From the NCBI RefSeq assembly GCF_000014745.1, contig NC_008347.1, positions 310,001-374,000 of the forward strand: 64,000 nucleotides of DNA. Direction: 5' to 3'. Positions 1 to 64,000 of this stretch are shown here, one piece after another. A program made the position numbers and the translations under genes. The notes under the pieces are model-generated. The model was not told where the DNA came from. It worked only from the letters and a program-made list of their open reading frames with translations, and did no database searches. Each line of letters begins with the position of its first letter. Position 1 is the first letter of the stretch. The stretch comes from Maricaulis maris MCS10 (GTDB taxonomy: Bacteria > Pseudomonadota > Alphaproteobacteria > Caulobacterales > Maricaulaceae).

Positions 1-2629
1 CGCCATCATCTCGACGGGCCGCAATGCGATCGCCTTCTTCGCGCAGAGCCTGGGGACCACCTTTGCTCCGGCTGAACCGATTGCCCTGATCGCTTCTGCA
101 CAGGCTGCGGCGCAGTCCAGCGCCGACATCGTCGGACCCGTCAGCGACGTGGCCGATACAAGCTCGGAAATGCCGTCATTTGCCGATCGTTTCGGTCCGG
201 CGGGCCTGGCCGAATTCGTTGACCCGGCCAGTCAGTCCGATGAGGTCGACGTGATGAGCGCGTTGGCAGCAGCGGCCATTACCGTGACTCTCGACAATGA
301 CATCCGCGGCGGTTCGGATCGCGGGATAGGCGTCTTCTTCGACGGCGGGGCAGACAACACGCTGTTCACATCGGGCAGCGTCTCGGCCGTGTCCGGGAAT
401 GCCATCGTCACAACCACGGGCAACGACCTGATCGAGAATACTGGCCTGGTCGTCGGCAATGTTGATCTCGGCTCCGGCGTGAACCGGTTTGACAACCAGG
501 CCGGCGCAACCTTCATCGCCTTTGACACGATTGACCTGAGGGACGGTTCTGCCAGCCCTCAAACGGTTCTGCGTCAGGGGAATGTCATTCCAGTCGTCGA
601 AACGGCCCGCGCCTCGGCCTCGCAGGCCGCGTCCGCACCGCAGGCCTCAGAGGCGGCAACGCCTGCTGCACTTGCCGCGTCGGATCTGGCATCAGCATCT
701 CAGCCGGAGCCGGTTGCGATCGGTGAGATGGACATCTCGTCCAAGCAGCCTGTTCAGGCCGAACTGGCTACGGCATCGCAGCCCGGGCCCGTTTCTATGG
801 GTCAGATGGACAGCTCGACCAAGCGACCGGTCCAGGCCGACCTGGCAACTGGATCGGACCCGGCGCCCGCCACCCTGTCACCGGCAAACACCGGCTCGAT
901 GGAAGCCGTCGAAACCAAGGGCGCGCCGGTACAGGCGGTGTTGCCGACCAGCTTCCCGAGCACTTCGGCGCAAGGTGTATCTGTGGACGTCAAGCCGACG
1001 GTCCAGGTCATGGCGGATCTTGACCCGGCGGATGCGGCGGCCCAACTCGCCGGTGAGTCAACGACGGTTGTTTCCGCGGCCGGTCCGGTCGGTGCGGCAA
1101 CCTTCCGAAATGCCGGTCACTTCGTCATGGGTCTGTCAGCTTCGGCCTATCCGATCGACCTCCTCAATGGCGCGACGTTCGGGAATTTCGATGCCATTGG
1201 CGACCCCACGACCAACCTTCTCTATGGTGCGCGTGTCATCAACACGGTCGAACTGGATGGGCATTTCGAGCAGACGGCCAGTGGTCACTTGGTTTTCGAT
1301 GTCGCCTATGGGCCTTATGCATCGGATCGGGTGAATGTCACCGGCGGTGCCGTGGTCGACGGTACGGGCGATGTCACGCTGACCTGGTTGCAGGACCGGG
1401 AGGCGGTGACCTTGTTCGCGGCTGCCGAGGGTGGCGTCGACAACGGGCTCATCATTCGTGACACCCTGGCGGTCGATTATTCGATCGCTGCCGATGCAGC
1501 CGGCATTCATTTGCTGATCGACACCGATTTCGGTCTTCCGAGTCTGAACCGGAATGGTCGGGCGCTCGGTGGGCACATGGACTCGGCGCTTGAAGTCGGC
1601 GGGTCTGCCGGTATCGGACGTTTGCTCGCCCTCCTGGGCAATATGCAAGCCGACCAGCTTGACCTCTACGAGGAAATCTTTGCCCAACTCAATCCGGAGC
1701 CCCATCTCGCTGTGATGCATGGGCAGCTCAATTCGGCGGACAATTTCGCTGAGGATCTGTTCAATTGCGGCTCGCCAATCGGCCGTCGCGATGACCAGTG
1801 TGCCTGGTCGCGGCTGGAAATGACGGCAAGTGCCCGCGATGCAAGCGTCGAGAACCTGCACACCGAAAGCGAGTCGATGCGCTTTACCGGCGGTTTCGAG
1901 CAGCGGGTCGGTGACGACTGGTCTGTTGCCGCTGGCGTCAGCTATGAGCAGACGGATCCGATCCGCATCGATGGGCATAGGGCACGGACCGAAAGCAGTG
2001 GCTTCGTTGTCGGCCTGGGTGCCGAGCGCAATCCGGCGGCCGGTCCGTATTACGGCGCCTCGGTCTCGGGCGGCTGGTCCTGGCATGAGACCGAGCGTGC
2101 GGTCGAAGTGTTCACCAGCGGTGTCGGCACGTCTTCGCCGGAAACCGGTCATGCGCGACTGGATGCGCATGTGGGAGAGAGCTTCCGCCACGGAAACATC
2201 TTCGCACGTCCGCAGGTATCGGCCTCCGTGACCGCGCTCCATCATGACGGGCTGATCGAGGAAGGTCTGGACGGTCTGGGTGTCGAGGTGTTGTCGGAAA
2301 CAGCGCTGGTCGGTGCGGTCACCCCGCAGCTGACCGTCGGACATGTGTTCCGCGAGACCGAAGACATGGTCGGTGTGGTTTCGATCACCGGTGGCCTGCA
2401 GCTGAGTACCCGTGACCGACTTGAACTGCCGGTGCGTTTCCTTGGTGCCAATCCTCTCGCAGACCCGGCTGTCATCGGGACGACACTCGACCACCTGGTC
2501 TATCAGCTCGGTGTTGACCTTGAGATCGCCGGCAATGAGCGGGTCGGCCTGAGCATTGGATACCAGGCTGAGTTCGGCGAAGAGACCGAACGCCAGCGTG
2601 CGGGTATTGATGTGCGGGTCCGCTTCTGA
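1..2629 (+). CDS. Autotransporter outer-membrane protein, 5'-truncated by window edge
   Basis: The reading frame is open from base 2 to the stop at 2629, so the true start lies upstream; an internal GTG at 149 is not taken as the start. The N-terminal part is Ala/Ser/Thr/Gly/Asp-rich with beta-helix-like passenger sequence. A low-complexity linker follows, with two 26-residue tandem repeats (bases 695-850) and a degenerate third copy. The last roughly 280 residues look like an autotransporter beta-barrel: alternating aromatic/hydrophobic strands and a C-terminal Val-Arg-Phe, the usual barrel-insertion signature. Such proteins (type Va secretion) insert a barrel in the outer membrane and display the passenger. 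The passenger function cannot be read from the sequence. One C-N-C segment with two Cys precedes the barrel. Confidence 0.8.
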   Translation, partial: AIISTGRNAIAFFAQSLGTTFAPAEPIALIASAQAAAQSSADIVGPVSDVADTSSEMPSFADRFGPAGLAEFVDPASQSDEVDVMSALAAAAITVTLDNDIRGGSDRGIGVFFDGGADNTLFTSGSVSAVSGNAIVTTTGNDLIENTGLVVGNVDLGSGVNRFDNQAGATFIAFDTIDLRDGSASPQTVLRQGNVIPVVETARASASQAASAPQASEAATPAALAASDLASASQPEPVAIGEMDISSKQPVQAELATASQPGPVSMGQMDSSTKRPVQADLATGSDPAPATLSPANTGSMEAVETKGAPVQAVLPTSFPSTSAQGVSVDVKPTVQVMADLDPADAAAQLAGESTTVVSAAGPVGAATFRNAGHFVMGLSASAYPIDLLNGATFGNFDAIGDPTTNLLYGARVINTVELDGHFEQTASGHLVFDVAYGPYASDRVNVTGGAVVDGTGDVTLTWLQDREAVTLFAAAEGGVDNGLIIRDTLAVDYSIAADAAGIHLLIDTDFGLPSLNRNGRALGGHMDSALEVGGSAGIGRLLALLGNMQADQLDLYEEIFAQLNPEPHLAVMHGQLNSADNFAEDLFNCGSPIGRRDDQCAWSRLEMTASARDASVENLHTESESMRFTGGFEQRVGDDWSVAAGVSYEQTDPIRIDGHRARTESSGFVVGLGAERNPAAGPYYGASVSGGWSWHETERAVEVFTSGVGTSSPETGHARLDAHVGESFRHGNIFARPQVSASVTALHHDGLIEEGLDGLGVEVLSETALVGAVTPQLTVGHVFRETEDMVGVVSITGGLQLSTRDRLELPVRFLGANPLADPAVIGTTLDHLVYQLGVDLEIAGNERVGLSIGYQAEFGEETERQRAGIDVRVRF
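695..850 (+). repeat. Two tandem 78-bp repeats in the autotransporter linker
   Basis: Two consecutive 26-residue units, each following the pattern A-S-Q-P-x-P-V-x-x-G-x-M-D, then S-K/T-K-x-P-V-Q-A-x-L-A-T. A more diverged third unit follows to about base 949 and keeps the P-V-Q-A-x-L-P-T ending. They sit between the passenger-like region and the barrel, so they probably form a flexible stalk. Confidence 0.75.
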
Positions 2630-2776
2630 GCAGGTCCGTCTGCGACGGGCGCGTGACCTTGGGTGTTCACGGACTGATTGCAGCCCGGATGCCATCTGTC
2701 TGGTGCCACCGCTTGTGCCAGCCGGCCGGACCGTGGAGCATGGGTGGAATTCAGGCTAGCTCCTCGGAGGACAAGA

Positions 2777-3460
2777 ATGGCCAAGCGAACCATTGTCATC
2801 ACTGGCGGTGCGGGGATTTTGGGGCAGGCAGTTGCGGGTCGGGCTGTGGCGGCCGGCTGTCAGGTCGCGCTCATAGATCGTGCGCCGATCGCGGATGATG
2901 ACAGCCTTGCCGGGCACCTGCGCCTGGGCGGAGTTGATCTGACGGACCGTGAGTCCGCCGGTGCTGCTTTTGCCGCCATCGCGACGGAGTTCGGCGGCTT
3001 TGATGTGCTGATGAACATTGCCGGTGGTTTCATCTGGGAAACGCTGGAAGGCGGCAAGGTCGAAAGCTGGGAGCGCATGTTTGCCATCAATGTGCAGACG
3101 GCTGTCACCGCCTGCCAGGCTGCCATGCCCTGGTTGTGCGAAAGCGCTTCCGGACGGATCGTCAATGTCGGCGCTGCCGGCGCAATCAAGTCGGACGTCG
3201 GCATGGGCGCCTATGCGGCCTCGAAAGCCGGTGTCGCCCGGTTGACTGAAAGCCTGTCTCGCGAACTTCTTGGCAAGGTGACGGTCAATGCGGTCCTGCC
3301 CTCTGTTCTGGACACGCCGACCAACCGTGCCGACATGCCAGACGCCGATCCGGCTGACTGGGTTGCGCCTGAAGATCTCGCCGCCGTGATGCTGTTTCTG
3401 GCGAGTGAAGAGGCTTGTGCCGTTACAGGCGCCCTGCTGCCGGTGACCGGGCGCGTCTGA
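2777..3460 (+). CDS. SDR-family NAD(P)-dependent oxidoreductase
   Basis: A 227-residue short-chain dehydrogenase. The start ATG at 2777 follows a strong GGAGG (2766-2770); an in-frame upstream ATG at 2678 would add unrelated sequence. The N-terminal cofactor motif TGGAGILG spans residues 9-16, with the NIAGG motif near residue 80 and the YxxxK active site at Tyr146/Lys150. The position usually held by the catalytic Ser, about 13 residues before Tyr, reads Ala/Gly (VNVGAAGA). I recall this pattern in a subgroup of SDRs and in dihydropteridine-reductase-like members. The substrate is not evident. It lies 33 bp upstream of the methyltransferase gene and may be cotranscribed. Confidence 0.85.
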   Translation: MAKRTIVITGGAGILGQAVAGRAVAAGCQVALIDRAPIADDDSLAGHLRLGGVDLTDRESAGAAFAAIATEFGGFDVLMNIAGGFIWETLEGGKVESWERMFAINVQTAVTACQAAMPWLCESASGRIVNVGAAGAIKSDVGMGAYAASKAGVARLTESLSRELLGKVTVNAVLPSVLDTPTNRADMPDADPADWVAPEDLAAVMLFLASEEACAVTGALLPVTGRV

Positions 3461-3493
3461 GCAGCCCCGGCTGGACCCCGGAGAGGGGATCGC

Positions 3494-4621
3494 ATGACCA
3501 GCGACATGCCATTCGAGATATTTCTGGCAGTCCCGCCGGGCCTGGAACCGATGCTGCGCGCCGAACTCGTCGAGAAAGGGTTCAAGGCGCCACAAGTGGA
3601 AGCGGGTGGTGTAACCATAACCGGCGGATGGCCCGACGTCTGGCGGGCGAATCTGGAAGTGCGCGGTGCCAGCCGGATACTGGCCCGGATAGGGGCATTC
3701 CGGGTCGTGCACCTGTCCCAGCTCGACAAGCGGGCCCGCCAGTTTGACTGGCTGGCCGTGTTGAAACCGGGTGTCCCCGTGCGCGTCGAGGCGAGTTGTC
3801 GAAAGTCGAAAATCTATCATGCCGGCGCCGCCGCCGAGCGCGTGGCCAATGCCATCGCAACCGCGATCGGAGTGCCGACCAGTGACGACGCGGCTGTTTG
3901 CGTGCGAGTGCGGATCGATGACAATCTGTGCACGCTCAGTATCGACACGTCCGGTGAGCTGCTCCACCGTCGCGGCTTCAAGGCCGAGGTCAACAAGGCG
4001 CCGATGCGGGAAAACCTGGCCGCCTTGTTCCTGCGGGCTTGCGGATTCGATGGAGTCGAACCGGTCCTTGATCCGATGTGCGGCTCCGGGACCTTCGTGA
4101 TAGAAGCCGCTGAAATAGCGGGCCGGCTGGCCCCGGGGCGGGAGAGGGCATTCGCTTTCGAGCACTTGGCCGGGTTCGAACCCGTGATCTGGCAATCGAT
4201 GAAATCTGATGCCGGGGCGCGAGCCACCGCGAGGAGCGTGGTCTCCCGATACCGCGGTTCCGATCGCGATGAGGGGGCGGTTCGCATGAGCCGGACCAAC
4301 GCGCAGCGAGCCAGGGTCGACGACGTCACAATGTTCGATGTCTGCCCGGTGGAGCAGCTGGAGCGCCCTGACAGCCCACCCGGGCTGGTGATCGTGAACC
4401 CACCCTATGGGGCCCGAATTGGGAACCGGAAAAGCCTTTATGGCGTGTATGGAGCGCTCGGGGACACGATGCGGACCCGGTTTGCCGGTTGGCGTGTGGG
4501 CCTGATCACCACAGACTCGGCGCTGGCCCGGGCGACCCGGCTGCCATTTGCGCCGCCCGGTCGTCCGGTCGACCATGGCGGCCTGAAAATCCGCCTTCAT
4601 CTGACCAAGCCGCTCCGCTAG
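3494..4621 (+). CDS. THUMP-domain class I SAM-dependent RNA methyltransferase (RlmL-like)
   Basis: 375 residues, with a purine-rich GGAGAGGGG before the ATG. The N-terminal half resembles a ferredoxin-like plus THUMP RNA-binding module (residues about 1-160, including the conserved L-H-R-R-G-F segment before the catalytic half). The C-terminal half is a Rossmann methyltransferase with the SAM-binding DPMCGSGTF at 193-201 and the N6/N2 methylase motif NPPYG at 302-306. Family members methylate rRNA guanosines; E. coli RlmL is the model. This protein is shorter and lacks the second methyltransferase half of E. coli RlmL, which is usual outside gammaproteobacteria. The exact target base is an inference. 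Confidence 0.85.
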   Translation: MTSDMPFEIFLAVPPGLEPMLRAELVEKGFKAPQVEAGGVTITGGWPDVWRANLEVRGASRILARIGAFRVVHLSQLDKRARQFDWLAVLKPGVPVRVEASCRKSKIYHAGAAAERVANAIATAIGVPTSDDAAVCVRVRIDDNLCTLSIDTSGELLHRRGFKAEVNKAPMRENLAALFLRACGFDGVEPVLDPMCGSGTFVIEAAEIAGRLAPGRERAFAFEHLAGFEPVIWQSMKSDAGARATARSVVSRYRGSDRDEGAVRMSRTNAQRARVDDVTMFDVCPVEQLERPDSPPGLVIVNPPYGARIGNRKSLYGVYGALGDTMRTRFAGWRVGLITTDSALARATRLPFAPPGRPVDHGGLKIRLHLTKPLR

Positions 4622-4790
4622 TCCGGACTGACCATTTGGGCCGCGAACGGTCCCGCGGACTGCGGGCCGGCCGATGTCGCTGCGTCGTGCCACCAGACGC
4701 TGCTCAAGCCGGCGAAGCGGCCGGCTGCAACGTCGTTCAGGACTTGCCTTTGCGGCTTTGCAGGCCATTTATGCGTGCAGGAGATTGCCC

Positions 4791-5918
4791 ATGCACCGCG
4801 CTCGCTTCTTAGTCGTCGTTCTTGTTGCCTTCCTCGCGATGACGGCAATCATTGTCGTCCGAGCTCTGATGCCCGCCGAAGACGGCGCCATGATGCGCGG
4901 TGAGCGCGTGATGGCGGTTGCCGTCGCCGGGGTGCCGGAAGTCGAGTTCGCAGACATCGTCGAGGCGCTGGGCACCGCCCGGGCCAACGAAACTGTCACG
5001 ATCACGGCCCGGGTGACTGACACGATTTCCCGTATCAATTTCGAGTCCGGCCAGCAGGTTGAAGCCGGCGCGATCCTGGTCGAGCTGACGGATACCGAGG
5101 AGGCTGCCGGGCTGGCGGAAGCGCGCACGACCCTGCGTGAAGCACAGCGTGACCTGACCCGGGCCACGGATCTGGTCGCCCGTGCCGTCGTGCCACAATC
5201 ACGGCTCGATGAGGCGACCGCCGTCGTCGAGCGGGCCCGTGCCCGTGTCTCCTCCATCGAGGCGCAATTGGCCGACCGCATCGTGCGAGCCCCGTTTGCC
5301 GGTATTGTTGGATTGCGAGAAGTCAGCCTGGGCGGACTGGTGCGGCCGGGCGATGCGATCGCGAGACTTGATGATGCCAGCCTGATCAAGCTCGATTTCA
5401 CGGTACCCGAACGCTTCCTCTCGGTGGTCAGTGCGGGCATGCAGATCGCCGCGCGCACATCGGCCTATCCCGACGAGGTCTTCACTGGCGCCATCGCCCA
5501 GGTCGACAGTCGTATCGACCCCGTAACACGAAGCGTCACAATCCGCGCCGAAATCGAGAACAGTGACAGCCGTTTGCTGCCGGGCCAGTTGATGACGGTG
5601 GAAGTTCGGCGCGATGAGCGCCGTCGGCCCGCCGTCCCCGGATCGGCCCTGACCCGTTATCTCGACCAGACCTTCGTCTATGTGGTGGAAGAGCGCGCCG
5701 ACGGCATGTTCGCCCGTCAGCGGACCATCGCTCTGGGGCGTCGCTCCGGTCAGATGGTCGAGGTCCTGGATGGCTTGCAGGCCGGCGACCGGATCATCAC
5801 CGAAGGCGTTCACCGGATCCGCGACGGATCGGAAGTCCGGATCACCCGTGAGCTCCGCCTCGACGCGGGTGGCGTGGTCGCCGGGACGGCCGGCGCAGGG
5901 GGTGAGGCCGCGCAATGA
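4791..5918 (+). CDS. RND efflux periplasmic adaptor (membrane fusion protein)
   Basis: 375 residues. The ATG at 4791 is preceded by AGGAG and by a 5' region without signal-like sequence, so the longer frame from 4674 is rejected. One hydrophobic segment (residues 5-25) acts as an uncleaved signal or membrane anchor; there is no lipobox Cys. The order of domains is biotinyl-lipoyl half-motif (around 60-90), alpha-helical hairpin (95-155), second lipoyl half with RAPFAGIVG, beta-barrel, and a membrane-proximal domain ending in GLQAGDRIITEG. The gene overlaps the pump gene by 4 bp (ATGA), so the two are translationally coupled. The adaptor bridges the inner-membrane pump to an outer-membrane channel, whose gene is not in the window. 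Confidence 0.9.
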   Translation: MHRARFLVVVLVAFLAMTAIIVVRALMPAEDGAMMRGERVMAVAVAGVPEVEFADIVEALGTARANETVTITARVTDTISRINFESGQQVEAGAILVELTDTEEAAGLAEARTTLREAQRDLTRATDLVARAVVPQSRLDEATAVVERARARVSSIEAQLADRIVRAPFAGIVGLREVSLGGLVRPGDAIARLDDASLIKLDFTVPERFLSVVSAGMQIAARTSAYPDEVFTGAIAQVDSRIDPVTRSVTIRAEIENSDSRLLPGQLMTVEVRRDERRRPAVPGSALTRYLDQTFVYVVEERADGMFARQRTIALGRRSGQMVEVLDGLQAGDRIITEGVHRIRDGSEVRITRELRLDAGGVVAGTAGAGGEAAQ

Positions 5919-8900
5919 CCCTGTCCGATGTTGCGGTCCGCCGCCCCGTCCTGGCCTTTGTCTTTTGCGCCCTGATCGTTGTCTTCGGCGTGCTGGGTCT
6001 GCGTGACCTTCCCCTGCGCGAACTGCCGGATGTCGACCGTCCGGTGGTCTCCGTCTCGGCCGACTATCCTGGTGCCAATGCCGAGGTGGTCGAAAACCGC
6101 GTCACCCAGATCATTGAGGACCAGTTGTCCGGCATTGATGGTGTCGAGACCATCACCTCATCATCCCGTGACAGCTCGTCGCGCGTCACCATCACCTTCT
6201 CGCTCGACCGCGATATCGAAGCCGCAGCCAATGATGTCCGGGACTCGGTTTCGCGCGTGATCGACCGCTTGCCGCAGGATGTCGAGCAGGTCGAGGTGCG
6301 CAAACAGGACAGCGATGCCCGCCCCTTTGTCTGGTATAATCTCCTGTCCGACCGGATGACGTCGGAGGAGCTGTCCGACTATGCCGAACGGGCCCTTCTC
6401 GAACGCTTCTCCGTGATCGACGGGGTGGCCCAGGTCCGTATCGGCGGCCAGCGCCGCTATTCAATGCGGATCTGGCTCGACCCGCAGGCGATGGCGGCTC
6501 GCGGCGTGACCGTAGCCGATATCGATGGTGCCTTGCGCAGCCAGAATGTCGAGGTTCCAGGTGGCTCGGTCGAGACACCGGACACCCAGATCGTCGTTCG
6601 TGTCGAGCGCCTGTTTGCCGATCCCGACGCCTTTGCCAGACTGCCGATCTCGCGCACCGGCGAGGGGCATGTGATCCGCTTGGCCGAGGTCGCCGATGTG
6701 GAGTTGGCGGCTGAAGAGCCGCGCACGCTGTTCCGCGGCAATGGCCAGAACATGATCGGGCTGGGTTTCGTCCGTCAGAGTCAGGCCAATTCGGTCGAAG
6801 TGGCCGACTCGATCGGAAACGAGGCCGAACGGGTCCGCCTGACCCTGCCGGAAGGCATGGAGCTGATTTCTGCCTCTGACGACACGGTTTTCATCGAGGA
6901 ATCGATCAAGGAAGTCTGGCGCACGCTGGCCATCGCTGCGACCCTGGTCGTGCTGGTGATCTATCTTTTCCTGGGCAGCCTGCGCGCCGCGATCATCCCG
7001 GCTGCCGTCGTGCCGGTCTGCCTGATCGGGGTGTTTGCCATTCTCGCGGTGGCGGGTTTTTCGGTCAATATCCTGACCTTGCTGGCACTGGTGCTGGCGA
7101 TCGGCCTGGTCGTCGATGACTCTATCGTCGTGCTGGAAAACATCCAGCGCCGGGTGGATATGGGAGAGCCGCCGGCGCTGGCCTCATTGCGCGGCGGACG
7201 CCAGGTTTTCTTCGCTGTCGTCGCGACCACCGCTGTCCTGGTTGCGGTGTTCGTGCCGCTGGTCTTCCTGCCGGGCTTCATCGGTCGCATCTTCACCGAG
7301 CTGGCCCTGACGATCGCCGGCGCCGTGGTCCTGTCGAGCTTCGTTGCCCTGACCCTGTCACCGATGATGGCGTCCAAACTCCTGCGCCCAAGCCGAGAAG
7401 CGAAAGGGCTGGCGAAATGGGTCAATGGCATCGTCAATGCGGCACGCCAATCCTATCGCGAGAGCCTCGAAGTGGCGCTGAAATGGCCGCTCTTGATGAT
7501 CCCCTTTGTTGCCGTCGCGATAGCAGGTTCGGCTTTCCTGCTCGACCGCCTGCCGGCCGAGTTGACGCCGCCGGAAGACCGCGGCTCCTTCTTCGGACGG
7601 TTTGCCGGACCGGAAGGCGCCAGTTTTGACTATATGTCGACCCAGGCGGATGAGGTCGAAGCCATCGCGATGGACTATGTCGCATCAGGCGAGTTGCGCC
7701 GGGTATTGGTGATTTCGCCGGGCTGGGGCGGCAGCGGCTTCAATTCCGGTTTCGTGATCGGCACCATGACGGATTGGGATGAGCGTCGCCCGGGCAGCGA
7801 GATCATGCAGGACATCAATGGTCGCCTGGGTCAGCTGACCGGTGTCCAGGCCTTTGCCTCCATGCGCTCGTCGCTGGGCGGAGGCGGCGGCGGTGACGAT
7901 GTCCAGTTCGTGCTGCTCGGACCCGATTATGCAGCGCTTGACCGTCAGGCCGAGCGTTTGATCGAGGCCTTGCGTGACGGCAATCCCGGCCTGATGCGCG
8001 CGCGCAAGAATTATGAACCGACCAGCCCCCGTCTGATCGTCGACATCGATCGCGAGCGGGCGGCAGACCTGGGCGTGTCGGTTGCCGAGATCGGTCAGAC
8101 CCTGCAGACCCATCTCGGTTCGCGCCGGGTCGGCCAGTTCATCGATCGCGGTGAAGCCTATAATGTGATCCTGGAGAACCGGCGTGAGGCGCGGTCCAGC
8201 GCCCAGGATCTCGAATCCCTCTACGTGTCAGGCCGGGCCGGGCAATTGATACCGCTGTCCAACCTTGTGTCGCTCAGCGAGGTCGGCGAGGCGTCCTCGC
8301 GCAATCGGGTTGATCGCCAGCGCGCCATAACGGTCTCTGCGACCCTGGCCGAAGGCTATACGCTGGGTGAGGCTGTCGCCTGGCTGGACGACTGGGCCCA
8401 GCGCGACCTGCCACCTGAAATGAGCACGACCTATCTGGGCGGCGCGAAGGAATTCCTCAATGCCAATTCCGCCGTGCTGTTCGCCTTCGGCATGGCGCTG
8501 CTGATCGTCTTCCTCGTGCTGGCGGCCCAGTTCGAAAGCCTGATCCAGCCGCTGGTGATCATGCTGACCGTGCCGCTTGCCGTGGCTGGTGGCCTGTTCG
8601 GGCTGGAAATGGTGGGTTCGAGCCTCAATATCTACTCGCAGATCGGTCTGGTCATCCTGATCGGCCTGGCCGCGAAGAACGGGATCCTGATTGTCGAGTT
8701 CGCCAATCAGCTGCGCGAAACCGGGCGCGGTCTGCGAACCGCCACCCTCGATGCCGCCGAGACCCGCTTCCGGCCCATCCTGATGACCGGCATCTCGACC
8801 GCCATCGGCGCCTTCCCGCTGGTGATCGGCACGGGGCCGGGCGCAGAAAGCCGGATCACGATCGGCGTGGTGATCTTTGCCGGGGTGACCGTGGCAACGC

Positions 8901-9037
8901 TCTTCACCCTGTTTGTGGTGCCGGTCGCCTATGGCGTTCTGGGCCGCTTCACCAAGACACCCAACTGGGTCTCCCGCCAGCTCGAGGCCGAGGCCCGGGC
9001 CGCCGGTGATGATGCTGTCGAGGTGCCGGCCGAATAA
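5915..9037 (+). CDS. RND-family efflux pump, inner-membrane permease
   Basis: 1040 residues, the normal length for the AcrB/MexB-like HAE-1 class. The N-terminal TM1 begins R-R-P-V-L-A-F-V-F. Proton-relay residues are present: paired Asp401-Asp402 in the TM4 motif GLVVDDSIVVLEN, and the TM10 Lys in GLAAKNGILIVEFA. Two large periplasmic loops lie between TM1-TM2 and TM7-TM8, the latter holding a Gly-rich stretch (GGGGGGDD). Together with the adaptor it forms a tripartite drug/lipid/solvent exporter driven by the proton gradient; the substrate cannot be predicted. No local regulator gene is seen, and the next gene is convergent only 8 bp away. Confidence 0.93.
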   Translation: MTLSDVAVRRPVLAFVFCALIVVFGVLGLRDLPLRELPDVDRPVVSVSADYPGANAEVVENRVTQIIEDQLSGIDGVETITSSSRDSSSRVTITFSLDRDIEAAANDVRDSVSRVIDRLPQDVEQVEVRKQDSDARPFVWYNLLSDRMTSEELSDYAERALLERFSVIDGVAQVRIGGQRRYSMRIWLDPQAMAARGVTVADIDGALRSQNVEVPGGSVETPDTQIVVRVERLFADPDAFARLPISRTGEGHVIRLAEVADVELAAEEPRTLFRGNGQNMIGLGFVRQSQANSVEVADSIGNEAERVRLTLPEGMELISASDDTVFIEESIKEVWRTLAIAATLVVLVIYLFLGSLRAAIIPAAVVPVCLIGVFAILAVAGFSVNILTLLALVLAIGLVVDDSIVVLENIQRRVDMGEPPALASLRGGRQVFFAVVATTAVLVAVFVPLVFLPGFIGRIFTELALTIAGAVVLSSFVALTLSPMMASKLLRPSREAKGLAKWVNGIVNAARQSYRESLEVALKWPLLMIPFVAVAIAGSAFLLDRLPAELTPPEDRGSFFGRFAGPEGASFDYMSTQADEVEAIAMDYVASGELRRVLVISPGWGGSGFNSGFVIGTMTDWDERRPGSEIMQDINGRLGQLTGVQAFASMRSSLGGGGGGDDVQFVLLGPDYAALDRQAERLIEALRDGNPGLMRARKNYEPTSPRLIVDIDRERAADLGVSVAEIGQTLQTHLGSRRVGQFIDRGEAYNVILENRREARSSAQDLESLYVSGRAGQLIPLSNLVSLSEVGEASSRNRVDRQRAITVSATLAEGYTLGEAVAWLDDWAQRDLPPEMSTTYLGGAKEFLNANSAVLFAFGMALLIVFLVLAAQFESLIQPLVIMLTVPLAVAGGLFGLEMVGSSLNIYSQIGLVILIGLAAKNGILIVEFANQLRETGRGLRTATLDAAETRFRPILMTGISTAIGAFPLVIGTGPGAESRITIGVVIFAGVTVATLFTLFVVPVAYGVLGRFTKTPNWVSRQLEAEARAAGDDAVEVPAE

Positions 9038-9045
9038 GGCATGTC

Positions 9046-9831
9046 TCAGGCCTTGCCGGTGAAGTCCGGGGCCCGCTTGTCGAGGAAGGCACGATAGCCC
9101 TCCTGGAAGTCCTCGCTGCGAAAGGCGTCCAGGAAGAGCTGGCGCGTTTCGTCGGTATCGTGATCGACGCCGGCCCGGATAAGATGGATGACACGCTTGA
9201 TCGCGCGCGCAGACCCCGTCGAACGCGACAGCATGGTGGCCAGATAGGTCCCGACCTCCGCGTCGAGGGTGTCGGGTTCGAAGCAACGGTTGATCAGCCC
9301 GATGTCCAGGGCCTCGATCCCATCTACCAGGCGGGCGGAATAGAGCAGGTCTTTTGCGACCGGCACGCCGACCGCATCAATCAGGCGTTTGGTGTCATTG
9401 AGTGTATAGGCCAGCCCCAGCTTCGCCGGTGTGATGCCGAACCGGCTGTCGGACGCGGCAAAGCGCAGGTCGCAGGACAGGGCCAGGCCACAGCCGCCGC
9501 CAACACAGGCTCCGCGGATGACGGCCAGGGTCGGTTTGGGAAAATGGGCCAACCCGTCGAGCCCTTTGGCGATGGCCTTGGTATAGGCCTCGGCGGCCTC
9601 GGCCGTGGCATAGACCGTCTCGAACTCTGAGATGTCAGCGCCAGCCGTGAAGGCGCCGCCTTCGCCGCGTACAACCAGCAGCTTGATGGACGGGTCGTCG
9701 GCGGCGTCGGCGAGAAGTTCGGGCAGGGCGGACCACATCCGGGCGCTGAGGGCATTGCGTCGTTCCGGTCGGTTCAGGACCAGTTCGGCGTGATGATCAT
9801 GGCGTTGCAGATAGATCGGTGCTTGGGTCAC
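9046..9831 (-). CDS. Enoyl-CoA hydratase/isomerase (crotonase) family protein
   Basis: 261 residues. The crotonase CoA-binding and oxyanion-hole elements are clear: GADISEF at about residues 63-69 and GACVGGGCGLALSCDLRFA at about 108-126. The region that normally supplies the second catalytic Glu (E-x-x-L-G-x-x-P) reads ITPAKLGLAYTLND, so the canonical hydratase Glu appears absent. The enzyme may be an isomerase, hydrolase or other crotonase rather than a standard 2-enoyl-CoA hydratase. It stands alone, convergent with the RND operon and divergent from the symporter gene at 10169. Confidence 0.85.
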   Translation of the reverse strand: MTQAPIYLQRHDHHAELVLNRPERRNALSARMWSALPELLADAADDPSIKLLVVRGEGGAFTAGADISEFETVYATAEAAEAYTKAIAKGLDGLAHFPKPTLAVIRGACVGGGCGLALSCDLRFAASDSRFGITPAKLGLAYTLNDTKRLIDAVGVPVAKDLLYSARLVDGIEALDIGLINRCFEPDTLDAEVGTYLATMLSRSTGSARAIKRVIHLIRAGVDHDTDETRQLFLDAFRSEDFQEGYRAFLDKRAPDFTGKA

Positions 9832-10168
9832 GGCAGGTTTCCGGCTGGTGAACTGAGCTTTCCTGTCTGCGCCAGACCGGCCTGTTGTCGCAAGGGGTGA
9901 ACCCGGCTGGTCTCAGCCGGTGCATTGAAACTCGCGCCTCACTTCGCCAGGCGCGGCTGTGCGGGCGCCGAGCCCGGAATGGATCCGTTGGCCGCGATGG
10001 TCCATATGGGGGTCTGAGCGAACCGGATTCTCAATCTTCGAGTCTGACATGGCAGCAGAGAATTTGAATTGTTTAATTTGACAGTTCGCTCTCGGCATAC
10101 TCAAAGTTGGAAAAATTGAAGTGCCGCCAGAAACAAGGCGTGCAATCCGGTGTGCTGGGAGGCAAGAC
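9832..10168. other. Divergent intergenic region between crotonase and symporter genes
   Basis: 337 bp hold the start regions of both neighbours. The part from 10040 to 10130 is distinctly AT-richer than its surroundings and probably contains the symporter promoter. A TTGACA at 10078-10083 could be a -35 element, but no convincing -10 lies 16-18 bp downstream (the match there is about 3 of 6). No reliable ORF, terminator or operator is seen. Confidence 0.4.
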
Positions 10169-11689
10169 ATGGGCGCAAATGAAGCCAACGGGGCGGTATT
10201 GCCGCCGAGCGGGGTGGACCATAATGGCGTTCCGAAGGTCAAGCGTTCGACCATTTTCCTGCATGGATCCCTGGCACTGCCGCTGGCGGTCTATGGCTAT
10301 CCGTTGGCGATCTGGCTGCCGGCCCACTATGCGGGGCATCTGGGCATTTCCCTGTCGGTGATTGGCCTGATTATCATGCTGGCGCGCTTCACCGACGTCT
10401 TCACCGATCCGTTGATGGGGGAAATCTCCGATCGCGGTCGCACCCGTTTCGGGCGCAGAAAGCCTTATATCGCACTAGGGGCTCCAGCCCTTATGGTGTC
10501 GACCTGGTTTCTGTTCGTTCCGGCGGAAGGGGCTGGTCTGGTCTATTTCCTGATCTGGCTGACGCTGTTTTTCGCCAGCGCCACCATGATCCAGATTCCC
10601 TTCAGGGCCTGGGGCGCCGAGCTGTCTGCTGACTATCATGTCCGCAGCCAGGTGACGGCCGCGCGTGAATTTTACTATCTGACCGGATTGCTGATGGCGG
10701 CCGCCGTGCCCATGGTGATCGAGATTTTTGCCGATGGCGGGGCTGTGACTGAAATTTTCTCGGCCATCTGGCGAGATGTCACCGGGGCCTTTACCGGCGA
10801 GCTGATGACCCGGACGCCGACCAGCCGGGCCGCCCTGACCGGACCGGTGCTGATGGGGCTGGCGTTTGCGATCATAGTCGCCGTGCCGCTGCTGACCCTG
10901 CTGATCCTGACGACCGTCAAGGAGCCGCCTCCCGCCCTGCGGGAGCGCGTGCCGATGATCGAGGGGTTCCGGCATCTGTGGCGCAACGGGCCGATGCGGC
11001 GGGTATTGATCATCGCCTTCCTGGTGATTGCCGGAGAGAGCCTCCGCAACGCAGTGTCGTTATTCTTCATCCGTGACATCATCGGAATCCCGACCATCGG
11101 CGCGGCATATTTCCTGTATTTCATTGCCGGAATCGCGGCGATCCCGATCTGGCTGTGGCTGGGCCGGCAGATCGGCAAGCACCGGGCCTTCATGGTCACG
11201 TTGGGGTTTGTCAGCGTCGTGAGTGCTGCCAACCTCTTTCTAGGTCGTGGTGACTATCTCGCCTTTTTCTGCCTGTTCCTGCTCAAGGGTTTCGCGTTCG
11301 GCGGACTTCAATTCCTGCCACTGGCGATGCTGGCCGACGTGGTCGATATCGACAGCGCCCGGTCGGGTGGGCGCCGGGCGGGGACGTATTTTGCTGTGCT
11401 GGGCCTGTCCGAAAAACTCGCCGCTGCGATCTTTACCGGCGTGGCGCTGAATATTGTCGGACTTCTCGGCTATCACGCTTCCGGCGGCGTCGATGGCTCG
11501 ACCGATATCGGAGTGTTGTCATTGCGACTTGTGTATTGCCTCGGGCCGATCGCCTTGTACGCGCTCTCACTGCCGCTGATCTGGAGCTACCCTCTAACCC
11601 CGACGCGTCATGCGAGGCTGCACGCCGGGCTGGCGCGGCGCAATCTGCGCAGGGCAGCTGCGGCAGGTGAGGGGCCAGCGCCTCTCTAG
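10169..11689 (+). CDS. GPH-family sugar/cation symporter (MFS, MelB-like)
   Basis: 506 residues; the ATG at 10169 follows GGGAGG at 10157-10162, better than the GTG at 10121. About 12 membrane segments are visible. The family signature lies near the N-terminus: the aspartate-containing TM2 segment (TDVFTDPLMG) followed by the basic loop D-R-G-R-T-R-F-G-R-R-K-P. GPH transporters import sugars or related solutes with Na+ or H+. The 60-residue insertion around 'ADGGAVTEIF' between TM segments is longer than typical. Substrate unknown. It lies 6 kb from the sigma/ChrR locus; GPH transporters occur in some RpoE-ChrR regulons, but no matching promoter is seen here. Confidence 0.85.
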   Translation: MGANEANGAVLPPSGVDHNGVPKVKRSTIFLHGSLALPLAVYGYPLAIWLPAHYAGHLGISLSVIGLIIMLARFTDVFTDPLMGEISDRGRTRFGRRKPYIALGAPALMVSTWFLFVPAEGAGLVYFLIWLTLFFASATMIQIPFRAWGAELSADYHVRSQVTAAREFYYLTGLLMAAAVPMVIEIFADGGAVTEIFSAIWRDVTGAFTGELMTRTPTSRAALTGPVLMGLAFAIIVAVPLLTLLILTTVKEPPPALRERVPMIEGFRHLWRNGPMRRVLIIAFLVIAGESLRNAVSLFFIRDIIGIPTIGAAYFLYFIAGIAAIPIWLWLGRQIGKHRAFMVTLGFVSVVSAANLFLGRGDYLAFFCLFLLKGFAFGGLQFLPLAMLADVVDIDSARSGGRRAGTYFAVLGLSEKLAAAIFTGVALNIVGLLGYHASGGVDGSTDIGVLSLRLVYCLGPIALYALSLPLIWSYPLTPTRHARLHAGLARRNLRRAAAAGEGPAPL

Positions 11690-11732
11690 CCAGCATCTCT
11701 CCAGCCTAGCCCTCTCCGGCCAAGGCCGGCGG

Positions 11733-13883
11733 TCAGGCCGCGTGGTTGCGTTTGCGGGTTTTCAGCTGGGAGGCCGGGAGCGGGTGGCCGAAATGCCAGC
11801 CCTGCAAATACTCGAAACCGAGCAGGCGCAACATGGCAGCCTGACCTTCGGTCTCGACCCCTTCCGCCACCATGTCCAGGGACAGGGCGTCGCCCAGCAA
11901 GGCGAGGGCTTGCAGCATCTTGTTGGCGCCTTCGCCGCGACCGATGGTCTGGACGAAGGTCTTGTCGATCTTGATCTTCGAGAACGGCAACATGTGCAGA
12001 TAGCCCACTGACGCAAAACCGGTTCCGAAATCGTCGAGATTGACCTTGAACCCGGCGTCGTGAAGTTCCACCAGTCGCGCCTTGGCCTGTTCAAAATCGT
12101 CGATGAGGACCGCTTCTGTCAGTTCGAATTCGATGGCTTCGGCCGTCATTCCGTGGGCGTGGATCTCGCGCAGATAGTGTTCGCACAGGCGTGCGTCATT
12201 CAGCTGTGCCGGCGACAGGTTGATTGACACGGTATGGGACGCGCCGGCTCCGATTTCTTCGCAAACGCTGCGCACCACGAAGTCACCTAGGCGACGGATG
12301 AGCTTCGAGTTCTCGGCAACGGGAATGAAAACATCGGGCGGCACGGCACCGCGGGTCGGGTGCTCCCAACGCAGCAGCGCCTCCACTGACGCAGTGCTGC
12401 CGTCTGACGCCCGGGCAATGGGCTGATAGACGACGAAAAATTCGTCACGGTCGAGCCCGGCTTCAATGTCTGCCTCCAGCGCCCGACGGGCGTCTGCCTC
12501 GAGACCGAGGCTGGCGTTGAATATCAGTGGCTTGTCCAGCTGATCGGCCTTGGCCCGATACATGGCCAGGTCGGCATCATGGATGAGCTGGCTGAAGGGC
12601 TTGGGATGGCCACTGTCGGAATGCGCGATTCCGATGGCTGCGCCGATCTCGAACAGGCGGCCGTCAATGTCGAAGGGTTTGGCGAGGCAGTCGGACAGAT
12701 GGCGGGCGATATCCAGTGCGGCTATGGTGCGGTCCTCGCCGATCAGGGCGCAGGCAAACTCGTCGCCGCCAATGCGCGCGATATGAATGTCGGCGTCAAC
12801 CGCCCCGCGGAAGCGGTGTGCGACGCGCCGGATCACGTCATCGCCGGCACGATGGCCCGCCTTGTCATTGACCGCTTTGAAGCCATTGAGGTCGATATAG
12901 ATGACGGCGGCCTCGCCGCGTGCCGCCGCCGCGGTTGCCGCGGTGCTCTCCGTGAAGCTGGTGAAGCCGTGCCGGTTTGGAAGGCCGGACAGATTGTCGG
13001 TTCCTGCTGCGATGATGGCGCGTTTTTCATTGCCGGCCGCGTGGCGGGCCAGGGCGCGGGCCTTGGTGGCGATCAGTTGGGCGCCGATGAAGAAAGCGGC
13101 GATGTAGGCCAGCAGCGGCAGGAAAGTCAGACGGAGGGTATCGAGGCCTGGCCGAGACGCGCGCCAGCTGAGCCAGCCTATGGTGTGTCCCGCATCGTCG
13201 GTGACTTCCAGCCCGGTCGTGCCGCGCGGCAGAGCGCCCTGGTGGATGCGTACGTCCGAGACGAGAAAGACCTCTTCGGACTCGGCCAGAAAGCCTTCAT
13301 CAAGCGCAGTGCCGATCACGATGATCGTATCGCTGGCCGGATCGGTCATGGAATGCCGATCGGCGTATTCGCCGACAACGGTCACAGATGCCAGATAGAG
13401 CTCGCCATCGACTTTCAGATAGTGCGTGGCGATGAAGCGATTGTCCGCATAGCTCTCGACCAGATCCGCACGCAAATTCTGCACATGCTCGCCGGTCAGA
13501 ACATCAGTGCGCAGTCGTTCGCCGGTGTCGCGATGCCAGGACATGGCTTCCGTATCACCGACCCCATACAGGCCGACGAAGTCGAAGGCGGAGTGATCGG
13601 AGAATGAGGAGGCGAGACTGCCGGTCAGGACCGATTTGCGGCGGTCATTCCAGAGTTCGAGCAACTCGCCCCACCAGCCATAATCGGCCACCCAGGTTTC
13701 ATTCTGGCGCGAAGCGGCTTCGAGGCCGGCAGTCAGAAGCTGGCGGTCATTCTGCACGGCATTCCGGTTGAGGGCGCCAACAAAGAAGTAGATCGTCAGG
13801 ACAGAAGCGATCAGACTCAACAGGGTCGCCACGTTGATGTAGCGTCCGAGCGTGCTGTCGAGTGTCCGTCCCATCCAGTTCAC
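11733..13883 (-). CDS. Membrane GGDEF-EAL protein with periplasmic CHASE4-like sensor (c-di-GMP turnover)
   Basis: 716 residues. TM1 at about 17-38 and TM2 at about 257-275 enclose a periplasmic domain of some 215 residues with CHASE4-like features (W-x-x-D-Y-G-W-W-G). The GGDEF domain follows with an intact RIGGDEF; no RxxD inhibitory I-site is visible at the usual place. The EAL domain keeps the residues expected for phosphodiesterase activity: EALLRW, INLSP, ELTEA, DDFGTG, KIDKTF, AEGVE and QGWHFGHP. It is therefore likely a bifunctional or GTP-activated c-di-GMP enzyme responding to an extracytoplasmic signal. Single gene, convergent with the symporter gene. Confidence 0.92.
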   Translation of the reverse strand: MNWMGRTLDSTLGRYINVATLLSLIASVLTIYFFVGALNRNAVQNDRQLLTAGLEAASRQNETWVADYGWWGELLELWNDRRKSVLTGSLASSFSDHSAFDFVGLYGVGDTEAMSWHRDTGERLRTDVLTGEHVQNLRADLVESYADNRFIATHYLKVDGELYLASVTVVGEYADRHSMTDPASDTIIVIGTALDEGFLAESEEVFLVSDVRIHQGALPRGTTGLEVTDDAGHTIGWLSWRASRPGLDTLRLTFLPLLAYIAAFFIGAQLIATKARALARHAAGNEKRAIIAAGTDNLSGLPNRHGFTSFTESTAATAAAARGEAAVIYIDLNGFKAVNDKAGHRAGDDVIRRVAHRFRGAVDADIHIARIGGDEFACALIGEDRTIAALDIARHLSDCLAKPFDIDGRLFEIGAAIGIAHSDSGHPKPFSQLIHDADLAMYRAKADQLDKPLIFNASLGLEADARRALEADIEAGLDRDEFFVVYQPIARASDGSTASVEALLRWEHPTRGAVPPDVFIPVAENSKLIRRLGDFVVRSVCEEIGAGASHTVSINLSPAQLNDARLCEHYLREIHAHGMTAEAIEFELTEAVLIDDFEQAKARLVELHDAGFKVNLDDFGTGFASVGYLHMLPFSKIKIDKTFVQTIGRGEGANKMLQALALLGDALSLDMVAEGVETEGQAAMLRLLGFEYLQGWHFGHPLPASQLKTRKRNHAA

Positions 13884-14014
13884 CTATTGGTCTTCTTGGA
13901 GAGCGGAGTGTGTACCCAAGTGGTAAAGGTCTGGTCAGCGGCGCGTCGAAAACCGGAAGAAACTGCAGTCCGGCCGTGTCTTGTTCGTCATATTTGATGC
14001 AGATGCGCCCGCAG

Positions 14015-15256
14015 CTAATTCCCGGACGTTTCCGGTTTTAAGTAGACAAAATGTCCAACATCGATCCGACCGGTCGTAAAGCCGGCCTCGCAATAGGCGA
14101 GGTAAAAGCGCCAGATCCGGTCGAACTTCGCATCAAAACCCATTGCTTCGAGGTCGGGGCGGGATGCCCGGTAGGCCCGGTGCCAGCGAGCCAGGGTCTG
14201 CGCATAGCTTGAGGCAAACATCTCGGTGCTGATCGGAGCGAGGCCAACACTGCTGGCCAGTTCCGCCAGCCGTGATGCGGGCGGTAGCATGCCGCCCGGA
14301 AACACATATTTCTGGATGAAGTCAGCCGACGTCCGGTAACCGGCAAAATCATCCTCACGAATGGTAATGACCTGCAGCGCCGCGCGACCGCCCGGCTTCA
14401 GACAGTGGTTGAGCTGTGCGTAATAGGTTGGCCAATTGGCCTCGCCCACGGCTTCGAACATTTCTATCGAGGCGATGGCGTCAAATGTTTCGTTCACGTC
14501 TCGATAGTCCTGCAGCCGGAAGTCCACCCGGTCGGCAAGGTTCGCGGCTTCCAGTCTCCCCCGGGCATAGTCGAGCTGAGCGACCGAAAGTGTCAGACCG
14601 GTCACATGGCAGCCGAATTCGCGTGCAGCGACTTCGGCAAACCCGCCCCAGCCACAACCGATTTCCAGCACGCGATCGCCAGGTTTCAGGCCCAGGCGTT
14701 CGCAGATCCGGCGATATTTGCGCGTTTGCGCGATCTCCAGGCTTTCATCGTCTGTTTCAAACAGGGCCGACGAGTATGTCATGCTCTCGTCCAGCCAGTG
14801 CCGATAGAAGGCGTTGCCGAGATCATAGTGATAGGCAATGTTCCGTCGGCTGCCTCGGCGCGTATTGCCGTTCAGCCCGTGCTGCAGGCGCGCGAGCAAG
14901 CGGCTCGGCCCGTTTTTACGGTCGATGTCGACATTGGAGTCCAGCTCCAGCGCCAGGGCGGTGAGCAGGCCCGGCAGGTCGCTGGTATGCCATTCATCGT
15001 GCACATAACCTTCCGAAAACCCCAATACACCGCTTGCGGCTATCCGAAGCAGGGCATTCCACTTGCGCACCTTCCAGTCGGCGCAGGCGGAGGCGGTCTC
15101 CGGTCCGATATGAAAGATGTAGCCACCGGGCAGCTCCACTCGCAGCCGAAAGGCGGTCAGACCGGCCAGTGACCGCGCGATCCGTCGGGCTGCGAAGGCT
15201 TGCAGGCGAGACGGTTGTGCCGCGTTCTTCGCGGATTGATTGCTGTACGCGTCCAT
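14015..15256 (-). CDS. cfa: Cyclopropane-fatty-acyl-phospholipid synthase
   Basis: 413 residues. Methylates unsaturated phospholipid acyl chains with SAM to form cyclopropane rings. The SAM motif VLEIGCGWGGFAEVA is in the middle, preceded by the family's H-Y-D-L-G-N-A-F-Y segment and followed by the S-I-E-M-F-E-A-V-G loop. The start ATG at 15256 overlaps the DUF1365 stop as TGATG, so it is translationally coupled as third gene of the amine oxidase - DUF1365 - cfa operon; a longer frame to 15343 lies inside DUF1365 and is rejected. In Rhodobacter sphaeroides such lipid-modifying genes belong to the RpoE/ChrR singlet-oxygen regulon, matching the promoter at 17422-17449. Confidence 0.92.
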   Translation of the reverse strand: MDAYSNQSAKNAAQPSRLQAFAARRIARSLAGLTAFRLRVELPGGYIFHIGPETASACADWKVRKWNALLRIAASGVLGFSEGYVHDEWHTSDLPGLLTALALELDSNVDIDRKNGPSRLLARLQHGLNGNTRRGSRRNIAYHYDLGNAFYRHWLDESMTYSSALFETDDESLEIAQTRKYRRICERLGLKPGDRVLEIGCGWGGFAEVAAREFGCHVTGLTLSVAQLDYARGRLEAANLADRVDFRLQDYRDVNETFDAIASIEMFEAVGEANWPTYYAQLNHCLKPGGRAALQVITIREDDFAGYRTSADFIQKYVFPGGMLPPASRLAELASSVGLAPISTEMFASSYAQTLARWHRAYRASRPDLEAMGFDAKFDRIWRFYLAYCEAGFTTGRIDVGHFVYLKPETSGN

Positions 15257-16032
15257 CAATGCCTCCCGGGCAAGGTGTCTTCGGTACCGCGTCGGGGAGC
15301 GAATGTGGCTAACCCCTTCAGGCGCAGACGGAGCGCCTCCCACAGGATACCAAAAAAAATGCGGATTGTGTTGGTTGCCACGAGCCAGCTGGCCGAACGC
15401 AGGGCGCCCGGGGTCAATGGCTGGAGTTGCGCTGTGTGCGCGGCAGTGAGCACGACCTCGTCATCCCGGATCAGTTGGATCGAGAGGCGGTAGTGATGAT
15501 CGTCCCGCGCAATCTTGAAGCGATAATGCCCGCTCACCGGATTGAAGGGCGAGACGAAGAAGCGCTTGTCGGCCTGAAGGTGGTGCGGTGAATTGCGGTC
15601 CTTCCGCGCATCGACTGGAAAGGCGTAGGCGCAGCGACCGCCATGGAAATTGCTGACTTCGAAGACCAATCCGGTCAGGTCATCGTGCTGGTTGTAGGCG
15701 AAAAAGACCGAGACCGGGTTGAAGGACAGACCGAAAATGCGGGGTGAGGCGAGCAGCTGGATCCGGCCAATCGGTGATGTGGACCCGGCTTCGCGCAAGC
15801 GGTTTTCCACCCAGGCGCGCAGCGACAGTGTGTCTGCACCATGGTCAGAGGTGTGCAGGCTGACGAGGCCCGGGCGATTAAATCCAAAGGTCCAACCGTT
15901 CGATGCCGGCGCGTCAGGCCCGTCAATGTCGGCGAGGATCGATGCGACCCGGTAGCGCAGGCTGTGGTGTCGTGGGCGCCGGCGAGTGTGACCGACCTGA
16001 CCGACAAGCAGGGAGGCGGGGGAGGGGGTCAT
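15256..16032 (-). CDS. DUF1365 domain protein
   Basis: 258 residues. The N-terminal GQVGHTRRRPRHHSLRYRV segment and the FNPVSVFFAYN and FHVSPFNPVSGHY-like motifs (here FFVSPFNPVSGHYRF) are typical of DUF1365, which almost always lies between an FAD amine oxidase and a Cfa-like methyltransferase. The biochemical role is unproven; by context it takes part in fatty acyl modification. It overlaps the amine oxidase gene by 4 bp (ATGA) and the cfa gene by 1 bp (TGATG). A hydrophobic stretch near the C-terminus (IRIFFGILWEAL) may associate with the membrane. Confidence 0.88.
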   Translation of the reverse strand: MTPSPASLLVGQVGHTRRRPRHHSLRYRVASILADIDGPDAPASNGWTFGFNRPGLVSLHTSDHGADTLSLRAWVENRLREAGSTSPIGRIQLLASPRIFGLSFNPVSVFFAYNQHDDLTGLVFEVSNFHGGRCAYAFPVDARKDRNSPHHLQADKRFFVSPFNPVSGHYRFKIARDDHHYRLSIQLIRDDEVVLTAAHTAQLQPLTPGALRSASWLVATNTIRIFFGILWEALRLRLKGLATFAPRRGTEDTLPGRH

Positions 16033-17378
16033 TCGGCAGCGATCGTGAGCGGCCTGCCGGATGGACCGACCGCGCCACAGGTCCAGGCGATACGGGCATC
16101 CATGTCCGGGGCGATCCAGGGGCGCGGGTCGGCACCGAGCGCATCGGCGACCCGCAAGCCTGATTGCAGACCGTCCTCATGAAAGCCGGAGCCCAGCCAT
16201 GCGCCGCAATACCAGGTCCCGCGACGCCCTTGTACTGCTCCGAAATCCGATTGCGCCGCAAGGGCCTGATGATCAAAAACCGGGTGGTCGTAATGGTCGG
16301 TCCTGAGGATGCGGTCCGGGGCGGGCGGTGTCGCCGGATTCAGGGTCACGAACACAGAAGTGTGGGTTGGCAGGGGCTGCAGCCGGTTCATCCAGTAGGT
16401 CAGGCTGATGTCGCGGGTGTCCCGGGCGCCGCGCTCAAGATAGTTCCAGCTTGCCCATGCCTGCCGGCGCCGCGGCATGAAACGGCTATCTGTGTGCAAG
16501 ATTGCCGTGTTTGGACGGTAGCGGATGGCCGCAAGAAGACGGGTTTCTTCCGGGTCCGCATCATCCAGTAGCTTCAGCGCCTGATCGGAATGGCAGGCCA
16601 GAACCACATCGTCGAATTCGGCGCGGTGGCCGTGCTCCAGGGTCAGGACCACCCCGCCCGAGGTCCGGTTCACGCGGCGCACCGGTGCGTTCAGCGCAAT
16701 CTCGCCCCTGAAAGCGTCAGCCAGAGCATGCACATAGGACTGGCTTCCGCCGGTAACCGTCCGCCAGGCCGGTCGGTCGGTGAGCTGAAGCAAGCCATGA
16801 TTGAGAAAGAAGCGGAAAAAAGCGTCAGCCGGAAACCCGCGCATCTGATCAACCGGTGATGACCAGATCGCGGCACACATCGGCAGGATATGATCCTCGC
16901 GGAAGGCCTCGGAATAGCCGTGCGCCTGCAGGAAATCATCCAGCGAAAGCGTCGGGTCCGTGCGGTCGGAGTCCCGGGCGTGCCGGTTGAGCCGCAGGAT
17001 GTCCGCGATCATGCGCCACATGCGGGGGCGAAACAGATTGCGCCGTTGGGCGAACAGGCCATTCGGGTTGGACGAGTACTCGAAGCCGCCATCGGCGATG
17101 GAGGCCGCGAAGGACATGTCGCTGGGAGAGGTTTCAACCCGGAGGTGATCCAGCAGGGCGACGAAGTTCGGATAGTTGCGCGGATTGTAGACAATGAAGC
17201 CGGTGTCGACGCCGAAAGCGGTGTCGCCGACGAGAACTTTCGCGGTGTTCGCGTGGCCGCCCAGTCGGCTGGAGGCCTCGAACAGCGTCACGTCGTGGCG
17301 CGTGGACAACCTCCACGCAGCGGCGAGGCCGGATATTCCCGATCCGATGACGGCGATGCGACGGCGTGCTGGGGACAT
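16029..17378 (-). CDS. FAD-dependent amine oxidase-like protein (NAD(P)-binding)
   Basis: 449 residues. The dinucleotide-binding motif IAVIGSGISGLAAAW starts at about residue 8, followed by the FEASSRLGGHANT segment, both typical of the COG2907-type flavoproteins linked to DUF1365 and cfa. The C-terminal FAD element appears as YCGAWLGSGFHEDGLQSG. The ATG at 17378 is preferred; the frame continues to 17600 but crosses the divergent promoter region. It is the first gene of the three-gene lipid operon. Its substrate is probably a fatty-acyl chain, by association. A minus-strand ECF-type promoter (17422-17449) lies about 45 bp upstream. Confidence 0.88.
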   Translation of the reverse strand: MSPARRRIAVIGSGISGLAAAWRLSTRHDVTLFEASSRLGGHANTAKVLVGDTAFGVDTGFIVYNPRNYPNFVALLDHLRVETSPSDMSFAASIADGGFEYSSNPNGLFAQRRNLFRPRMWRMIADILRLNRHARDSDRTDPTLSLDDFLQAHGYSEAFREDHILPMCAAIWSSPVDQMRGFPADAFFRFFLNHGLLQLTDRPAWRTVTGGSQSYVHALADAFRGEIALNAPVRRVNRTSGGVVLTLEHGHRAEFDDVVLACHSDQALKLLDDADPEETRLLAAIRYRPNTAILHTDSRFMPRRRQAWASWNYLERGARDTRDISLTYWMNRLQPLPTHTSVFVTLNPATPPAPDRILRTDHYDHPVFDHQALAAQSDFGAVQGRRGTWYCGAWLGSGFHEDGLQSGLRVADALGADPRPWIAPDMDARIAWTCGAVGPSGRPLTIAAE

Positions 17379-17421
17379 GGGCGTTCCTGTCGGGTGTTCA
17401 CGGCATGAGAGACTGGGAGGG

Positions 17422-17449
17422 GCTACGTTGCTGCCGTGCGATTGGATCA
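17422..17449 (-). promoter_or_regulatory. ECF sigma (RpoE/ChrR-type) promoter for the amine oxidase - DUF1365 - cfa operon
   Basis: Read on the minus strand: TGATCC (17449-17444), a 16-nt spacer, CGTAGC (17427-17422). It differs by one base from the promoter that faces the sigma gene (17497-17524) and has the same spacing. TGATCC is the -35 element I recall for the RpoE-ChrR class. The distance to the start codon at 17378 (about 43 bp) suits a short leader. Confidence 0.72.
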
Positions 17450-17496
17450 CCGGCCCGTTCAGGAAGCGGCGTTCCGGGCTCGCCTGGAGACGCGAC

Positions 17497-17524
17497 TGAT
17501 CCACTTCACGCCGGGCTTCGTATC
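17497..17524 (+). promoter_or_regulatory. ECF sigma autoregulatory promoter for the sigma/anti-sigma operon
   Basis: TGATCC (17497-17502), a 16-nt spacer, CGTATC (17519-17524), 76 bp before the sigma gene start at 17601. The identical -35 hexamer and spacing on the opposite strand at 17422-17449 argue that both are read by the sigma factor encoded here. Autoregulation is usual for this class. Confidence 0.75.
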
Positions 17525-17600
17525 GAGATGCATGTACGCTACGGTCCACACATCCACTCGCTCGGCCTGGTGCCGTGTTGTCGGCCCGGGAAAGGGGCAT

Positions 17601-18185
17601 ATGACGGATCTGACTGACCGCCCTGCTCCAACGGTTGATAGCCAGAGACTGTCAGACTTGCTGGTGCAGGTCGGGCAGGCGCGGGACCGCGCCGCCTTCC
17701 GAACCCTGTTTGACCATTTTGCGCCGAGGATTCGGGCATTTCTGATCCAGCGTCGGGTCATACCGGCGATGGCGGACGACCTGACGCAGGATGTGATGCT
17801 GGCAATCTGGCGTCGCGCGTCAAGTTTCGACCCGTCACGGGCGGCCGCATCCACCTGGATCTACACAATCGCCCGTAATCAGCACATCGATCAATATCGC
17901 AAGGCCCAGCGGGCCAGCCGCATGGACGAGACCGACCCGTCTCTCCAGCCTGCGCCCGCACCGGCGGCGGATGATCTGTGCGAACAGGCCGAAGCTGCCG
18001 ACAGCGTCGGTGTCGCCCTGGAAGACCTTTCTGCCGATCAGCGGCAGGTCGTGGAACTCGCCTTCACCGAAGGCCTGACCCACAGCGAAATCGCCGACCG
18101 GCTTGAACTGCCGCTCGGTACCGTCAAATCACGCATACGACTTGCCCTGGGCAAGTTGAAGACGACCCTTGGAGAAATGGTATGA
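17601..18185 (+). CDS. rpoE: ECF sigma factor, RpoE/ChrR (ECF11) class
   Basis: 194 residues. The ATG at 17601 follows AAAGGGG; the upstream frame to 17436 would overlap the promoter. Region 2 runs about 25-95 (FRTLFDHFAPRIRAFL, DDLTQDVMLAIW, STWIYTIARNQHIDQYR) and region 4 about 140-190 (LSADQRQVVELAF, HSEIADRLELPLGTVKSRIRLAL). Gene order with a ChrR-like anti-sigma factor (4-bp ATGA overlap) and divergent lipid-modification genes places it in the group that answers singlet oxygen or organic peroxide in phototrophic and non-phototrophic alphaproteobacteria. The assignment to the ECF11 group is from context and similarity by eye. Confidence 0.88.
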   Translation: MTDLTDRPAPTVDSQRLSDLLVQVGQARDRAAFRTLFDHFAPRIRAFLIQRRVIPAMADDLTQDVMLAIWRRASSFDPSRAAASTWIYTIARNQHIDQYRKAQRASRMDETDPSLQPAPAPAADDLCEQAEAADSVGVALEDLSADQRQVVELAFTEGLTHSEIADRLELPLGTVKSRIRLALGKLKTTLGEMV

Positions 18186-18865
18186 CCCAACGCGGTCACA
18201 CGCTCGATGATGCCTGGTATCTGGGCTACGCTGCCGGAAGTCTGGCAAGCGAGGCGGAAACAGTGCTTGTCCAGTCACATGTCGAATTGAATTCTGATGC
18301 ACAGGACCGGGTCGAGCAGCTCGACCGCATTGGTGGGGTCCTGCTCGACCGGATGCCGGTCGGGGAAGCGCTCCCATTCAGTGCCGATGAACTTTTGGAA
18401 ATGGCCGACCGGAGTGATCCGTTGCAAGCCGGTGAAAGCGTGTCCGACGAGGCCGCCAATGTCCCTGACGCCCTCGATGGGGTCAATCTGCCGCCGGCCC
18501 TCGCGCAGTATCTCGCCCGCTCGCCGGCCCGCCTGAAATGGGAATTCCTCGGTCCGGGTCTGCGCAAATCCATTTTGTGGCGCGGCAAGGACGGGGAGCG
18601 GCTCTGGTTGCTCAAGGCGCAGCCCGGAGTCGCTATCCCGCATCACGGGCATGCCGGGTCAGAGCTGACTCTCGTGTTGAAGGGCAGCTTCTGGGATGGA
18701 GACCAGGAGTATCGGCGCGGCGATGTCGAAGAGGCCCATGAAGATGTTGAACATGACATTCGGATCGGAACAGGTGGAGAGTGCGTCTGCTTGGCCCTGA
18801 CCCAGGGGAAATTGCGCTTCGAAAGTCCGCTTTTGACGGCTTTTCAGGTCTTTACCGGACTTTGA
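18182..18865 (+). CDS. chrR: ChrR-like cupin anti-sigma factor lacking the zinc-ligand cysteines
   Basis: 227 residues: an N-terminal anti-sigma domain (about 1-85) and a C-terminal cupin (about 110-220). In R. sphaeroides ChrR the anti-sigma domain binds zinc through His6, His31, Cys35 and Cys38 (H-x3-C-x2-C). Here the equivalents read His6 and His33, then Asn37 and Ala40 (HVELNSDA), so both cysteines are gone. The cupin metal site looks intact: H-G-H-A-G-S-E gives HxHx3E, and a later His lies in the EAHED segment. The protein should hold the sigma factor and release it on stress, but without the zinc knuckle in its standard form. Coupled to the sigma gene by ATGA. Confidence 0.85.
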   Translation: MTQRGHTLDDAWYLGYAAGSLASEAETVLVQSHVELNSDAQDRVEQLDRIGGVLLDRMPVGEALPFSADELLEMADRSDPLQAGESVSDEAANVPDALDGVNLPPALAQYLARSPARLKWEFLGPGLRKSILWRGKDGERLWLLKAQPGVAIPHHGHAGSELTLVLKGSFWDGDQEYRRGDVEEAHEDVEHDIRIGTGGECVCLALTQGKLRFESPLLTAFQVFTGL

Positions 18866-18985
18866 CTGCAGCGCTCGCCATGTGCCGGGAATTTCAATGA
18901 GTGACGAAGGCGGGTGCTTGCGCCGTGCGTTTGCGCTACCATCGGTCATCACGTGATTTCGTCAGGTGCCGGGGTGACGGTCAGC

Positions 18986-20029
18986 ATGAGTGTGAAAATG
19001 CGGGCGAACAAGCAGTCCGGAGCGACCATCAAGGACGTGGCGAGCGCGGCAGGCGTGTCCGCCATGACGGTCTCGCGCGTGTTGAACGCTGAGCCGAATG
19101 TTCGTCCGGCCACACGCGAGCGCGTGCAATCGGCAATCCGCGATCTCAACTATCGCCCCAATCTTTCGGCGCGCAATCTGGCGCGGGCCAATGCCTATTT
19201 TATCGGCTTGCTTTATGACAATCCGAGCGCGGGCTATATCAGCGAGTTGTTGATCGGCGCCCTGAACCGCTGTCGCACCTCGGGTTACCATCTCGTTCTT
19301 GAAAGCTGTGATGCGGCAGGGGCCGACTGGTCGAACCAGATCGCTGACATGCTGCGGACGTCGAATTTTGATGGCGTCATCATGCCGCCGCCCGTTTGCG
19401 ATCATGCCGATGTTCTGGCCGCCGTCGATGCCGCCGGTATCCCCTATGTCCGCATTGCGCCGGACACGGATCTGGATCGGGCCCCCTGCATTCTCACCGA
19501 TGACCGCGCCGCGGCGCGCCGAATGACGGACTATCTGATCGAGCTCGGCCATACCCGGATCGGATTTGTGCTCGGGCCGCAAGAACACGGTGCCAGTCGT
19601 GAGCGCCATGCCGGTTTCCTTGAAGGCTTGAGCGCGCACGGCCTGGAAAGTGAGCCGGAACTCATTGCAGAGGGGGCTTTCACTTATAAATCGGGACTGG
19701 AGGCGGCCGAGAAGCTCCTTTCGCTGGCGGACCGACCCACAGCTATTTTCGCGTCCAATGACGACATGGCGGTGGCGGTCATCGCGCTGGCCCACAAGCA
19801 TGCCCTGGATGTGCCCCGCGACCTGACCGTGGTGGGCTTTGACGATACGCAGACAGCCACCGCAATCTGGCCACAGCTGACAACAGTCAGGCAGCCGATT
19901 TCCGACATGTCGAGCGCGGCGATCGAGCTCCTTGCCAGCCATCTCGATGGAGATGCCGGCGCATTGGCCCGGCGAGAAATCCGATCGGAAATCGTGGTTC
20001 GGGACTCATCCGCGGCGCCAACCGGCTAG
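18986..20029 (+). CDS. LacI-family transcriptional regulator
   Basis: 347 residues from the ATG at 18986; an ATG at 18998 and a GTG at 18914 are alternatives. The N-terminal LacI helix-turn-helix is clear (TIKDVASAAGVSAMTVSRVLN), followed by the hinge helix region (NYRPNLSARNLA) and a periplasmic-binding-protein-like sensor domain with FASNDDMAVAVI and VVGFDDTQTATAIWPQLTTVRQP. Such regulators usually repress sugar uptake or catabolic genes. No sugar operon is adjacent and the target is unknown; the nearest candidate is the GPH symporter 7 kb away. Confidence 0.9.
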   Translation: MSVKMRANKQSGATIKDVASAAGVSAMTVSRVLNAEPNVRPATRERVQSAIRDLNYRPNLSARNLARANAYFIGLLYDNPSAGYISELLIGALNRCRTSGYHLVLESCDAAGADWSNQIADMLRTSNFDGVIMPPPVCDHADVLAAVDAAGIPYVRIAPDTDLDRAPCILTDDRAAARRMTDYLIELGHTRIGFVLGPQEHGASRERHAGFLEGLSAHGLESEPELIAEGAFTYKSGLEAAEKLLSLADRPTAIFASNDDMAVAVIALAHKHALDVPRDLTVVGFDDTQTATAIWPQLTTVRQPISDMSSAAIELLASHLDGDAGALARREIRSEIVVRDSSAAPTG

Positions 20030-20158
20030 AATCAACGAACAGTCAGCCGGCCCGGCTGCAGCATCATGTCGATACTGGGCGTGAATCTGGTCAATATCGC
20101 GATTACACTATTTGCGGGACGCAAGGCCGCTAGGGGGCCGAAACTCAGGGAGAGTGAT

Positions 20159-20488
20159 TTGAGCGACTGGAATGAATACCCTGAGATTGATTTGACAATC
20201 ATCCGGGCACTGATTGACGCGGTCGGAATTGAGACCTTTTCCAGCATGCGTGCGCAATTCGTGGCTGATTTGCGGTCCCTGGCCCAAGCCTATCATGAGG
20301 CCTTCGCTCGGTCGGACCTTGCGGCGGCGAGCGCCTCGGCCCACGCCCTGAAAGGCGCAGCGGCCAATATCGGCCTGGTCCGTCTGAGTGCGATTGCCGG
20401 GTCGTTTGAGCAGGAGGCAACCGATCCGGGGCCGTCGCTCGACACGATTCTCGACATGTCCATTGCAAGCCTGAACGACGCGTCCTGA
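20159..20488 (+). CDS. HPt (histidine phosphotransfer) domain protein, HptB-like
   Basis: A 109-residue protein if started at the TTG at 20159, which has a good Shine-Dalgarno (CAGGGAGAG just upstream). An ATG at 20066 would add 31 residues that do not look like the family. The phosphoacceptor motif is H-A-L-K-G-A-A-A-N-I-G with His at residue 62 (93 from the longer start). HPt proteins relay phosphate between hybrid kinases and response regulators. It lies just upstream of a STAS protein, a REC-PP2C phosphatase and an anti-sigma kinase, resembling the Pseudomonas HptB-HsbR-HsbA arrangement. It probably controls the REC domain downstream. Confidence 0.8.
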   Translation: MSDWNEYPEIDLTIIRALIDAVGIETFSSMRAQFVADLRSLAQAYHEAFARSDLAAASASAHALKGAAANIGLVRLSAIAGSFEQEATDPGPSLDTILDMSIASLNDAS

Positions 20489-20533
20489 AGATGGCTGACA
20501 ATCGTGACAGAGCGGGCGCGAAGGGAGAATGGA

Positions 20534-20836
20534 ATGGATTATCGTAGTGATATCCGCGGTGAGCGCATGGTGGTCTCGATCTCGGGCACGCTGACCTTTG
20601 ATGATCATGAGGCATTCCGCCGAATTGTCGGAGAGATTGCGGTGTGTGATGTGCCCACCGTCGAACTGTCCCTTGCCACGACCAAAATGATCGACTCGGC
20701 CGGGATCGGAATGTTGTTGCTGGCCAATGACAAGGCCACCAAGTCCGGCAAGCGGTTGTGCCTGTCCGGCGTGTCAGGGCACGTCGCCAAAGTGATCGAC
20801 CTGTCGAAGATCGATCAACTCATCCCGATCGAATAG
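20534..20836 (+). CDS. STAS-domain anti-anti-sigma factor
   Basis: 100 residues from the ATG at 20534, preceded by AAGGGAGA; a GTG at 20504 would add ten residues. The STAS phosphorylation loop reads TTKMIDSAGIGML, with Ser55 as the expected phosphoacceptor. Proteins of this type (SpoIIAA/RsbV/HsbA) bind the HATPase anti-sigma kinase when unphosphorylated, releasing its partner. Its kinase and phosphatase candidates are the next two genes, 16 bp and about 1.2 kb downstream. Confidence 0.88.
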   Translation: MDYRSDIRGERMVVSISGTLTFDDHEAFRRIVGEIAVCDVPTVELSLATTKMIDSAGIGMLLLANDKATKSGKRLCLSGVSGHVAKVIDLSKIDQLIPIE

Positions 20837-20852
20837 GCGCGGGGCAGGCATT

Positions 20853-22037
20853 ATGGCAGACCACAGTCCCGATCCCGGTACCGAGGACACTGCCACCATC
20901 CTGGTCGTTGATGACCTGAAGTCATCCCGACTTCTGATCGGATCGATTTTGAATGCGGCCGGTTTCAACAACCTGATTTTCGCCTCGGATGGTGTCGAAG
21001 CGCTGGAACTGCTGGAACAGACCCCGGTCGACATGGTCATTCTGGACATCGTGATGCCGCGTAAGGATGGTATCTCGGTGTGTCGCGAAGTGCGCGAGCG
21101 ACTGGGCCTGACCATGCCGATCCTGATCCAGACCAGCCTGCAGGATGCCGACCATCGGGCGACAGCCTTCGATGCCGGCGCCTCGGACATTGTCTCCAAA
21201 CCCATCCATGCCCACGAAATCGTCTCACGCACGCGGCTTCATCTTGAGCGGCGGCGGATGATCGACAGCCTGCAGCGATATCGCCGTCGCATGCAGGACG
21301 AGCTCAGGGCAGCCGAGGCGATGCAGGTCTCCCTGCTCAAATCCGATGACGAGGTCGCGGCGATCGCGGGGCCGCGGCACGCCAGGATGACGACCTTCTA
21401 CAAGGCGTCCAACCAGCTGGGGGGCGATCTGTGGCAGGTGTTCGAAATCGACGAGACCCGCTTCGGCATCTTCATGGTTGACCTGTCTGGCCATGGCGTG
21501 GCGGCGGCGATCAATGCGTTCCGTGTCCACATGCTGGCTGAGGATCGCACGCATGACCGGACCTCGCCCGGCGACTGGCTGACTTCCGTCAACGCCAATC
21601 TGTGCCAGATCCTCCCCGTCGAACACTTTGCGACAGCCTTCTATGGCGTGGTCGACATTGCCCGGGGCCGCATCGAATACGCCGCGGCCGGGGCGCCACC
21701 GCCGATCCTGCTGGATCGAGAGGGTGGTTGGCGGCTGATCGATGGGTCCGGGGTCATTCTCGGTTGTTCTGAGGGTGCGCGTTATGAGACCCACTCGACC
21801 CCGATCCGCCAAGGCGATCGGATATTCTTCTACAGCGATGCCCTGTATGAGAAATTTGATGAACCGGACAAGTCTCTGGAGGCGGTTGAGCTGGTGGCTC
21901 ACGCGCGCGCCGTATTGGGTTCGGTGTCCGGTCAGGGTTTCCATGAAGCGCTAATCGCGCGAATTTTCGATGACCCGGACGCCGATTGTCGAGACGATCT
22001 GACGCTGATCCTGCTGGAGGTTGCGGGTGATGGGTGA
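20853..22037 (+). CDS. Response regulator with PP2C/SpoIIE-type phosphatase domain (RsbU/HsbR-like)
   Basis: 394 residues. A receiver domain occupies about 14-130, with acidic Asp20/Asp21, phosphoacceptor Asp65 (MVILDIVMP) and Lys116 (VSKP). A helical linker (about 130-165) leads to a PP2C-like SpoIIE domain with metal-binding motifs GGDLWQ, FMVDLSGHGVAAA and DDLTLILLE. The expected job is dephosphorylation of the STAS protein when the receiver is phosphorylated, possibly through the HPt protein upstream. It overlaps the following kinase gene by 8 bp. In HsbR of Pseudomonas the phosphatase and kinase domains are fused; here they are two proteins. Confidence 0.9.
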   Translation: MADHSPDPGTEDTATILVVDDLKSSRLLIGSILNAAGFNNLIFASDGVEALELLEQTPVDMVILDIVMPRKDGISVCREVRERLGLTMPILIQTSLQDADHRATAFDAGASDIVSKPIHAHEIVSRTRLHLERRRMIDSLQRYRRRMQDELRAAEAMQVSLLKSDDEVAAIAGPRHARMTTFYKASNQLGGDLWQVFEIDETRFGIFMVDLSGHGVAAAINAFRVHMLAEDRTHDRTSPGDWLTSVNANLCQILPVEHFATAFYGVVDIARGRIEYAAAGAPPPILLDREGGWRLIDGSGVILGCSEGARYETHSTPIRQGDRIFFYSDALYEKFDEPDKSLEAVELVAHARAVLGSVSGQGFHEALIARIFDDPDADCRDDLTLILLEVAGDG

Positions 22038-22893
22038 CGGGCGACCCTTGCCATCAGGGGCGGACGTGATCTGGGTCCGGCTTGTTGCCAGCCCGGTCGC
22101 GGACGCGGTCCGCCGCGACCTGGCGTCGCGCTTTGGTGATGCCGTGGTCACGACGCCGGATCTGCCGACCGGTGTGACCGTTGGCCTGGTCATTGTTGAT
22201 GATGCGAACCAGGCCGCTATCGGCCTGGCGGCGACCCGGAATGCCGGCGCACAGCAATCGATTCTGATCAAATCGGGACATGAGCCCCACGGCCGCGCGG
22301 ATTTCGTCCTGTCGTCTGATGTCGATTTGAATACGGTGACGTCGGTGGTGACTGCGGCCAAGGACTTTCATGATCAGGTGATGAGTTTGCGGTCTGAGGT
22401 CGCGCGCCGCAAATCAGCGGTTGGCACGATACTGCGCGGCGAGTTTGTTCTGAGAACCCTCGACGAAGCCCGTAATCTGGCGACCATGATCGCGCATGCC
22501 TGTCCGAATTCAGACCTGGTGGCGATCGGTCTCCAGGAATTGCTGATCAACGCCGTTGAGCATGGCAATCTTGAGATCGATGCGGACATGAAGCAGGCCC
22601 TGCTGATGGCCGGAAACTGGCGCGAAGAAGTCGAGTCCCGTCTGCAGGATCCACAATATGCAGATCGGACAGTCACGCTGTCCTTCCAGCGCAGCGCCCG
22701 TCTCATCTCAATGACCGTGCAGGACGAAGGCGCAGGATTTGACCATGAGCAGTATAGTTCGACGGTTGCTGAGGCGACCGGCTACCGCGGGCGCGGGATC
22801 GCCATGGCCCGGGATCTTTCCTTCTCGTCATTGACCTATCTGGGCGCCGGCAATGTCGTCGAAGCGACAATCATCCTGGAACCCGAGGACTGA
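22030..22893 (+). CDS. HATPase anti-sigma/serine kinase with N-terminal receiver-like domain
   Basis: 287 residues from the ATG at 22030, 9 bp after GGAGG (22016-22020). The C-terminal HATPase_c_2 domain has the N-box (E170, N174, H178 in QELLINAVEHGN), G1 (DEGAGFD at 232-238) and G2 (GRGIAMA at 254-260), as in RsbW/SpoIIAB kinases. The first ~115 residues have alternating beta-alpha character (LVIVDDANQAA) suggestive of a degenerate receiver, but I see no complete phosphoacceptor set; this is a weak inference. It should phosphorylate the STAS protein and/or sequester an output partner. No sigma factor gene for it lies in the window. Confidence 0.82.
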   Translation: MGDGRPLPSGADVIWVRLVASPVADAVRRDLASRFGDAVVTTPDLPTGVTVGLVIVDDANQAAIGLAATRNAGAQQSILIKSGHEPHGRADFVLSSDVDLNTVTSVVTAAKDFHDQVMSLRSEVARRKSAVGTILRGEFVLRTLDEARNLATMIAHACPNSDLVAIGLQELLINAVEHGNLEIDADMKQALLMAGNWREEVESRLQDPQYADRTVTLSFQRSARLISMTVQDEGAGFDHEQYSSTVAEATGYRGRGIAMARDLSFSSLTYLGAGNVVEATIILEPED

Positions 22894-23052
22894 CGACCGG
22901 GGCGATCGACCGCTGACGCTGAAAACTTCCCAAAAGATACGAATATTCGCCCGTTCAGCTAGGGTTCAGTCGCGATATCCATTAGTCTGCACAAGACCAG
23001 ACGTGATTGCCGGATCGCAGGGGCGGTCCACACTGTCTGGAGGGGGAAATTG

Positions 23053-23955
23053 ATGAAAACCCAAATCTTCGCAAGTGTGGTCACGGTAGCGCTTCTCGCC
23101 AGCCCGGCGATCGCCCAGGACTTCTCGGCGCCGGCAACCTTCGGAACCGTCAATCTGAGCTCCGGATTCACGCCGGACCCGTACAATGTGACCCTGACCT
23201 CCGGCGGCCAGTTGCGCGCCAGCAACCTGTCGAGCAGCTGTCGTGGCTGGATCGCCAATGCGCCCGATTTTTCAGTCTTCTACGAAGCCGGGAACATGTT
23301 TGACCTGACCATCGGCGCGGTCTCGAACACCGACACCACGCTCGTCGTCAACGGCCCGGATACCAGCTGGTATTGCGATGATGACAGCGGTGAAGGCCTC
23401 AATCCGAGCATGACCTTCTCCAATCCGGCCTCCGGACGCTACGACATCTGGGTCGGTTCCTACTCGGAAGGCGATTATGCCCAGGCAACCTTGTCGATCT
23501 CCGAGCTCGGACTTGCCGGTGGCGCCACGCCGCAGCCATCCTCTCGCGGTATCGACTGGTCTCTGGCCGCCAATTTCGGCTCTGCCAATCTGCGCGGCGG
23601 TTTCACGCCCGATCCGTACCGTGTGAACATCATTTCCGGTGGCGGTTTCCGCGCTGACTCGGTTCGCTCCGGCTGTGCCGGTTGGGTCTCTGCGGCTCCG
23701 GATTTCGAACTCAATTTCACGGCCGGTTCGCTGCCCCTGATCCTGTCGGCAGCGTCGAGCTCGGACACGACCATCCTGGTCAATGATCCCAACGGCAACT
23801 GGCACTGCAATGATGATGGCGGCAATGCCGGTCTGAACCCGGCGCTGACCTTCAACAATGCGGCCTCCGGTACCTATGACATCTGGATCGGTTCCTACAG
23901 CCAGGGCGGGGGTACCGAAGCGACCCTGTCGATTTCCGAGCTGTACAGCGAATAA
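23053..23955 (+). CDS. Secreted protein made of two ~130-residue pre-peptidase-like repeats
   Basis: 300 residues. A classic signal peptide is followed by cleavage after ALLASPAIA. The mature protein consists of two homologous units (about 22-150 and 163-300). Each unit has FG-x-x-N-L-x-x-G-F-T-P-D-P-Y, a Cys-x-Gly-Trp, an S-x-T-D-T-T block, a W-x-C-x-D-D motif and Y-D-I-W-x-G-S-Y-S. The Cys pair per unit suggests one disulfide each. Acidic D-D clusters may bind calcium. Similar units occur attached to secreted peptidases, but no catalytic domain is present here. The ATG at 23053 has GGAGGGGG upstream, and a strong terminator follows, so it is a single transcription unit. Function unknown. 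Confidence 0.8.
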   Translation: MKTQIFASVVTVALLASPAIAQDFSAPATFGTVNLSSGFTPDPYNVTLTSGGQLRASNLSSSCRGWIANAPDFSVFYEAGNMFDLTIGAVSNTDTTLVVNGPDTSWYCDDDSGEGLNPSMTFSNPASGRYDIWVGSYSEGDYAQATLSISELGLAGGATPQPSSRGIDWSLAANFGSANLRGGFTPDPYRVNIISGGGFRADSVRSGCAGWVSAAPDFELNFTAGSLPLILSAASSSDTTILVNDPNGNWHCNDDGGNAGLNPALTFNNAASGTYDIWIGSYSQGGGTEATLSISELYSE

Positions 23956-23973
23956 CTGATCGCTGATCCCTTG

Positions 23974-24007
23974 AAAGGGCGGCCGTTGGAAAACGGTCGC
24001 CCTTTTT
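23974..24007 (+). terminator. Rho-independent terminator after the two-repeat secreted protein
   Basis: Fourteen-base arms AAAGGGCGGCCGTT (23974-23987) and AACGGTCGCCCTTT (23992-24005) pair with one G-T wobble across a 4-nt loop, and a T-run follows. Well placed 18 bp after the stop codon. Confidence 0.9.
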
Positions 24008-24059
24008 CTGTCCGGCGTTCCGGTCTATGGCTTTGAGAGGTCATTTGGGCGGGTTCTTC

Positions 24060-25220
24060 ATGCGTATCTTCCTTGGCATCTTGCTGGCGGTCATCCTGGT
24101 GGCCGGCGGCTTTGTCTTCTTCATTCTCCCGGCGCGGATTGATGCCGACATGAATGTGGTCCGGCCGCACGCGGCCTATACGCCGAGCGCCGAGGCCGAG
24201 GCGCTGCACGCGACCCTGCCGGTCGCCGACCTTCATTCCGACATGCTGTTGTGGATGCGTGACCCGACTCGCTGGAATGACCGCGGTCATACCGACCTGC
24301 CGCGCCTGCGCGCCGGCGGTGTGGCGCTGCAGGTCTTTGCCAGCGTCACCAAGACCCCGTCCGGCCAGAACTATGACAGCAACACGGCCGACAGTGACGA
24401 CATCACCGCCCTTGCCATTGTCCAGCGCTGGCCGATCCGGACCTGGAGTTCGATCCTGGAACGCGCGGTCTATCATGCCGACCGGCTGAACCGTCTTGCC
24501 GAGCGGGATGACAGTTTCACGGTCGTCAGGACGCGCGCCGACCTGGAAGCGGTGCTGGCTGCCCGGGAGACCGACCCGACGGCGCTGGCCGGCCTGCTGG
24601 AGACCGAAGGCGCCCATCCGCTCGAGGGTGATATCGCCAATATCGATGTGCTCTGGGATGCCGGCTATCGCATGTTCGGCCTGCAGCATTTCTTCGACAA
24701 TGAGCTCGGCGGCTCGCTGCACGGGGTCTCGAATGCCGGGCTGACGGATTTCGGCCGCGACGTCATCCGCCGCATGGATGAGCGCGGCCTGATCATCGAT
24801 GTCGCCCACTCCTCGCCGCAAGTCGTCGAGGAGGTGCTGGCCATGACGAATAGCCCGCTCGTGGTCTCCCATACCGGCGTGCACGGCCATTGCGAGGTCA
24901 AGCGCAATATCCCTGACGCCCTGATGCAGCGCATCGCCGCCGGCGGCGGGCTGATCGGCATCGGTTTCTGGGCCGATGTGACCTGCGACGACAGCCCCGA
25001 AGGCGTCGCCGCCACCCTGCTGGCCGCCATCGACCTGGTCGGCATCGACCATGTCGCCCTCGGCTCGGACTATGACGGCACCGTCACCACCACTTTCGAC
25101 GCCTCGGAATATGTCGTCCTGACTGACCGCTTGCTGGATGCCGGCCTGAGCGCCGATGAGGTTGGGCAGGTGATGGGTGGCAATACGATCCGTTTCTTCC
25201 TGGAGAATCTGCCGCAATAG
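24060..25220 (+). CDS. Membrane dipeptidase (peptidase M19 family)
   Basis: 386 residues from the ATG at 24060 (an ATG at 24027 is possible but has no ribosome site). An N-terminal hydrophobic segment (about 5-28) anchors or exports the enzyme. The zinc ligands of the renal-dipeptidase family are visible: H-x-D in VADLHSD, the bridging Glu in LETEGAHP, and His in DVAHSS and VSHTG. The C-terminal GSDYDG and GGNTIRFF motifs are also standard. It hydrolyses dipeptides, probably with D- or dehydro-residues, in the periplasm. It converges on leuB with only 15 bp between the stops. Confidence 0.92.
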   Translation: MRIFLGILLAVILVAGGFVFFILPARIDADMNVVRPHAAYTPSAEAEALHATLPVADLHSDMLLWMRDPTRWNDRGHTDLPRLRAGGVALQVFASVTKTPSGQNYDSNTADSDDITALAIVQRWPIRTWSSILERAVYHADRLNRLAERDDSFTVVRTRADLEAVLAARETDPTALAGLLETEGAHPLEGDIANIDVLWDAGYRMFGLQHFFDNELGGSLHGVSNAGLTDFGRDVIRRMDERGLIIDVAHSSPQVVEEVLAMTNSPLVVSHTGVHGHCEVKRNIPDALMQRIAAGGGLIGIGFWADVTCDDSPEGVAATLLAAIDLVGIDHVALGSDYDGTVTTTFDASEYVVLTDRLLDAGLSADEVGQVMGGNTIRFFLENLPQ

Positions 25221-25235
25221 CCAGGCTGGCGACAG

Positions 25236-26297
25236 TTACTCCGCCGCCACCGCCTCGGCTTCCAGACGTTCGACCAGTTTTACCCCGGCTTGCGAGCAGG
25301 ACAGGGATCCGCCCAGATCGCCGGTCCATTCGCCCGCCTCGTGCATCGTGTTGATGGCATCGCGGATGCGCCCCGCCGCCGCCGTCTCGCCCAGGCTTTC
25401 CAGCAATTGCGCCACCGCTTCGATGGCGCCGAACGGGTTGGCCTTGTCCTGGCCGGCTATGTCGGGGGCCGAGCCGTGGATGGGTTCGAAGAGGCCGGGT
25501 TTGTTTTCGCCCAGCGAGGCCGAGCCCAAAAGGCCGATCGAGCCGGGCAGCATGGAGGCTTCGTCGGAGAGGATGTCGCCGAACATGTTCTCGGTGACGA
25601 TGACGTCAAAGCTCGCCGGGGCGCGCAGCATGTGCATGGCGGCGGCGTCGACATACATGTGGTCGAGTTCGATATCGGGGAAGTCGCGGGCGCCCATCTC
25701 GGTGACGACATCGCGCCACAGGCGGCTGGTTTCCAGCACATTGGCCTTGTCGACCGAGGTCAGCTTGCCGCGCCGCAGGCGGGCCTGCTCAAAGGCGATG
25801 CGGGCGACCCGTTCGATCTCGCCGCGTGAATAGGTGCATTTGTCGCTGGCGCTGTCGGCGGAGCGTTCGCGTGTCCCGAAATAGATGCCGCCGGTCAGTT
25901 CGCGCACGATCAGCACATCGGTTCCGGCGACCAGGTCAGGGCGCAGGGGCGATTTGCCCGCGAGCGCCGGGTGCACAGCCGCCGGGCGCAGATTGGCATA
26001 GACGCCGAGCGCCTTGCGCAGGGCCAGAAGCCCGGCTTCGGGGCGGGCGTCGGCCCGGTCCCATTTGGGACCGCCGACCGCGCCGAGGAAAATGGCATCG
26101 CTGGCCTGGCAGGTTTTCAGTGTCGCCTCGGTCAGCGGTTCGCCGAACTCATCAATCGAGGCGCCGCCGAAAGCGCAGGTCGCAAATTCGATCCGGAAGC
26201 CCTCAAGGGCCGCGACATGCTCCAGCACGGCGCGGGCCACGGCGGTGATTTCCGGCCCGATCCCGTCGCCGGGCAAAAGGGTGATGCGATAGGTCAT
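25236..26297 (-). CDS. leuB: 3-isopropylmalate dehydrogenase
   Basis: 353 residues. Oxidises and decarboxylates (2R,3S)-3-isopropylmalate to 2-oxoisocaproate with NAD+, the last dedicated oxidation step of leucine synthesis. Motifs: LLPGDGIGPEI at the N-terminus, RELTGGIYFG, VTENMFGDILSDEASM and HGSAPDIAG. The ATG at 26297 overlaps the leuD stop by 4 bp (ATGA), so the upstream frame extension is not used. It is the last gene of the nine-gene branched-chain superoperon. Confidence 0.96.
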   Translation of the reverse strand: MTYRITLLPGDGIGPEITAVARAVLEHVAALEGFRIEFATCAFGGASIDEFGEPLTEATLKTCQASDAIFLGAVGGPKWDRADARPEAGLLALRKALGVYANLRPAAVHPALAGKSPLRPDLVAGTDVLIVRELTGGIYFGTRERSADSASDKCTYSRGEIERVARIAFEQARLRRGKLTSVDKANVLETSRLWRDVVTEMGARDFPDIELDHMYVDAAAMHMLRAPASFDVIVTENMFGDILSDEASMLPGSIGLLGSASLGENKPGLFEPIHGSAPDIAGQDKANPFGAIEAVAQLLESLGETAAAGRIRDAINTMHEAGEWTGDLGGSLSCSQAGVKLVERLEAEAVAAE

Positions 26298-26881
26298 GCG
26301 TGGTCGGCCTCGTATGCGTCGATCGCGTCGGCATGTCCCATCAGGAAGCCGAGCGGGTCCGTGCCTTCCATCAGGCAGTGTTTGGCAAAGGGTTCGATGG
26401 CGAAGTCGAAGCTGGGACCATTGCCCAGATCGACATGCTGGCTGGCGAGGTCGATCCTGATCGACACGCCGGGATTGGCCAGCAGCCATTTGTGGGCGGC
26501 TTCCGGTGCCATGATCGGCAGCAGGCCGTTGCGGGCTGAATTGGAGCGGAAAATGTCGGCAAACTCGCTGGAAATGACGGCACGAAAGCCGAAATCATGC
26601 AGCGCCCAGGGCGCGTGTTCCCGTGATGATCCACAGCCGAAATTGCGTCCCGCGACCAGGACACTGCATTGGGCCGTATCGAGGCTGTTCAGCGATACCG
26701 CTTCGAGCGGCTTGCCATCGCCATCATAGCGCCAGTCATGGAAGGCCAGCTTGCCCAGCCCGTCCCGCGTGGTCGTGGTCAGGAAACGGGCGGGGATAAT
26801 CTGGTCGGTATCAATGTCTTCCTGGTCGATCACGAAGGTGCGGCTGTCGATCTGGCGGATATCGTCCTTTTGATCAGGCAT
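26294..26881 (-). CDS. leuD: 3-isopropylmalate dehydratase small subunit
   Basis: 195 residues. With LeuC it isomerises 2- to 3-isopropylmalate. The swivelling domain carries the signature [17 protein letters not shown] (about 79-95) and the [10 protein letters not shown] segment near the N-terminus. It overlaps leuC by 8 bp and leuB by 4 bp, indicating translational coupling through the end of the operon. Confidence 0.96.
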
Positions 26882-28319
26882 GGGCGGGCTCCATCAGTTC
26901 GGCCGGGTCGATGACATGGCCGGCGATCGCCGCGGCGGCCGCGGTCGCCGGGCTGGCGAGGACGGTGCGCACACCAGGGCCCTGGCGGCCTTCGAAATTG
27001 CGGTTGGAGGTCGATACGACCAGCTGGCCCGGCTCGCCGCGATCGCCATTCATGGCGATGCACATCGAGCATCCCGGCTGACGCCACTCGGCGCCGGCGT
27101 CAGTGAAGATGCGGTCGAGCCCTTCGGCTTCGGCCTGGGCGCGGACCGCCACCGAACCGGGAACGACCAGCGCCCGGATGCCGTCCGCCACGCGACGTCC
27201 GCTCATGATGGCGGCGGCTTCGCGCAGATCGGTGATACGGGAATTGGTGCAGGAGCCGATGAAAACCTGGTCAACCTGTGTACCGGCGACCGGCATGCCC
27301 GCCTCAAGTCCCATATAGGCAAGGGCCTTCCTGTGTGACGGGCTGCGCGGTTGGGGGATGGGCGCGTTGACGGCAATCCCGGTGTCCGGGGCCGTGCCCC
27401 AGGTCACCATCGGCCGGATACTGGCGGCGTCGATCATCACTTCATGGTCGAAGCGGGCCCCGGCATCACTGCGCAATGCGCGCCAGCGATCAATCGCGGC
27501 GTCCCATTCGGACCCGGTTGGAACCTGCTCGCGGCCTTCCAGCCAGGCGAAAGTGGTTTCGTCCGGTGCGATCATTCCGGCCCGGGCACCGGCCTCGATC
27601 GACATGTTGCAGACCGTCATCCGGCCTTCCATGTCGAGCGCCTCGATGGCACTGCCGGCATATTCGATCACACAGCCCGTGCCGCCATCGACTCCGATCT
27701 CGGCAATGATGGCGAGGATGATGTCCTTGGCGGATATTCCCGCTGCCGTCTCGCCATCCACCGTGACGCGCATGGATTTCGGTTTGCGCTGGAGCAGGCA
27801 TTGCGAGGCCAGTACATGACCGACTTCGGTGGTGCCGATGCCGAAGGCGAGGGCGCCGAATGCACCATGGGTCGCTGTATGGCTGTCGCCGCAGACAATG
27901 GTCATGCCGGGCTGGGTGGCGCCCAGTTCCGGTCCGATCACATGGACGACGCCGCGATGACCACTGCCCCAGCCATGCAGGGTAATGCCGTGCTGCGCGG
28001 TGTTGGACTGCAGCGTCTCGACCTGGTTCTGAGCCGCTGCCGTCGCGTAGGGCGGTGTCTCGCCGGCTGCGAAGTCCAGCGTCGGGGTTGCGTGGTCGAT
28101 CGTCGCGAGGGTCCGGTCCGGGCGGCGCACCTTCAGGCCCCGCTCGGCGAGGACCGAAAAGGCTTGCGGCGAGGTCACTTCGTGCACCAGATGCAGGTCG
28201 ATATAGAGCAGGCCCGGTGTCTCGGCCGTCTCGGCGCGGACCTGGTGGGCGTCCCAGACCTTGTCGAACAGCGAACGCGGTACGCTGCTGGTCGCTCCGG
28301 TCTCAGTCTCAGGCGACAT
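26874..28319 (-). CDS. leuC: 3-isopropylmalate dehydratase large subunit
   Basis: 481 residues, the usual length. The [4Fe-4S] ligands lie in GSCTNSRI (Cys near 360) and GCSMC (two Cys near 420). Substrate-binding elements include [21 protein letters not shown]. The ATG at 28319 is favoured over an upstream in-frame Met; it overlaps the end of ilvE by 11 bp. Works as a LeuC-LeuD heterodimer in the cytoplasm. Confidence 0.95.
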
Positions 28320-29265
28320 GCTGGACCTCCATCGCATTGTCCTGGACCGGCTGCAGCCAGCCGTGACGGTCCGGCGTCTCGCCGGAGAACAGGCCGAAAA
28401 AGCGCTTCTGCATCAGCTCGGCAATCGGACCGCGGCCGCCGGCATTGACGACATGGCCATCAACCGAGCGCACCGGGGTGATCTCGGCTGCGGTCCCGGT
28501 GAAGAAGATCTCGTCGGCAAAATAGAGGCTTTCCCGCGACAGGGTCTGTTCGCGCACGTCAAAGCCTTCGGCTTCGGCCAGCTTCATCACGGCATCGCGG
28601 GTCAGGCCGGACAGGATCGAGGCCGAGCTGGGCGGAGTGCGGATGATACCATCGGAGACGACAAAGATGTTCTCGCCCGCGCCCTCGGAAACGAGACCGT
28701 TGACGTCCAGGCCGATGCCTTCATCGAACCCGCGCGAATGGGCCTCATGGCTGATCAGCATCGAGGAGAGATAATTGCCGCCGGCCTTGGCACCGGTCGG
28801 AATGGTATTGGGGGCCGGGCGGCTCCACGAGGAAATGCAGCAATCGACGCCCTTGGTCAGCGCTTCCTCGCCCAGATAAGCGCCCCACGGGAAGGCCGCG
28901 ATACAGATTTCCGGCTTGGTGTCGGCGCCGGGCAGGACACCGATACCGCCATAGCCGAAGAAGGCGACAGGCCGGATATAGGCGTCCTTGAGATGATTGG
29001 CACGGATCACCATCCGGCAGGCGGCCTCGACCTCCTCCACGGTATGATTGACCGGCATGTGATAGACCTTGGCGCTGTTGAACAGGCGCTTGACGTGGTC
29101 AGTCAGTCGGAAAATCTGTGGCCCGGTGGGCGTGTTGTAGCAACGGATCCCCTCGAACACTGAAGAGCCGTAGTGCAGGGCGTGGGAGAGAACATGGGTC
29201 TGCGCTTCGTGCCAGTCGATCAGTTCGCCATTGCGCCAGATGAAGTCGGTTTCCTGGATAGCCAT
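28309..29265 (-). CDS. ilvE: Branched-chain amino acid aminotransferase
   Basis: 318 residues. Fold-type IV PLP enzyme that makes Leu, Ile and Val from their 2-oxo acids with glutamate. The PLP Lys is Lys160 in [13 protein letters not shown], and [12 protein letters not shown] and the N-terminal [13 protein letters not shown] are typical. It is placed between leuA and leuC, so the shared last step is expressed with both the Leu and Val branches. It follows leuA by 14 bp. Confidence 0.95.
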
Positions 29266-29279
29266 TGTGGTAATTCCTG

Positions 29280-30869
29280 TCAGACGGCCGCGGCCGGTTG
29301 TTGCTGGGTCAAGTCGGCCCGGCCATAGGCCTCACCGCGATCGAGTGTGAAGAGCAGCGAGTCGATGGCTGCGGTGACGATATCGGGGCCACGCGCGCGC
29401 CCGGAGAAGATCGTGCCGTCAATGTCGATGCTGATATCGGCGACGAATTCGCGACCGGTCGCGGTCGATCGCATGCGGGTTTCCAAAGCCGTCACGGTGG
29501 CATCCGTGCCGGTGATGCGCTGGACCGCTGCAAAGGCCGCCGCAATCGGGCCGTCGCCGGACGCGATGTCGGAGACGCGGCCGCGGTCTGGATGCTCCAG
29601 TTCGACGCGGGCAAACTGTTTGGGCTGGCGACCGGCCGTTGTACGCAGCTCGGTGCGCAGAACGGTCCAGCGCGAACCGCTGGCGGAGAATCCCTCCATC
29701 ATGGCAACCAGATCGGCATCATTCACTTCGCCCAGCTCATCGGCCAGGTGTTTGAAATCCTTGAAGACCTGGTTCAGCTTGTCCGGGTCCGGCTGATAGC
29801 CCAGCTTGGCCAGGCGCTGCACCAGGGCGTGCTTGCCCGAATGCTTGCCCAGCACCAGGGCCGAACCCGGTGCGCCGACGCTTTCCGGGGTCATGATTTC
29901 ATAGGTGCGACGGTCCGAGATCATGCCGTGCTGGTGAATGCCGGCCTCGTGGGCGAAGGCATTCTTGCCGACAATGGCCTTGTTCGGGGCAACCGCGCTT
30001 CCCGTTACCCGGGCCAGGCGCTGGCTGGCCGACCAGATCTTGGTCGCATCGACATGGCTGATGGCCGGGAAGATGTCAGCCCGGACCTGCAAGGCCATGA
30101 CGATCTCCTCCAGCGAGCAATTGCCGGCCCGTTCGCCGATGCCGTTGATGGCGCACTCGACCTGGCGGGCCCCGCCCTTCACGGCGGCCAGCGAGTTGGA
30201 CACGGCAAGACCCAGGTCATTGTGGCAATGGGCCGAGAAGATCACGTGGTCGGGCCGTTCGACATGGGCTGCCAGACGTTCGAATACCGCCCGGATTTCG
30301 TCCGGCTCGGAATAGCCGACCGTATCAGGCACATTCAGGACATCGGCGCCGTTGACCGCGGCGCAGCTCATCGCCTCGACCAGGAAGTCCGGCTCTGTGC
30401 GCAGGGCATCCTCGGCCGAAAACTCAATCTCGTCGAACGTGCCGGCGGCGTGCTTGAGGCAGCGCTCAATGGTCTGCAGCACTTCGCGGCGCGACATGCG
30501 CAACTTGGCTTCGCGATGGATCGGGCTGGTGGCCAGGAAGATGTGCAGGCGTTTGCGATGCGCGGGTTCCAGCGCCTTGGCCGCCGCGTCGATATCGCCC
30601 TCGGTGGCCCGTGCCAGCGAGCACAGGGTCGAGTTGCGGATTTCCGAGGCGATGAGGCGGATGGCTTCGCTGTCGCCGGGCGAGGCGGCGGCAAATCCCG
30701 CCTCGATCGTGTCGACCCGCATCGCTTCGAGCAGACGGGCGATTTCGAGTTTCTCCGCCGGGTTCATCGAGAAGCCGGGCGCCTGTTCACCATCGCGCAG
30801 CGTGGTGTCGAAAATCCGCAGCCGGTCGGGCTGTGGAGTCGGAACGGGTCTCAGTGTCGGGGCGGACAT
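29280..30869 (-). CDS. leuA: 2-isopropylmalate synthase
   Basis: 529 residues from the ATG at 30869, which has GGAG six bases upstream; an ATG at 30881 would add four residues. Condenses acetyl-CoA with 2-oxoisovalerate, the first committed step to leucine. The catalytic DTTLRDGEQAPGFSM lies at the N-terminus, metal ligands H-x-H in FSAHCHNDLG, and the GxGERAGN motif follows. The last ~130 residues form the LeuA regulatory dimer domain for leucine feedback (FVADISIDIDG). The start overlaps the end of ilvN by 19 bp. Confidence 0.96.
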   Translation of the reverse strand: MSAPTLRPVPTPQPDRLRIFDTTLRDGEQAPGFSMNPAEKLEIARLLEAMRVDTIEAGFAAASPGDSEAIRLIASEIRNSTLCSLARATEGDIDAAAKALEPAHRKRLHIFLATSPIHREAKLRMSRREVLQTIERCLKHAAGTFDEIEFSAEDALRTEPDFLVEAMSCAAVNGADVLNVPDTVGYSEPDEIRAVFERLAAHVERPDHVIFSAHCHNDLGLAVSNSLAAVKGGARQVECAINGIGERAGNCSLEEIVMALQVRADIFPAISHVDATKIWSASQRLARVTGSAVAPNKAIVGKNAFAHEAGIHQHGMISDRRTYEIMTPESVGAPGSALVLGKHSGKHALVQRLAKLGYQPDPDKLNQVFKDFKHLADELGEVNDADLVAMMEGFSASGSRWTVLRTELRTTAGRQPKQFARVELEHPDRGRVSDIASGDGPIAAAFAAVQRITGTDATVTALETRMRSTATGREFVADISIDIDGTIFSGRARGPDIVTAAIDSLLFTLDRGEAYGRADLTQQQPAAAV

Positions 30870-31171
30870 GCTTGTCTCCATCGGTCCGAAGGGGCCACTG
30901 CCCGGGCTGCGATCTCGGGGGCAATCCGGTCGTCTGTGTCGCGGGTGAACACGCCACGCACATCGAGCAGGCGCGCCACCTGGCGGGCCAGTACGTCCAT
31001 GCTGCGGGCGCCGTCGCGGGCAGCGAGCGACAGGGTGACGGTCGACTGGCCGCCGGAGGTCTCCGACTTGTCCATCGCGGCGATGGTGAAGCCGCGGCGC
31101 TCGACCAGGCCGATAAGCCGCATCAGGGCGCCTTCGGCGTCGGCCAGTTCAATACGAAGCGAGGTGCGCAT
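30851..31171 (-). CDS. ilvN: Acetolactate synthase small (regulatory) subunit, short ACT form
   Basis: 106 residues carrying a single ACT domain (about 3-75: LRIELADAEGALMRLIGLVERRGFTIAAM). Most alphaproteobacterial small subunits are about 160-185 residues with a second C-terminal domain; here it is absent and the protein resembles the short IlvN/IlvM type of enterobacteria. The last ~25 residues are basic/Pro-rich and coincide with the leuA ribosome-binding region. It begins 2 bp after the ilvB stop. It probably binds and activates the large subunit; whether it gives valine feedback cannot be read. Confidence 0.88.
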   Translation of the reverse strand: MRTSLRIELADAEGALMRLIGLVERRGFTIAAMDKSETSGGQSTVTLSLAARDGARSMDVLARQVARLLDVRGVFTRDTDDRIAPEIAARAVAPSDRWRQACPPRH

Positions 31172-31173
31172 GA

Positions 31174-32892
31174 TCAGTCCTCCATCATGTCGGCATTGGA
31201 CGCGCCGGGCGGGACCAGCGGCCAGACATTCTCACGCGGGTCGATCAGGACATGCGCGAGGATCGGGCCGCGGGCATTCAGCAAGCGGTCGATGGCCGCG
31301 GGAACTTCCTCGCGGCTGTGAACGGTGAAGGCCTCGATGCCGAATGCATGGGCCACTTCCGCAAAATCGGGATTGTCGTAGAGGTCGATCTCGGAGAAAT
31401 TCTGGTCGAAGAAATATTCCTGCCACTGCCGGACCAGGCCCAGCGAGGCATTGTCGAGCAGCAGAATCCTGACCGGCACGCCATAGCGGCGGGCGGTCGC
31501 CAGCTCCTGGATATTCATCATGATCGAGCCGTCGCCGGTGATGGTGACGACCTTGGCGTCCGGTCGGGTCATGGCGGCGCCGATCCCGGCCGGCAGGCCA
31601 TAGCCCATGGCGCCCAGCCCGGCGGAGGTCAGATGGTGCTCCGGGCGCGAGAAGCGGCAATGCTGGGCGACCCACATCTGATGCTGGCCGACATCACAGG
31701 CGGCGATGAAATCATCACCGGCGGCCTCGGACAATTGCTTCAGCATGGCAGGCGCATAAACGCCCGAACCGGGCGCATCATAGCGAAAGGCGTGGTGTTC
31801 CTTGCGCTCGACACAGGTGTCGCGCCATTCGGTGATGTCGAGCCAGTCATTGGTGATGCCGGCCAGGATGGCTGAGATGTCACCAGCCAGGCCGATTTCG
31901 GCCCGGCGCAACTTGTCGATCTCGGCGGCGTCGCCATCAATATGGATGATGCGGGCGCCGGGGGCGAATGTGTCCAGCCGCCCGGTCGCGCGGTCGTCGA
32001 AACGGGCGCCGCAACAGATCAGGAGGTCGCTTTCATCGACGGCGACATTGGCGGCGCGGCCGCCATGCATGCCCAACATGCCCAGAAAGGTTTCGCTGTC
32101 CGGATGCGGGCAGCCCAGTCCTTTCAGCGTCGCAACCGTCGGGATTCCGGTGCGGGCCATGAAGTCACGCACGGCTTCAACCGCGCCGCCCAAGGTGACG
32201 CCACCGCCGATATAGAAGACGGGGCGCTTTGATCGGGCCAGCAGGGTCGTCGCGGCCGCCAGGTCTGATTCTGGTGGATGCGACGACCCGGCCTCAGGCC
32301 GAGGCTGGGGGGGTATAGTGGGGTACGCCTCGGCTTGTAAGACATCCTTCGGCAGATCAATCAGGACGGGGCCCGGGCGGCCGCTCTCCGCGATCTCGAA
32401 GGCTTCGGCGATCATTTCCGGAATCTTCAGCGGATCGCGGATGATGATCGAGTGTTTGACGACGGGCATCGACATGCCGAACACGTCGACTTCCTGGAAG
32501 GCATCCGTGCCCATCAGGCCTGACGGCACCTGGCCGGTCAGGATGATCATCGGGACGCTGTCCAGATAGGCGTTGGCGATACCGGTCAGCAGATTGGTGG
32601 CGCCAGGCCCGGAAGTGGCCAGGCAGACCCCGGCCTTGCCGGTCAGGCGCGCCTGGGCATCGGCGGCAAAGGCCGCGGCTTGCTCGTGGCGAACCAGGAT
32701 GTGTTGCAGGGACGAGCCGGTCAGGGCGTCGTAAACCGGCATGATGGCCCCGCCCGGATATCCGAAAACGCGGGTGACGCCCAGGGCTTCCAGGGTGCGT
32801 ACCACCGCATGCGCCCCGGTCTGTCGGGGGGAGGGGCGAGCGGCGGCGCTGGGGGCCGTGTCGTCGATTTCGGAGGCGGGCAGGGCCGTCAT
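31174..32892 (-). CDS. ilvB: Acetolactate synthase large subunit
   Basis: 572 residues. Thiamine-diphosphate enzyme making 2-acetolactate or 2-aceto-2-hydroxybutyrate from pyruvate/2-oxobutyrate. The ThDP Glu lies in VRHEQAAAF, and the metal-binding motif GDGSIMMNIQE with downstream D-N-A-S-L-G-L is in the C-terminal domain; the FAD region contains GARFDDRATGRL. A Pro-rich linker near 185-200 joins the first two domains. Two bases separate it from ilvN, and 35 bp separate it from ilvC upstream. Confidence 0.96.
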   Translation of the reverse strand: MTALPASEIDDTAPSAAARPSPRQTGAHAVVRTLEALGVTRVFGYPGGAIMPVYDALTGSSLQHILVRHEQAAAFAADAQARLTGKAGVCLATSGPGATNLLTGIANAYLDSVPMIILTGQVPSGLMGTDAFQEVDVFGMSMPVVKHSIIIRDPLKIPEMIAEAFEIAESGRPGPVLIDLPKDVLQAEAYPTIPPQPRPEAGSSHPPESDLAAATTLLARSKRPVFYIGGGVTLGGAVEAVRDFMARTGIPTVATLKGLGCPHPDSETFLGMLGMHGGRAANVAVDESDLLICCGARFDDRATGRLDTFAPGARIIHIDGDAAEIDKLRRAEIGLAGDISAILAGITNDWLDITEWRDTCVERKEHHAFRYDAPGSGVYAPAMLKQLSEAAGDDFIAACDVGQHQMWVAQHCRFSRPEHHLTSAGLGAMGYGLPAGIGAAMTRPDAKVVTITGDGSIMMNIQELATARRYGVPVRILLLDNASLGLVRQWQEYFFDQNFSEIDLYDNPDFAEVAHAFGIEAFTVHSREEVPAAIDRLLNARGPILAHVLIDPRENVWPLVPPGASNADMMED

Positions 32893-32927
32893 CTCTCTTG
32901 GTCCTTTGTCAGTTCAGGTCGCGCCGG

Positions 32928-33944
32928 TCAGGCGTTCGCACCCGGTTGCAGCCACGGCATGTCGGCCCGCAAGGCGGCACCGGTTTTCTCGATCGGATGC
33001 TCCAGATCCTTGCGCAGCAGGGCCTGGTATTGCGGCTTGCCGGCCTGGTTCTCGGTGATCCAGTCGCGGGCGAAAGTGCCGTCCTGGATGTCCTTGAGGA
33101 CCTCACGCATGCGGGCGCGGGTCTCGTCATTGATGACACGCGGGCCCGAGCGCAGATCGCCGTAAATCGCGGTCTCCGAGATGAATTCATGCATCTTGGC
33201 CATGCCGCCTTCATAGAGGAGGTCGACGATCAGCTTGAGCTCATGCAGGCATTCGAAATAGGCGACTTCCGGCTGGTAGCCGGCATCGACCAGGGTCTCA
33301 TAGCCGGCCATGACCAACTCCGTCGCGCCGCCGCACAACACAGCCTGTTCGCCGAACAGGTCGGTCTCGGTCTCTTCCGCGAAGGTGGTTTCGATGATGC
33401 CGGAATTGGCGCCGCCGATACCGGCGGTATAGCCCAGGGCGCGATTGCGGGCCTCGCCGGTCGCGTCCTGCTGGACGGCAAACAGGCACGGCACGCCGCG
33501 GCCGATCTCGTATTCACGGCGGACCAGATCGCCAGGGCCTTTCGGGGCCACCAGGATCACATCGACGCCTTCCGGCGGGGTGACGCGGCCGAAATGGACC
33601 GAGAAGCCGTGCGCGAAGAGAACCGCGTCGCCGGCCGACAGGTTGGGGGCGATCGACTCGCGGAACAGGGCTTCATGGCTCATGTCCGGGGTCAGGATGG
33701 CGATCAGCTTGGCGCCCTTGGTTGCCTCTTCCGGCGTGGCAGTCTTCAGACCGTCGGCCTTGGCTTTTTTCTCGCCCGGTCCACCCGGGCGGACGCCGAC
33801 CGTGACGTCGCAACCGCTTTCCTTGAGGTTCATGGCGTGGGCACGGCCCTGGCTGCCATAGCCGATCACGGCGATCGGCTGGGCTTTGAAGGCTGTCGTG
33901 TCGACCTCGAAATCGGCACGGCGGGACGGGGTGGGCGCGGTCAT
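32928..33944 (-). CDS. ilvC: Ketol-acid reductoisomerase, class I
   Basis: 338 residues, the short class I form. NADP-binding [17 protein letters not shown] is near residues 28-44, with the LTPDMSH and LVAPKGPG motifs after it and the acidic Mg2+ site in the all-helical C-terminal knotted domain ([24 protein letters not shown]). Converts acetolactate to dihydroxyisovalerate. Its start overlaps the ilvD stop by 4 bp (ATGA). Confidence 0.96.
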
Positions 33945-35665
33945 GCGGGCATCTCCTGCTTGGATTGCATGTCGGTTGTTTGCGGCGACGCCTTGGTGGC
34001 AGTCGGCGCGATGATGGTGGTGGCGCCGCGCGAGGCCGAAGAGACCAGCGCGGCATATTTGGCGAAAACACCGGTCGGGGCGGGCCGGCCGGACGAGGAT
34101 TGCGGACGGGCAGACAGGTCGGCATCGACATCGATCCGGCGGGCGGCGACATCAATGCGCACCCTGTCTCCATTTCGGACCCGTCCGATCGGACCGCCAT
34201 CGGCGGCCTCGGGGCTGACATGACCGATCACGAAGCCCTTGGAGGCGCCGGAAAAGCGGCCATCGGTGATCAGGGCGACATCGCCGGCCAGTCCCTGACC
34301 GACCAGGGCGGCGGTCACGCCCAGCATTTCCCGCATTCCGGGGCCGCCCTTGGGGCCCTCATTGCGGATGATGATGATGTCACCAGCCTTGACCGAGTTG
34401 GCCTCCACGGCGGCGAAGGCGTCTTCCTCGCATTCGAACACCCGGGCCGGTCCGGAAAATTCGCTGCGGGCATGACCCGACAGTTTCAGGACTGCGCCTT
34501 CGGGGGCCAGGTCGCCGGTCAGGACGCGGAAACCACCATCCGGTTTGACCGGGTTGGCAACGGATTGGATGACACGTTGATTGAGTGACTCTTCGGCGCT
34601 GGCGCACTCTTCATGCAGGCTCTTGCCGGAGACAGTCGGGGTATCAGCCAGCAAGCCGCCCTCGATCAGGCGCTGACCGAACAGGCGGGAGCCGCCGGCC
34701 AGGAACATGTGGTGGGCCAGAAAACGCCCGCCCGGCTTCAGGTCGGTGATGACGGGGGCTTCGCTGGAGATACGGTCGAACTCGGCAATGTCGAACGGTA
34801 TGCCGGCTTCGGCGGCGATTGCGGCGACGTGCAGGACGGCATTGGTCGACCCGCCCGAGGCGGAAGCGCCGACAACGGCATTGCGAAGGGAGGCTTCGGT
34901 GATGAAACGGCGCGGGGTGGTGCCGGATTTCGCCAGCTCGACAGCCAGTCGGCCGCAGCGAGCCGCCGCCTCCGGCTTGTCGGGGTGCGGGGCGGGAATG
35001 TCGTTCACGCCCATCGGAGACAGACCCAGCATGGTCAGGATCATGGCCATCGTATTGGCGGTAAACTGGCCGCCACAGGCGCCGGCGCCCGGGCAAGCCG
35101 CTTTTTCGACCTTGTCCAGGCCTGCATCATCCAGGGTCCCCGCGGCATGGGCGCCTACAGCTTCGAACACGTCCTGGATGGACAGGGCCTGATCGCCCAG
35201 CTTGCCCGGCATGATCGTGCCGCCGTAGAGGATGCAACCGGGCACATCCATGCGGGCCAGCGCCATCGCGGCCGCCGGAATGGTCTTGTCACAACCGACG
35301 AGGATAACGACGCCATCCAGGCTGTGACCCCGGGTCGCCAGTTCAATCGAGTCGGTGATCACCTCGCGCGAGATCAGCGAGGCACGCATGCCTTCGGTAC
35401 CCATCGAGATCCCGTCGGACACGACGATCGTGTTGAAGTCGACCGGATGGCCACCGGCTTCACGAACGGCTTCGCGGACTGGCGCGGCCAGGTCCGCCAG
35501 GTGCATGTTGCAGGGCGTGACCGTGGTCCAGGTGTTGATCACCCCGATCATCGGCTTGTCGAAATCACCATCCGTCATGCCGGTCGCGCGCAACATGGCC
35601 CGGGCCGGGGCGCGGGCCGCGCCGGCTGTGATGGCGTCTGAAGATTTGCGTCTGTCGTGGGTCAT
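33941..35665 (-). CDS. ilvD: Dihydroxy-acid dehydratase
   Basis: 574 residues. Fe-S enzyme that dehydrates dihydroxy acids to 2-oxoisovalerate and 2-oxo-3-methylvalerate. Cluster Cys residues appear in [22 protein letters not shown] and [17 protein letters not shown]; the C-terminal [22 protein letters not shown] motif is intact. It is the first structural gene of the superoperon, 24 bp after an attenuator terminator and 85 bp after a Leu/Val/Ile-rich leader peptide gene. Confidence 0.96.
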
Positions 35666-35689
35666 CAGGGTTTTCCGAAGTCAAAATGC

Positions 35690-35727
35690 AAAAAACCCCG
35701 CTCCGTTTTCGGGAGCGGGGTTTTTTT
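35690..35727 (-). terminator. Attenuator terminator of the ilv-leu superoperon
   Basis: On the minus strand, arms CCCCGCTCC and GGAGCGGGG (9 bp, 6-8 nt A-rich loop) are flanked by an A-run and followed by at least six Ts, giving a strong intrinsic terminator between leader peptide and ilvD. An alternative partner exists inside the leader gene: GGGAGCGGTT at 35775-35766 is nearly identical to the terminator's 3' arm and can pair for 8 bp with the 5' arm (CCGCTCCC). This is the expected antiterminator, favoured when ribosomes stall on the upstream Leu/Val/Ile codons. Confidence 0.88.
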
Positions 35728-35750
35728 GTCTGCTTGTCCGAGGTCTCTCG

Positions 35751-35828
35751 TCAGGCAGGCGCGCCAACCGCTCCCGTTATGGAGGAGGTAATAAGTACAA
35801 GTACGAGAAGGAGGAGGCCGAGCGTCAT
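35751..35828 (-). CDS. ilvL: Branched-chain leader peptide controlling attenuation
   Basis: A 25-residue peptide from the ATG at 35828. Residues 5-13 are nine consecutive control residues (Leu x4, Val, Leu, Val, Leu, Ile), then Ile17 and Val21. Several use codons that look rare for this genome (CTT, GTA, ATT, ATA). An in-frame ATG at 35888 would give 45 residues with the same C-terminus, and its upstream GGAAAG is a fair ribosome site, so the start is uncertain. It ends 24 bp before the terminator hairpin. Ribosome stalling here in branched-chain starvation should expose the antiterminator. Attenuation of ilv genes is known in Caulobacter. Confidence 0.85.
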   Translation of the reverse strand: MTLGLLLLVLVLITSSITGAVGAPA

Positions 35829-36079
35829 CGCCCGCTCGCCCGTCAGGGCAGCGGCCGGTGCTACCGGCAGGGCGTACGCGTTGATCATCGGATCGGCTTT
35901 CCAGAACTCTATTGCGGTGCAACGTGACCGGTGATTTTGGTTAAGGCAACCCCGAATTGGAAAAAAACTGCACCAAACATGAAAAATTGGCACAGACAGG
36001 CAGTTTTGCTTCGTTCGGTCGGGTTTGGTGCACGAGAATTTCACGCGCTCAAGCGCGCAAAGCGGGATAGTCTTCCCGG
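35829..36079. promoter_or_regulatory. Divergent promoter region between ilvD leader and DUF454 gene
   Basis: The stretch is AT-rich around 35930-36010 and must contain promoters for the ilv superoperon (minus) and possibly the DUF454 gene (plus). A perfect 10-bp inverted repeat, TGCACCAAAC at 35969-35978 and GTTTGGTGCA at 36023-36032, brackets a 44-bp core. I could not place convincing -35/-10 hexamers for either direction. Confidence 0.5.
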
Positions 36080-36457
36080 ATGTGGGTGAAACGGCAGATG
36101 TGGCGGGGCTTCGGCCTGATTTGCGTGATGTTGGCAGTTGTCGGCGTGGCGCTACCTCTGGTGCCGACCACTCCGTTCTTGCTGCTGGCGGCCTTCGCCT
36201 TCGCGCGATCCTCGCCGCGTCTTCATGCCTGGCTGATGGCACACCGACAATTCGGACCGCTGATCCGCAATTGGCGAGATCATGGCCGGATCGACAGAAA
36301 GTCCAAATTTTTCGCGGTTATAGCGATGCTTTCAGCGGTAGCGATCAGCCTGTGGCTGGGCGTTTCGCTGGCGGTGATCCTTGTTCAGGTCTTCGTTCTT
36401 TCGGTTGTCGCGCTATTCATTTTGACGCGACCGGACGGGTCAGAAGGCGGGCCCTGA
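36080..36457 (+). CDS. DUF454 (YbaN-like) small inner-membrane protein
   Basis: 125 residues with a typical DUF454 N-terminus: W-R-x-x-G-x-x-x-V-x-L-A-x-x-G-V-x-L-P-L-V-P-T-T-P-F-L-L-L-A, read here as about residues 7-37. It then has the SSPRLHAWLMAHRQFGPLIRNWRDHGRID cytoplasmic segment and two further membrane segments (about 78-115). Four TM passes are likely. The function of the family is unknown. The ATG at 36080 lacks a strong Shine-Dalgarno. It is monocistronic, divergent from the ilv superoperon. Confidence 0.85.
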   Translation: MWVKRQMWRGFGLICVMLAVVGVALPLVPTTPFLLLAAFAFARSSPRLHAWLMAHRQFGPLIRNWRDHGRIDRKSKFFAVIAMLSAVAISLWLGVSLAVILVQVFVLSVVALFILTRPDGSEGGP

Positions 36458-37025
36458 CCCGGGATTGAATGGTGCTTCACCTTGCTTCATGGGCGGGCAG
36501 CCCTGTCCATTTCGGTGCAGCGCAAAATCTCATCATGTGAATCTTGATTATCCGGTTGACGGGCGATTGAGCACGCGCAGCAAATTTGCGTGCGACATCC
36601 GATCATGTCGCGACTCTGTGGATTGAACTGCTGGCGGCGGCCGACGCCAGCCTCTTTCCCGGAGATGAAAATTGCAGGCAAGTGGATAAATTGGGGTCAT
36701 GCTGACATAAAATTTCCAATATTCTCCATGCGGAGAAATATATTGCGTTGCAGCATGACGACGTCTAAACTGAGTAAATCAAGAGTCGCCACAAGGTGAC
36801 CTGACACAGAGCGCACTGATTGGATCCGCCACCGCTGTCATGCGGTGCGGATCGTGAGTGATAACGGACCGGTCTCGGTCCGTCCTGGGGCGCGCCTTTC
36901 CGGCGACCGTCACCTCATTGATCCAACACGAGTTTTGGAAGCGCTGCAGACAAGCTGCAGCCCTGTTCGCGACCTGATGACAGGCCGGATGGTGAGGGGC
37001 AGTTGCCAGAAACGGGGGGATCCCA
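36458..37025. other. 568-bp intergenic region upstream of amtB with several palindromes
   Basis: No convincing gene. A 7-bp hairpin (GCTGGCG 36630-36636 / CGCCAGC 36645-36651) is followed by CTCTTTCCC and could weakly terminate the DUF454 transcript. A 10-bp palindrome GCAAATTTGC (36580-36589) is nested between GCACGC and GCGTGC. An AT-rich block at 36690-36780 holds a nested inverted repeat listed separately. The last 180 bp before amtB are GC-rich with GGGGGGA as ribosome site. I looked for a sigma-54 promoter for amtB and did not find one. Confidence 0.5.
36696..36759. repeat. Nested inverted repeat upstream of amtB
   Basis: Outer arms GTCATGCTG (36696-36704) and CAGCATGAC (36751-36759) are a perfect 9-bp inverted repeat. 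Almost concentric inside it lies TTCTCC (36722-36727), loop ATGC, GGAGAA (36732-36737), extended by AT pairs after a one-base bulge. The two-level symmetry centred near 36728 suggests a regulatory site or structured RNA. Confidence 0.6.
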
Positions 37026-38375
37026 ATGATTGGCAGAACACAAATGAGCAAGACACTGGCGAGGGGCGCTTTGTGTGCAGTGGTGGCCGGTATCGGTTTG
37101 ACCGGTGCCGCGCACGCCGAGGTGTCGGAGGAAACAGCGTTCGTTTTCAACACGCTGCTTTTCCTGATCGGGGGTTTCCTCGTGATGTTGATGGCGGCTG
37201 GTTTCGCCATGCTCGAGGCCGGTTTCGTCCGGACCAAGCACACCGCCGCAATCTGTCTCAAGAATATTGCGCTCTACTCGATCGCCGGCATCATGTTCTA
37301 TCTGGTCGGCTACCAGGTCATGTATGGTGGTCAGACTCCCTATTTCGGGATCCCGGAATTGTGGGTACCGTCCGAACTGGCGGCAGACGAGTCCATCGAC
37401 ATTGGTACCGGCTATGCTGCCGCGTCAGACTGGTTCTTCCAGATGGTCTTCGTGGCCACCGCGGCGTCGATCGTGTCCGGCACCATCGCTGAACGGGTCA
37501 AGCTCGGACCCTTCTTCATCTTCGTGATCGTCCTGACTGCTGTGATCTATCCGATCCAGGGCAGCTGGGAATGGGGCGGCGGCTGGCTGGATGCCGATTT
37601 CGGCTTCTCTGACTTTGCCGGGTCCACGCTGGTACATTCCACCGGTGGCTGGGCAGCCCTGGCCGGTGCCATCCTGCTGGGTGCCCGTTCCGGACGCTTC
37701 GGGCCGGATTCCAAGCCGATGATGCCTGGCTCCTTGCCGCTGGCGACGCTCGGTACCTTCATCCTGTGGTTCGGCTGGTTTGGCTTCAATGGCGCCTCCC
37801 AGCTGGCACTCGGGTCCGCCGGCGATGCCGTTGCCATCTCGCAGATCTTCGCCAACACCAACATGGCCGCGGCCGGTGGTGTCGTGACCGCTTACCTGCT
37901 CTCGATGCTGCTGGGTGGTGGCAAGGCCAATCTGGCTTACTGCCTCAACGGCGCCCTTGCCGGCCTGGTCGCCATCACGGCCGAGCCGCTGACCCCGACC
38001 ATCCTGCAGGCCATCGCTATCGGCGCGGTTGGCGCTGTGATCGCCACCTTCGGTGCCAAACTGCTGGAAATGGTCCGCATCGACGATGTCGTCGGCGCGA
38101 TCCCGGTCCACCTGTTCGCGGGTATCTGGGGCACCATGGCGGTTCCGCTCACCAACTCTGACGCGACCTTCTTCGGTCAGGCCGTCGGTGTCGGTGCAAT
38201 CGGGGCCTTCGTGTTCGTGACCAGCTTCGTTGTCTGGATGATCCTGAAAGTCTCCGTTGGCATCCGTCTTTCGCCGGACGCCGAAAATGTTGGCGGAGAC
38301 CTGTCCGAACTTGGTCACGACGCCGGCTCGATTTTCGCGTCAGACGTGGGAAAGGACTCGGCCCCGGCGCAGTAA
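37026..38375 (+). CDS. amtB: Ammonium transporter
   Basis: 449 residues. A signal-peptide-like N-terminus ending A-A-H-A precedes eleven membrane segments. Pore histidines occur in STLVHSTGGWAALAGA and IPVHLFAGIWGTMAVPL; the GTIAERVKLGPFFIF and FGWFGFNGASQLA motifs are typical. Conducts ammonium across the inner membrane. The ATG at 37026 has GGGGGGA six bases upstream. No PII gene (glnK) adjoins it; a TorF-family porin gene follows 250 bp later, a pairing seen in related alphaproteobacteria. Confidence 0.95.
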   Translation: MIGRTQMSKTLARGALCAVVAGIGLTGAAHAEVSEETAFVFNTLLFLIGGFLVMLMAAGFAMLEAGFVRTKHTAAICLKNIALYSIAGIMFYLVGYQVMYGGQTPYFGIPELWVPSELAADESIDIGTGYAAASDWFFQMVFVATAASIVSGTIAERVKLGPFFIFVIVLTAVIYPIQGSWEWGGGWLDADFGFSDFAGSTLVHSTGGWAALAGAILLGARSGRFGPDSKPMMPGSLPLATLGTFILWFGWFGFNGASQLALGSAGDAVAISQIFANTNMAAAGGVVTAYLLSMLLGGGKANLAYCLNGALAGLVAITAEPLTPTILQAIAIGAVGAVIATFGAKLLEMVRIDDVVGAIPVHLFAGIWGTMAVPLTNSDATFFGQAVGVGAIGAFVFVTSFVVWMILKVSVGIRLSPDAENVGGDLSELGHDAGSIFASDVGKDSAPAQ

Positions 38376-38625
38376 CGGCACAGGTGCCAGGAACCGGAGA
38401 GCATGCCTCCCCGGTTCCGCCACCGCCGCCGGACGGGGCTGTAACGGAGCCAGCCTTATCCGCTCCAACACCACACGGGCGCCGGTCCAGTCCGGCTCTC
38501 CCGAAACCCTTGAACTCAGCGCCGGTGATCACGCGGCAAACGGGAGAGCTGCGCTCCCGCCCCGGCAACCGGACCATCAGTAAACCGAATTCCCGACCAC
38601 CAAATTTTCCACCCAGGAGTAAGTC

Positions 38626-39297
38626 ATGAAAACGAAAATTCTCGCCTTGGGCCTTGCGGCCTGCTGCTTCACCGCCCCGGTCGCTGCCCAGGAAGTTACC
38701 GGCAATGTCGCGCTCACCACCGACTACATCTTCCGCGGCGTTACCCAGACAGATGGCGGCCCCGCGATTTCCGGCGGCTTTGATGTCGAGGCCGACGGCT
38801 TCTATGTCGGCGTATGGGGTTCCAGTGTCGATTTTTCCGACGCCACCACGATGGAACTCGACCTGTATGGCGGCTACGCCTTTTCGGGTGCCGGTTTTGA
38901 TTGGGATATCGGCGTGATCTACTACGCCTACCCGGACAGCCCGAGCGCTGGCGGTGACCAGAACTTCGTCGAGTTCTACGGCGGTATCGGCCGCGAATTC
39001 GGCCCGGTCGCCTGGGATGCAAAAGTCTCTTATTCGCCGGAATTTTATGGTGAAATCGGTCAGGCTTGGTATCTCGAGACAGGTATTGGCATGGAAGTGG
39101 TCGAGGGAATCTCCGTTGATGGCCGCATCGGTGCGAGCCAGTTCGACGACGTTCCTGCGGCTGATTACGAAGACTACCAGGTCGGCGTGTCCGGCACGGT
39201 CTTCGGCAATGTTGGCTGGGACCTGCGCTACCACGATCTTTCCGACGGCGGCGATGACAGCATCGTGCTGTCCTTCTCGCAAAGCTTCGGCGGCTAA
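38626..39297 (+). CDS. TorF-family putative porin (Gcw_chp)
   Basis: 223 residues. A signal peptide ending A-P-V-A-A-Q is followed by E-V-T-G-N-V-A-L-T-T-D-Y-I-F-R-G-V-T-Q-T, the hallmark start of the Gcw_chp/TorF outer-membrane family. Alternating beta strands fill the remainder, ending in S-F-G-G. AGGAG precedes the ATG at 38626. Its place directly after amtB suggests outer-membrane passage of small nitrogen compounds or a nitrogen-linked role, which is inference. A perfect-stem terminator closes the unit. Confidence 0.87.
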   Translation: MKTKILALGLAACCFTAPVAAQEVTGNVALTTDYIFRGVTQTDGGPAISGGFDVEADGFYVGVWGSSVDFSDATTMELDLYGGYAFSGAGFDWDIGVIYYAYPDSPSAGGDQNFVEFYGGIGREFGPVAWDAKVSYSPEFYGEIGQAWYLETGIGMEVVEGISVDGRIGASQFDDVPAADYEDYQVGVSGTVFGNVGWDLRYHDLSDGGDDSIVLSFSQSFGG

Positions 39298-39332
39298 CGC
39301 AGGTTTCCCGACCCTATTGTTGTGGTGAGTCC

Positions 39333-39368
39333 ATCAGGCCCGGCCCAGCGCCGGGCCTGATTCTATTG
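39333..39368 (+). terminator. Intrinsic terminator after the TorF porin
   Basis: Perfect 12-bp stem ATCAGGCCCGGC (39333-39344) / GCCGGGCCTGAT (39350-39361), 5-nt loop, followed by TTCTATTG. The T-tract is imperfect. It lies between convergent genes, overlaps nothing essential, and its stem might serve both strands. Confidence 0.8.
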
Positions 39369-40406
39369 CGGCGTGAGTTTCCAGATGCCCCCGTCCGCGC
39401 CGATTATCCAGCCGATACGGCCACTGGGCGAGAAGGCGATGGCATTGGGTGCAACGATGTCCCAGCCGCTCTCGCGCCATTCAAACCGGCCCTCTGCGTA
39501 GGAACCGACATCAACCCCGCTGGTGCCGACGCTGATCCATTGATCCCCGACGCCGGCAATGCCGGACCGGTAGCCGAAAGGCGGACTGTCCGCCTGTTCC
39601 CAACTCTCGCCGCGGTCGGTCGAGGCCGCAAAGTTTCCGGCCCGGGCCGCGGGCGACAGATAGTCTCCTCCACTTGCCACCAGAACACCTGAGCGATCGG
39701 TCGAGACCGCAAAAATCCCGGCCCCTGCTGAACCCGCCGCGAGCGGGGTATCGACCGCGTCCCAATGTTCGCCATGGTCGCAGCTGCGCAGGATCCGGGC
39801 GACCGGCCCGCCGCCGGTACCGATGAAAGCACAACCGTCTTCCGTCAGGGCTATCGAGCTGTTGGACGCTGCGAACCCGGCTTCGCCCTCCAGTGGCGCG
39901 GGCAGGTTTTCCAGGCGCTGCCAGCTTTCTCCGCCGTTCACTGTTCGCAGGATGAGGAAGCTTCCGTCGACCGGGTCGGAGAAGGCCAGTCCGCGGGAGT
40001 GGTCCCAGAATGCGAGGCTGTCGATGAAGGCGGAGCCGCTTGTATCGTCCCAGACTGTTGTGAAGCTTGCCCCGCCATCCCGGGTCATGAGAATACGGGC
40101 TGGCTGTCCGGCGGTGGCGAAAAGCGCGTGCTGGTCGTCAAAACCCTTTGCGGACCGCAGGTCGGCGCCTTCGGCCGACATTACCGTCGAGACCTGCCAG
40201 CTCGCGCCGCCATCGACAGTTCGCAGGACCTGGCCCTCGGGCGCGCCGATCCAGACCGTGTCGTCATCGACGACGCTGAGGCCGCGCAATGACGACGTCA
40301 CCCCGCTGGATTGTTCCGTGACCGTCCATGCTTCGCCGGAACAGCCTGCAAGGACCGCTGCCGTAGCGGCCAATCCGCCTATCCCGGCGAGTTTGACCGG
40401 GATCAT
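39363..40406 (-). CDS. BNR/YCF48-like beta-propeller lipoprotein
   Basis: 347 residues. A lipoprotein signal ends in the lipobox LAGC (Cys about residue 22). The mature part repeats the Asp-box pattern, e.g. RTVDGGASWQ, MTRDGGASFTT, RTVNGGESWQ, RSCDHGEHWD and STDRGESWEQ, as in sialidase-like and Ycf48/HCF136-like propellers. No catalytic residues can be assigned. It overlaps the upstream metalloprotease gene by 4 bp (ATGA), so it probably works with it outside the cytoplasm. Confidence 0.82.
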   Translation of the reverse strand: MIPVKLAGIGGLAATAAVLAGCSGEAWTVTEQSSGVTSSLRGLSVVDDDTVWIGAPEGQVLRTVDGGASWQVSTVMSAEGADLRSAKGFDDQHALFATAGQPARILMTRDGGASFTTVWDDTSGSAFIDSLAFWDHSRGLAFSDPVDGSFLILRTVNGGESWQRLENLPAPLEGEAGFAASNSSIALTEDGCAFIGTGGGPVARILRSCDHGEHWDAVDTPLAAGSAGAGIFAVSTDRSGVLVASGGDYLSPAARAGNFAASTDRGESWEQADSPPFGYRSGIAGVGDQWISVGTSGVDVGSYAEGRFEWRESGWDIVAPNAIAFSPSGRIGWIIGADGGIWKLTPQ

Positions 40407-42916
40407 CCGCCCTGTCCGAGGCCAAGCAGTGCCACGCTGTCACAGTGCCAGCAGGTGTCGGCACCGATCGGGCTGCCTGGGGGAATTGGCGTGTCGACCA
40501 GCTCGGGCGTTTCGCCAGCGTCGAAGCGGTCGATCCCGGCCCTCGCAGCCCGGGCCAGCCACAACTGGTGCGAACTTGCCGGGTCGCTCCGCCGCCGCGA
40601 CGGTTCGTTGCGGGCGATGGTTTCGAGACGTTGCCGGGCAATGGACGCTGGCGTGGCCGGTCCATCTGCCAGGATATCCAGCAATTGCGCAACATACTCG
40701 GTCTGAAGGGCATGCCGGATGGGTTGAAGGCGGGCGGCTTCATCTCCCGGGGCGTCGAAGAGCGTGGCCTCGACCCTGTCGAACAGGTCGGGCAGGCCCA
40801 TGTGGGATCCATCACGGGCGTGTTGGTCGGCCAGTCGTGACAGGCGCGACGGATTGAGCAATGCCTGCAGCGTGATACGCGCCGACGCCGCGGCTGCGTC
40901 GGCGCGACTGAAAGCCGGATAGTCGTCCGAGCGGAACAATTCGCGTGTGGCGGCCGGGTAATAGTCGGCGAGCGGGGCCGGCATCATCAGCGACAGGACC
41001 GTGTCCGGGATGTCGAGCGCTTCCGGCTCAAGCGTCGCCAGAAGGGCGTCAACGGATCGCGCCTGATCTGCGGCGGGGACCGGCGTCAGCCCGTCGAGCC
41101 CGGCCCGATTTGGGGCGTAACCGAACAGCACACCACCGACCGATTTGGCGGCCGCTTCAACCTGATAGCGATGATAGAGATAGATTGGCGGAAGGACCTG
41201 ACGCAGCGCGCTGGCGGGTTGGCCAGCGGCGAGCACCTGTTGTCCGAATCCGTCCAGGGCCGCTGAGCGAACCGCCATGGTCTCGGTCAGCATGGCGGTC
41301 GGGTCAGCGCCATTGTCCCACAGATTGGCGAGCGGGTGGGCGCTGGCATTGCCGCGGGCATGGCGGTCGGTGATGTAGAGGAGGCCGTTTGACGCGGCGT
41401 CGTCGAGAATTTCGTTGAGGGCCGTGGCTTCGACCGCCCCCTCACCAAACTCGCCGTAGAGCCATGAAATCGCGACGCGATCCCACGCGCCTATGCCGAC
41501 ATCATAGGCCCGGCTGGTGTCGATTTCACCGCTTGCGTCCAGCGTGACCAGCGGGGCCGGGTAGTCCATCACCGAGGCCCGGTCCGAGATGCTGGCGGCG
41601 AAGTTGTGGGCCAGTCCGATCGTGTGGCCGATCTCGTGGGCGGACAATTGGCGGATGCGGGCGAGGGCAAGTTCAAGCGGGTCGCCGGCTGTTCCGGTAC
41701 CGGTCTCGGCGGTGCCGACAAGTCCCTCAAAGATCATCCGATCCTGGCGTACGCGCTGGGAGCCGAGGATGACGCGGCCCTTGATGATCTCGCCGGTGCG
41801 CGGATCGATGACCGAGCCACCATAGGACCAGCCGCGTGTCTGGCGGTGTACCCACTGGATGACGTTGTAGCGAATGTCGAGCGGGTGGGCCCCTTCCGGC
41901 AGAAGCTCGACGCGGAAGGCGTTTTCATATCCGGCGGCGGTAAAGGCATCGGCCCACCAATTGCCACCCTCAATCAGGGCGTCGCGGATGAGCGGCGGGG
42001 TGCCGCGGTCAAGATAATAGATGATCGGTTCAACCACGGGTCCCGATTGTGCTGACGGATCAACACGTTCCAGGCGATGGCGCAGGGCGAGTGAGCGGCG
42101 GACCGGATCGGTCAGCGGGGTCGCCATGTCGTAATAGGCGCGGGTGAGGGCGCCGGCACGGTCATCGGCTTCGCGCGGCTCATAGCCCGGTGCGGGCAGG
42201 GCCGCGAAGGAGTGGTGCACGGTGAGCGTGACCGAATTGGGTGCCGGCGTGACAGCCCGGACCTCGGATCCCGGACTCGCGCTGGTCAGCGTCAAAAGGG
42301 CATCAATTTCAACATTTTCCGGGAAGGCCAGAGCGCTGTCCGTGATCGCGGCGGAACGATCGCTGGCGATGGAGAAGCTGCCCTGTCCGCTGTCGGAAAG
42401 CTGGTCGGCCGTGCCGACCGGATCCCGTGTCAGGAAGTCCGACAGGTCGATCAACAGGCGTCCCTCGTCTTCCGCGACGATAGCTGTTGACCAGATGATC
42501 GAGCGGGCGAAGGAGTTGCGGGTTGCCGCGGCTTCATCCGGGCCGGCCCCGTCGGCGCGGTAACCGAGGTTTTCGAACTCGGCAAAGACCTGGTCGTTGA
42601 CGCGGAAAAAGCGAAGGATTTCAGAGCTTGAACCGAGGCCGCGATCAAGTCCGACCGGATTGGAACCAAGCCCCGAGGTCAGGCTGGCGGTGTAGATCAT
42701 CCGCGCCAGTTCATCGTCTTCGCCGATGCTCAGCTCGGCCAGGATGCGGCCATCGGCCGGGTCGACCCAGAGCGGGATGAAACCATCACGGTGTTCAAGG
42801 TTTTCAACAACTTCGCCGAAGCTTTCCGCGTCCTGGGCGGTGGCGACCGGCGCCAGTGCGGCCAGCGTCATCGCCCCGAGTACCATCATCATCAGCTTCT
42901 TCGTGGTGGTCTTCAT
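40403..42916 (-). CDS. Secreted zinc-dependent metalloprotease (DUF5117/DUF4953-like)
   Basis: 837 residues with a cleavable signal peptide (A-P-V-A-T-A-Q). An N-terminal beta-rich domain precedes a metzincin catalytic core with HEIGHTIGLAHNF (HExxHxxGxxH, residues 427-437) and a Met-turn S-V-M-D-Y near 451. A long C-terminal helical region ends with a C-W-H-C. The architecture matches large secreted proteases common in Bacteroidetes and Caulobacterales. Translationally coupled to the BNR lipoprotein. The start region is divergent from the hydroxyproline operon. Confidence 0.87.
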   Translation of the reverse strand: MKTTTKKLMMMVLGAMTLAALAPVATAQDAESFGEVVENLEHRDGFIPLWVDPADGRILAELSIGEDDELARMIYTASLTSGLGSNPVGLDRGLGSSSEILRFFRVNDQVFAEFENLGYRADGAGPDEAAATRNSFARSIIWSTAIVAEDEGRLLIDLSDFLTRDPVGTADQLSDSGQGSFSIASDRSAAITDSALAFPENVEIDALLTLTSASPGSEVRAVTPAPNSVTLTVHHSFAALPAPGYEPREADDRAGALTRAYYDMATPLTDPVRRSLALRHRLERVDPSAQSGPVVEPIIYYLDRGTPPLIRDALIEGGNWWADAFTAAGYENAFRVELLPEGAHPLDIRYNVIQWVHRQTRGWSYGGSVIDPRTGEIIKGRVILGSQRVRQDRMIFEGLVGTAETGTGTAGDPLELALARIRQLSAHEIGHTIGLAHNFAASISDRASVMDYPAPLVTLDASGEIDTSRAYDVGIGAWDRVAISWLYGEFGEGAVEATALNEILDDAASNGLLYITDRHARGNASAHPLANLWDNGADPTAMLTETMAVRSAALDGFGQQVLAAGQPASALRQVLPPIYLYHRYQVEAAAKSVGGVLFGYAPNRAGLDGLTPVPAADQARSVDALLATLEPEALDIPDTVLSLMMPAPLADYYPAATRELFRSDDYPAFSRADAAAASARITLQALLNPSRLSRLADQHARDGSHMGLPDLFDRVEATLFDAPGDEAARLQPIRHALQTEYVAQLLDILADGPATPASIARQRLETIARNEPSRRRSDPASSHQLWLARAARAGIDRFDAGETPELVDTPIPPGSPIGADTCWHCDSVALLGLGQGG

Positions 42917-42981
42917 GTGTTCATGTCCCCGTTCTTCGTGGCGACGCTAGACGAGGATTTCGGCAGTGTCACCTGCCCGGC

Positions 42982-43008
42982 TTGACCTGATTGGATATTG
43001 TATCCAAT
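42982..43008 (+). promoter_or_regulatory. Operator palindrome over a putative promoter of the hydroxyproline operon
   Basis: ATTGGATA (42990-42997), TTG, TATCCAAT (43001-43008) is a perfect 8-bp inverted repeat with a 3-bp spacer, the size and style of GntR/FCD-family operators. A TTGACC at 42982-42987 could be the -35 element, so a bound repressor would block RNA polymerase. The likely ligand-responsive repressor is the GntR protein at 45892-46629. It lies in the gap shared with the divergent protease gene and could affect either. Confidence 0.65.
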
Positions 43009-43125
43009 TTACGAAGCCATCGATTTTCTCCGTCGGGGATGACAGGTTGGATTCAGGCGTTCCGGCAAGTTCGGGGCGGGTCAGAGACGAGGTCCGGCCG
43101 AGCCGGTCCCAAGTGAGGGCATGAC

Positions 43126-44046
43126 ATGACCACAACAAGCTGGCGCGGCGTTTTCCCCGCAGCGACGACACAATTTGCCGAAGACCATTCCGTCGATCTC
43201 GAGGCGACCACAGCCGTGGTCCGCGCGCTGGTCGATGATGGCGTGCACGGGCTGATTGCCATGGGCACGGTGGGGGAGAACAACTCGCTGACGGCCGATG
43301 AGAAACGGGCTGTTCTGGCGGCGATCGTGGATGCGGTCGATGGGCGCGTGGCGGTCCTGACCGGGGTCTCCGAACTCACCACAGCCCTGGCGCAAACCTA
43401 TGCGATCGATGCGGCGCGGATCGGCGCTGACGGGCTGATGTTGCTGCCGGCCATGGTCTATGTGCCCAGCGAAGCGGAACTTGAAGCCCATATCCGCACC
43501 GTGGCGGCGGCGACTTCCCTGCCGGTCATGCTCTACAACAATCCGCCCGCCTACCGGGTCTCGATCTCGCTCGATACGCTGGAGCGCCTGTCCGATGTAC
43601 CGACCCTGGTCGCCATCAAGGAAAGCGCCCCCGATCCGCGGCGCATCACCGACATCATCAATCGGTGCGGCGACCGCTATCTGGTCTTCGCCGGTCTCGA
43701 CGATGTCGCGCTGGAGGAAATCCTGCTGGGTGCGGTGGGCTGGGTATCCGGCCTGACCAATGCCTTCCCGGCCGAGTCGATTGCCCTGTGGGACGCGGTC
43801 GAACGGGGTGACCTGGAAACCGCACGCTCCATCTATCGCTGGTTCATGCCGCTGCTGCATCTCGATGCCGAGCATGATCTGGTCCAGTCGATCAAGCTGG
43901 CCGAGGCCGTGATGGGGCGCGGCTCGGAGCGGGTCCGCATGCCGCGCATGGTGCTGACGGGTGAGCGGCGGGCCGAAGTGATCGCCATGGTCGAAACCGC
44001 CCGCGACAGCCGCCCGGTCAAACTGCCATCGGTACTGGCGCACTGA
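43126..44046 (+). CDS. DapA-family lyase, probable 1-pyrroline-4-hydroxy-2-carboxylate deaminase
   Basis: 306 residues, TIM-barrel class I aldolase of the dihydrodipicolinate synthase family. The Schiff-base Lys is Lys165 (LVAIKESAPD) and the catalytic Tyr is Tyr137 (PVMLYNNPPAY); GTVGENNSL replaces the GTTGE motif of true DapA. Directly upstream of a 4-hydroxyproline epimerase gene, which points to HypD-type deaminase activity in trans-4-hydroxy-L-proline breakdown rather than lysine synthesis. Function is by context. Start at 43126, seven bases after GAGGG. Confidence 0.85.
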   Translation: MTTTSWRGVFPAATTQFAEDHSVDLEATTAVVRALVDDGVHGLIAMGTVGENNSLTADEKRAVLAAIVDAVDGRVAVLTGVSELTTALAQTYAIDAARIGADGLMLLPAMVYVPSEAELEAHIRTVAAATSLPVMLYNNPPAYRVSISLDTLERLSDVPTLVAIKESAPDPRRITDIINRCGDRYLVFAGLDDVALEEILLGAVGWVSGLTNAFPAESIALWDAVERGDLETARSIYRWFMPLLHLDAEHDLVQSIKLAEAVMGRGSERVRMPRMVLTGERRAEVIAMVETARDSRPVKLPSVLAH

Positions 44047-44066
44047 GCCAGGGTCAGGAGCGCGTC

Positions 44067-45065
44067 ATGCGCCACGTCTTCCAGTGCCTGGACGGACATG
44101 CCTGCGGCAATCCGGTCCGCCTGATCACCGGGCCCCTGCCCTTTCTCGAGGGCGCGACCATGGGGGAGAAGCGGGCTGACTTCATGGCCCGTTTCGACTG
44201 GATACGTCGCTCCCTCATGTTCGAGCCGCGCGGCCATGACATGATGTCCGGCGCGATGTTCTACCCGCCGTGCTCGCCCGGCGCAGACGCCTCCATCCTC
44301 TTCATCGAGACCTCCGGCTGCCTGCCCATGTGCGGCCACGGCACGATCGGCGCGCTGACCATGGCGCTGGAAAACGGCGTCATCACACCGGCGGACCGCA
44401 ATTGCGTCCGCCTGGATGCGCCGGCCGGCCGGATCGAGGCAGACATTGACTGGCAGGGTGACCGTGTGGCCGGCGTGCGGATCCGCAATGTGGCGTCCTA
44501 TCTCGCCGTCAGCGGCCTGATCCTCGACATTCCCGGCTGGCAGGCCGTCACGGTCGATATCGCCTATGGCGGCAATTTCTACGCCATTATCGAGCCACAG
44601 CCGGGCTATGCCGATCTTGAAGAGCTGACAGTCGCCGACATATTGCGCCTGAGCCCGCTCGTCCGCAGCGCCGCCAACGACGCCGTCACCCTGACCCATC
44701 CCGATGACCCCCGTGTCGGCGGTGTCTCCCACGCCCTGTGGACCGGCCGCTCCCGCGACCCGAAAGCCCAGGCCCGCAACGCCGTCTTCTATGGCAGCCG
44801 CGCCATCGACCGGTCCCCCTGCGGCACCGGCACCAGCGCCCGCATGGCCCAGCTGGCTGCCCGCGGGCAGCTGAAGCCCGGCGATGACTTCGTCCATGAA
44901 AGCCTGATCGGCAGTCTTTTCGAAGGACGAGTGGAGGGTGCGACCACGGTCGGTGACCACGCCGCCATCATCCCCAGTATCAAGGGTTGGGCCATCCAGA
45001 CGGGCATCAACACGATCTGGGTCGACGAGCGTGATCCCTATGCGGGCGGATTTACGGTGGGGTAG
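44067..45065 (+). CDS. 4-hydroxyproline 2-epimerase (proline racemase family)
   Basis: 332 residues. Both catalytic cysteines are present: Cys89 in PMCGHGTIGA and Cys252 in SPCGTGTSA, so it should be an epimerase rather than the Thr-type dehydratase. Converts trans-4-hydroxy-L-proline to cis-4-hydroxy-D-proline. It follows the DapA-family gene by 20 bp. Genes for the cis-hydroxyproline oxidase and the 2-oxoglutarate semialdehyde dehydrogenase that complete the pathway are not in the window. The final 22 bp are repeated at 45334-45355. Confidence 0.9.
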   Translation: MRHVFQCLDGHACGNPVRLITGPLPFLEGATMGEKRADFMARFDWIRRSLMFEPRGHDMMSGAMFYPPCSPGADASILFIETSGCLPMCGHGTIGALTMALENGVITPADRNCVRLDAPAGRIEADIDWQGDRVAGVRIRNVASYLAVSGLILDIPGWQAVTVDIAYGGNFYAIIEPQPGYADLEELTVADILRLSPLVRSAANDAVTLTHPDDPRVGGVSHALWTGRSRDPKAQARNAVFYGSRAIDRSPCGTGTSARMAQLAARGQLKPGDDFVHESLIGSLFEGRVEGATTVGDHAAIIPSIKGWAIQTGINTIWVDERDPYAGGFTVG

Positions 45066-45355
45066 AAAGGGGGCCAGCCTGGCGTCACCGCCCCCGCAAA
45101 CCCGACCACATTTTTCCCGGACGCAGGCCCGGCCCTGAGCCGGGCGGAGATCCGGGACCCACCGCCCACTCCGGCAAGCGATGAGTCTCCCGTTGGTCCC
45201 GGATGGCGCTGCGCGCCTCCGGGAAAAATGAATTGGGGGCGGAAAGGTCAGGGCGTCGAGTCGGAAGGGGTCAGACGGGCGAGCGTCCAGCCACCTCGCC
45301 ATGTCAGGGCGAGGGCCTCTCGAAAGCGGATATGGGCGGGTTTACGGTGGGGTAG
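45044..45355 (+). repeat. Direct repeat of the epimerase gene 3' end (45044-45065 and 45334-45355)
   Basis: The last 22 bp of the epimerase gene including TAG recur 290 bp downstream with 21 of 22 bases identical. The core TTTACGGTGGGGTAG is unchanged. The second copy lies in noncoding DNA just before the small gene at 45425. The pattern suggests a local duplication or an insertion/recombination event flanked by the copies. Confidence 0.7.
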
Positions 45356-45424
45356 GGCTTCGAAAGTTGCTTTGATTGCCCAAGTGCGGCACGTGTGCTC
45401 GGGACGCTGGGGGAGTAAGGCGTG
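45066..45424. other. 359-bp intergenic region with palindromic repeat
   Basis: This gap holds the dispersed palindromic repeat (45109-45230), the second copy of the epimerase gene end (45334-45355), and a small hairpin CCTCGCC/GGGCGAGG around 45295-45315. No gene is visible. The ribosome site GGGGGAG for the next gene lies near 45409. Confidence 0.55.
45109..45230. repeat. Composite palindromic repeat (REP/MITE-like)
   Basis: Outer arms CATTTTTCCCGGA (45109-45121) and TCCGGGAAAAATG (45218-45230) are perfect 13-bp inverted copies. Inner arms ATCCGGGACC (45150-45159) and GGTCCCGGAT (45195-45204) are perfect 10-bp copies, and a third hairpin GCCCGGC/GCCGGGC lies near 45127-45145. 'CCCGGA/TCCGGGA' palindromes of this kind are commonly dispersed in alphaproteobacterial genomes. 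No ORF inside. Confidence 0.75.
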
Positions 45425-45841
45425 ATGGTTTTCAACGTGATCGTCCTGGGTTTGTCGATGCAGGCAGCTCATGGCCTGTTCTCGGAAGCCCGGGCTGAAA
45501 TGGCTCAGAATGCCGTTTGCGCAGCATTGGCAAGTACAATGGGCGACAGCGAACTGCATGAAATCCATCTGAGAAAGGCAATCGATTCCGGACTGACTAT
45601 TTTCGCCGATGATCTGGCGATGAGCGATGGCAAGCATGACTCGCAATTCATGGAGTATGGGCCGGAGTTTTTCGCCGGATGGATGCTCAGCAGCGTTCAA
45701 ACCATTACGCGGGTCAATTTGACGTATCCGAACAATCTCGAAGCGCATGGGACAAAGCGGCCATATCGCTACATTGGCGCAGCCGCCAAGCTTGCCCGGG
45801 AACGCTATGGAGCGATGGAGTGCGCGGCCCGGATCGCGTAA
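45425..45841 (+). CDS. Hypothetical small protein with signal-like N-terminus
   Basis: 138 residues, not recognised. The ATG at 45425 follows GGGGGAG. The N-terminus is hydrophobic (VFNVIVLGLSMQAAHG) and may be a signal peptide or membrane anchor. The middle is acidic and helical, with three Cys overall. Base composition is less GC-rich than neighbouring genes, and it stands alone next to a repeat element, which hints at acquisition. The reality of the gene is likely but not certain. Confidence 0.5.
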   Translation: MVFNVIVLGLSMQAAHGLFSEARAEMAQNAVCAALASTMGDSELHEIHLRKAIDSGLTIFADDLAMSDGKHDSQFMEYGPEFFAGWMLSSVQTITRVNLTYPNNLEAHGTKRPYRYIGAAAKLARERYGAMECAARIA

Positions 45842-45891
45842 GAGGAATGGCCGCGCGGAGGCGGCTAGACTTTTCCGCGCACGGGCTGGCC

Positions 45892-46629
45892 CTAACCCTC
45901 AAACGCCTTCACCAGCGCCGCTCGCGCGGTCTCGATGTGGGCGACCATGCGGTTGGCGCCAGCGACCGGGTCGCCGGTCTTCATCGCGTCCAGCAGGCCG
46001 TCATGCTCGGCATTGGCGGTCTTGCGCGCGTCCGGGCCGAGCGACAGCTGCAGGCGGACATAACGGTCGATATGCTGGTTGAGGGACAGGACAATGGCCT
46101 GGGTCCGTGGCCGGCTCGCCGGAGCGTGTAGCGCGGCGTGGAAGTCGCGGTTGAGGGCGCCGAAACTGGCCGTGTCTCCCTTGGCCAGGGCCTCGGTTTC
46201 GCGAGCGCGGACGGTTTCGACGGCCGCGATATCAGCCGGTTCGGCCCGCTGTATGGCGTGGGCAAACAGGCCGGGCTCCAATAGCAGGCGGATGTCGAAG
46301 AGCTCGGCCATTTCGGCCTCTGACACTTGGGACACTGTCACCCCGCGATTGGCGTGAAAGACGACAAGTCCCTCAACTTCCAGCTGGCGCAGCGCTTCGC
46401 GGACCGGCATGCGCGACACCTTGTAGGCATCGGCAAGGGCTTCCTGCCGCAGGGCTTCGCCGGGTGCCAATTCATTGGCCAGGATGCGCGCGCGGACCCG
46501 GGCTGCGAGCTGGTCGACGACGGATCGCGTTTCGATCGGATCTGAATAGTGTTGGTCCGAGCCAGGCACGCGGCGCTCCAGGGGTGATGGGCCTGGCTGC
46601 AGACTAGGCAGGTCCGCGAGGACTGTCAT
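45892..46629 (-). CDS. GntR-family regulator, FadR/FCD subfamily
   Basis: 245 residues from the ATG at 46629; a GTG at 46662 would add 11 residues and neither start has a clear ribosome site. Winged HTH at about 45-105 (EALADAYKVSRMPVREALRQLEVEGLV) followed by an all-helical FCD ligand domain with metal-binding-type residues (LNRDFHAALH, H-I-E-T-A-R near the end). FCD regulators sense small organic acids; location suggests hydroxyproline or a catabolite, with the palindrome at 42990-43008 as candidate target. Confidence 0.88.
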   Translation of the reverse strand: MTVLADLPSLQPGPSPLERRVPGSDQHYSDPIETRSVVDQLAARVRARILANELAPGEALRQEALADAYKVSRMPVREALRQLEVEGLVVFHANRGVTVSQVSEAEMAELFDIRLLLEPGLFAHAIQRAEPADIAAVETVRARETEALAKGDTASFGALNRDFHAALHAPASRPRTQAIVLSLNQHIDRYVRLQLSLGPDARKTANAEHDGLLDAMKTGDPVAGANRMVAHIETARAALVKAFEG

Positions 46630-46958
46630 GCCATGGATGCTGTCTGGCGGTTTGGTGTCCACCTTTCGGGCGACGTCGGGCGGTGCCGGGCGACGTCGGG
46701 CGTGTGGCTCAGAGGCGAGGATTGTGCTGCATATACGAGCGGGGCCGCATCATCATTGCGCGTGCCGCCTGTCTGGCGAGCGAAGCGTGCACCGACTATT
46801 TGCTTCTCATCGACCAATCCATGGTCTGGTTTGGAATTTCATTCCTCCATCGTCCAAATTGCGGCATAAAATGCCAATACGCCGCATCGTCGCCGACTTG
46901 TGCACTTGCGAAGTCTGTGCTGCATTGGCGAACTTTCGACTTTGCCAAGGGGGCCGGA
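46630..46958. other. Divergent region between GntR regulator and gltD
   Basis: 329 bp without a clear gene. Near the regulator start a 16-bp sequence is repeated directly (46667-46682, 46687-46702). The gltD promoter should lie between 46720 and 46940, but no clear hexamer pair was found. The gltD frame is open through this stretch, but the sequence does not resemble GltD. Confidence 0.5.
46667..46702. repeat. Two 16-bp direct repeats with 20-bp period
   Basis: CGGGCGACGTCGGGCG occurs at 46667-46682 and again at 46687-46702 with 4 bp between. The unit contains the palindrome CGACGTCG. The near two-turn period places both copies on the same DNA face, as expected for cooperative binding of a regulator. 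It sits 38-73 bp upstream of the GntR start at 46629. Confidence 0.65.
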
Positions 46959-48380
46959 TTGCTCAGATTTGTGGACATAGACCAGACCTATCCGGAAAAG
47001 CGCTCGGAAACCGAACGGCGTGAGGATTTCAATGAAATCTATCGCGCCTTCACCACCGAAGCCGCTGCCGGGCAGGCCTCGCGGTGTTCGCAATGCGGCG
47101 TCCCCTTTTGCCAGTCCGGTTGCCCCTTGCAGAACAATATCCCCGACTGGCTGATGCTGGCCGGAGAGGATCGTCTCAGGGAGGCCTATGACGCCTCGGC
47201 CGCAACCTCGACCATGCCCGAAATCTGCGGTCGCATCTGCCCGCAGGACCGCCTGTGCGAAGGGTCCTGCGTCGTCGAAAAGTCCAAACATGGCGCCGTG
47301 ACCATCGGTGCCGTCGAGCAATACATCACCGACACGGCGTGGAAAGAGGGCTGGGTCGAGCCGCTCAAGGTCGGGCCGGAACGCGGGCAGAGTGTCGCCG
47401 TGATCGGCTCCGGCCCGGCCGGCCTGGCTGCGGCCGAGCGCCTGCGCGAGAGCGGATTTGCGGTCACGGTCTATGAACGCGCCGACCGCGCCGGTGGCCT
47501 GCTGATGTATGGCATTCCCGGCTTCAAACTGGAAAAGCATGTGGTCCAGCGCCGCATCGACCGGCTGGTGCGCGGCGGTGTCGCGTTCAAACTCAATTTC
47601 GAAGTCGGGCGGGACGCCACGCTGGCGGAGATCCGCAGCGGACATCACGCGGTACTGCTGGCCACCGGCGTCTACAATGCGCGGGCCCTGACCTGTCCGG
47701 GCTCCGGCGATGGCGTGCTGGCCGCACTCGACTATCTGACACGCGCCAATCGCGATGATCTGGGCGATCCGGCTGCCAATGACAGCGTGCTGGACGCCAG
47801 GGGCAAGCGCGTGGTCGTGGTCGGTGGCGGTGACACGGCCATGGATTGCGTGCGCACCGCCGTGCGTCAGGGGGCCAGGTCGGTGACCTGTCTCTATCGC
47901 CGTGACCGGGCCAACATGCCCGGCTCGGCCCGCGAGGTGAAACATGCCGAGGAGGAGGGCGTTGTCTTCGAATGGCTGTCCGCGCCGCTCGCCGTCCTGA
48001 CAAAGGGTGATGCCATTTCCGCCGTCCGGGTGCAGGGCATGCGCCTGGGTGCCCCGGATGCTTCCGGTCGCCGTGCGCCGGAAGCGGATCCGGGCAAGAC
48101 CTGGGATGTCGAGGCTGAGATGGTGATTTCGGCGCTCGGCTTCACACCGGAAGACCTGCCGGTCCTGTTCGAAGAGCCCGATCTGTCGGTCCATAGAGAC
48201 GGCCGGGTCGAGGCTGACCGGGATACCCGCATGGCGAGCCTGGACGGCGTCTTCGTTGCCGGCGACCTGCACCGTGGTGCGTCACTGGTGGTGTGGGCGA
48301 TCAAGGACGGGCTCGATGCCGCGCGCTCGATCGAATCCTATCTCGACAATCGCATGCGTGTGCTGGGAGCGGCCGAATGA
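46959..48380 (+). CDS. gltD: Glutamate synthase small subunit
   Basis: 473 residues from a TTG at 46959 with AAGGGGG just upstream; a GTG at 46971 is also possible, and the frame runs further back but without GltD-like sequence. Fe-S cysteines occur in CSQCGVPFCQSGCP and CGRICPQDRLCEGSC. FAD-binding is in VAVIGSGPAGLAAAERL and NADPH-binding in VVVVGGGDTAMDCV. Supplies electrons from NADPH to GltB. It overlaps gltB by 4 bp (ATGA); the order is gltD before gltB. Confidence 0.93.
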   Translation: MLRFVDIDQTYPEKRSETERREDFNEIYRAFTTEAAAGQASRCSQCGVPFCQSGCPLQNNIPDWLMLAGEDRLREAYDASAATSTMPEICGRICPQDRLCEGSCVVEKSKHGAVTIGAVEQYITDTAWKEGWVEPLKVGPERGQSVAVIGSGPAGLAAAERLRESGFAVTVYERADRAGGLLMYGIPGFKLEKHVVQRRIDRLVRGGVAFKLNFEVGRDATLAEIRSGHHAVLLATGVYNARALTCPGSGDGVLAALDYLTRANRDDLGDPAANDSVLDARGKRVVVVGGGDTAMDCVRTAVRQGARSVTCLYRRDRANMPGSAREVKHAEEEGVVFEWLSAPLAVLTKGDAISAVRVQGMRLGAPDASGRRAPEADPGKTWDVEAEMVISALGFTPEDLPVLFEEPDLSVHRDGRVEADRDTRMASLDGVFVAGDLHRGASLVVWAIKDGLDAARSIESYLDNRMRVLGAAE

Positions 48381-51300
48381 CGAACAAGACCTGGTCCGAA
48401 GCCGCCCACCGCCAGGGGCTGGAAACCCTCACCAATGCCGGCCTGATCGATCCGCGTGACGAGCGCGATGCCTGTGGTGTCGGCCTGATCGCCGACATGA
48501 AGGGGCGAGCCCGCCGCGATATTGTCGAGCTGGCGATTGATGCGCTCAAGGCGGTCTGGCACCGCGGCGCCGTCGATGCTGACGGGCTGACCGGTGACGG
48601 CGCAGGATTGCGCGTCGGTGTGCCGCAGGAATTCTTCAAGGCTGCCGTCGCCCGCACCGGGCACGAACCCGAGCGCGGCGATGTCATCGTCGGCATGGTC
48701 TTCCTGCCGCGGACCGATTTCGCCGCTCGCGAACGGGCCCGGGCGATCATCGAGGCGGAGATCCTGCGCGAGGGGTTTGCCTTTTACGGTTGGCGCCAGC
48801 CGCCGATCGACACGTCTGTGCTGGGCGACAAGGCCCGCGCCACCCTGCCGGAAATCGAGCAGGTCCTGTTCCGCGATCCGCGCTGCCGTGACAGCGAGGC
48901 CGTCGAGCGTGTCCTCTATATCGTGCGTCGCCGGATCGAGCGCCGGGCTCGCGAGGAAAACCTGCGCGACCTCTATGTCTGCTCGCTGTCCTCGCGCGAT
49001 ATCATCTACAAGGGTCTGTTCCGGGCCGAGGATATCGACGCATTCTACCCCGATCTGCAATCGCCGGAATTCATTTCGCCCTTCGCAATTTTCCACCAGC
49101 GCTACTCGACCAATACCTTCCCCGAATGGCGGCTGGCCCAGCCCTTCCGCATGCTGGCGCACAACGGCGAAATCAACACGATCCGGGGCAATATCAACTG
49201 GATGAAGAGCCATGAGGTTCACATTGCCGAGACGGCCTTTGCCGATGTCGAGCAGGATGTGAAACCGGTCATCCAGTCTGGCGCGTCCGACAGTGCGGCG
49301 CTTGACCAGACCTTCGAAATCCTGGTCCGGGCCGGGCGGTCGGCGCCGATGACCAAGACGCTTCTGATCCCGGAAGCCTGGTCCAAGCGGGCCGATGTCA
49401 TGCCCGAGGGCTGGAGCCGGATGTATGAGTATTGCAATGCGGTGATGGAGCCGTGGGACGGTCCGGCCGCGATTGCAGCTTTTGATGGCCGCTGGGCGAT
49501 TGCCGGGCTCGACCGCAATGGCCTGCGCCCGATGCGCTATGCGCTGACCAATGACGATATTTTCGTGGCCGGCTCCGAGACCGGCATGGCGCCGGTCGAT
49601 CCGGCCACCGTCACCGAACGCGGCTCGATCACGCCGGGTCGTCTGGTGGCACTCGACATTGTCGAGGGCAAATTCTTCCGCGAGCAGGACATCCTCAACG
49701 AGCTGTCCGAGCAGCACCCCTATACGCGCTGGCTGGGTGAGATGGAGGATATCGAACCGATTGTCGGCCCCGGCGCCGAAGATCAGTTGTTCGATGATGC
49801 CGATCGCACCCGCCGTCAGGCCGCGTCCGGTTTTACCTTCGAGAATATCGAGCTGGTCATCAAGGCGATGGCCGAGGATGGCAAGGAGGCGGTCGGCTCG
49901 ATGGGCGATGATGCGCCACTGGCCGTGCTGTCGGAAAGCTACCGCCCGCTCTCCCATTTCTTCCGCCAGAATTTCTCGCAGGTGACCAACCCGCCGATCG
50001 ACCCCCTGCGCGAAGGCCGGGTGATGGGTCTGAAGACCCGTTTCCGCAATCTGGGCAATATCCTCGGCCAGGGCGAGGCGCGGGCCAGCGTGCTGGTGCT
50101 GGAAAGCCCGATCCTGTCGAATGGCAGTTATGAGCGCTGGCGTGACCATATGGGCGGCGCGATCAAGGAGATCGATTGTCTCCTGCCGGTTGCGAGTGCC
50201 AATGGTGACGGGCAGGTCCTGCGGGCCGCGATCGACGAGGTGATCCGCGAATGCGTCGCCGCCGTTCGCGACGGTGCGGCTCATCTGGTGCTCACCGATC
50301 ACCGCCAGGACAGCGAGAATGCGGCGCTGCCAATGGTGCTGGTCGCCGGCGCAGTCCACTCCACCCTGACACGCGAGGGCCTGCGCAATTTCTGTTCGCT
50401 CAATGTGCGGGCAGGTGAGTGTTTCGATGCCCACTATGCTGCCGTCCTGATCGGTCTGGGCGCGACCACCGTGAACCCCTATCTCGCCTTCGACACGGTC
50501 ACGGCCGGTCGTGAGGCTGTGGGCGGAGAAAGCTGGGCCCGTGAACGAGCTGCCCGTCTCAAGACGGCACTCGATGGCGGCCTGCTCAAAATACTCTCAA
50601 AGATGGGGATTTCGATCATTTCCTCCTATCGCGGGGGCTGCAATTTCGAAGTGCTTGGCCTGTCGCGCGCCTTGGTCGAGGCCTATCTGCCGGGCGTGGT
50701 GAGCCGGATTTCCGGTATCGGACTGCCGGGTCTGGAAGTGCGCACTATCGACCTTCATCGCCGATCCTGGCATGGCGAAGCGCGGCTGCCGATCGGCGGC
50801 TTCTATCGCCAACGCGCCAGCGGCGATCGCCACGCTCTCAATGCGCCGGTGATCAGCGCCCTGCAGACGGCTGTCCGCGACAATGATCCGGCGGCCTGGA
50901 AACAATATGGCGCGGCAATCAAGGATCAGGGTCCGATCCAGTTGCGCGACCTGATGGACATGCGCCCGATCGGTCCGACCGTGGGTCTGGACCGGGTCGA
51001 GTCGATCAATGGCATCCGCCGTCGCTTTGTCACGCCGGGCATGTCGCTGGGGGCGCTGTCACCCGAGGCGCATGGGGCGCTCAATGTGGCCATGAACCGG
51101 ATCGGCGCCAAGTCGGTGTCCGGCGAGGGCGGCGAGGATCCGGCCCGCTACAAGCCGCTGCCCAATGGCGACAACATGAATTCCGCGGTCAAGCAGATCG
51201 CATCCGGTCGTTTCGGCGTCACCGCCCAGTATCTGGGACAGTGCCGCGAGATGGAGATCAAGGTCGCCCAGGGCGCCAAGCCCGGCGAGGGCGGCCAGCT

Positions 51301-52906
51301 GCCCGGCTTCAAGGTCACCGAATTCATCGCCCGCATGCGACTGGCAACGCCGGGCGTCAGCCTGATCTCGCCGCCACCGCATCATGACATCTATTCGATC
51401 GAGGATCTGGCCCAGCTCATCTACGACCTCAAGCAGATCAACCCGACGGCCCGGGTTGGCGTCAAGCTGGTCGCGGCCGCGGGCGTCGGGGCTGTTGCGG
51501 CCGGCGTCGCCAAGGCCAATGCCGACATTATCAATATCTCCGGCTCGGTTGGCGGCACCGGAGCTGCCGCCCTGTCCTCGATCAAGTTCGCCGGCGGACC
51601 GCTGGAGCTCGGCCTTGCCGAAGCGCACCAGATGCTGTCGCTCAACGGTCTGCGCGAACGCGTCACCCTGCGCGCCGATGGCGGTATCCGCACCGGTCGT
51701 GACATCGTCATTGCTGCCATGCTGGGCGCCGAGGAATTCGGTGTTGGCACCGCTTCGCTGATCGCCCTGGGTTGTCTGATGGTGCGGCAGTGCCATTCCA
51801 ACACCTGCCCGGTCGGGGTCTGCACCCAGGATGACGACCTGCGCGCCCGCTTCGGTGGCATTCCCGACCATGTCGTCAATCTGATGACCTTCCTGGCCCA
51901 GGACGTGCGTGAAATCCTGGCCGACCTCGGTGCCACCTCGCTGGAAGACATTATTGGCCGGGCCGACCTGCTCGACCAGGTTTCGCGTGGTTCGCAGGCG
52001 CTGGACGATCTCGACCTGTCGGCGATCATGTCGCGGGCCGATGCCGTGGAACGTCCGGCCCGCTCGACCCGCAGCCTGCGCAATGACGTCGCGCCGGCGC
52101 TGGACGAACAAATCATCCAGGACGCCGCCCCTGCCTTCGATCGCGGCGAGAAGATGCAGCTCGATTATGGCGTCAAGAATACCGACCGCGCCGTCGGCAC
52201 GCGGACCTCGTCACAGATTGTCGAGCGGTTCGGCCCGGACGGGCTGGGGGTCGACCACCTGACGCTGCGTCTGCGTGGCTCGGCCGGCCAGTCGCTGGGC
52301 GCCTTCTCGGCCAAGGGTTTGCGGATCGAGCTCGACGGTGATGCCAATGACTATGTCGGCAAGGGCCTGTCCGGCGCCAGCATCATCGTGCGGCCCTATG
52401 GCGGCGCGACCGAGGCGAATGAGGAACACGCCATCATCGGCAATACCTGCCTTTACGGCGCCACCTCCGGACGCCTGCTGGCGGCAGGACGGGCCGGCCA
52501 GCGTTTTGGTGTCCGCAATTCGGGCGCCGACGCGGTGATCGAGGGCTGCGGGACAAACGGGTGTGAGTACATGACCGGCGGTACTGCCGTGATCCTCGGC
52601 CCGGTCGGTGATAATTTCGCGGCCGGCATGACCGGTGGCGATGTCTTCATCTATGACCCGGATCGCCGCCTTGATGCCCGACTCAACCGCGAGACTGTGC
52701 TGGCCTTCGATCTGGAAGGTGAGGGCGAACGTCGCTGCCTGTCGATGATCGAGAGCCATGCGGCCGAGACCGGCTCGCGCATCGCGGCCCGCTTGCTGGC
52801 CGCCTGGCCGGCAGAGCGGCAACACTTCGTCCATCTGCGCGGTGAGGAAGTGGTGAAACGTGAGCGGGCGGCACTTGCGGCAGCCAATGACAGCCAGTCG
52901 GCCTGA
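48377..52906 (+). CDS. gltB: Glutamate synthase large subunit
   Basis: 1509 residues. Converts glutamine plus 2-oxoglutarate to two glutamates. Class II amidotransferase domain begins at Cys33 (ERDACGVGLIAD) after a 32-residue propeptide. A central domain leads to the FMN/synthase domain with GGDPARYKPLP-like sequence, and 3Fe-4S cysteines in GCLMVRQCHSNTCPVGVC. The C-terminal GXGXG beta-helix domain includes GGTAVILGPVGDNFAAGMTGG. Together with AmtB it supports ammonium assimilation. ATG at 48377 chosen because it gives the coupled overlap with gltD. Confidence 0.96.
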   Translation: MTNKTWSEAAHRQGLETLTNAGLIDPRDERDACGVGLIADMKGRARRDIVELAIDALKAVWHRGAVDADGLTGDGAGLRVGVPQEFFKAAVARTGHEPERGDVIVGMVFLPRTDFAARERARAIIEAEILREGFAFYGWRQPPIDTSVLGDKARATLPEIEQVLFRDPRCRDSEAVERVLYIVRRRIERRAREENLRDLYVCSLSSRDIIYKGLFRAEDIDAFYPDLQSPEFISPFAIFHQRYSTNTFPEWRLAQPFRMLAHNGEINTIRGNINWMKSHEVHIAETAFADVEQDVKPVIQSGASDSAALDQTFEILVRAGRSAPMTKTLLIPEAWSKRADVMPEGWSRMYEYCNAVMEPWDGPAAIAAFDGRWAIAGLDRNGLRPMRYALTNDDIFVAGSETGMAPVDPATVTERGSITPGRLVALDIVEGKFFREQDILNELSEQHPYTRWLGEMEDIEPIVGPGAEDQLFDDADRTRRQAASGFTFENIELVIKAMAEDGKEAVGSMGDDAPLAVLSESYRPLSHFFRQNFSQVTNPPIDPLREGRVMGLKTRFRNLGNILGQGEARASVLVLESPILSNGSYERWRDHMGGAIKEIDCLLPVASANGDGQVLRAAIDEVIRECVAAVRDGAAHLVLTDHRQDSENAALPMVLVAGAVHSTLTREGLRNFCSLNVRAGECFDAHYAAVLIGLGATTVNPYLAFDTVTAGREAVGGESWARERAARLKTALDGGLLKILSKMGISIISSYRGGCNFEVLGLSRALVEAYLPGVVSRISGIGLPGLEVRTIDLHRRSWHGEARLPIGGFYRQRASGDRHALNAPVISALQTAVRDNDPAAWKQYGAAIKDQGPIQLRDLMDMRPIGPTVGLDRVESINGIRRRFVTPGMSLGALSPEAHGALNVAMNRIGAKSVSGEGGEDPARYKPLPNGDNMNSAVKQIASGRFGVTAQYLGQCREMEIKVAQGAKPGEGGQLPGFKVTEFIARMRLATPGVSLISPPPHHDIYSIEDLAQLIYDLKQINPTARVGVKLVAAAGVGAVAAGVAKANADIINISGSVGGTGAAALSSIKFAGGPLELGLAEAHQMLSLNGLRERVTLRADGGIRTGRDIVIAAMLGAEEFGVGTASLIALGCLMVRQCHSNTCPVGVCTQDDDLRARFGGIPDHVVNLMTFLAQDVREILADLGATSLEDIIGRADLLDQVSRGSQALDDLDLSAIMSRADAVERPARSTRSLRNDVAPALDEQIIQDAAPAFDRGEKMQLDYGVKNTDRAVGTRTSSQIVERFGPDGLGVDHLTLRLRGSAGQSLGAFSAKGLRIELDGDANDYVGKGLSGASIIVRPYGGATEANEEHAIIGNTCLYGATSGRLLAAGRAGQRFGVRNSGADAVIEGCGTNGCEYMTGGTAVILGPVGDNFAAGMTGGDVFIYDPDRRLDARLNRETVLAFDLEGEGERRCLSMIESHAAETGSRIAARLLAAWPAERQHFVHLRGEEVVKRERAALAAANDSQSA

Positions 52907-53016
52907 ATCTGGCGGTTGTCTGACCTTGAGAATTGATATTGCGGCGCAACACGGGCATTGGTCGGCCCAGATATCGGGCGTAAGACATCGCCCGGACCAG
53001 CCGCAAGGAGCACAAG

Positions 53017-53544
53017 ATGCGGATCGACAAAATCTCCGCGGGCGCAAATCCGCCTGAAGACATCAATGTCATCATCGAAGTCCCGGTCGGTGGCCAGCCT
53101 GTCAAATACGAGATGGACAAGGATGCCGGTACGCTCTTCGTCGATCGCTACCTGCACACGCCGATGAGCTATCCGTGCAATTACGGCTTCATGCCGCACA
53201 CCTTGTCGGAAGATGGTGACCCGATTGACGTGATGATCGTCGGCCATACCACCCTGGTGCCGGGTTGCGTCGTGCGCGCCCGCCCGATCGGCGTCCTGCT
53301 GATGGAAGACGAGAGCGGAATGGACGAGAAGATCCTCGCCGTCCCGCATCACAAGCTCTCCCCGCTCTATGGCAAGGTCAACGAGCCGGACGATATCCCG
53401 GAAGCCCAGCTGATGCGGATCAAGCATTTCTTCGAGCACTACAAGGATCTCGAGCCCAATAAATGGGTCAAGGTCATCGGCTGGGGCGACGCCGCCAAGG
53501 CCCGCGAGCTGATCCTGGATTCGATTGAGCGCGTGAAAAGCTGA
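53017..53544 (+). CDS. ppa: Inorganic pyrophosphatase
   Basis: 175 residues, family I. The metal-binding signature [10 protein letters not shown] is at about residues 66-75, and [23 protein letters not shown] and K-V-I-G-W-G-D motifs are standard. Hydrolyses PPi formed in biosynthesis. AAGGAG precedes the ATG. It is a single gene ending in a strong terminator. Confidence 0.96.
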
Positions 53545-53570
53545 GCAACGTCACAACACGGCAATGCAAC

Positions 53571-53601
53571 AAGCCCCGGACCGGCTGGTCCGGGGCTTTT
53601 T
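53571..53601 (+). terminator. Rho-independent terminator after ppa
   Basis: Perfect 12-bp stem AAGCCCCGGACC (53571-53582) / GGTCCGGGGCTT (53587-53598), GGCT loop and a T-run, 27 bp after the stop codon. Confidence 0.95.
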
Positions 53602-53700
53602 CTATGCTGAGGATCGGCTGCCCGGCGCCTGTTCGTGTTGGCGCCGGCCGAACCGGTCATTCGCTGGCTGACAGGCATTGGAGATGTGCGAAAATGCACC

Positions 53701-53740
53701 TTGACTTTTATCAATTATCAACGATGGGAGGGGCTAGACT
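53701..53740 (+). promoter_or_regulatory. FNR/FixK-type box and promoter of the PLP decarboxylase gene
   Basis: TTGACTTTTATCAA at 53701-53714 matches the CRP/FNR-family anaerobic box TTGAY-N4-RTCAA. A TAGACT at 53735-53740 is a fair -10 element, and the resulting start site near 53747 puts the box centre at about -40, the class II activator position. This fits activation under low oxygen. Confidence 0.78.
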
Positions 53741-53782
53741 GGCACCGCCTTGACGGATGTCCGTATCGTTGTGGAGTGGAAT

Positions 53783-55528
53783 ATGAGCAAAGTATCCGGG
53801 TGTCTGGAAGGGGTCAGCTTCCTCGGGCCGAAATCCGAGAATGCCAACTGGCTTCGATCCGAGTTCGATCGTGTCCTGGACCAATGGTTCGACTGGCGCC
53901 GCGCGCTGTTCAGCGAGGATCCCTCACCGATCCCGGAGTCGATCCGACTGACGCCGGATTTTCTCGCCGGCCAGGACATGCTCTCACAAAAAGTCCGTGA
54001 ACTCAGCGACATGATGACGGGGGAAGTGCCCAAGTACACGCCCCGTTACATTGGTCACATGGTGTCGGAACTGTCAGTGCCCGCCTTGCTCGGGCATTTT
54101 GTCACGCTGCTGCACAATCCGAACAATACGTCTCGCGATGTGGCCCGTGTGAGCGGCAGGGTCGAGGATGAGGCGATCTCCATGCTGGCCGCGATGATCG
54201 GTTTCGATCCGGCCCGGGCGCAGGGTCATTTCACCAGTGGTGGCACCATCGCCAATTTCGAGAGCGTCTGGCGAGCCCGCTACCGGATGGATCACTCCCT
54301 GGCATTGGGTCTGTGCATCGCAGAAAAGACAGGCGAGCCATTTGATCCGGTCAGCTTCGCTCACCTTGGATGGGAAGCCCACACGGCCCTGGCCGCAACT
54401 CACAACATCACCGATGCGGAGCTGCGTGAAGCCAGCGGAGTCCTGGGCAATCCGTTCCGGATTGCGGCCAGAATTACCCGCGCGTCCGGCCGCGAGTGGA
54501 ACGGCCCGGTCCTGTTGGTCCCGGGCAACAAGCACTTCTCATGGCAGAAGGCCGCGAATGTTTTCGGCCTGGGTGAGGAGGCCTTCTGGACGATTGGGCT
54601 GGACCGGAATGGCCGGCTCAGCCTCGCATCATTGCGCGAAGCAATTGAACGGGCCTTCGCCGCTGGTCGCCCGGTCCTTGCCGTGGTCACCGTCGCCGGC
54701 ACGACAGAAGCGGGTGAAATCGATCCGGTTGACGGTGTCTGTGATGTGCTCGACGCGTGGCGCGATGCGGGCCGTGACATCTGGCATCATGTCGATGCGG
54801 CATGGGGCGGCTTCCTGTGCTCGATGTTGGGTGGTGACGCCGGTCGGGTCCTGAGCGAGCATGCCGGTCGCGCGTTGAAGGCCATTCGCCGGGCCAACTC
54901 CGTAACGTTGGACCCACACAAGCTGGGATATGTGCCGTATGCCTGTGGCGCCTTCCTTGTGAGGGACCAGGCCAGCTACGCCAATTCGACTTTCGCAGCG
55001 CCGTATATCGACCGGTCGGCTCCCAATGACCGATGGATGATGACGCTGGAAGGTTCGCGCAGCGGCTCCGGTGCCGCTGCGGTCTGGCTGACGGGGAAGA
55101 CCCTGACCTTCGGCCCGCAAGGTTTCGGCGATATCATGGCGGGCACACTCGACAGTCGCGCCTACTTCGAACAGGCGCTCGTTTCCGGATGCCGCCTTGT
55201 CCGGATTCTCGAACCGGCAGACTCCAATATTCTGTGTTTCTCCCTGGCGAAACAGGGCGAGGGCCTTGCCGCCTCCAATGCGCGGACCCGGCGTGTTTTC
55301 GAAGCATTTGTCGGCGACCCGGAATTTTCAGTCTCCAGGACCGAACTCTCGGTGGCGAATTACGGCGCACTGATCGACAGCCATCTCGACCGATACGGCG
55401 GTCAGGCCGATTGCCAGTCCCTGGTCCTGATCCGTTGCGTGTTCATGAACCCGTTCTGGCGGAATCCGCAGGTTCGGTCGGCCTTGATGCCGCGCTTCCT
55501 CGATCGCCTTGAGACCCACATGAATTGA
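53783..55528 (+). CDS. PLP-dependent decarboxylase (group II amino acid decarboxylase family)
   Basis: 581 residues from the ATG at 53783, with GGAG six bases before. The PLP Lys is Lys380 in TLDPHKLGYVPY and the pyridine-contact Asp is Asp338 in HVDAAWGG. The N-terminal PRYIGHMVSE and TSGGTIANFES segments are typical of glutamate/aromatic/aspartate decarboxylases. The protein is longer than bacterial GadB (about 466). Substrate cannot be read. An FNR box lies upstream and the nrdDG operon downstream, so it is probably made at low oxygen, perhaps for acid consumption or beta-alanine/GABA supply (inference). Confidence 0.83.
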   Translation: MSKVSGCLEGVSFLGPKSENANWLRSEFDRVLDQWFDWRRALFSEDPSPIPESIRLTPDFLAGQDMLSQKVRELSDMMTGEVPKYTPRYIGHMVSELSVPALLGHFVTLLHNPNNTSRDVARVSGRVEDEAISMLAAMIGFDPARAQGHFTSGGTIANFESVWRARYRMDHSLALGLCIAEKTGEPFDPVSFAHLGWEAHTALAATHNITDAELREASGVLGNPFRIAARITRASGREWNGPVLLVPGNKHFSWQKAANVFGLGEEAFWTIGLDRNGRLSLASLREAIERAFAAGRPVLAVVTVAGTTEAGEIDPVDGVCDVLDAWRDAGRDIWHHVDAAWGGFLCSMLGGDAGRVLSEHAGRALKAIRRANSVTLDPHKLGYVPYACGAFLVRDQASYANSTFAAPYIDRSAPNDRWMMTLEGSRSGSGAAAVWLTGKTLTFGPQGFGDIMAGTLDSRAYFEQALVSGCRLVRILEPADSNILCFSLAKQGEGLAASNARTRRVFEAFVGDPEFSVSRTELSVANYGALIDSHLDRYGGQADCQSLVLIRCVFMNPFWRNPQVRSALMPRFLDRLETHMN

Positions 55529-55538
55529 TAAATGTCAA
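55525..55538 (+). promoter_or_regulatory. FNR/FixK-type box upstream of nrdD
   Basis: TTGATAAATGTCAA, overlapping the stop codon of the decarboxylase gene. It matches TTGAY-N4-RTCAA and lies 124 bp before the nrdD start, upstream of two NrdR boxes, which fits a distant (class I) activator position. Confidence 0.75.
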
Positions 55539-55601
55539 GCCATGTTCGGTGCGGCTCAGGGCCGCGCGTCAAGGCGTCGCGATGACGCCCTCGCCGGAAT
55601 G

Positions 55602-55617
55602 ACACAATATGTTGTGG
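55602..55617 (+). promoter_or_regulatory. NrdR box 1
   Basis: ACACAATATGTTGTGG matches the NrdR repressor box (ACACWATATVTWGTGT-like). Its start lies 31 bp from the start of box 2, about three helical turns, the usual spacing for paired NrdR sites upstream of ribonucleotide reductase genes. Confidence 0.82.
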
Positions 55618-55632
55618 TCATTTTGCAGGACA

Positions 55633-55648
55633 CGACAACATATCGTGT
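55633..55648 (-). promoter_or_regulatory. NrdR box 2
   Basis: Read on the minus strand, ACACGATATGTTGTCG matches the NrdR consensus. It ends 14 bp before the nrdD start codon, so NrdR bound here would block transcription when dATP/ATP status is adequate. Confidence 0.8.
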
Positions 55649-55662
55649 TGATGGAGGGTAGC

Positions 55663-57552
55663 ATGCAGTCGGAACAATTGGCTTGGCATCAGGATAGACG
55701 GATCGAACAAGCGGTCGCGGCGCAAATCAATGTGAAGTCGACCATCGAGGAATATGTCCACCGCGAGGACTGGCGCATCAAGGCCAATGCCAATCAGGGA
55801 TACTCCCTGGGCGGCCTGATACTGAATACATCCGGGAAGGTGACGGCCAACTACTGGCTCGATCACGTATACCCGCCTGCCGTCGGGATCGCGCACAGGA
55901 ATGCCGACCTGCACGTCCACGACCTGGACATGCTGGCGGGCTATTGCGCCGGATGGTCATTGCGCAATCTTCTGGTGGAGGGCTTCAACGGTGTCCCCGG
56001 GAAGATCGAGGCCGCTCCGCCAAGGCACTTCACCAGTGCGCTCGGCCAGATCGTCAATTTTCTGGGGGCGTTGCAGAATGAATGGGCCGGCGCCCAGGCG
56101 CTTTCCTCGTTTGATACCTATCTTGCTCCTTTCCTGCGTCTTGACGGCCTGGGTTATGATGCCGTGGTGCAGGCGATGCAGGAATTTGTGTTCAATCTGA
56201 ATGTTCCGTCGCGCTGGGGTACGCAGACACCTTTCACCAATCTCACCTTTGACTGGGTCTGTCCGGAGGATCTCCGCGACGATGTTGCCATGGTCGGCGG
56301 GGAACCGGTTGACTTCAGCTATGGTGAACTCCAGGCCGAGATGGACATCATCAACCGGGCCTTCATCGAAGTCATGACGCGCGGCGATGCACGCGGGCGC
56401 GTGTTTACCTTCCCGATTCCGACCTACAACATCACCGATGACTTCCCCTGGGAGTCGGAAAATGCGCGACGCCTGTTCGACATGACCGCCAAATATGGTC
56501 TCCCGTACTTCCAGAACTTCATCAACTCGGAACTCAAGCCCAACCAGATACGCTCCATGTGTTGTCGCCTTCAGCTGGACCTGCGCGAGTTGCTGAAGCG
56601 CGGCAATGGCTTGTTCGGCTCGGCCGAGCAGACCGGTTCGATCGGTGTGGTGACGATCAATTGTGCCCGCCTTGGCTACCGTTTCGCCGGCGATGAGGCT
56701 GGATTGATGGCCGAGGTCGACCGGCTCCTCGAGCTTGGACGTGACAGCCTGGAGATCAAGCGGGCCTTGATCCAGTCATTGATGGATGACGGGCTGTTCC
56801 CGTACTCCAAGCGGTATCTGGGCAGTTTGCGGAACCATTTTTCGACGCTCGGCGTCAATGGCGTCAATGAAATGATCCGCAATTTCACCCACGACGAGGC
56901 GGACATCACCACACCCTTCGGCGAAGCGTTTGCCTTGCGCCTTCTCGATCATGTTCGGGCCCGCATGCTCGAATTCCAGGACCAGACCGGCCATATGTAC
57001 AATCTGGAAGCGACGCCGGCGGAAGGCACGACCTACCGGTTCGCCAAGGAGGACGCCAAACGCTTCCCGGGCATCCTGCAGGCCGGCACTGAGACATCGC
57101 CCTACTACACCAATTCCAGTCAGTTGCCGGTCGGGTTTACCGATGACCCGTTCGAGGCCCTGACCCGTCAGGACGCCTTGCAGACCCGGTATACAGGCGG
57201 AACGGTCCTGCACCTTTACATGAGCGAAAGGCTGTCGAGTCCGGAAGCCTGTGCGGCGCTGGTCCGAAGGTCGCTGGAGAGCTTCCACCTGCCCTACATC
57301 ACCGTGACGCCGACCTTCTCGATATGTCCCCATCATGGCTATCTGGCTGGCGAGGAACATTTCTGTCCGACATGTGATGAAGAGGCCAAACTGGCCGGGC
57401 GCTATGATCCGGACAATCGTCAGGCCTGCGAGGTCTGGACGCGGGTGATGGGCTATCACCGGCCTGTCGAGGCGTTCAATCCTGGCAAAAAGTCCGAGCA
57501 TGAAGAGCGCCAGCACTTCACGGAACGCCGGACGTCTCGCCGTGCTGCCTGA
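55663..57552 (+). CDS. nrdD: Anaerobic (class III) ribonucleoside-triphosphate reductase, without ATP cone
   Basis: 629 residues from the ATG at 55663, five bases after GGAGG. The glycyl-radical motif is RVMGY with Gly597 near the C-terminus, preceded by the zinc-type cysteines CPHHGYLAG and CPTCDEEA. The N-terminus enters the 10-stranded barrel directly (NANQGYSLGG), with no ~90-residue ATP-cone allosteric domain, so dATP inhibition of the usual kind is unlikely. Reduces ribonucleotides to deoxyribonucleotides without oxygen. Overlaps nrdG. Control by FNR and NrdR is suggested by boxes upstream. Confidence 0.92.
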   Translation: MQSEQLAWHQDRRIEQAVAAQINVKSTIEEYVHREDWRIKANANQGYSLGGLILNTSGKVTANYWLDHVYPPAVGIAHRNADLHVHDLDMLAGYCAGWSLRNLLVEGFNGVPGKIEAAPPRHFTSALGQIVNFLGALQNEWAGAQALSSFDTYLAPFLRLDGLGYDAVVQAMQEFVFNLNVPSRWGTQTPFTNLTFDWVCPEDLRDDVAMVGGEPVDFSYGELQAEMDIINRAFIEVMTRGDARGRVFTFPIPTYNITDDFPWESENARRLFDMTAKYGLPYFQNFINSELKPNQIRSMCCRLQLDLRELLKRGNGLFGSAEQTGSIGVVTINCARLGYRFAGDEAGLMAEVDRLLELGRDSLEIKRALIQSLMDDGLFPYSKRYLGSLRNHFSTLGVNGVNEMIRNFTHDEADITTPFGEAFALRLLDHVRARMLEFQDQTGHMYNLEATPAEGTTYRFAKEDAKRFPGILQAGTETSPYYTNSSQLPVGFTDDPFEALTRQDALQTRYTGGTVLHLYMSERLSSPEACAALVRRSLESFHLPYITVTPTFSICPHHGYLAGEEHFCPTCDEEAKLAGRYDPDNRQACEVWTRVMGYHRPVEAFNPGKKSEHEERQHFTERRTSRRAA

Positions 57553-58261
57553 CGGATTGTCCGCCATTCGGGTGGGCGGCTTCCAACCGTTCACCACCTT
57601 GGACTATCCCGGGCAGATGGCGGCGGTTGTCTTCCTGCAAGGCTGTCCATTGCGCTGTGTCTATTGCCACAATCCGGACCTGCTCCCGGTGCACGCGGAC
57701 ACGGAAATTGACGGTCGAGAGATCGCAGCCCGCCTGAAGGAGCGCCGCGGCTTGTTGCAAGCCGTGGTGTTCTCCGGCGGAGAGCCGCTTGTCCAGTCCG
57801 GGTTGGCGGCGGCGATGGATCATGTCCGGTCGCTCGGATTCAAGGTCGGTCTGCACACGTCCGGGATATCCCCGGACCGGTTTCAGCGTCTGCGCGACCG
57901 GGTCGACTGGGTCGGATTTGACATCAAGGCGCCGTTTTCAGGCTATGGCGGTGTCACGGGTGTCAATCAGGCCGGGCGTCGGGCCGAGGCCAGTTTCGCC
58001 ATGCTCGCCGCTTGGGGCATTCCCTACGAGGTGAGGGTAACCATCTGGCCGAGCCTGATTGATTGCGAGGCTGTCCGGCAGATCGCCACCGAAGTGCATC
58101 GACTGGGGTGCAAGGATTTCGCCCTCCAGGAATGTCGGGACCCGGCGACCGGTGAGGCGATGGGGGGCGCGGCGTTCCTGGATGAAGACCTGCAGGCCGA
58201 TCTGGCGCAACGCTTTCCCGGATTTTCAGTCCGACGGGCAAGTCATGCCAGAGCGGCGTGA
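57500..58261 (+). CDS. nrdG: Anaerobic ribonucleotide reductase activase (radical SAM)
   Basis: 253 residues from the ATG at 57500, overlapping nrdD by 53 bp; a GTG at 57542 would drop 14 residues and start closer to the conserved IRVGGFQPFTTLDYPG. The radical-SAM [4Fe-4S] motif C-x3-C-x2-C is at Cys49, Cys53 and Cys56 (GCPLRCVYC), followed by FSGGEPL. It generates the glycyl radical on NrdD. It is the cluster's PflA-like activase of the longer type. Confidence 0.9.
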   Translation: MKSASTSRNAGRLAVLPDGLSAIRVGGFQPFTTLDYPGQMAAVVFLQGCPLRCVYCHNPDLLPVHADTEIDGREIAARLKERRGLLQAVVFSGGEPLVQSGLAAAMDHVRSLGFKVGLHTSGISPDRFQRLRDRVDWVGFDIKAPFSGYGGVTGVNQAGRRAEASFAMLAAWGIPYEVRVTIWPSLIDCEAVRQIATEVHRLGCKDFALQECRDPATGEAMGGAAFLDEDLQADLAQRFPGFSVRRASHARAA

Positions 58262-58300
58262 CAATGGGTCTCATGGCTCTGCCGACGCGCACGGGTCTAA

Positions 58301-58314
58301 TTGACAAAAGTCAA
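58301..58314 (+). promoter_or_regulatory. FNR/NnrR-type box immediately upstream of the NnrS gene
   Basis: TTGACAAAAGTCAA is a perfect palindromic CRP/FNR-family box. Its end lies only 20 bp before the start codon at 58335, too near for the usual -41.5 activator position, so it may act as a repressor site or belong to an undetected start site. Confidence 0.75.
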
Positions 58315-58334
58315 ACAAAAGGCGGTGGAGCACC

Positions 58335-59507
58335 ATGAACGCTTCAGTGGACCGGGGTGCAAAGCGGAGGGCCGCGCCGGCATTTCTTCAGAACGCCTTC
58401 AGGCCCTTCTTCCTGGGCGGTGCGATCTGGGCGGCTTGCCTGGTACCGTTGTGGGTTGCCGCATATCTGGGTTGGATACCGACCGCGCAGGGCGTAACCG
58501 GGCATGCTCACGAGATGCTGTATGGATTTCTCGCCGCCATAGTTTGCGGCTTTGCTCTCACGGCGATTCCGAACTGGACAGGGCGCGCACCCGTCGCCGG
58601 ATCCGGGCTGGCCATGTTGTTCGTGCTCTGGTTGGCTGGCCGGGCCGCGTCACTATGGATGCCTGGCCTGGCGGCTACAGTCCTGGATGTTTCGTTTCTC
58701 GTGATTCTGTCGGGAGTGGTTTTTCGCGAGATCATCATCGGCCGGAACTGGAGAAACCTGCCGATCGCGATCCTCGTCCTGATGTTCGCCCTATCGCATC
58801 TGGCCTTTCACCACCCTGCGACGAGCGCCATTGCCATCCGCGCAACCTTCGCTGTGTCGATGTTACTGATCAGCCTGATTGGCGGGCGTATTATTCCCAG
58901 TTTTACCCGCAACTGGCTCGCTGCACAAAATGCTCCTTCGGTTGCACGCCTTGCCCCGCCGATGCAGGGCTTTGACAAGCTGATGCTCGCATTGACGGGT
59001 GTCGCGCTCGTGATGTGGATCGGCTTGCCCGATCTGTGGCTGACCGGCCTGATCTTGGTCGCGGCCGGTCTTGGCCAGTTGCTGCGTCAATTGCGGTGGC
59101 AGTGGCAGGCAACCTTGGCCGAACCGCTTGTCTGGTCTCTCCATGCCGGGTTCTTCTGGTTGTCCGTTTCGCTTGGACTGGTCGGTGTGGGAATCATCTT
59201 CCCGGCGATTGTCCCGCCCAGCGCAGGCCTGCACGCAATTGCAGCCGGTCTGGTCGGCGCGATGACGCTCGCGGTCATGACGCGAGCCACTCTGGGTCAT
59301 ACTGGCCGGTCACGGTCAGCTGACGGCCTGACGACCCTCATCTATACTTTCGTTCACGCCGGCGCGGCCCTTCGGGTCCTCGCCGCGCTCAATCCGACCG
59401 GGTCGGGCTGGTTGATAGCGGCAGCCTTGCTCTGGAGTAGCGCTTTTTTGCTGTTTGCAATTGCTTATGCGCCAATGTTGGTTGGCCCGAAACGGGTTCA
59501 CGCCTGA
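58335..59507 (+). CDS. nnrS: NnrS family heme-copper membrane protein
   Basis: 390 residues with about 12 membrane segments. NnrS hallmarks: the N-terminal AFRPFFLGG, GHAHEMLYGF, GGRIIPSFTRNWL and AVMTRATLGHTGR. The family protects against nitric oxide or nitrosative stress in denitrifiers and others. GGTGGAG precedes the ATG. The upstream FNR/NnrR-type box agrees with NO or oxygen regulation. No nitrite or NO reductase genes lie in the window. Confidence 0.93.
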   Translation: MNASVDRGAKRRAAPAFLQNAFRPFFLGGAIWAACLVPLWVAAYLGWIPTAQGVTGHAHEMLYGFLAAIVCGFALTAIPNWTGRAPVAGSGLAMLFVLWLAGRAASLWMPGLAATVLDVSFLVILSGVVFREIIIGRNWRNLPIAILVLMFALSHLAFHHPATSAIAIRATFAVSMLLISLIGGRIIPSFTRNWLAAQNAPSVARLAPPMQGFDKLMLALTGVALVMWIGLPDLWLTGLILVAAGLGQLLRQLRWQWQATLAEPLVWSLHAGFFWLSVSLGLVGVGIIFPAIVPPSAGLHAIAAGLVGAMTLAVMTRATLGHTGRSRSADGLTTLIYTFVHAGAALRVLAALNPTGSGWLIAAALLWSSAFLLFAIAYAPMLVGPKRVHA

Positions 59508-59534
59508 CAGTGAGTGCGACAACCGGGTCAGGCA

Positions 59535-61178
59535 CTACCCCATCCGCTTGCCGAAATCCTTCAGGATCTCGCGCGCGGCATTGTGCCCCGGGGCGCCTGT
59601 GACACCGCCGCCCGGGTGAGTGCCAGCGCCGCATTGGTAGAGATTCTTGATCGGGCAGCGATGGTCGGCATGGCCGAGTACGGGCCGGGCCGAGAACAGC
59701 TGATCCAGGCTGAGCGCGCCATGGAAGATATCCCCGCCGACCAGGCCGAACGTCCGTTCGAGGTCTTTCGGGGTCAGAGCCTGATAGCCGAGCACGCTGT
59801 TGGCAAAGCCCGGGGCCCATTTGTCGACCGCGTTGATCATCACCTTTGCCACCTCGTCGCGATGGTCGTCCCAGTCACGGCCGCCGGAGAGTTCCGGGGC
59901 GACATGCTGACAGAACAGGCTCGCCACATGTTGCCCGTCCGGCGCCAGGGTCGGGTCGAGCGTTGACGGGATCAGCATCTCGATGATCGGTTCGTTCGAC
60001 CAGCCTTGCCGGCGGGCATCGGCATAGGCCTGTTCCATATAGGCCAGGGAGGGCGCCATGATGATGCCGGCGGTCAGGTGATCGCCCGGGCCGGGCAGGG
60101 CTGTGAAATCCGGCAGCCGGTCGAGCGCGAGATTCATCCGGAAGGTGCCGGAGCCGCATTTGTAGTGGCGGATGCGCTCATTGAAGTCGGCAGGCAGTGC
60201 GGCAGGGTCAATCAGCGAGCCGAACAGGAGTTTCGGGTTGAGGTTGGAGACCACGGCACGGGCGCTCAACGTCTCGCCGCTGCCCAATACCACCGTGCCG
60301 GCGCCGCCATCCACGACCAGAACTTCTTCCACGGTGCAACCGGTGCGGATCTCGACGCCTCGCGCTTCGCAGCAGCGGGCCATGGCCTGGGTAATCGCGC
60401 CCATGCCGCCGATCGCATGACCCCAGGCGCCTTTCTTGCCGTTCACCTCGCCGAACAGATGGTGCAGCAGGACATAGGCACTGCCGGGCGTGTAGGGGCT
60501 GGCGAAATTGCCGACAATGCTGTCGAAGCCGAACAGGGCCTTGATGGCGTCACTCTCGAACCAGCCGTCGAGCCAGTCGCCGGCCGACTTGGAGAACAGG
60601 TCCAGGAGGTCACGCCTGGCCGTGATTGACATGCTGCCCAGACGACCGCCCAGATTTGCGGCCTTGAGAAGTTCCGGGATGGCGCCCAACCAGCCACCGT
60701 CGGACAGGTTGGGCGGCGTTTCGAGAACCAGTGCGCGCAGCGTGTCTGCGACCACTTCGAGCCGATCACTGTATTCTGCCAGTTGCTCGGCATCGGTAGC
60801 GGAAAACTTGCGCACCTGATCAGCGGTCAGCCCGTCCCCGGCCAGTAGATAGCCATCCTCAAGCGGCAGGAAATTGCCGATTTTCCGCTCTACGATCTCC
60901 AGGCCATGCCCGTGCAGGTCGAGATCGGCGATCACTTTCGGGTTGAGCAGGGAGACCGTGTAACTGGCGACCGAGTTACGGAAACCGGGGTGGAATTCTT
61001 CCGTAACGGCGGCGCCGCCGACCACGTCGCGGCGTTCCAGAACCGTCACCTTCAGACCGGCCTTGGCGAGATAGGCGGCGCAAACGAGGCCGTTATGGCC
61101 GCCGCCAATGATCACGATGTCGCGGTCAGGATTGGGCCTGTGTGAGGTATGAGCGGAGAGTCGGGTCAGGGTTGCCAT
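59535..61178 (-). CDS. Phytoene dehydrogenase-like FAD flavoprotein
   Basis: 547 residues. The FAD motif DIVIIGGGHNGLVCAAYLAKAG opens the protein, followed by VGGAAVTEEF-HPGF, and it ends with the FAD-contact LYQCGAGTHPGGGVTGAPGHNAAREIL. It belongs to the COG1233 family (CrtI-like and retinol-saturase-like) but is not in a carotenoid cluster, so substrate is unknown. ATG at 61178 preferred; the frame continues upstream without family sequence. It follows a CoA-metabolism operon on the same strand with a 70-bp gap. Confidence 0.87.
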   Translation of the reverse strand: MATLTRLSAHTSHRPNPDRDIVIIGGGHNGLVCAAYLAKAGLKVTVLERRDVVGGAAVTEEFHPGFRNSVASYTVSLLNPKVIADLDLHGHGLEIVERKIGNFLPLEDGYLLAGDGLTADQVRKFSATDAEQLAEYSDRLEVVADTLRALVLETPPNLSDGGWLGAIPELLKAANLGGRLGSMSITARRDLLDLFSKSAGDWLDGWFESDAIKALFGFDSIVGNFASPYTPGSAYVLLHHLFGEVNGKKGAWGHAIGGMGAITQAMARCCEARGVEIRTGCTVEEVLVVDGGAGTVVLGSGETLSARAVVSNLNPKLLFGSLIDPAALPADFNERIRHYKCGSGTFRMNLALDRLPDFTALPGPGDHLTAGIIMAPSLAYMEQAYADARRQGWSNEPIIEMLIPSTLDPTLAPDGQHVASLFCQHVAPELSGGRDWDDHRDEVAKVMINAVDKWAPGFANSVLGYQALTPKDLERTFGLVGGDIFHGALSLDQLFSARPVLGHADHRCPIKNLYQCGAGTHPGGGVTGAPGHNAAREILKDFGKRMG

Positions 61179-61248
61179 GGCGGCGGAGTTTTGCCGCGAA
61201 GTCGGAAAAGAGCAATGCTTCGCGTAGGTTGTGGCCGCCCAGGCCTGT

Positions 61249-61638
61249 TCAGACTGACGGATCGAAGGCGCCGGCGACGTCCTTTGCCAGCACCAGGGCG
61301 CGACCGGTAGCGATCTCGGTCCCGTCGGCTGACACACAGCGCGTGGCCAGGTCGACCAGATGTTTCTCCGGCCGGAGACGGGTTATCTCGACGCTGGCAG
61401 TCAGCCTCTGTCCCAGCGGCGCGCGGGCCAGAAAGCGGGTTTCCTGTTTGAGATAATTGGTGCCCCGGCCCGGCAGGTCGACGCCAAGCAGCTGCGAGAA
61501 CAGGCCATTGATCAGTGCCTCCGGAACGCAGTCGGCGTCGAGCGTGCCACCGGTCAGGCGCTGCAGGTCAGCGGCATCAGAGGCCGAGAAGCAACGCTCG
61601 ACACGCGCTGTCTGGCCGAGGGTGAGCGCGGTGCTCAT
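61249..61638 (-). CDS. MaoC-like hotdog protein lacking hydratase residues
   Basis: 129 residues. Fold-type similarity to MaoC/FAS1-like hotdog dehydratases is suggested by length, strand pattern and its position. The hydratase-2 motif D-x-N-P-I-H seen in the neighbour is replaced here by LTGGTLDADCVPEALINGL, so it is probably a non-catalytic partner. It overlaps the next hotdog gene by 4 bp (ATGA), suggesting a heterodimer. Confidence 0.72.
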   Translation of the reverse strand: MSTALTLGQTARVERCFSASDAADLQRLTGGTLDADCVPEALINGLFSQLLGVDLPGRGTNYLKQETRFLARAPLGQRLTASVEITRLRPEKHLVDLATRCVSADGTEIATGRALVLAKDVAGAFDPSV

Positions 61639-62042
61639 ATCTCGATCTCCGTTGCACCCGTACAGGTGACCACGCCGTCGCAAAGCCGTGTGACCCTTAG
61701 CGCAAGGGCGACCCGTCGGGCGTTTTCGGGATCCGGTGTGCCGACGGTTTCCACTTCGAAACGCAGCGCTTCGTTGACCGGGCTTGGGGCGGGGTATTGG
61801 CTATCCTGGCTGAGCTGGCGGGCGCCGGGATAGACTTCCTCGACCAACCGCCTCAACACCGCACACAACAGCGCGCCATGGGCCACGGTGCGTTCAAAGC
61901 GTGTCGTCGCGGCGAAGCCAGGATCGCAATGGATCGGGTTGTCGTCACCGGACAGCCGAGCGAAGGCGTCGAAATCAGCCTGGCTGAATGTCTTGTCCAG
62001 ACGTGCGCTCGTGCCGGTTTCACGCGAACTGCCCGGCGTCAT
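61635..62042 (-). CDS. MaoC-family (R)-enoyl-CoA hydratase-like protein
   Basis: 135 residues from the ATG at 62042. The hydratase-2 active-site segment SGDDNPIHCDPGFAATTRF followed by VAHGALL is intact, with the catalytic Asp and His. Hydrates trans-2-enoyl-CoA or acts on a related thioester. Both start and stop overlap neighbours by 4 bp (ATGA), linking it with the acyl-CoA synthetase and the second hotdog protein. The longer frame to 62162 lies inside the synthetase gene. Confidence 0.85.
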   Translation of the reverse strand: MTPGSSRETGTSARLDKTFSQADFDAFARLSGDDNPIHCDPGFAATTRFERTVAHGALLCAVLRRLVEEVYPGARQLSQDSQYPAPSPVNEALRFEVETVGTPDPENARRVALALRVTRLCDGVVTCTGATEIEI

Positions 62043-63544
62043 TCGACAGTCTCCGGGAGCGGCAGGAGATGCTTCTGGACCTTTCCCGCTGCTGTGCGTG
62101 GAAAGTCGTTGGTTCGGCGGAAGTGGCGCGGCACCTTGTAGCCGGCGAGGCGTTCCCGGCACCAGTCGCGAAGGGCCATGTCGGTCACGGCCTGTCCGTC
62201 ACGCAGGATGAGATGGGCGCAGCCAACTTCGCCCCATTTGTCGTCAGCGATTCCGGTGACTGCGGATTCCTGCACGGCCGGATGTTCGTCGAGCACGTTT
62301 TCGACTTCGGCCGGGTATACGTTTTCGCCGCCCGAGATGTACATCTCCTTGATCCGGCCCGCGATATAGCAATAGCCATCGGCGTCGAACCGACCCAGAT
62401 CGCCGCTCTTGAGCCAGCCATCGGCGGTGAAGAGTTTCGCGGTCTCGTCATCGCGCTGCCAGTAGCCAGGCGTCAATCCGGGTCCAAAGAACTGGACTTC
62501 GCCGGTCCCGCCGCTGGCCAGCGCCTCACCGTCCGGGGTGGCGATGCGGGCTTCGATCAGCAATTGGGGTTTGCCAACCGAACCAATCCTCTCGAGCGCG
62601 TGTTCGCGATCCATGAGGAAGGCGGTCGGCCCCGTCTCTGTCATGCCGAAGCCGTTGCACACCACAGCGCCCCGCGCCGCGAAGGTTTCGATCAGCACGT
62701 CCGGCATGGGGGCTCCACCGCAGGCCCAGTGGCGAAGGCGGGTTAGATCGGCGGTGGCGAAATCCGGGTGGAGCGCCAGCTCGCGATAGACGGCCGGAAC
62801 GCACAACATCACATCGAGTTGACCATCATCGATCAGACGCAGCACCGTGCCGGCGTCGAAGCCCGGCAGGAGGTGGTTGAGCCCGCCCGCCATCAGGACG
62901 GGCAGGGTGTGCAGATTGATCCCGGCGGTGTGGAAGAGAGGCAGAAAATTGACGGTTGCCTCGCCGTCCCGCAGGTCGATTGCCTGGGAGATATTGACAT
63001 AATTGACCAAGGCCATGCGGTAGGTCTGGATCACGCCTTTGGGTCGGCCCGTGGTGCCGGAGGTGTAGATCAGATACCAAGGCTGATCGCCCGGCCAGGC
63101 TGGCCGGCCCGGATGGGGCGGTGCCGCATCGCGGGCGGCCGGCCATTCATTCTCCAGATCAACGAAGATGAGCGCGAGTGATTGCGCCGCCGCTGCAGCC
63201 TTTTGCCGATCCTCAGAACCGACAAGCAGGCAGGTCGGCGCGCAATCGGCGAGGAGTTCGGCCAGTTCACGCGCCGGCATGCGCCAGTTTAGTGGCGCGA
63301 GGATGGCGCCCAGCTTGGCGCAGGCGAACAGCGCTTCGAAGAATTCAACCCGGTTGCGGCACAGGATGGCGACCCGGTCTCCTTCGCCCACGCCCCTTTC
63401 CGCGAGGACAGTGGCCGCGCGGGCGCTGCGGTCTTCCAGTCGGGCAAAGCTTATGATCTCGCCGGTCTCGACGATGTGAAAGGCCGGTCGTTCGGGCGTC
63501 AGGGCCGCGCGCCGGGCAGTGATGTCGGTGAGGATGTCCATCAT
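62039..63544 (-). CDS. AMP-forming acyl-CoA synthetase
   Basis: 501 residues. ANL-superfamily: P-loop YLIYTSGTTGRPKGV, NFLPLFHTAG, GFGMTETGP, and the C-terminal YKVPRHFRRTNDFPRTAAGKVQK with the catalytic Lys. Activates a carboxylic acid as its CoA thioester. Overlaps both neighbours: 4 bp with the hotdog gene and 4 bp with the crotonase gene. Substrate chain is not inferable; the operon (synthetase, crotonase, hydratase) suggests beta-oxidation of a specific acid. Confidence 0.92.
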   Translation of the reverse strand: MMDILTDITARRAALTPERPAFHIVETGEIISFARLEDRSARAATVLAERGVGEGDRVAILCRNRVEFFEALFACAKLGAILAPLNWRMPARELAELLADCAPTCLLVGSEDRQKAAAAAQSLALIFVDLENEWPAARDAAPPHPGRPAWPGDQPWYLIYTSGTTGRPKGVIQTYRMALVNYVNISQAIDLRDGEATVNFLPLFHTAGINLHTLPVLMAGGLNHLLPGFDAGTVLRLIDDGQLDVMLCVPAVYRELALHPDFATADLTRLRHWACGGAPMPDVLIETFAARGAVVCNGFGMTETGPTAFLMDREHALERIGSVGKPQLLIEARIATPDGEALASGGTGEVQFFGPGLTPGYWQRDDETAKLFTADGWLKSGDLGRFDADGYCYIAGRIKEMYISGGENVYPAEVENVLDEHPAVQESAVTGIADDKWGEVGCAHLILRDGQAVTDMALRDWCRERLAGYKVPRHFRRTNDFPRTAAGKVQKHLLPLPETVE

Positions 63545-64000
63545 CCTGCAGCCTCCCTTGGTGCCAGAAAGGCGGCCATCCGCTGACGGGTTTCCGGCCG
63601 CACCAGCATGCGCTTGAAACTGTCCAGCTCGCGCTCGAGCCGGTCGGCCAGCGTGTGGGAGCTGTCGCCGGCATCGAGCAATTGGCGGCTGGCCAGTGCC
63701 GTTTGCGGGTCATGGTCATCGAGCTCGTGGATCAGCGCAGCGAGTTGGTCCGTGAAGTCGTCGCTGGCACAGATGCGATCGACGACGCCCATGGCCAGAG
63801 CAGTGTCGGCATCGATGCGGCTGTCGAGCGCCAGCCAGCTGGCGGTGCGCCCGCTGCCGATCCTGGCCGGCAGCAGTGCGGTCCAGCCGCCATCCGGGGC
63901 AAAGCCCATCTTGGCGTAATAGGGCTGGATGAAGGCCTCTCGGCTCATGAGGGCAATGTCGCAACCGAGCACCAGGCCGATGGATCCACCGGTCACGGGT
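63541..64000 (-). CDS. Enoyl-CoA hydratase/isomerase, 5'-truncated by window edge
   Basis: The reading frame continues past the window end; a GTG at 63996 is internal (P-V-T-G-G-S-I-G-L-V-L-G-C-D), the crotonase oxyanion segment. FIQPYYAKMGFAPDGGWTALLP is typical of PaaG-like isomerases, with Asp-Gly-Gly in place of Gly-Gly-Thr. The C-terminal helical region is complete. Four-base overlap with the synthetase gene shows it is first of this operon among those visible. Confidence 0.85.
   Translation of the reverse strand, partial: PVTGGSIGLVLGCDIALMSREAFIQPYYAKMGFAPDGGWTALLPARIGSGRTASWLALDSRIDADTALAMGVVDRICASDDFTDQLAALIHELDDHDPQTALASRQLLDAGDSSHTLADRLERELDSFKRMLVRPETRQRMAAFLAPREAAG

Follow-up and report, generated by a model that had tools for sequence, protein, structure and literature searches.

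The closest described counterpart of the protein analysed here is ChrR of R. sphaeroides, a ZAS-type anti-sigma factor of the ECF11 group, in which zinc and its ligands in the anti-sigma domain (ASD) are reported as required for inhibition of the sigma factor (PMC6852236). The ZAS motif has a spacing of X24/25 between the first ligand and the central histidine, and where two histidines form an HH pair the zinc is bound by the second one only (excerpt of PMC6432622). Beside rpoE-chrR, the genes RSP_1091 and RSP_1090 are conserved and are members of the core regulon (PMC3818230, PMC5507510), and the site of PSPTO_1043 has the same promoter form, TGATCC-N16-CGTA, as that described below (PMC5507510). 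In C. crescentus, singlet oxygen, organic peroxide, cadmium and UV-A all induce RpoE (PMC3818230), and a pair of conserved cysteines in Caulobacter ChrR is important for the response to cadmium (PMC3511200). Zinc-free ASDs are known in general: the excerpt of PMC7406223 places the zinc motif in ~72% of soluble ASDs and describes groups AS19-1 and AS27 as mixtures of zinc and non-zinc members, and it names AS11, the ChrR group, with no statement on the zinc motif of that group found in the excerpt. At the level of titles and abstract openings, with subscription literature outside the scope of the search, we found no earlier statement of a zinc-less ChrR.

The sigma factor-chrR locus and its promoters

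The window, by which we mean the whole stretch of 64,000 nucleotides of Maricaulis maris MCS10 that was analysed (NC_008347.1, positions 310,001 to 374,000), carries a chrR-like gene in the following setting.

14015..15343, minus strand: cyclopropane-fatty-acid synthase family gene (PF02353), whose start may be later
15256..16032, minus strand: DUF1365 gene (PF07103), RSP_1090-like to judge by its neighbourhood
16029..17378, minus strand: flavin amine oxidase-like gene (PF01593), as RSP_1091, its start taken as the Met 45 nt past the promoter match
17424..17449, minus strand: match to the sigmaE-type promoter TGATCC-N16-CGTA before the divergent genes
17497..17522, plus strand: match to the sigmaE-type promoter TGATCC-N16-CGTA before sigma-chrR
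17601..18185, plus strand: ECF sigma factor gene (Sigma70_r2 and r4; TIGR02937, 101.7 bits), with a 4 bp overlap with chrR
18182..18865, plus strand: chrR-like anti-sigma factor gene, 227 aa (TIGR02451, PF12973 cupin, matches to 2Z2S and 2Q1Z)
18182..18355, plus strand: ASD, residues 1-58, no cysteine (from the model and the cysteine positions)
18278..18301, plus strand: degenerate zinc knuckle H33-V-E-L-N37-S-D-A40, in place of H-x3-C-x2-C (from alignments)
18488..18862, plus strand: cupin-like domain, residues 103-227, with H155, H157, E161 and H191, and with Cys201/Cys203 as the equivalents of C187/C189

The whole protein encoded at 18182-18865 matches TIGR02451, the model of the ChrR anti-sigma family, with a score of 136 bits that exceeds the cut-off of 124.5, and it also matches PF12973, the ChrR cupin model. 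A phmmer search aligned it with 2Z2S chain B, which is R. sphaeroides ChrR, at an E-value of 1.8e-27, with 2Q1Z matched as well, and a fold search with the predicted structure returned ChrR chains of 2Q1Z and 2Z2S as its best six solved-structure matches. The surroundings carry the traits of an ECF11-type locus, namely an ECF sigma gene that immediately precedes chrR in the same orientation, the expected promoter form before that sigma gene, and the core-regulon neighbours. Immediately after chrR, and in the same orientation, comes an ORF for a LacI-type regulator (18914-20029).

Both orientations of the promoter form TGATCC-N16-CGTA are found in the window, and likewise in 8/8 named Maricaulis loci, although the spacers differ. 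Across the whole genome there are 14 exact sites (spacer 16-17), against 0 for a reversed-pattern control. Inspection of 12 of these 14 sites recovered the window pair, two near identified genes and eight without a linked gene, and these last eight may be chance matches. The two near identified genes (L319/L323, at C1:1636599-1636624 and 2502035-2502060 of the window's own genome) lie 17 nt ahead of an ORF for a DNA photolyase and 27 nt ahead of one for a sigma-32 protein, respectively. On these sequence signs, the sigma-ChrR system looks alive.

The zinc site in the window protein, its genus and its wider family

Alignment with 2Z2S chain B bears out the central claim of the first-pass annotation that both ASD cysteines are absent, ChrR Cys35 and Cys38 being replaced by Asn37 and Ala40, and likewise its statement that the cupin His/Glu site is intact: ChrR His141/His143/Glu147/His177 correspond to His155/His157/Glu161/His191 of the window protein, which are invariant across the 80 rows of one alignment. 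The further statement that the two zinc histidines remain is correct for one of them, as His33 is kept, whereas His6 aligns with the non-ligand His5 of ChrR and the ligand column is occupied by Thr7, in a register given alike by phmmer and by MAFFT. It follows that three of the four ligands have been lost, not two. Between His6 and His33 there are 26 residues, versus the X24/25 of the motif. A retained N-terminal zinc histidine is ruled out by this register and by poor conservation, the place of His6 being taken by H, E, N, Q or Y among Maricaulis sequences. The window ChrR protein contains no H-x3-C-x2-C motif, and of the ZAS motif H/C-X24/25-H-X3-C-X2-C it retains the central histidine alone; its only cysteines, 201 and 203, are both in the cupin.

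The same state is found throughout the genus. Both cysteines are absent from 18/18 Maricaulis sequences that span the motif (the window, L002-L017 and L019, with L018 outside the count as a fragment without the ASD), and no cysteine occurs in ASD columns 5-60 of any of these 18 rows. Comparison of the coding sequences indicates that the ASD is under purifying selection in Maricaulis, with a median dN/dS of 0.216 (109/153 pairs usable), compared with 0.509 for the linker (104 pairs) and 0.156 for the cupin (129 pairs), all of these being estimates with dS near saturation. Starts placed too far downstream trimmed the first residues of four rows in this set, and the columns used were unaffected. 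No internal stops were found in the same-genus ChrR matches.

For the wider family, TIGR02451 searches gave a match at 1e-6 in 109 of 149 relatives and, at 1e-20, in 73 of 190 genomes of the class, which we take to be Alphaproteobacteria, and in 38 of 200 genomes of the phylum, the three genome sets overlapping slightly. A search with NF051881, the Caulobacter-type ChrR model, in 299 genomes of a further family (that of G122, designated f3) gave 69 matches at 1e-60, all above the model cut-off. Outside the counts are, in the relatives set, 19 low-scoring and mostly partial matches among the TIGR02451 matches listed, together with unlisted ones, and, in the class set, three matches (G228, G284 and a second one in G246). 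The resulting 313 loci contained 312 ChrR-like ORFs, 291 of them distinct after identical ones were merged, and 286 rows were counted once five (L018, L144, L145, L146 and L242) had been excluded for empty motif columns. This set is biased to the window's order and to the Caulobacter-type-model set, and it includes the window's own locus (L001).

Over these 286 homologous rows, both cysteines are present in 88, neither in 191 and one in 7. Both histidines are present in 88/88 of the Cys/Cys rows; in the 191 rows without either cysteine the first histidine is found in 10, the second in 110 and both in 10. The cupin ligands are nearly constant, with His in 286, His in 286, Glu in 284 and His in 286 rows. 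Read from these sequences, the ASD zinc site behaves as a block. Cys/Cys rows make up 15/126 of the relatives, 73/101 of the class and phylum sets together and 0/59 of the further f3 set, and the genomes of the phylum set that lie outside the class have HHCC in 16/16.

A quick IQ-TREE phylogeny of 187 thinned rows, which omits the four ligand columns and has a weak backbone, requires at least 16 changes of the cysteine state; 14 changes are counted with weak branches collapsed at <80 and 3 at <95, and 11 over the 151 rows that have an upstream sigma gene. The tree carries no direction of change, and we infer loss as the direction because the motif is a hallmark of the wider ZAS group. The residues that stand in place of the cysteines are diverse: in the 96 zinc-less rows of the thinned set, the residue at position 35 is R in 25, S in 24, N in 23, D in 7, K in 7, Q in 4 and E in 3, and position 38 is A in 38, V in 20, I in 7, S in 7, N in 6 and L in 5, with others at each.

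Outside the f3 set, an upstream ECF sigma gene was not found for 42/139 rows that are not Cys/Cys, versus 6/88 Cys/Cys rows, although for two of those 42 (L041 and L216) the choice of ORF seems to be at fault. The sequences thus point to zinc loss being accompanied in some sub-clades by absence of the partner sigma gene, and some homologues without the zinc site may have taken on another partner or another function. One clade of 15 thinned rows (L099 to L143) contains zinc-less ChrR-like paralogues from the family of the window protein, L117, L114 and L127, for which no upstream ECF sigma gene was found and which possibly represent a sigma-free ChrR; the neighbours of L117 encode a PLP-dependent enzyme (PF00291), a DUF6134 protein and a photolyase-related protein (PF04244), and L114 and L127 have ORFs resembling those around L117. 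Further ChrR-like genes for which no upstream ECF sigma gene was found are L247 (2161-3052), followed by an ORF that may encode a short-chain dehydrogenase, and L200 (1488-2136).

Readings of the zinc-less anti-sigma domain

We read the locus as a functional sigmaE-ChrR-type ECF sigma/anti-sigma pair in which the ASD would hold the sigma factor without zinc and the cupin would act as the sensor, and we put the probability of this reading at roughly three in four. The same lack of cysteines recurs in many relatives, and the window protein is therefore probably a working variant rather than a broken gene. Among the options raised by the first-pass annotation, which were sigma binding without zinc, use of another ligand and a constitutively weak inhibitor, the first is the best supported, being favoured by the signs of purifying selection on the ASD, by the ChrR-like helices of the structure model, and by the conserved sigma gene and promoters.

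The model of the window protein has a mean pLDDT of 89.2 and helices at residues 10-17, 24-36, 38-56 and 68-77, and that of an HHCC-type control (L180) has a mean pLDDT of 93.4 and helices at 10-17, 23-35, 37-56 and 66-76, the ASD helices of the two models thus falling at nearly the same residues. By block, pLDDT in the window model is 96-98 for residues 11-50 and 77 for residues 1-10, versus 94 for the latter in the control. As the helices run from 24 to 36 and from 38 to 56, Asn37 is the residue just before helix 3, which is a capping position, and the model suggests that capping and packing could substitute for zinc. The helix cap suits only part of the zinc-less rows, since 32/96 in the thinned set have Arg or Lys at position 35.

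In the proposed mechanism, the helical bundle of the ASD would be maintained by packing instead of zinc, with Asn37, at the break between helix 2 and helix 3, able to cap helix 3 and Ala40 packing at the former place of the second cysteine. A signal such as singlet oxygen, organic peroxide or similar would enter via the C-terminal cupin, in which the metal site and Cys201/Cys203 are intact, and would free the sigma factor. The freed sigma factor would then drive transcription of its own operon and of the divergent genes for the amine oxidase, the DUF1365 protein and the cyclopropane synthase, and probably also of the photolyase and sigma-32 genes elsewhere in the genome.

The protein could instead be a weak or decaying inhibitor, leaving the sigma factor partly constitutive and the pair heading for loss. 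Such decay would fit the need for the zinc ligands in R. sphaeroides, as excerpted from PMC6852236, and the zinc-less homologues elsewhere for which no adjoining sigma gene was found, but it sits poorly with an ASD dN/dS of ~0.2 (dS near saturation), with promoter matches retained on both sides in 8/8 named loci and with same-genus matches that are free of internal stops, and we consider it improbable. Slightly less probable again is an ASD that still binds metal via substitute ligands, whether His33, Glu35 and Asp10 or residues of the sigma factor or the cupin. All 18 Maricaulis rows have His33 and Glu35, and 17/18 have Asp10, but these are the only conserved ASD candidates in the genus, where cysteine is absent from the ASD and the N-terminal histidine is not conserved, and the second histidine is replaced by Gln in 41/96 thinned zinc-less rows, so that the other-ligand option is weakly disfavoured. 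An error in the sequencing or assembly of the knuckle, of which cysteine-bearing close relatives had been proposed as the sign, is refuted because all 18 motif-spanning Maricaulis sequences, from separate genomes, agree in lacking the two cysteines.

There is also a more general view, towards which we lean with less confidence than for the locus itself: that zinc in the ChrR-family ASD is a replaceable structural prop whose whole site has been lost many times, that sensing cannot do without the metal site of the cupin, and that zinc-less ChrRs are natural separation-of-function forms which would exclude a general triggering of the singlet-oxygen response by oxidised ASD cysteines. The suggestion that this protein offers a natural test of which half is the stress sensor is a fair one, but the protein is no oddity, as 191/286 rows, mostly from its own order and class, are without either cysteine. 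With so large a set of ChrRs lacking the ASD cysteines, the question of sensing becomes directly testable by comparison. The set probably includes the Caulobacter type, with its singlet-oxygen-responsive sigmaE, and it predicts that the cupin suffices for sensing.

Comparison with described systems

R. sphaeroides ChrR, at ~30-33% identity in fold alignments, shares with the window protein the two-domain architecture, the cupin ligands and the cupin cysteines, and also the adjoining sigma gene, the amine oxidase and DUF1365 neighbours and the sigmaE-type promoter matches. It differs in the ASD ligands, His6, Cys35 and Cys38 of R. sphaeroides ChrR being Thr7, Asn37 and Ala40 in the window.

The Caulobacter-type ChrR is represented by the equivalog model NF051881, named as cadmium/peroxide/UV radiation responsive ChrR, against which the window protein scores 115.3 bits and thus falls below the cut-off of 300. 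A C. vibrioides control passes this cut-off, and for this reason we take family f3 to be Caulobacteraceae. Like the window protein, 64/64 f3 rows (from 63 of the 69 NF051881-matching genomes and one other) have no cysteine at position 35 or 38 and retain the full set of cupin ligands as well as the two cupin cysteines; in a single row (L299) a cysteine occurs elsewhere in the ASD. The f3 rows differ in having mostly Arg35 and Asn/Thr38 and in forming a clade separate from the window on the quick tree. If the C. crescentus protein resembles its family, the cysteines that matter for cadmium would by analogy be the cupin pair.

Class I ASDs provide the described precedent for a domain of this kind, RseA and RskA not relying on zinc and RsiW binding its sigma factor independently of zinc, as set out in the excerpts of PMC6852236 and PMC7406223. 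What they have in common with the window protein, for which it is a prediction, is a helical ASD whose hold on the sigma factor does not need zinc, but they are classed apart from the group of ChrR, and the window protein differs from them as a soluble, cupin-bearing ChrR.
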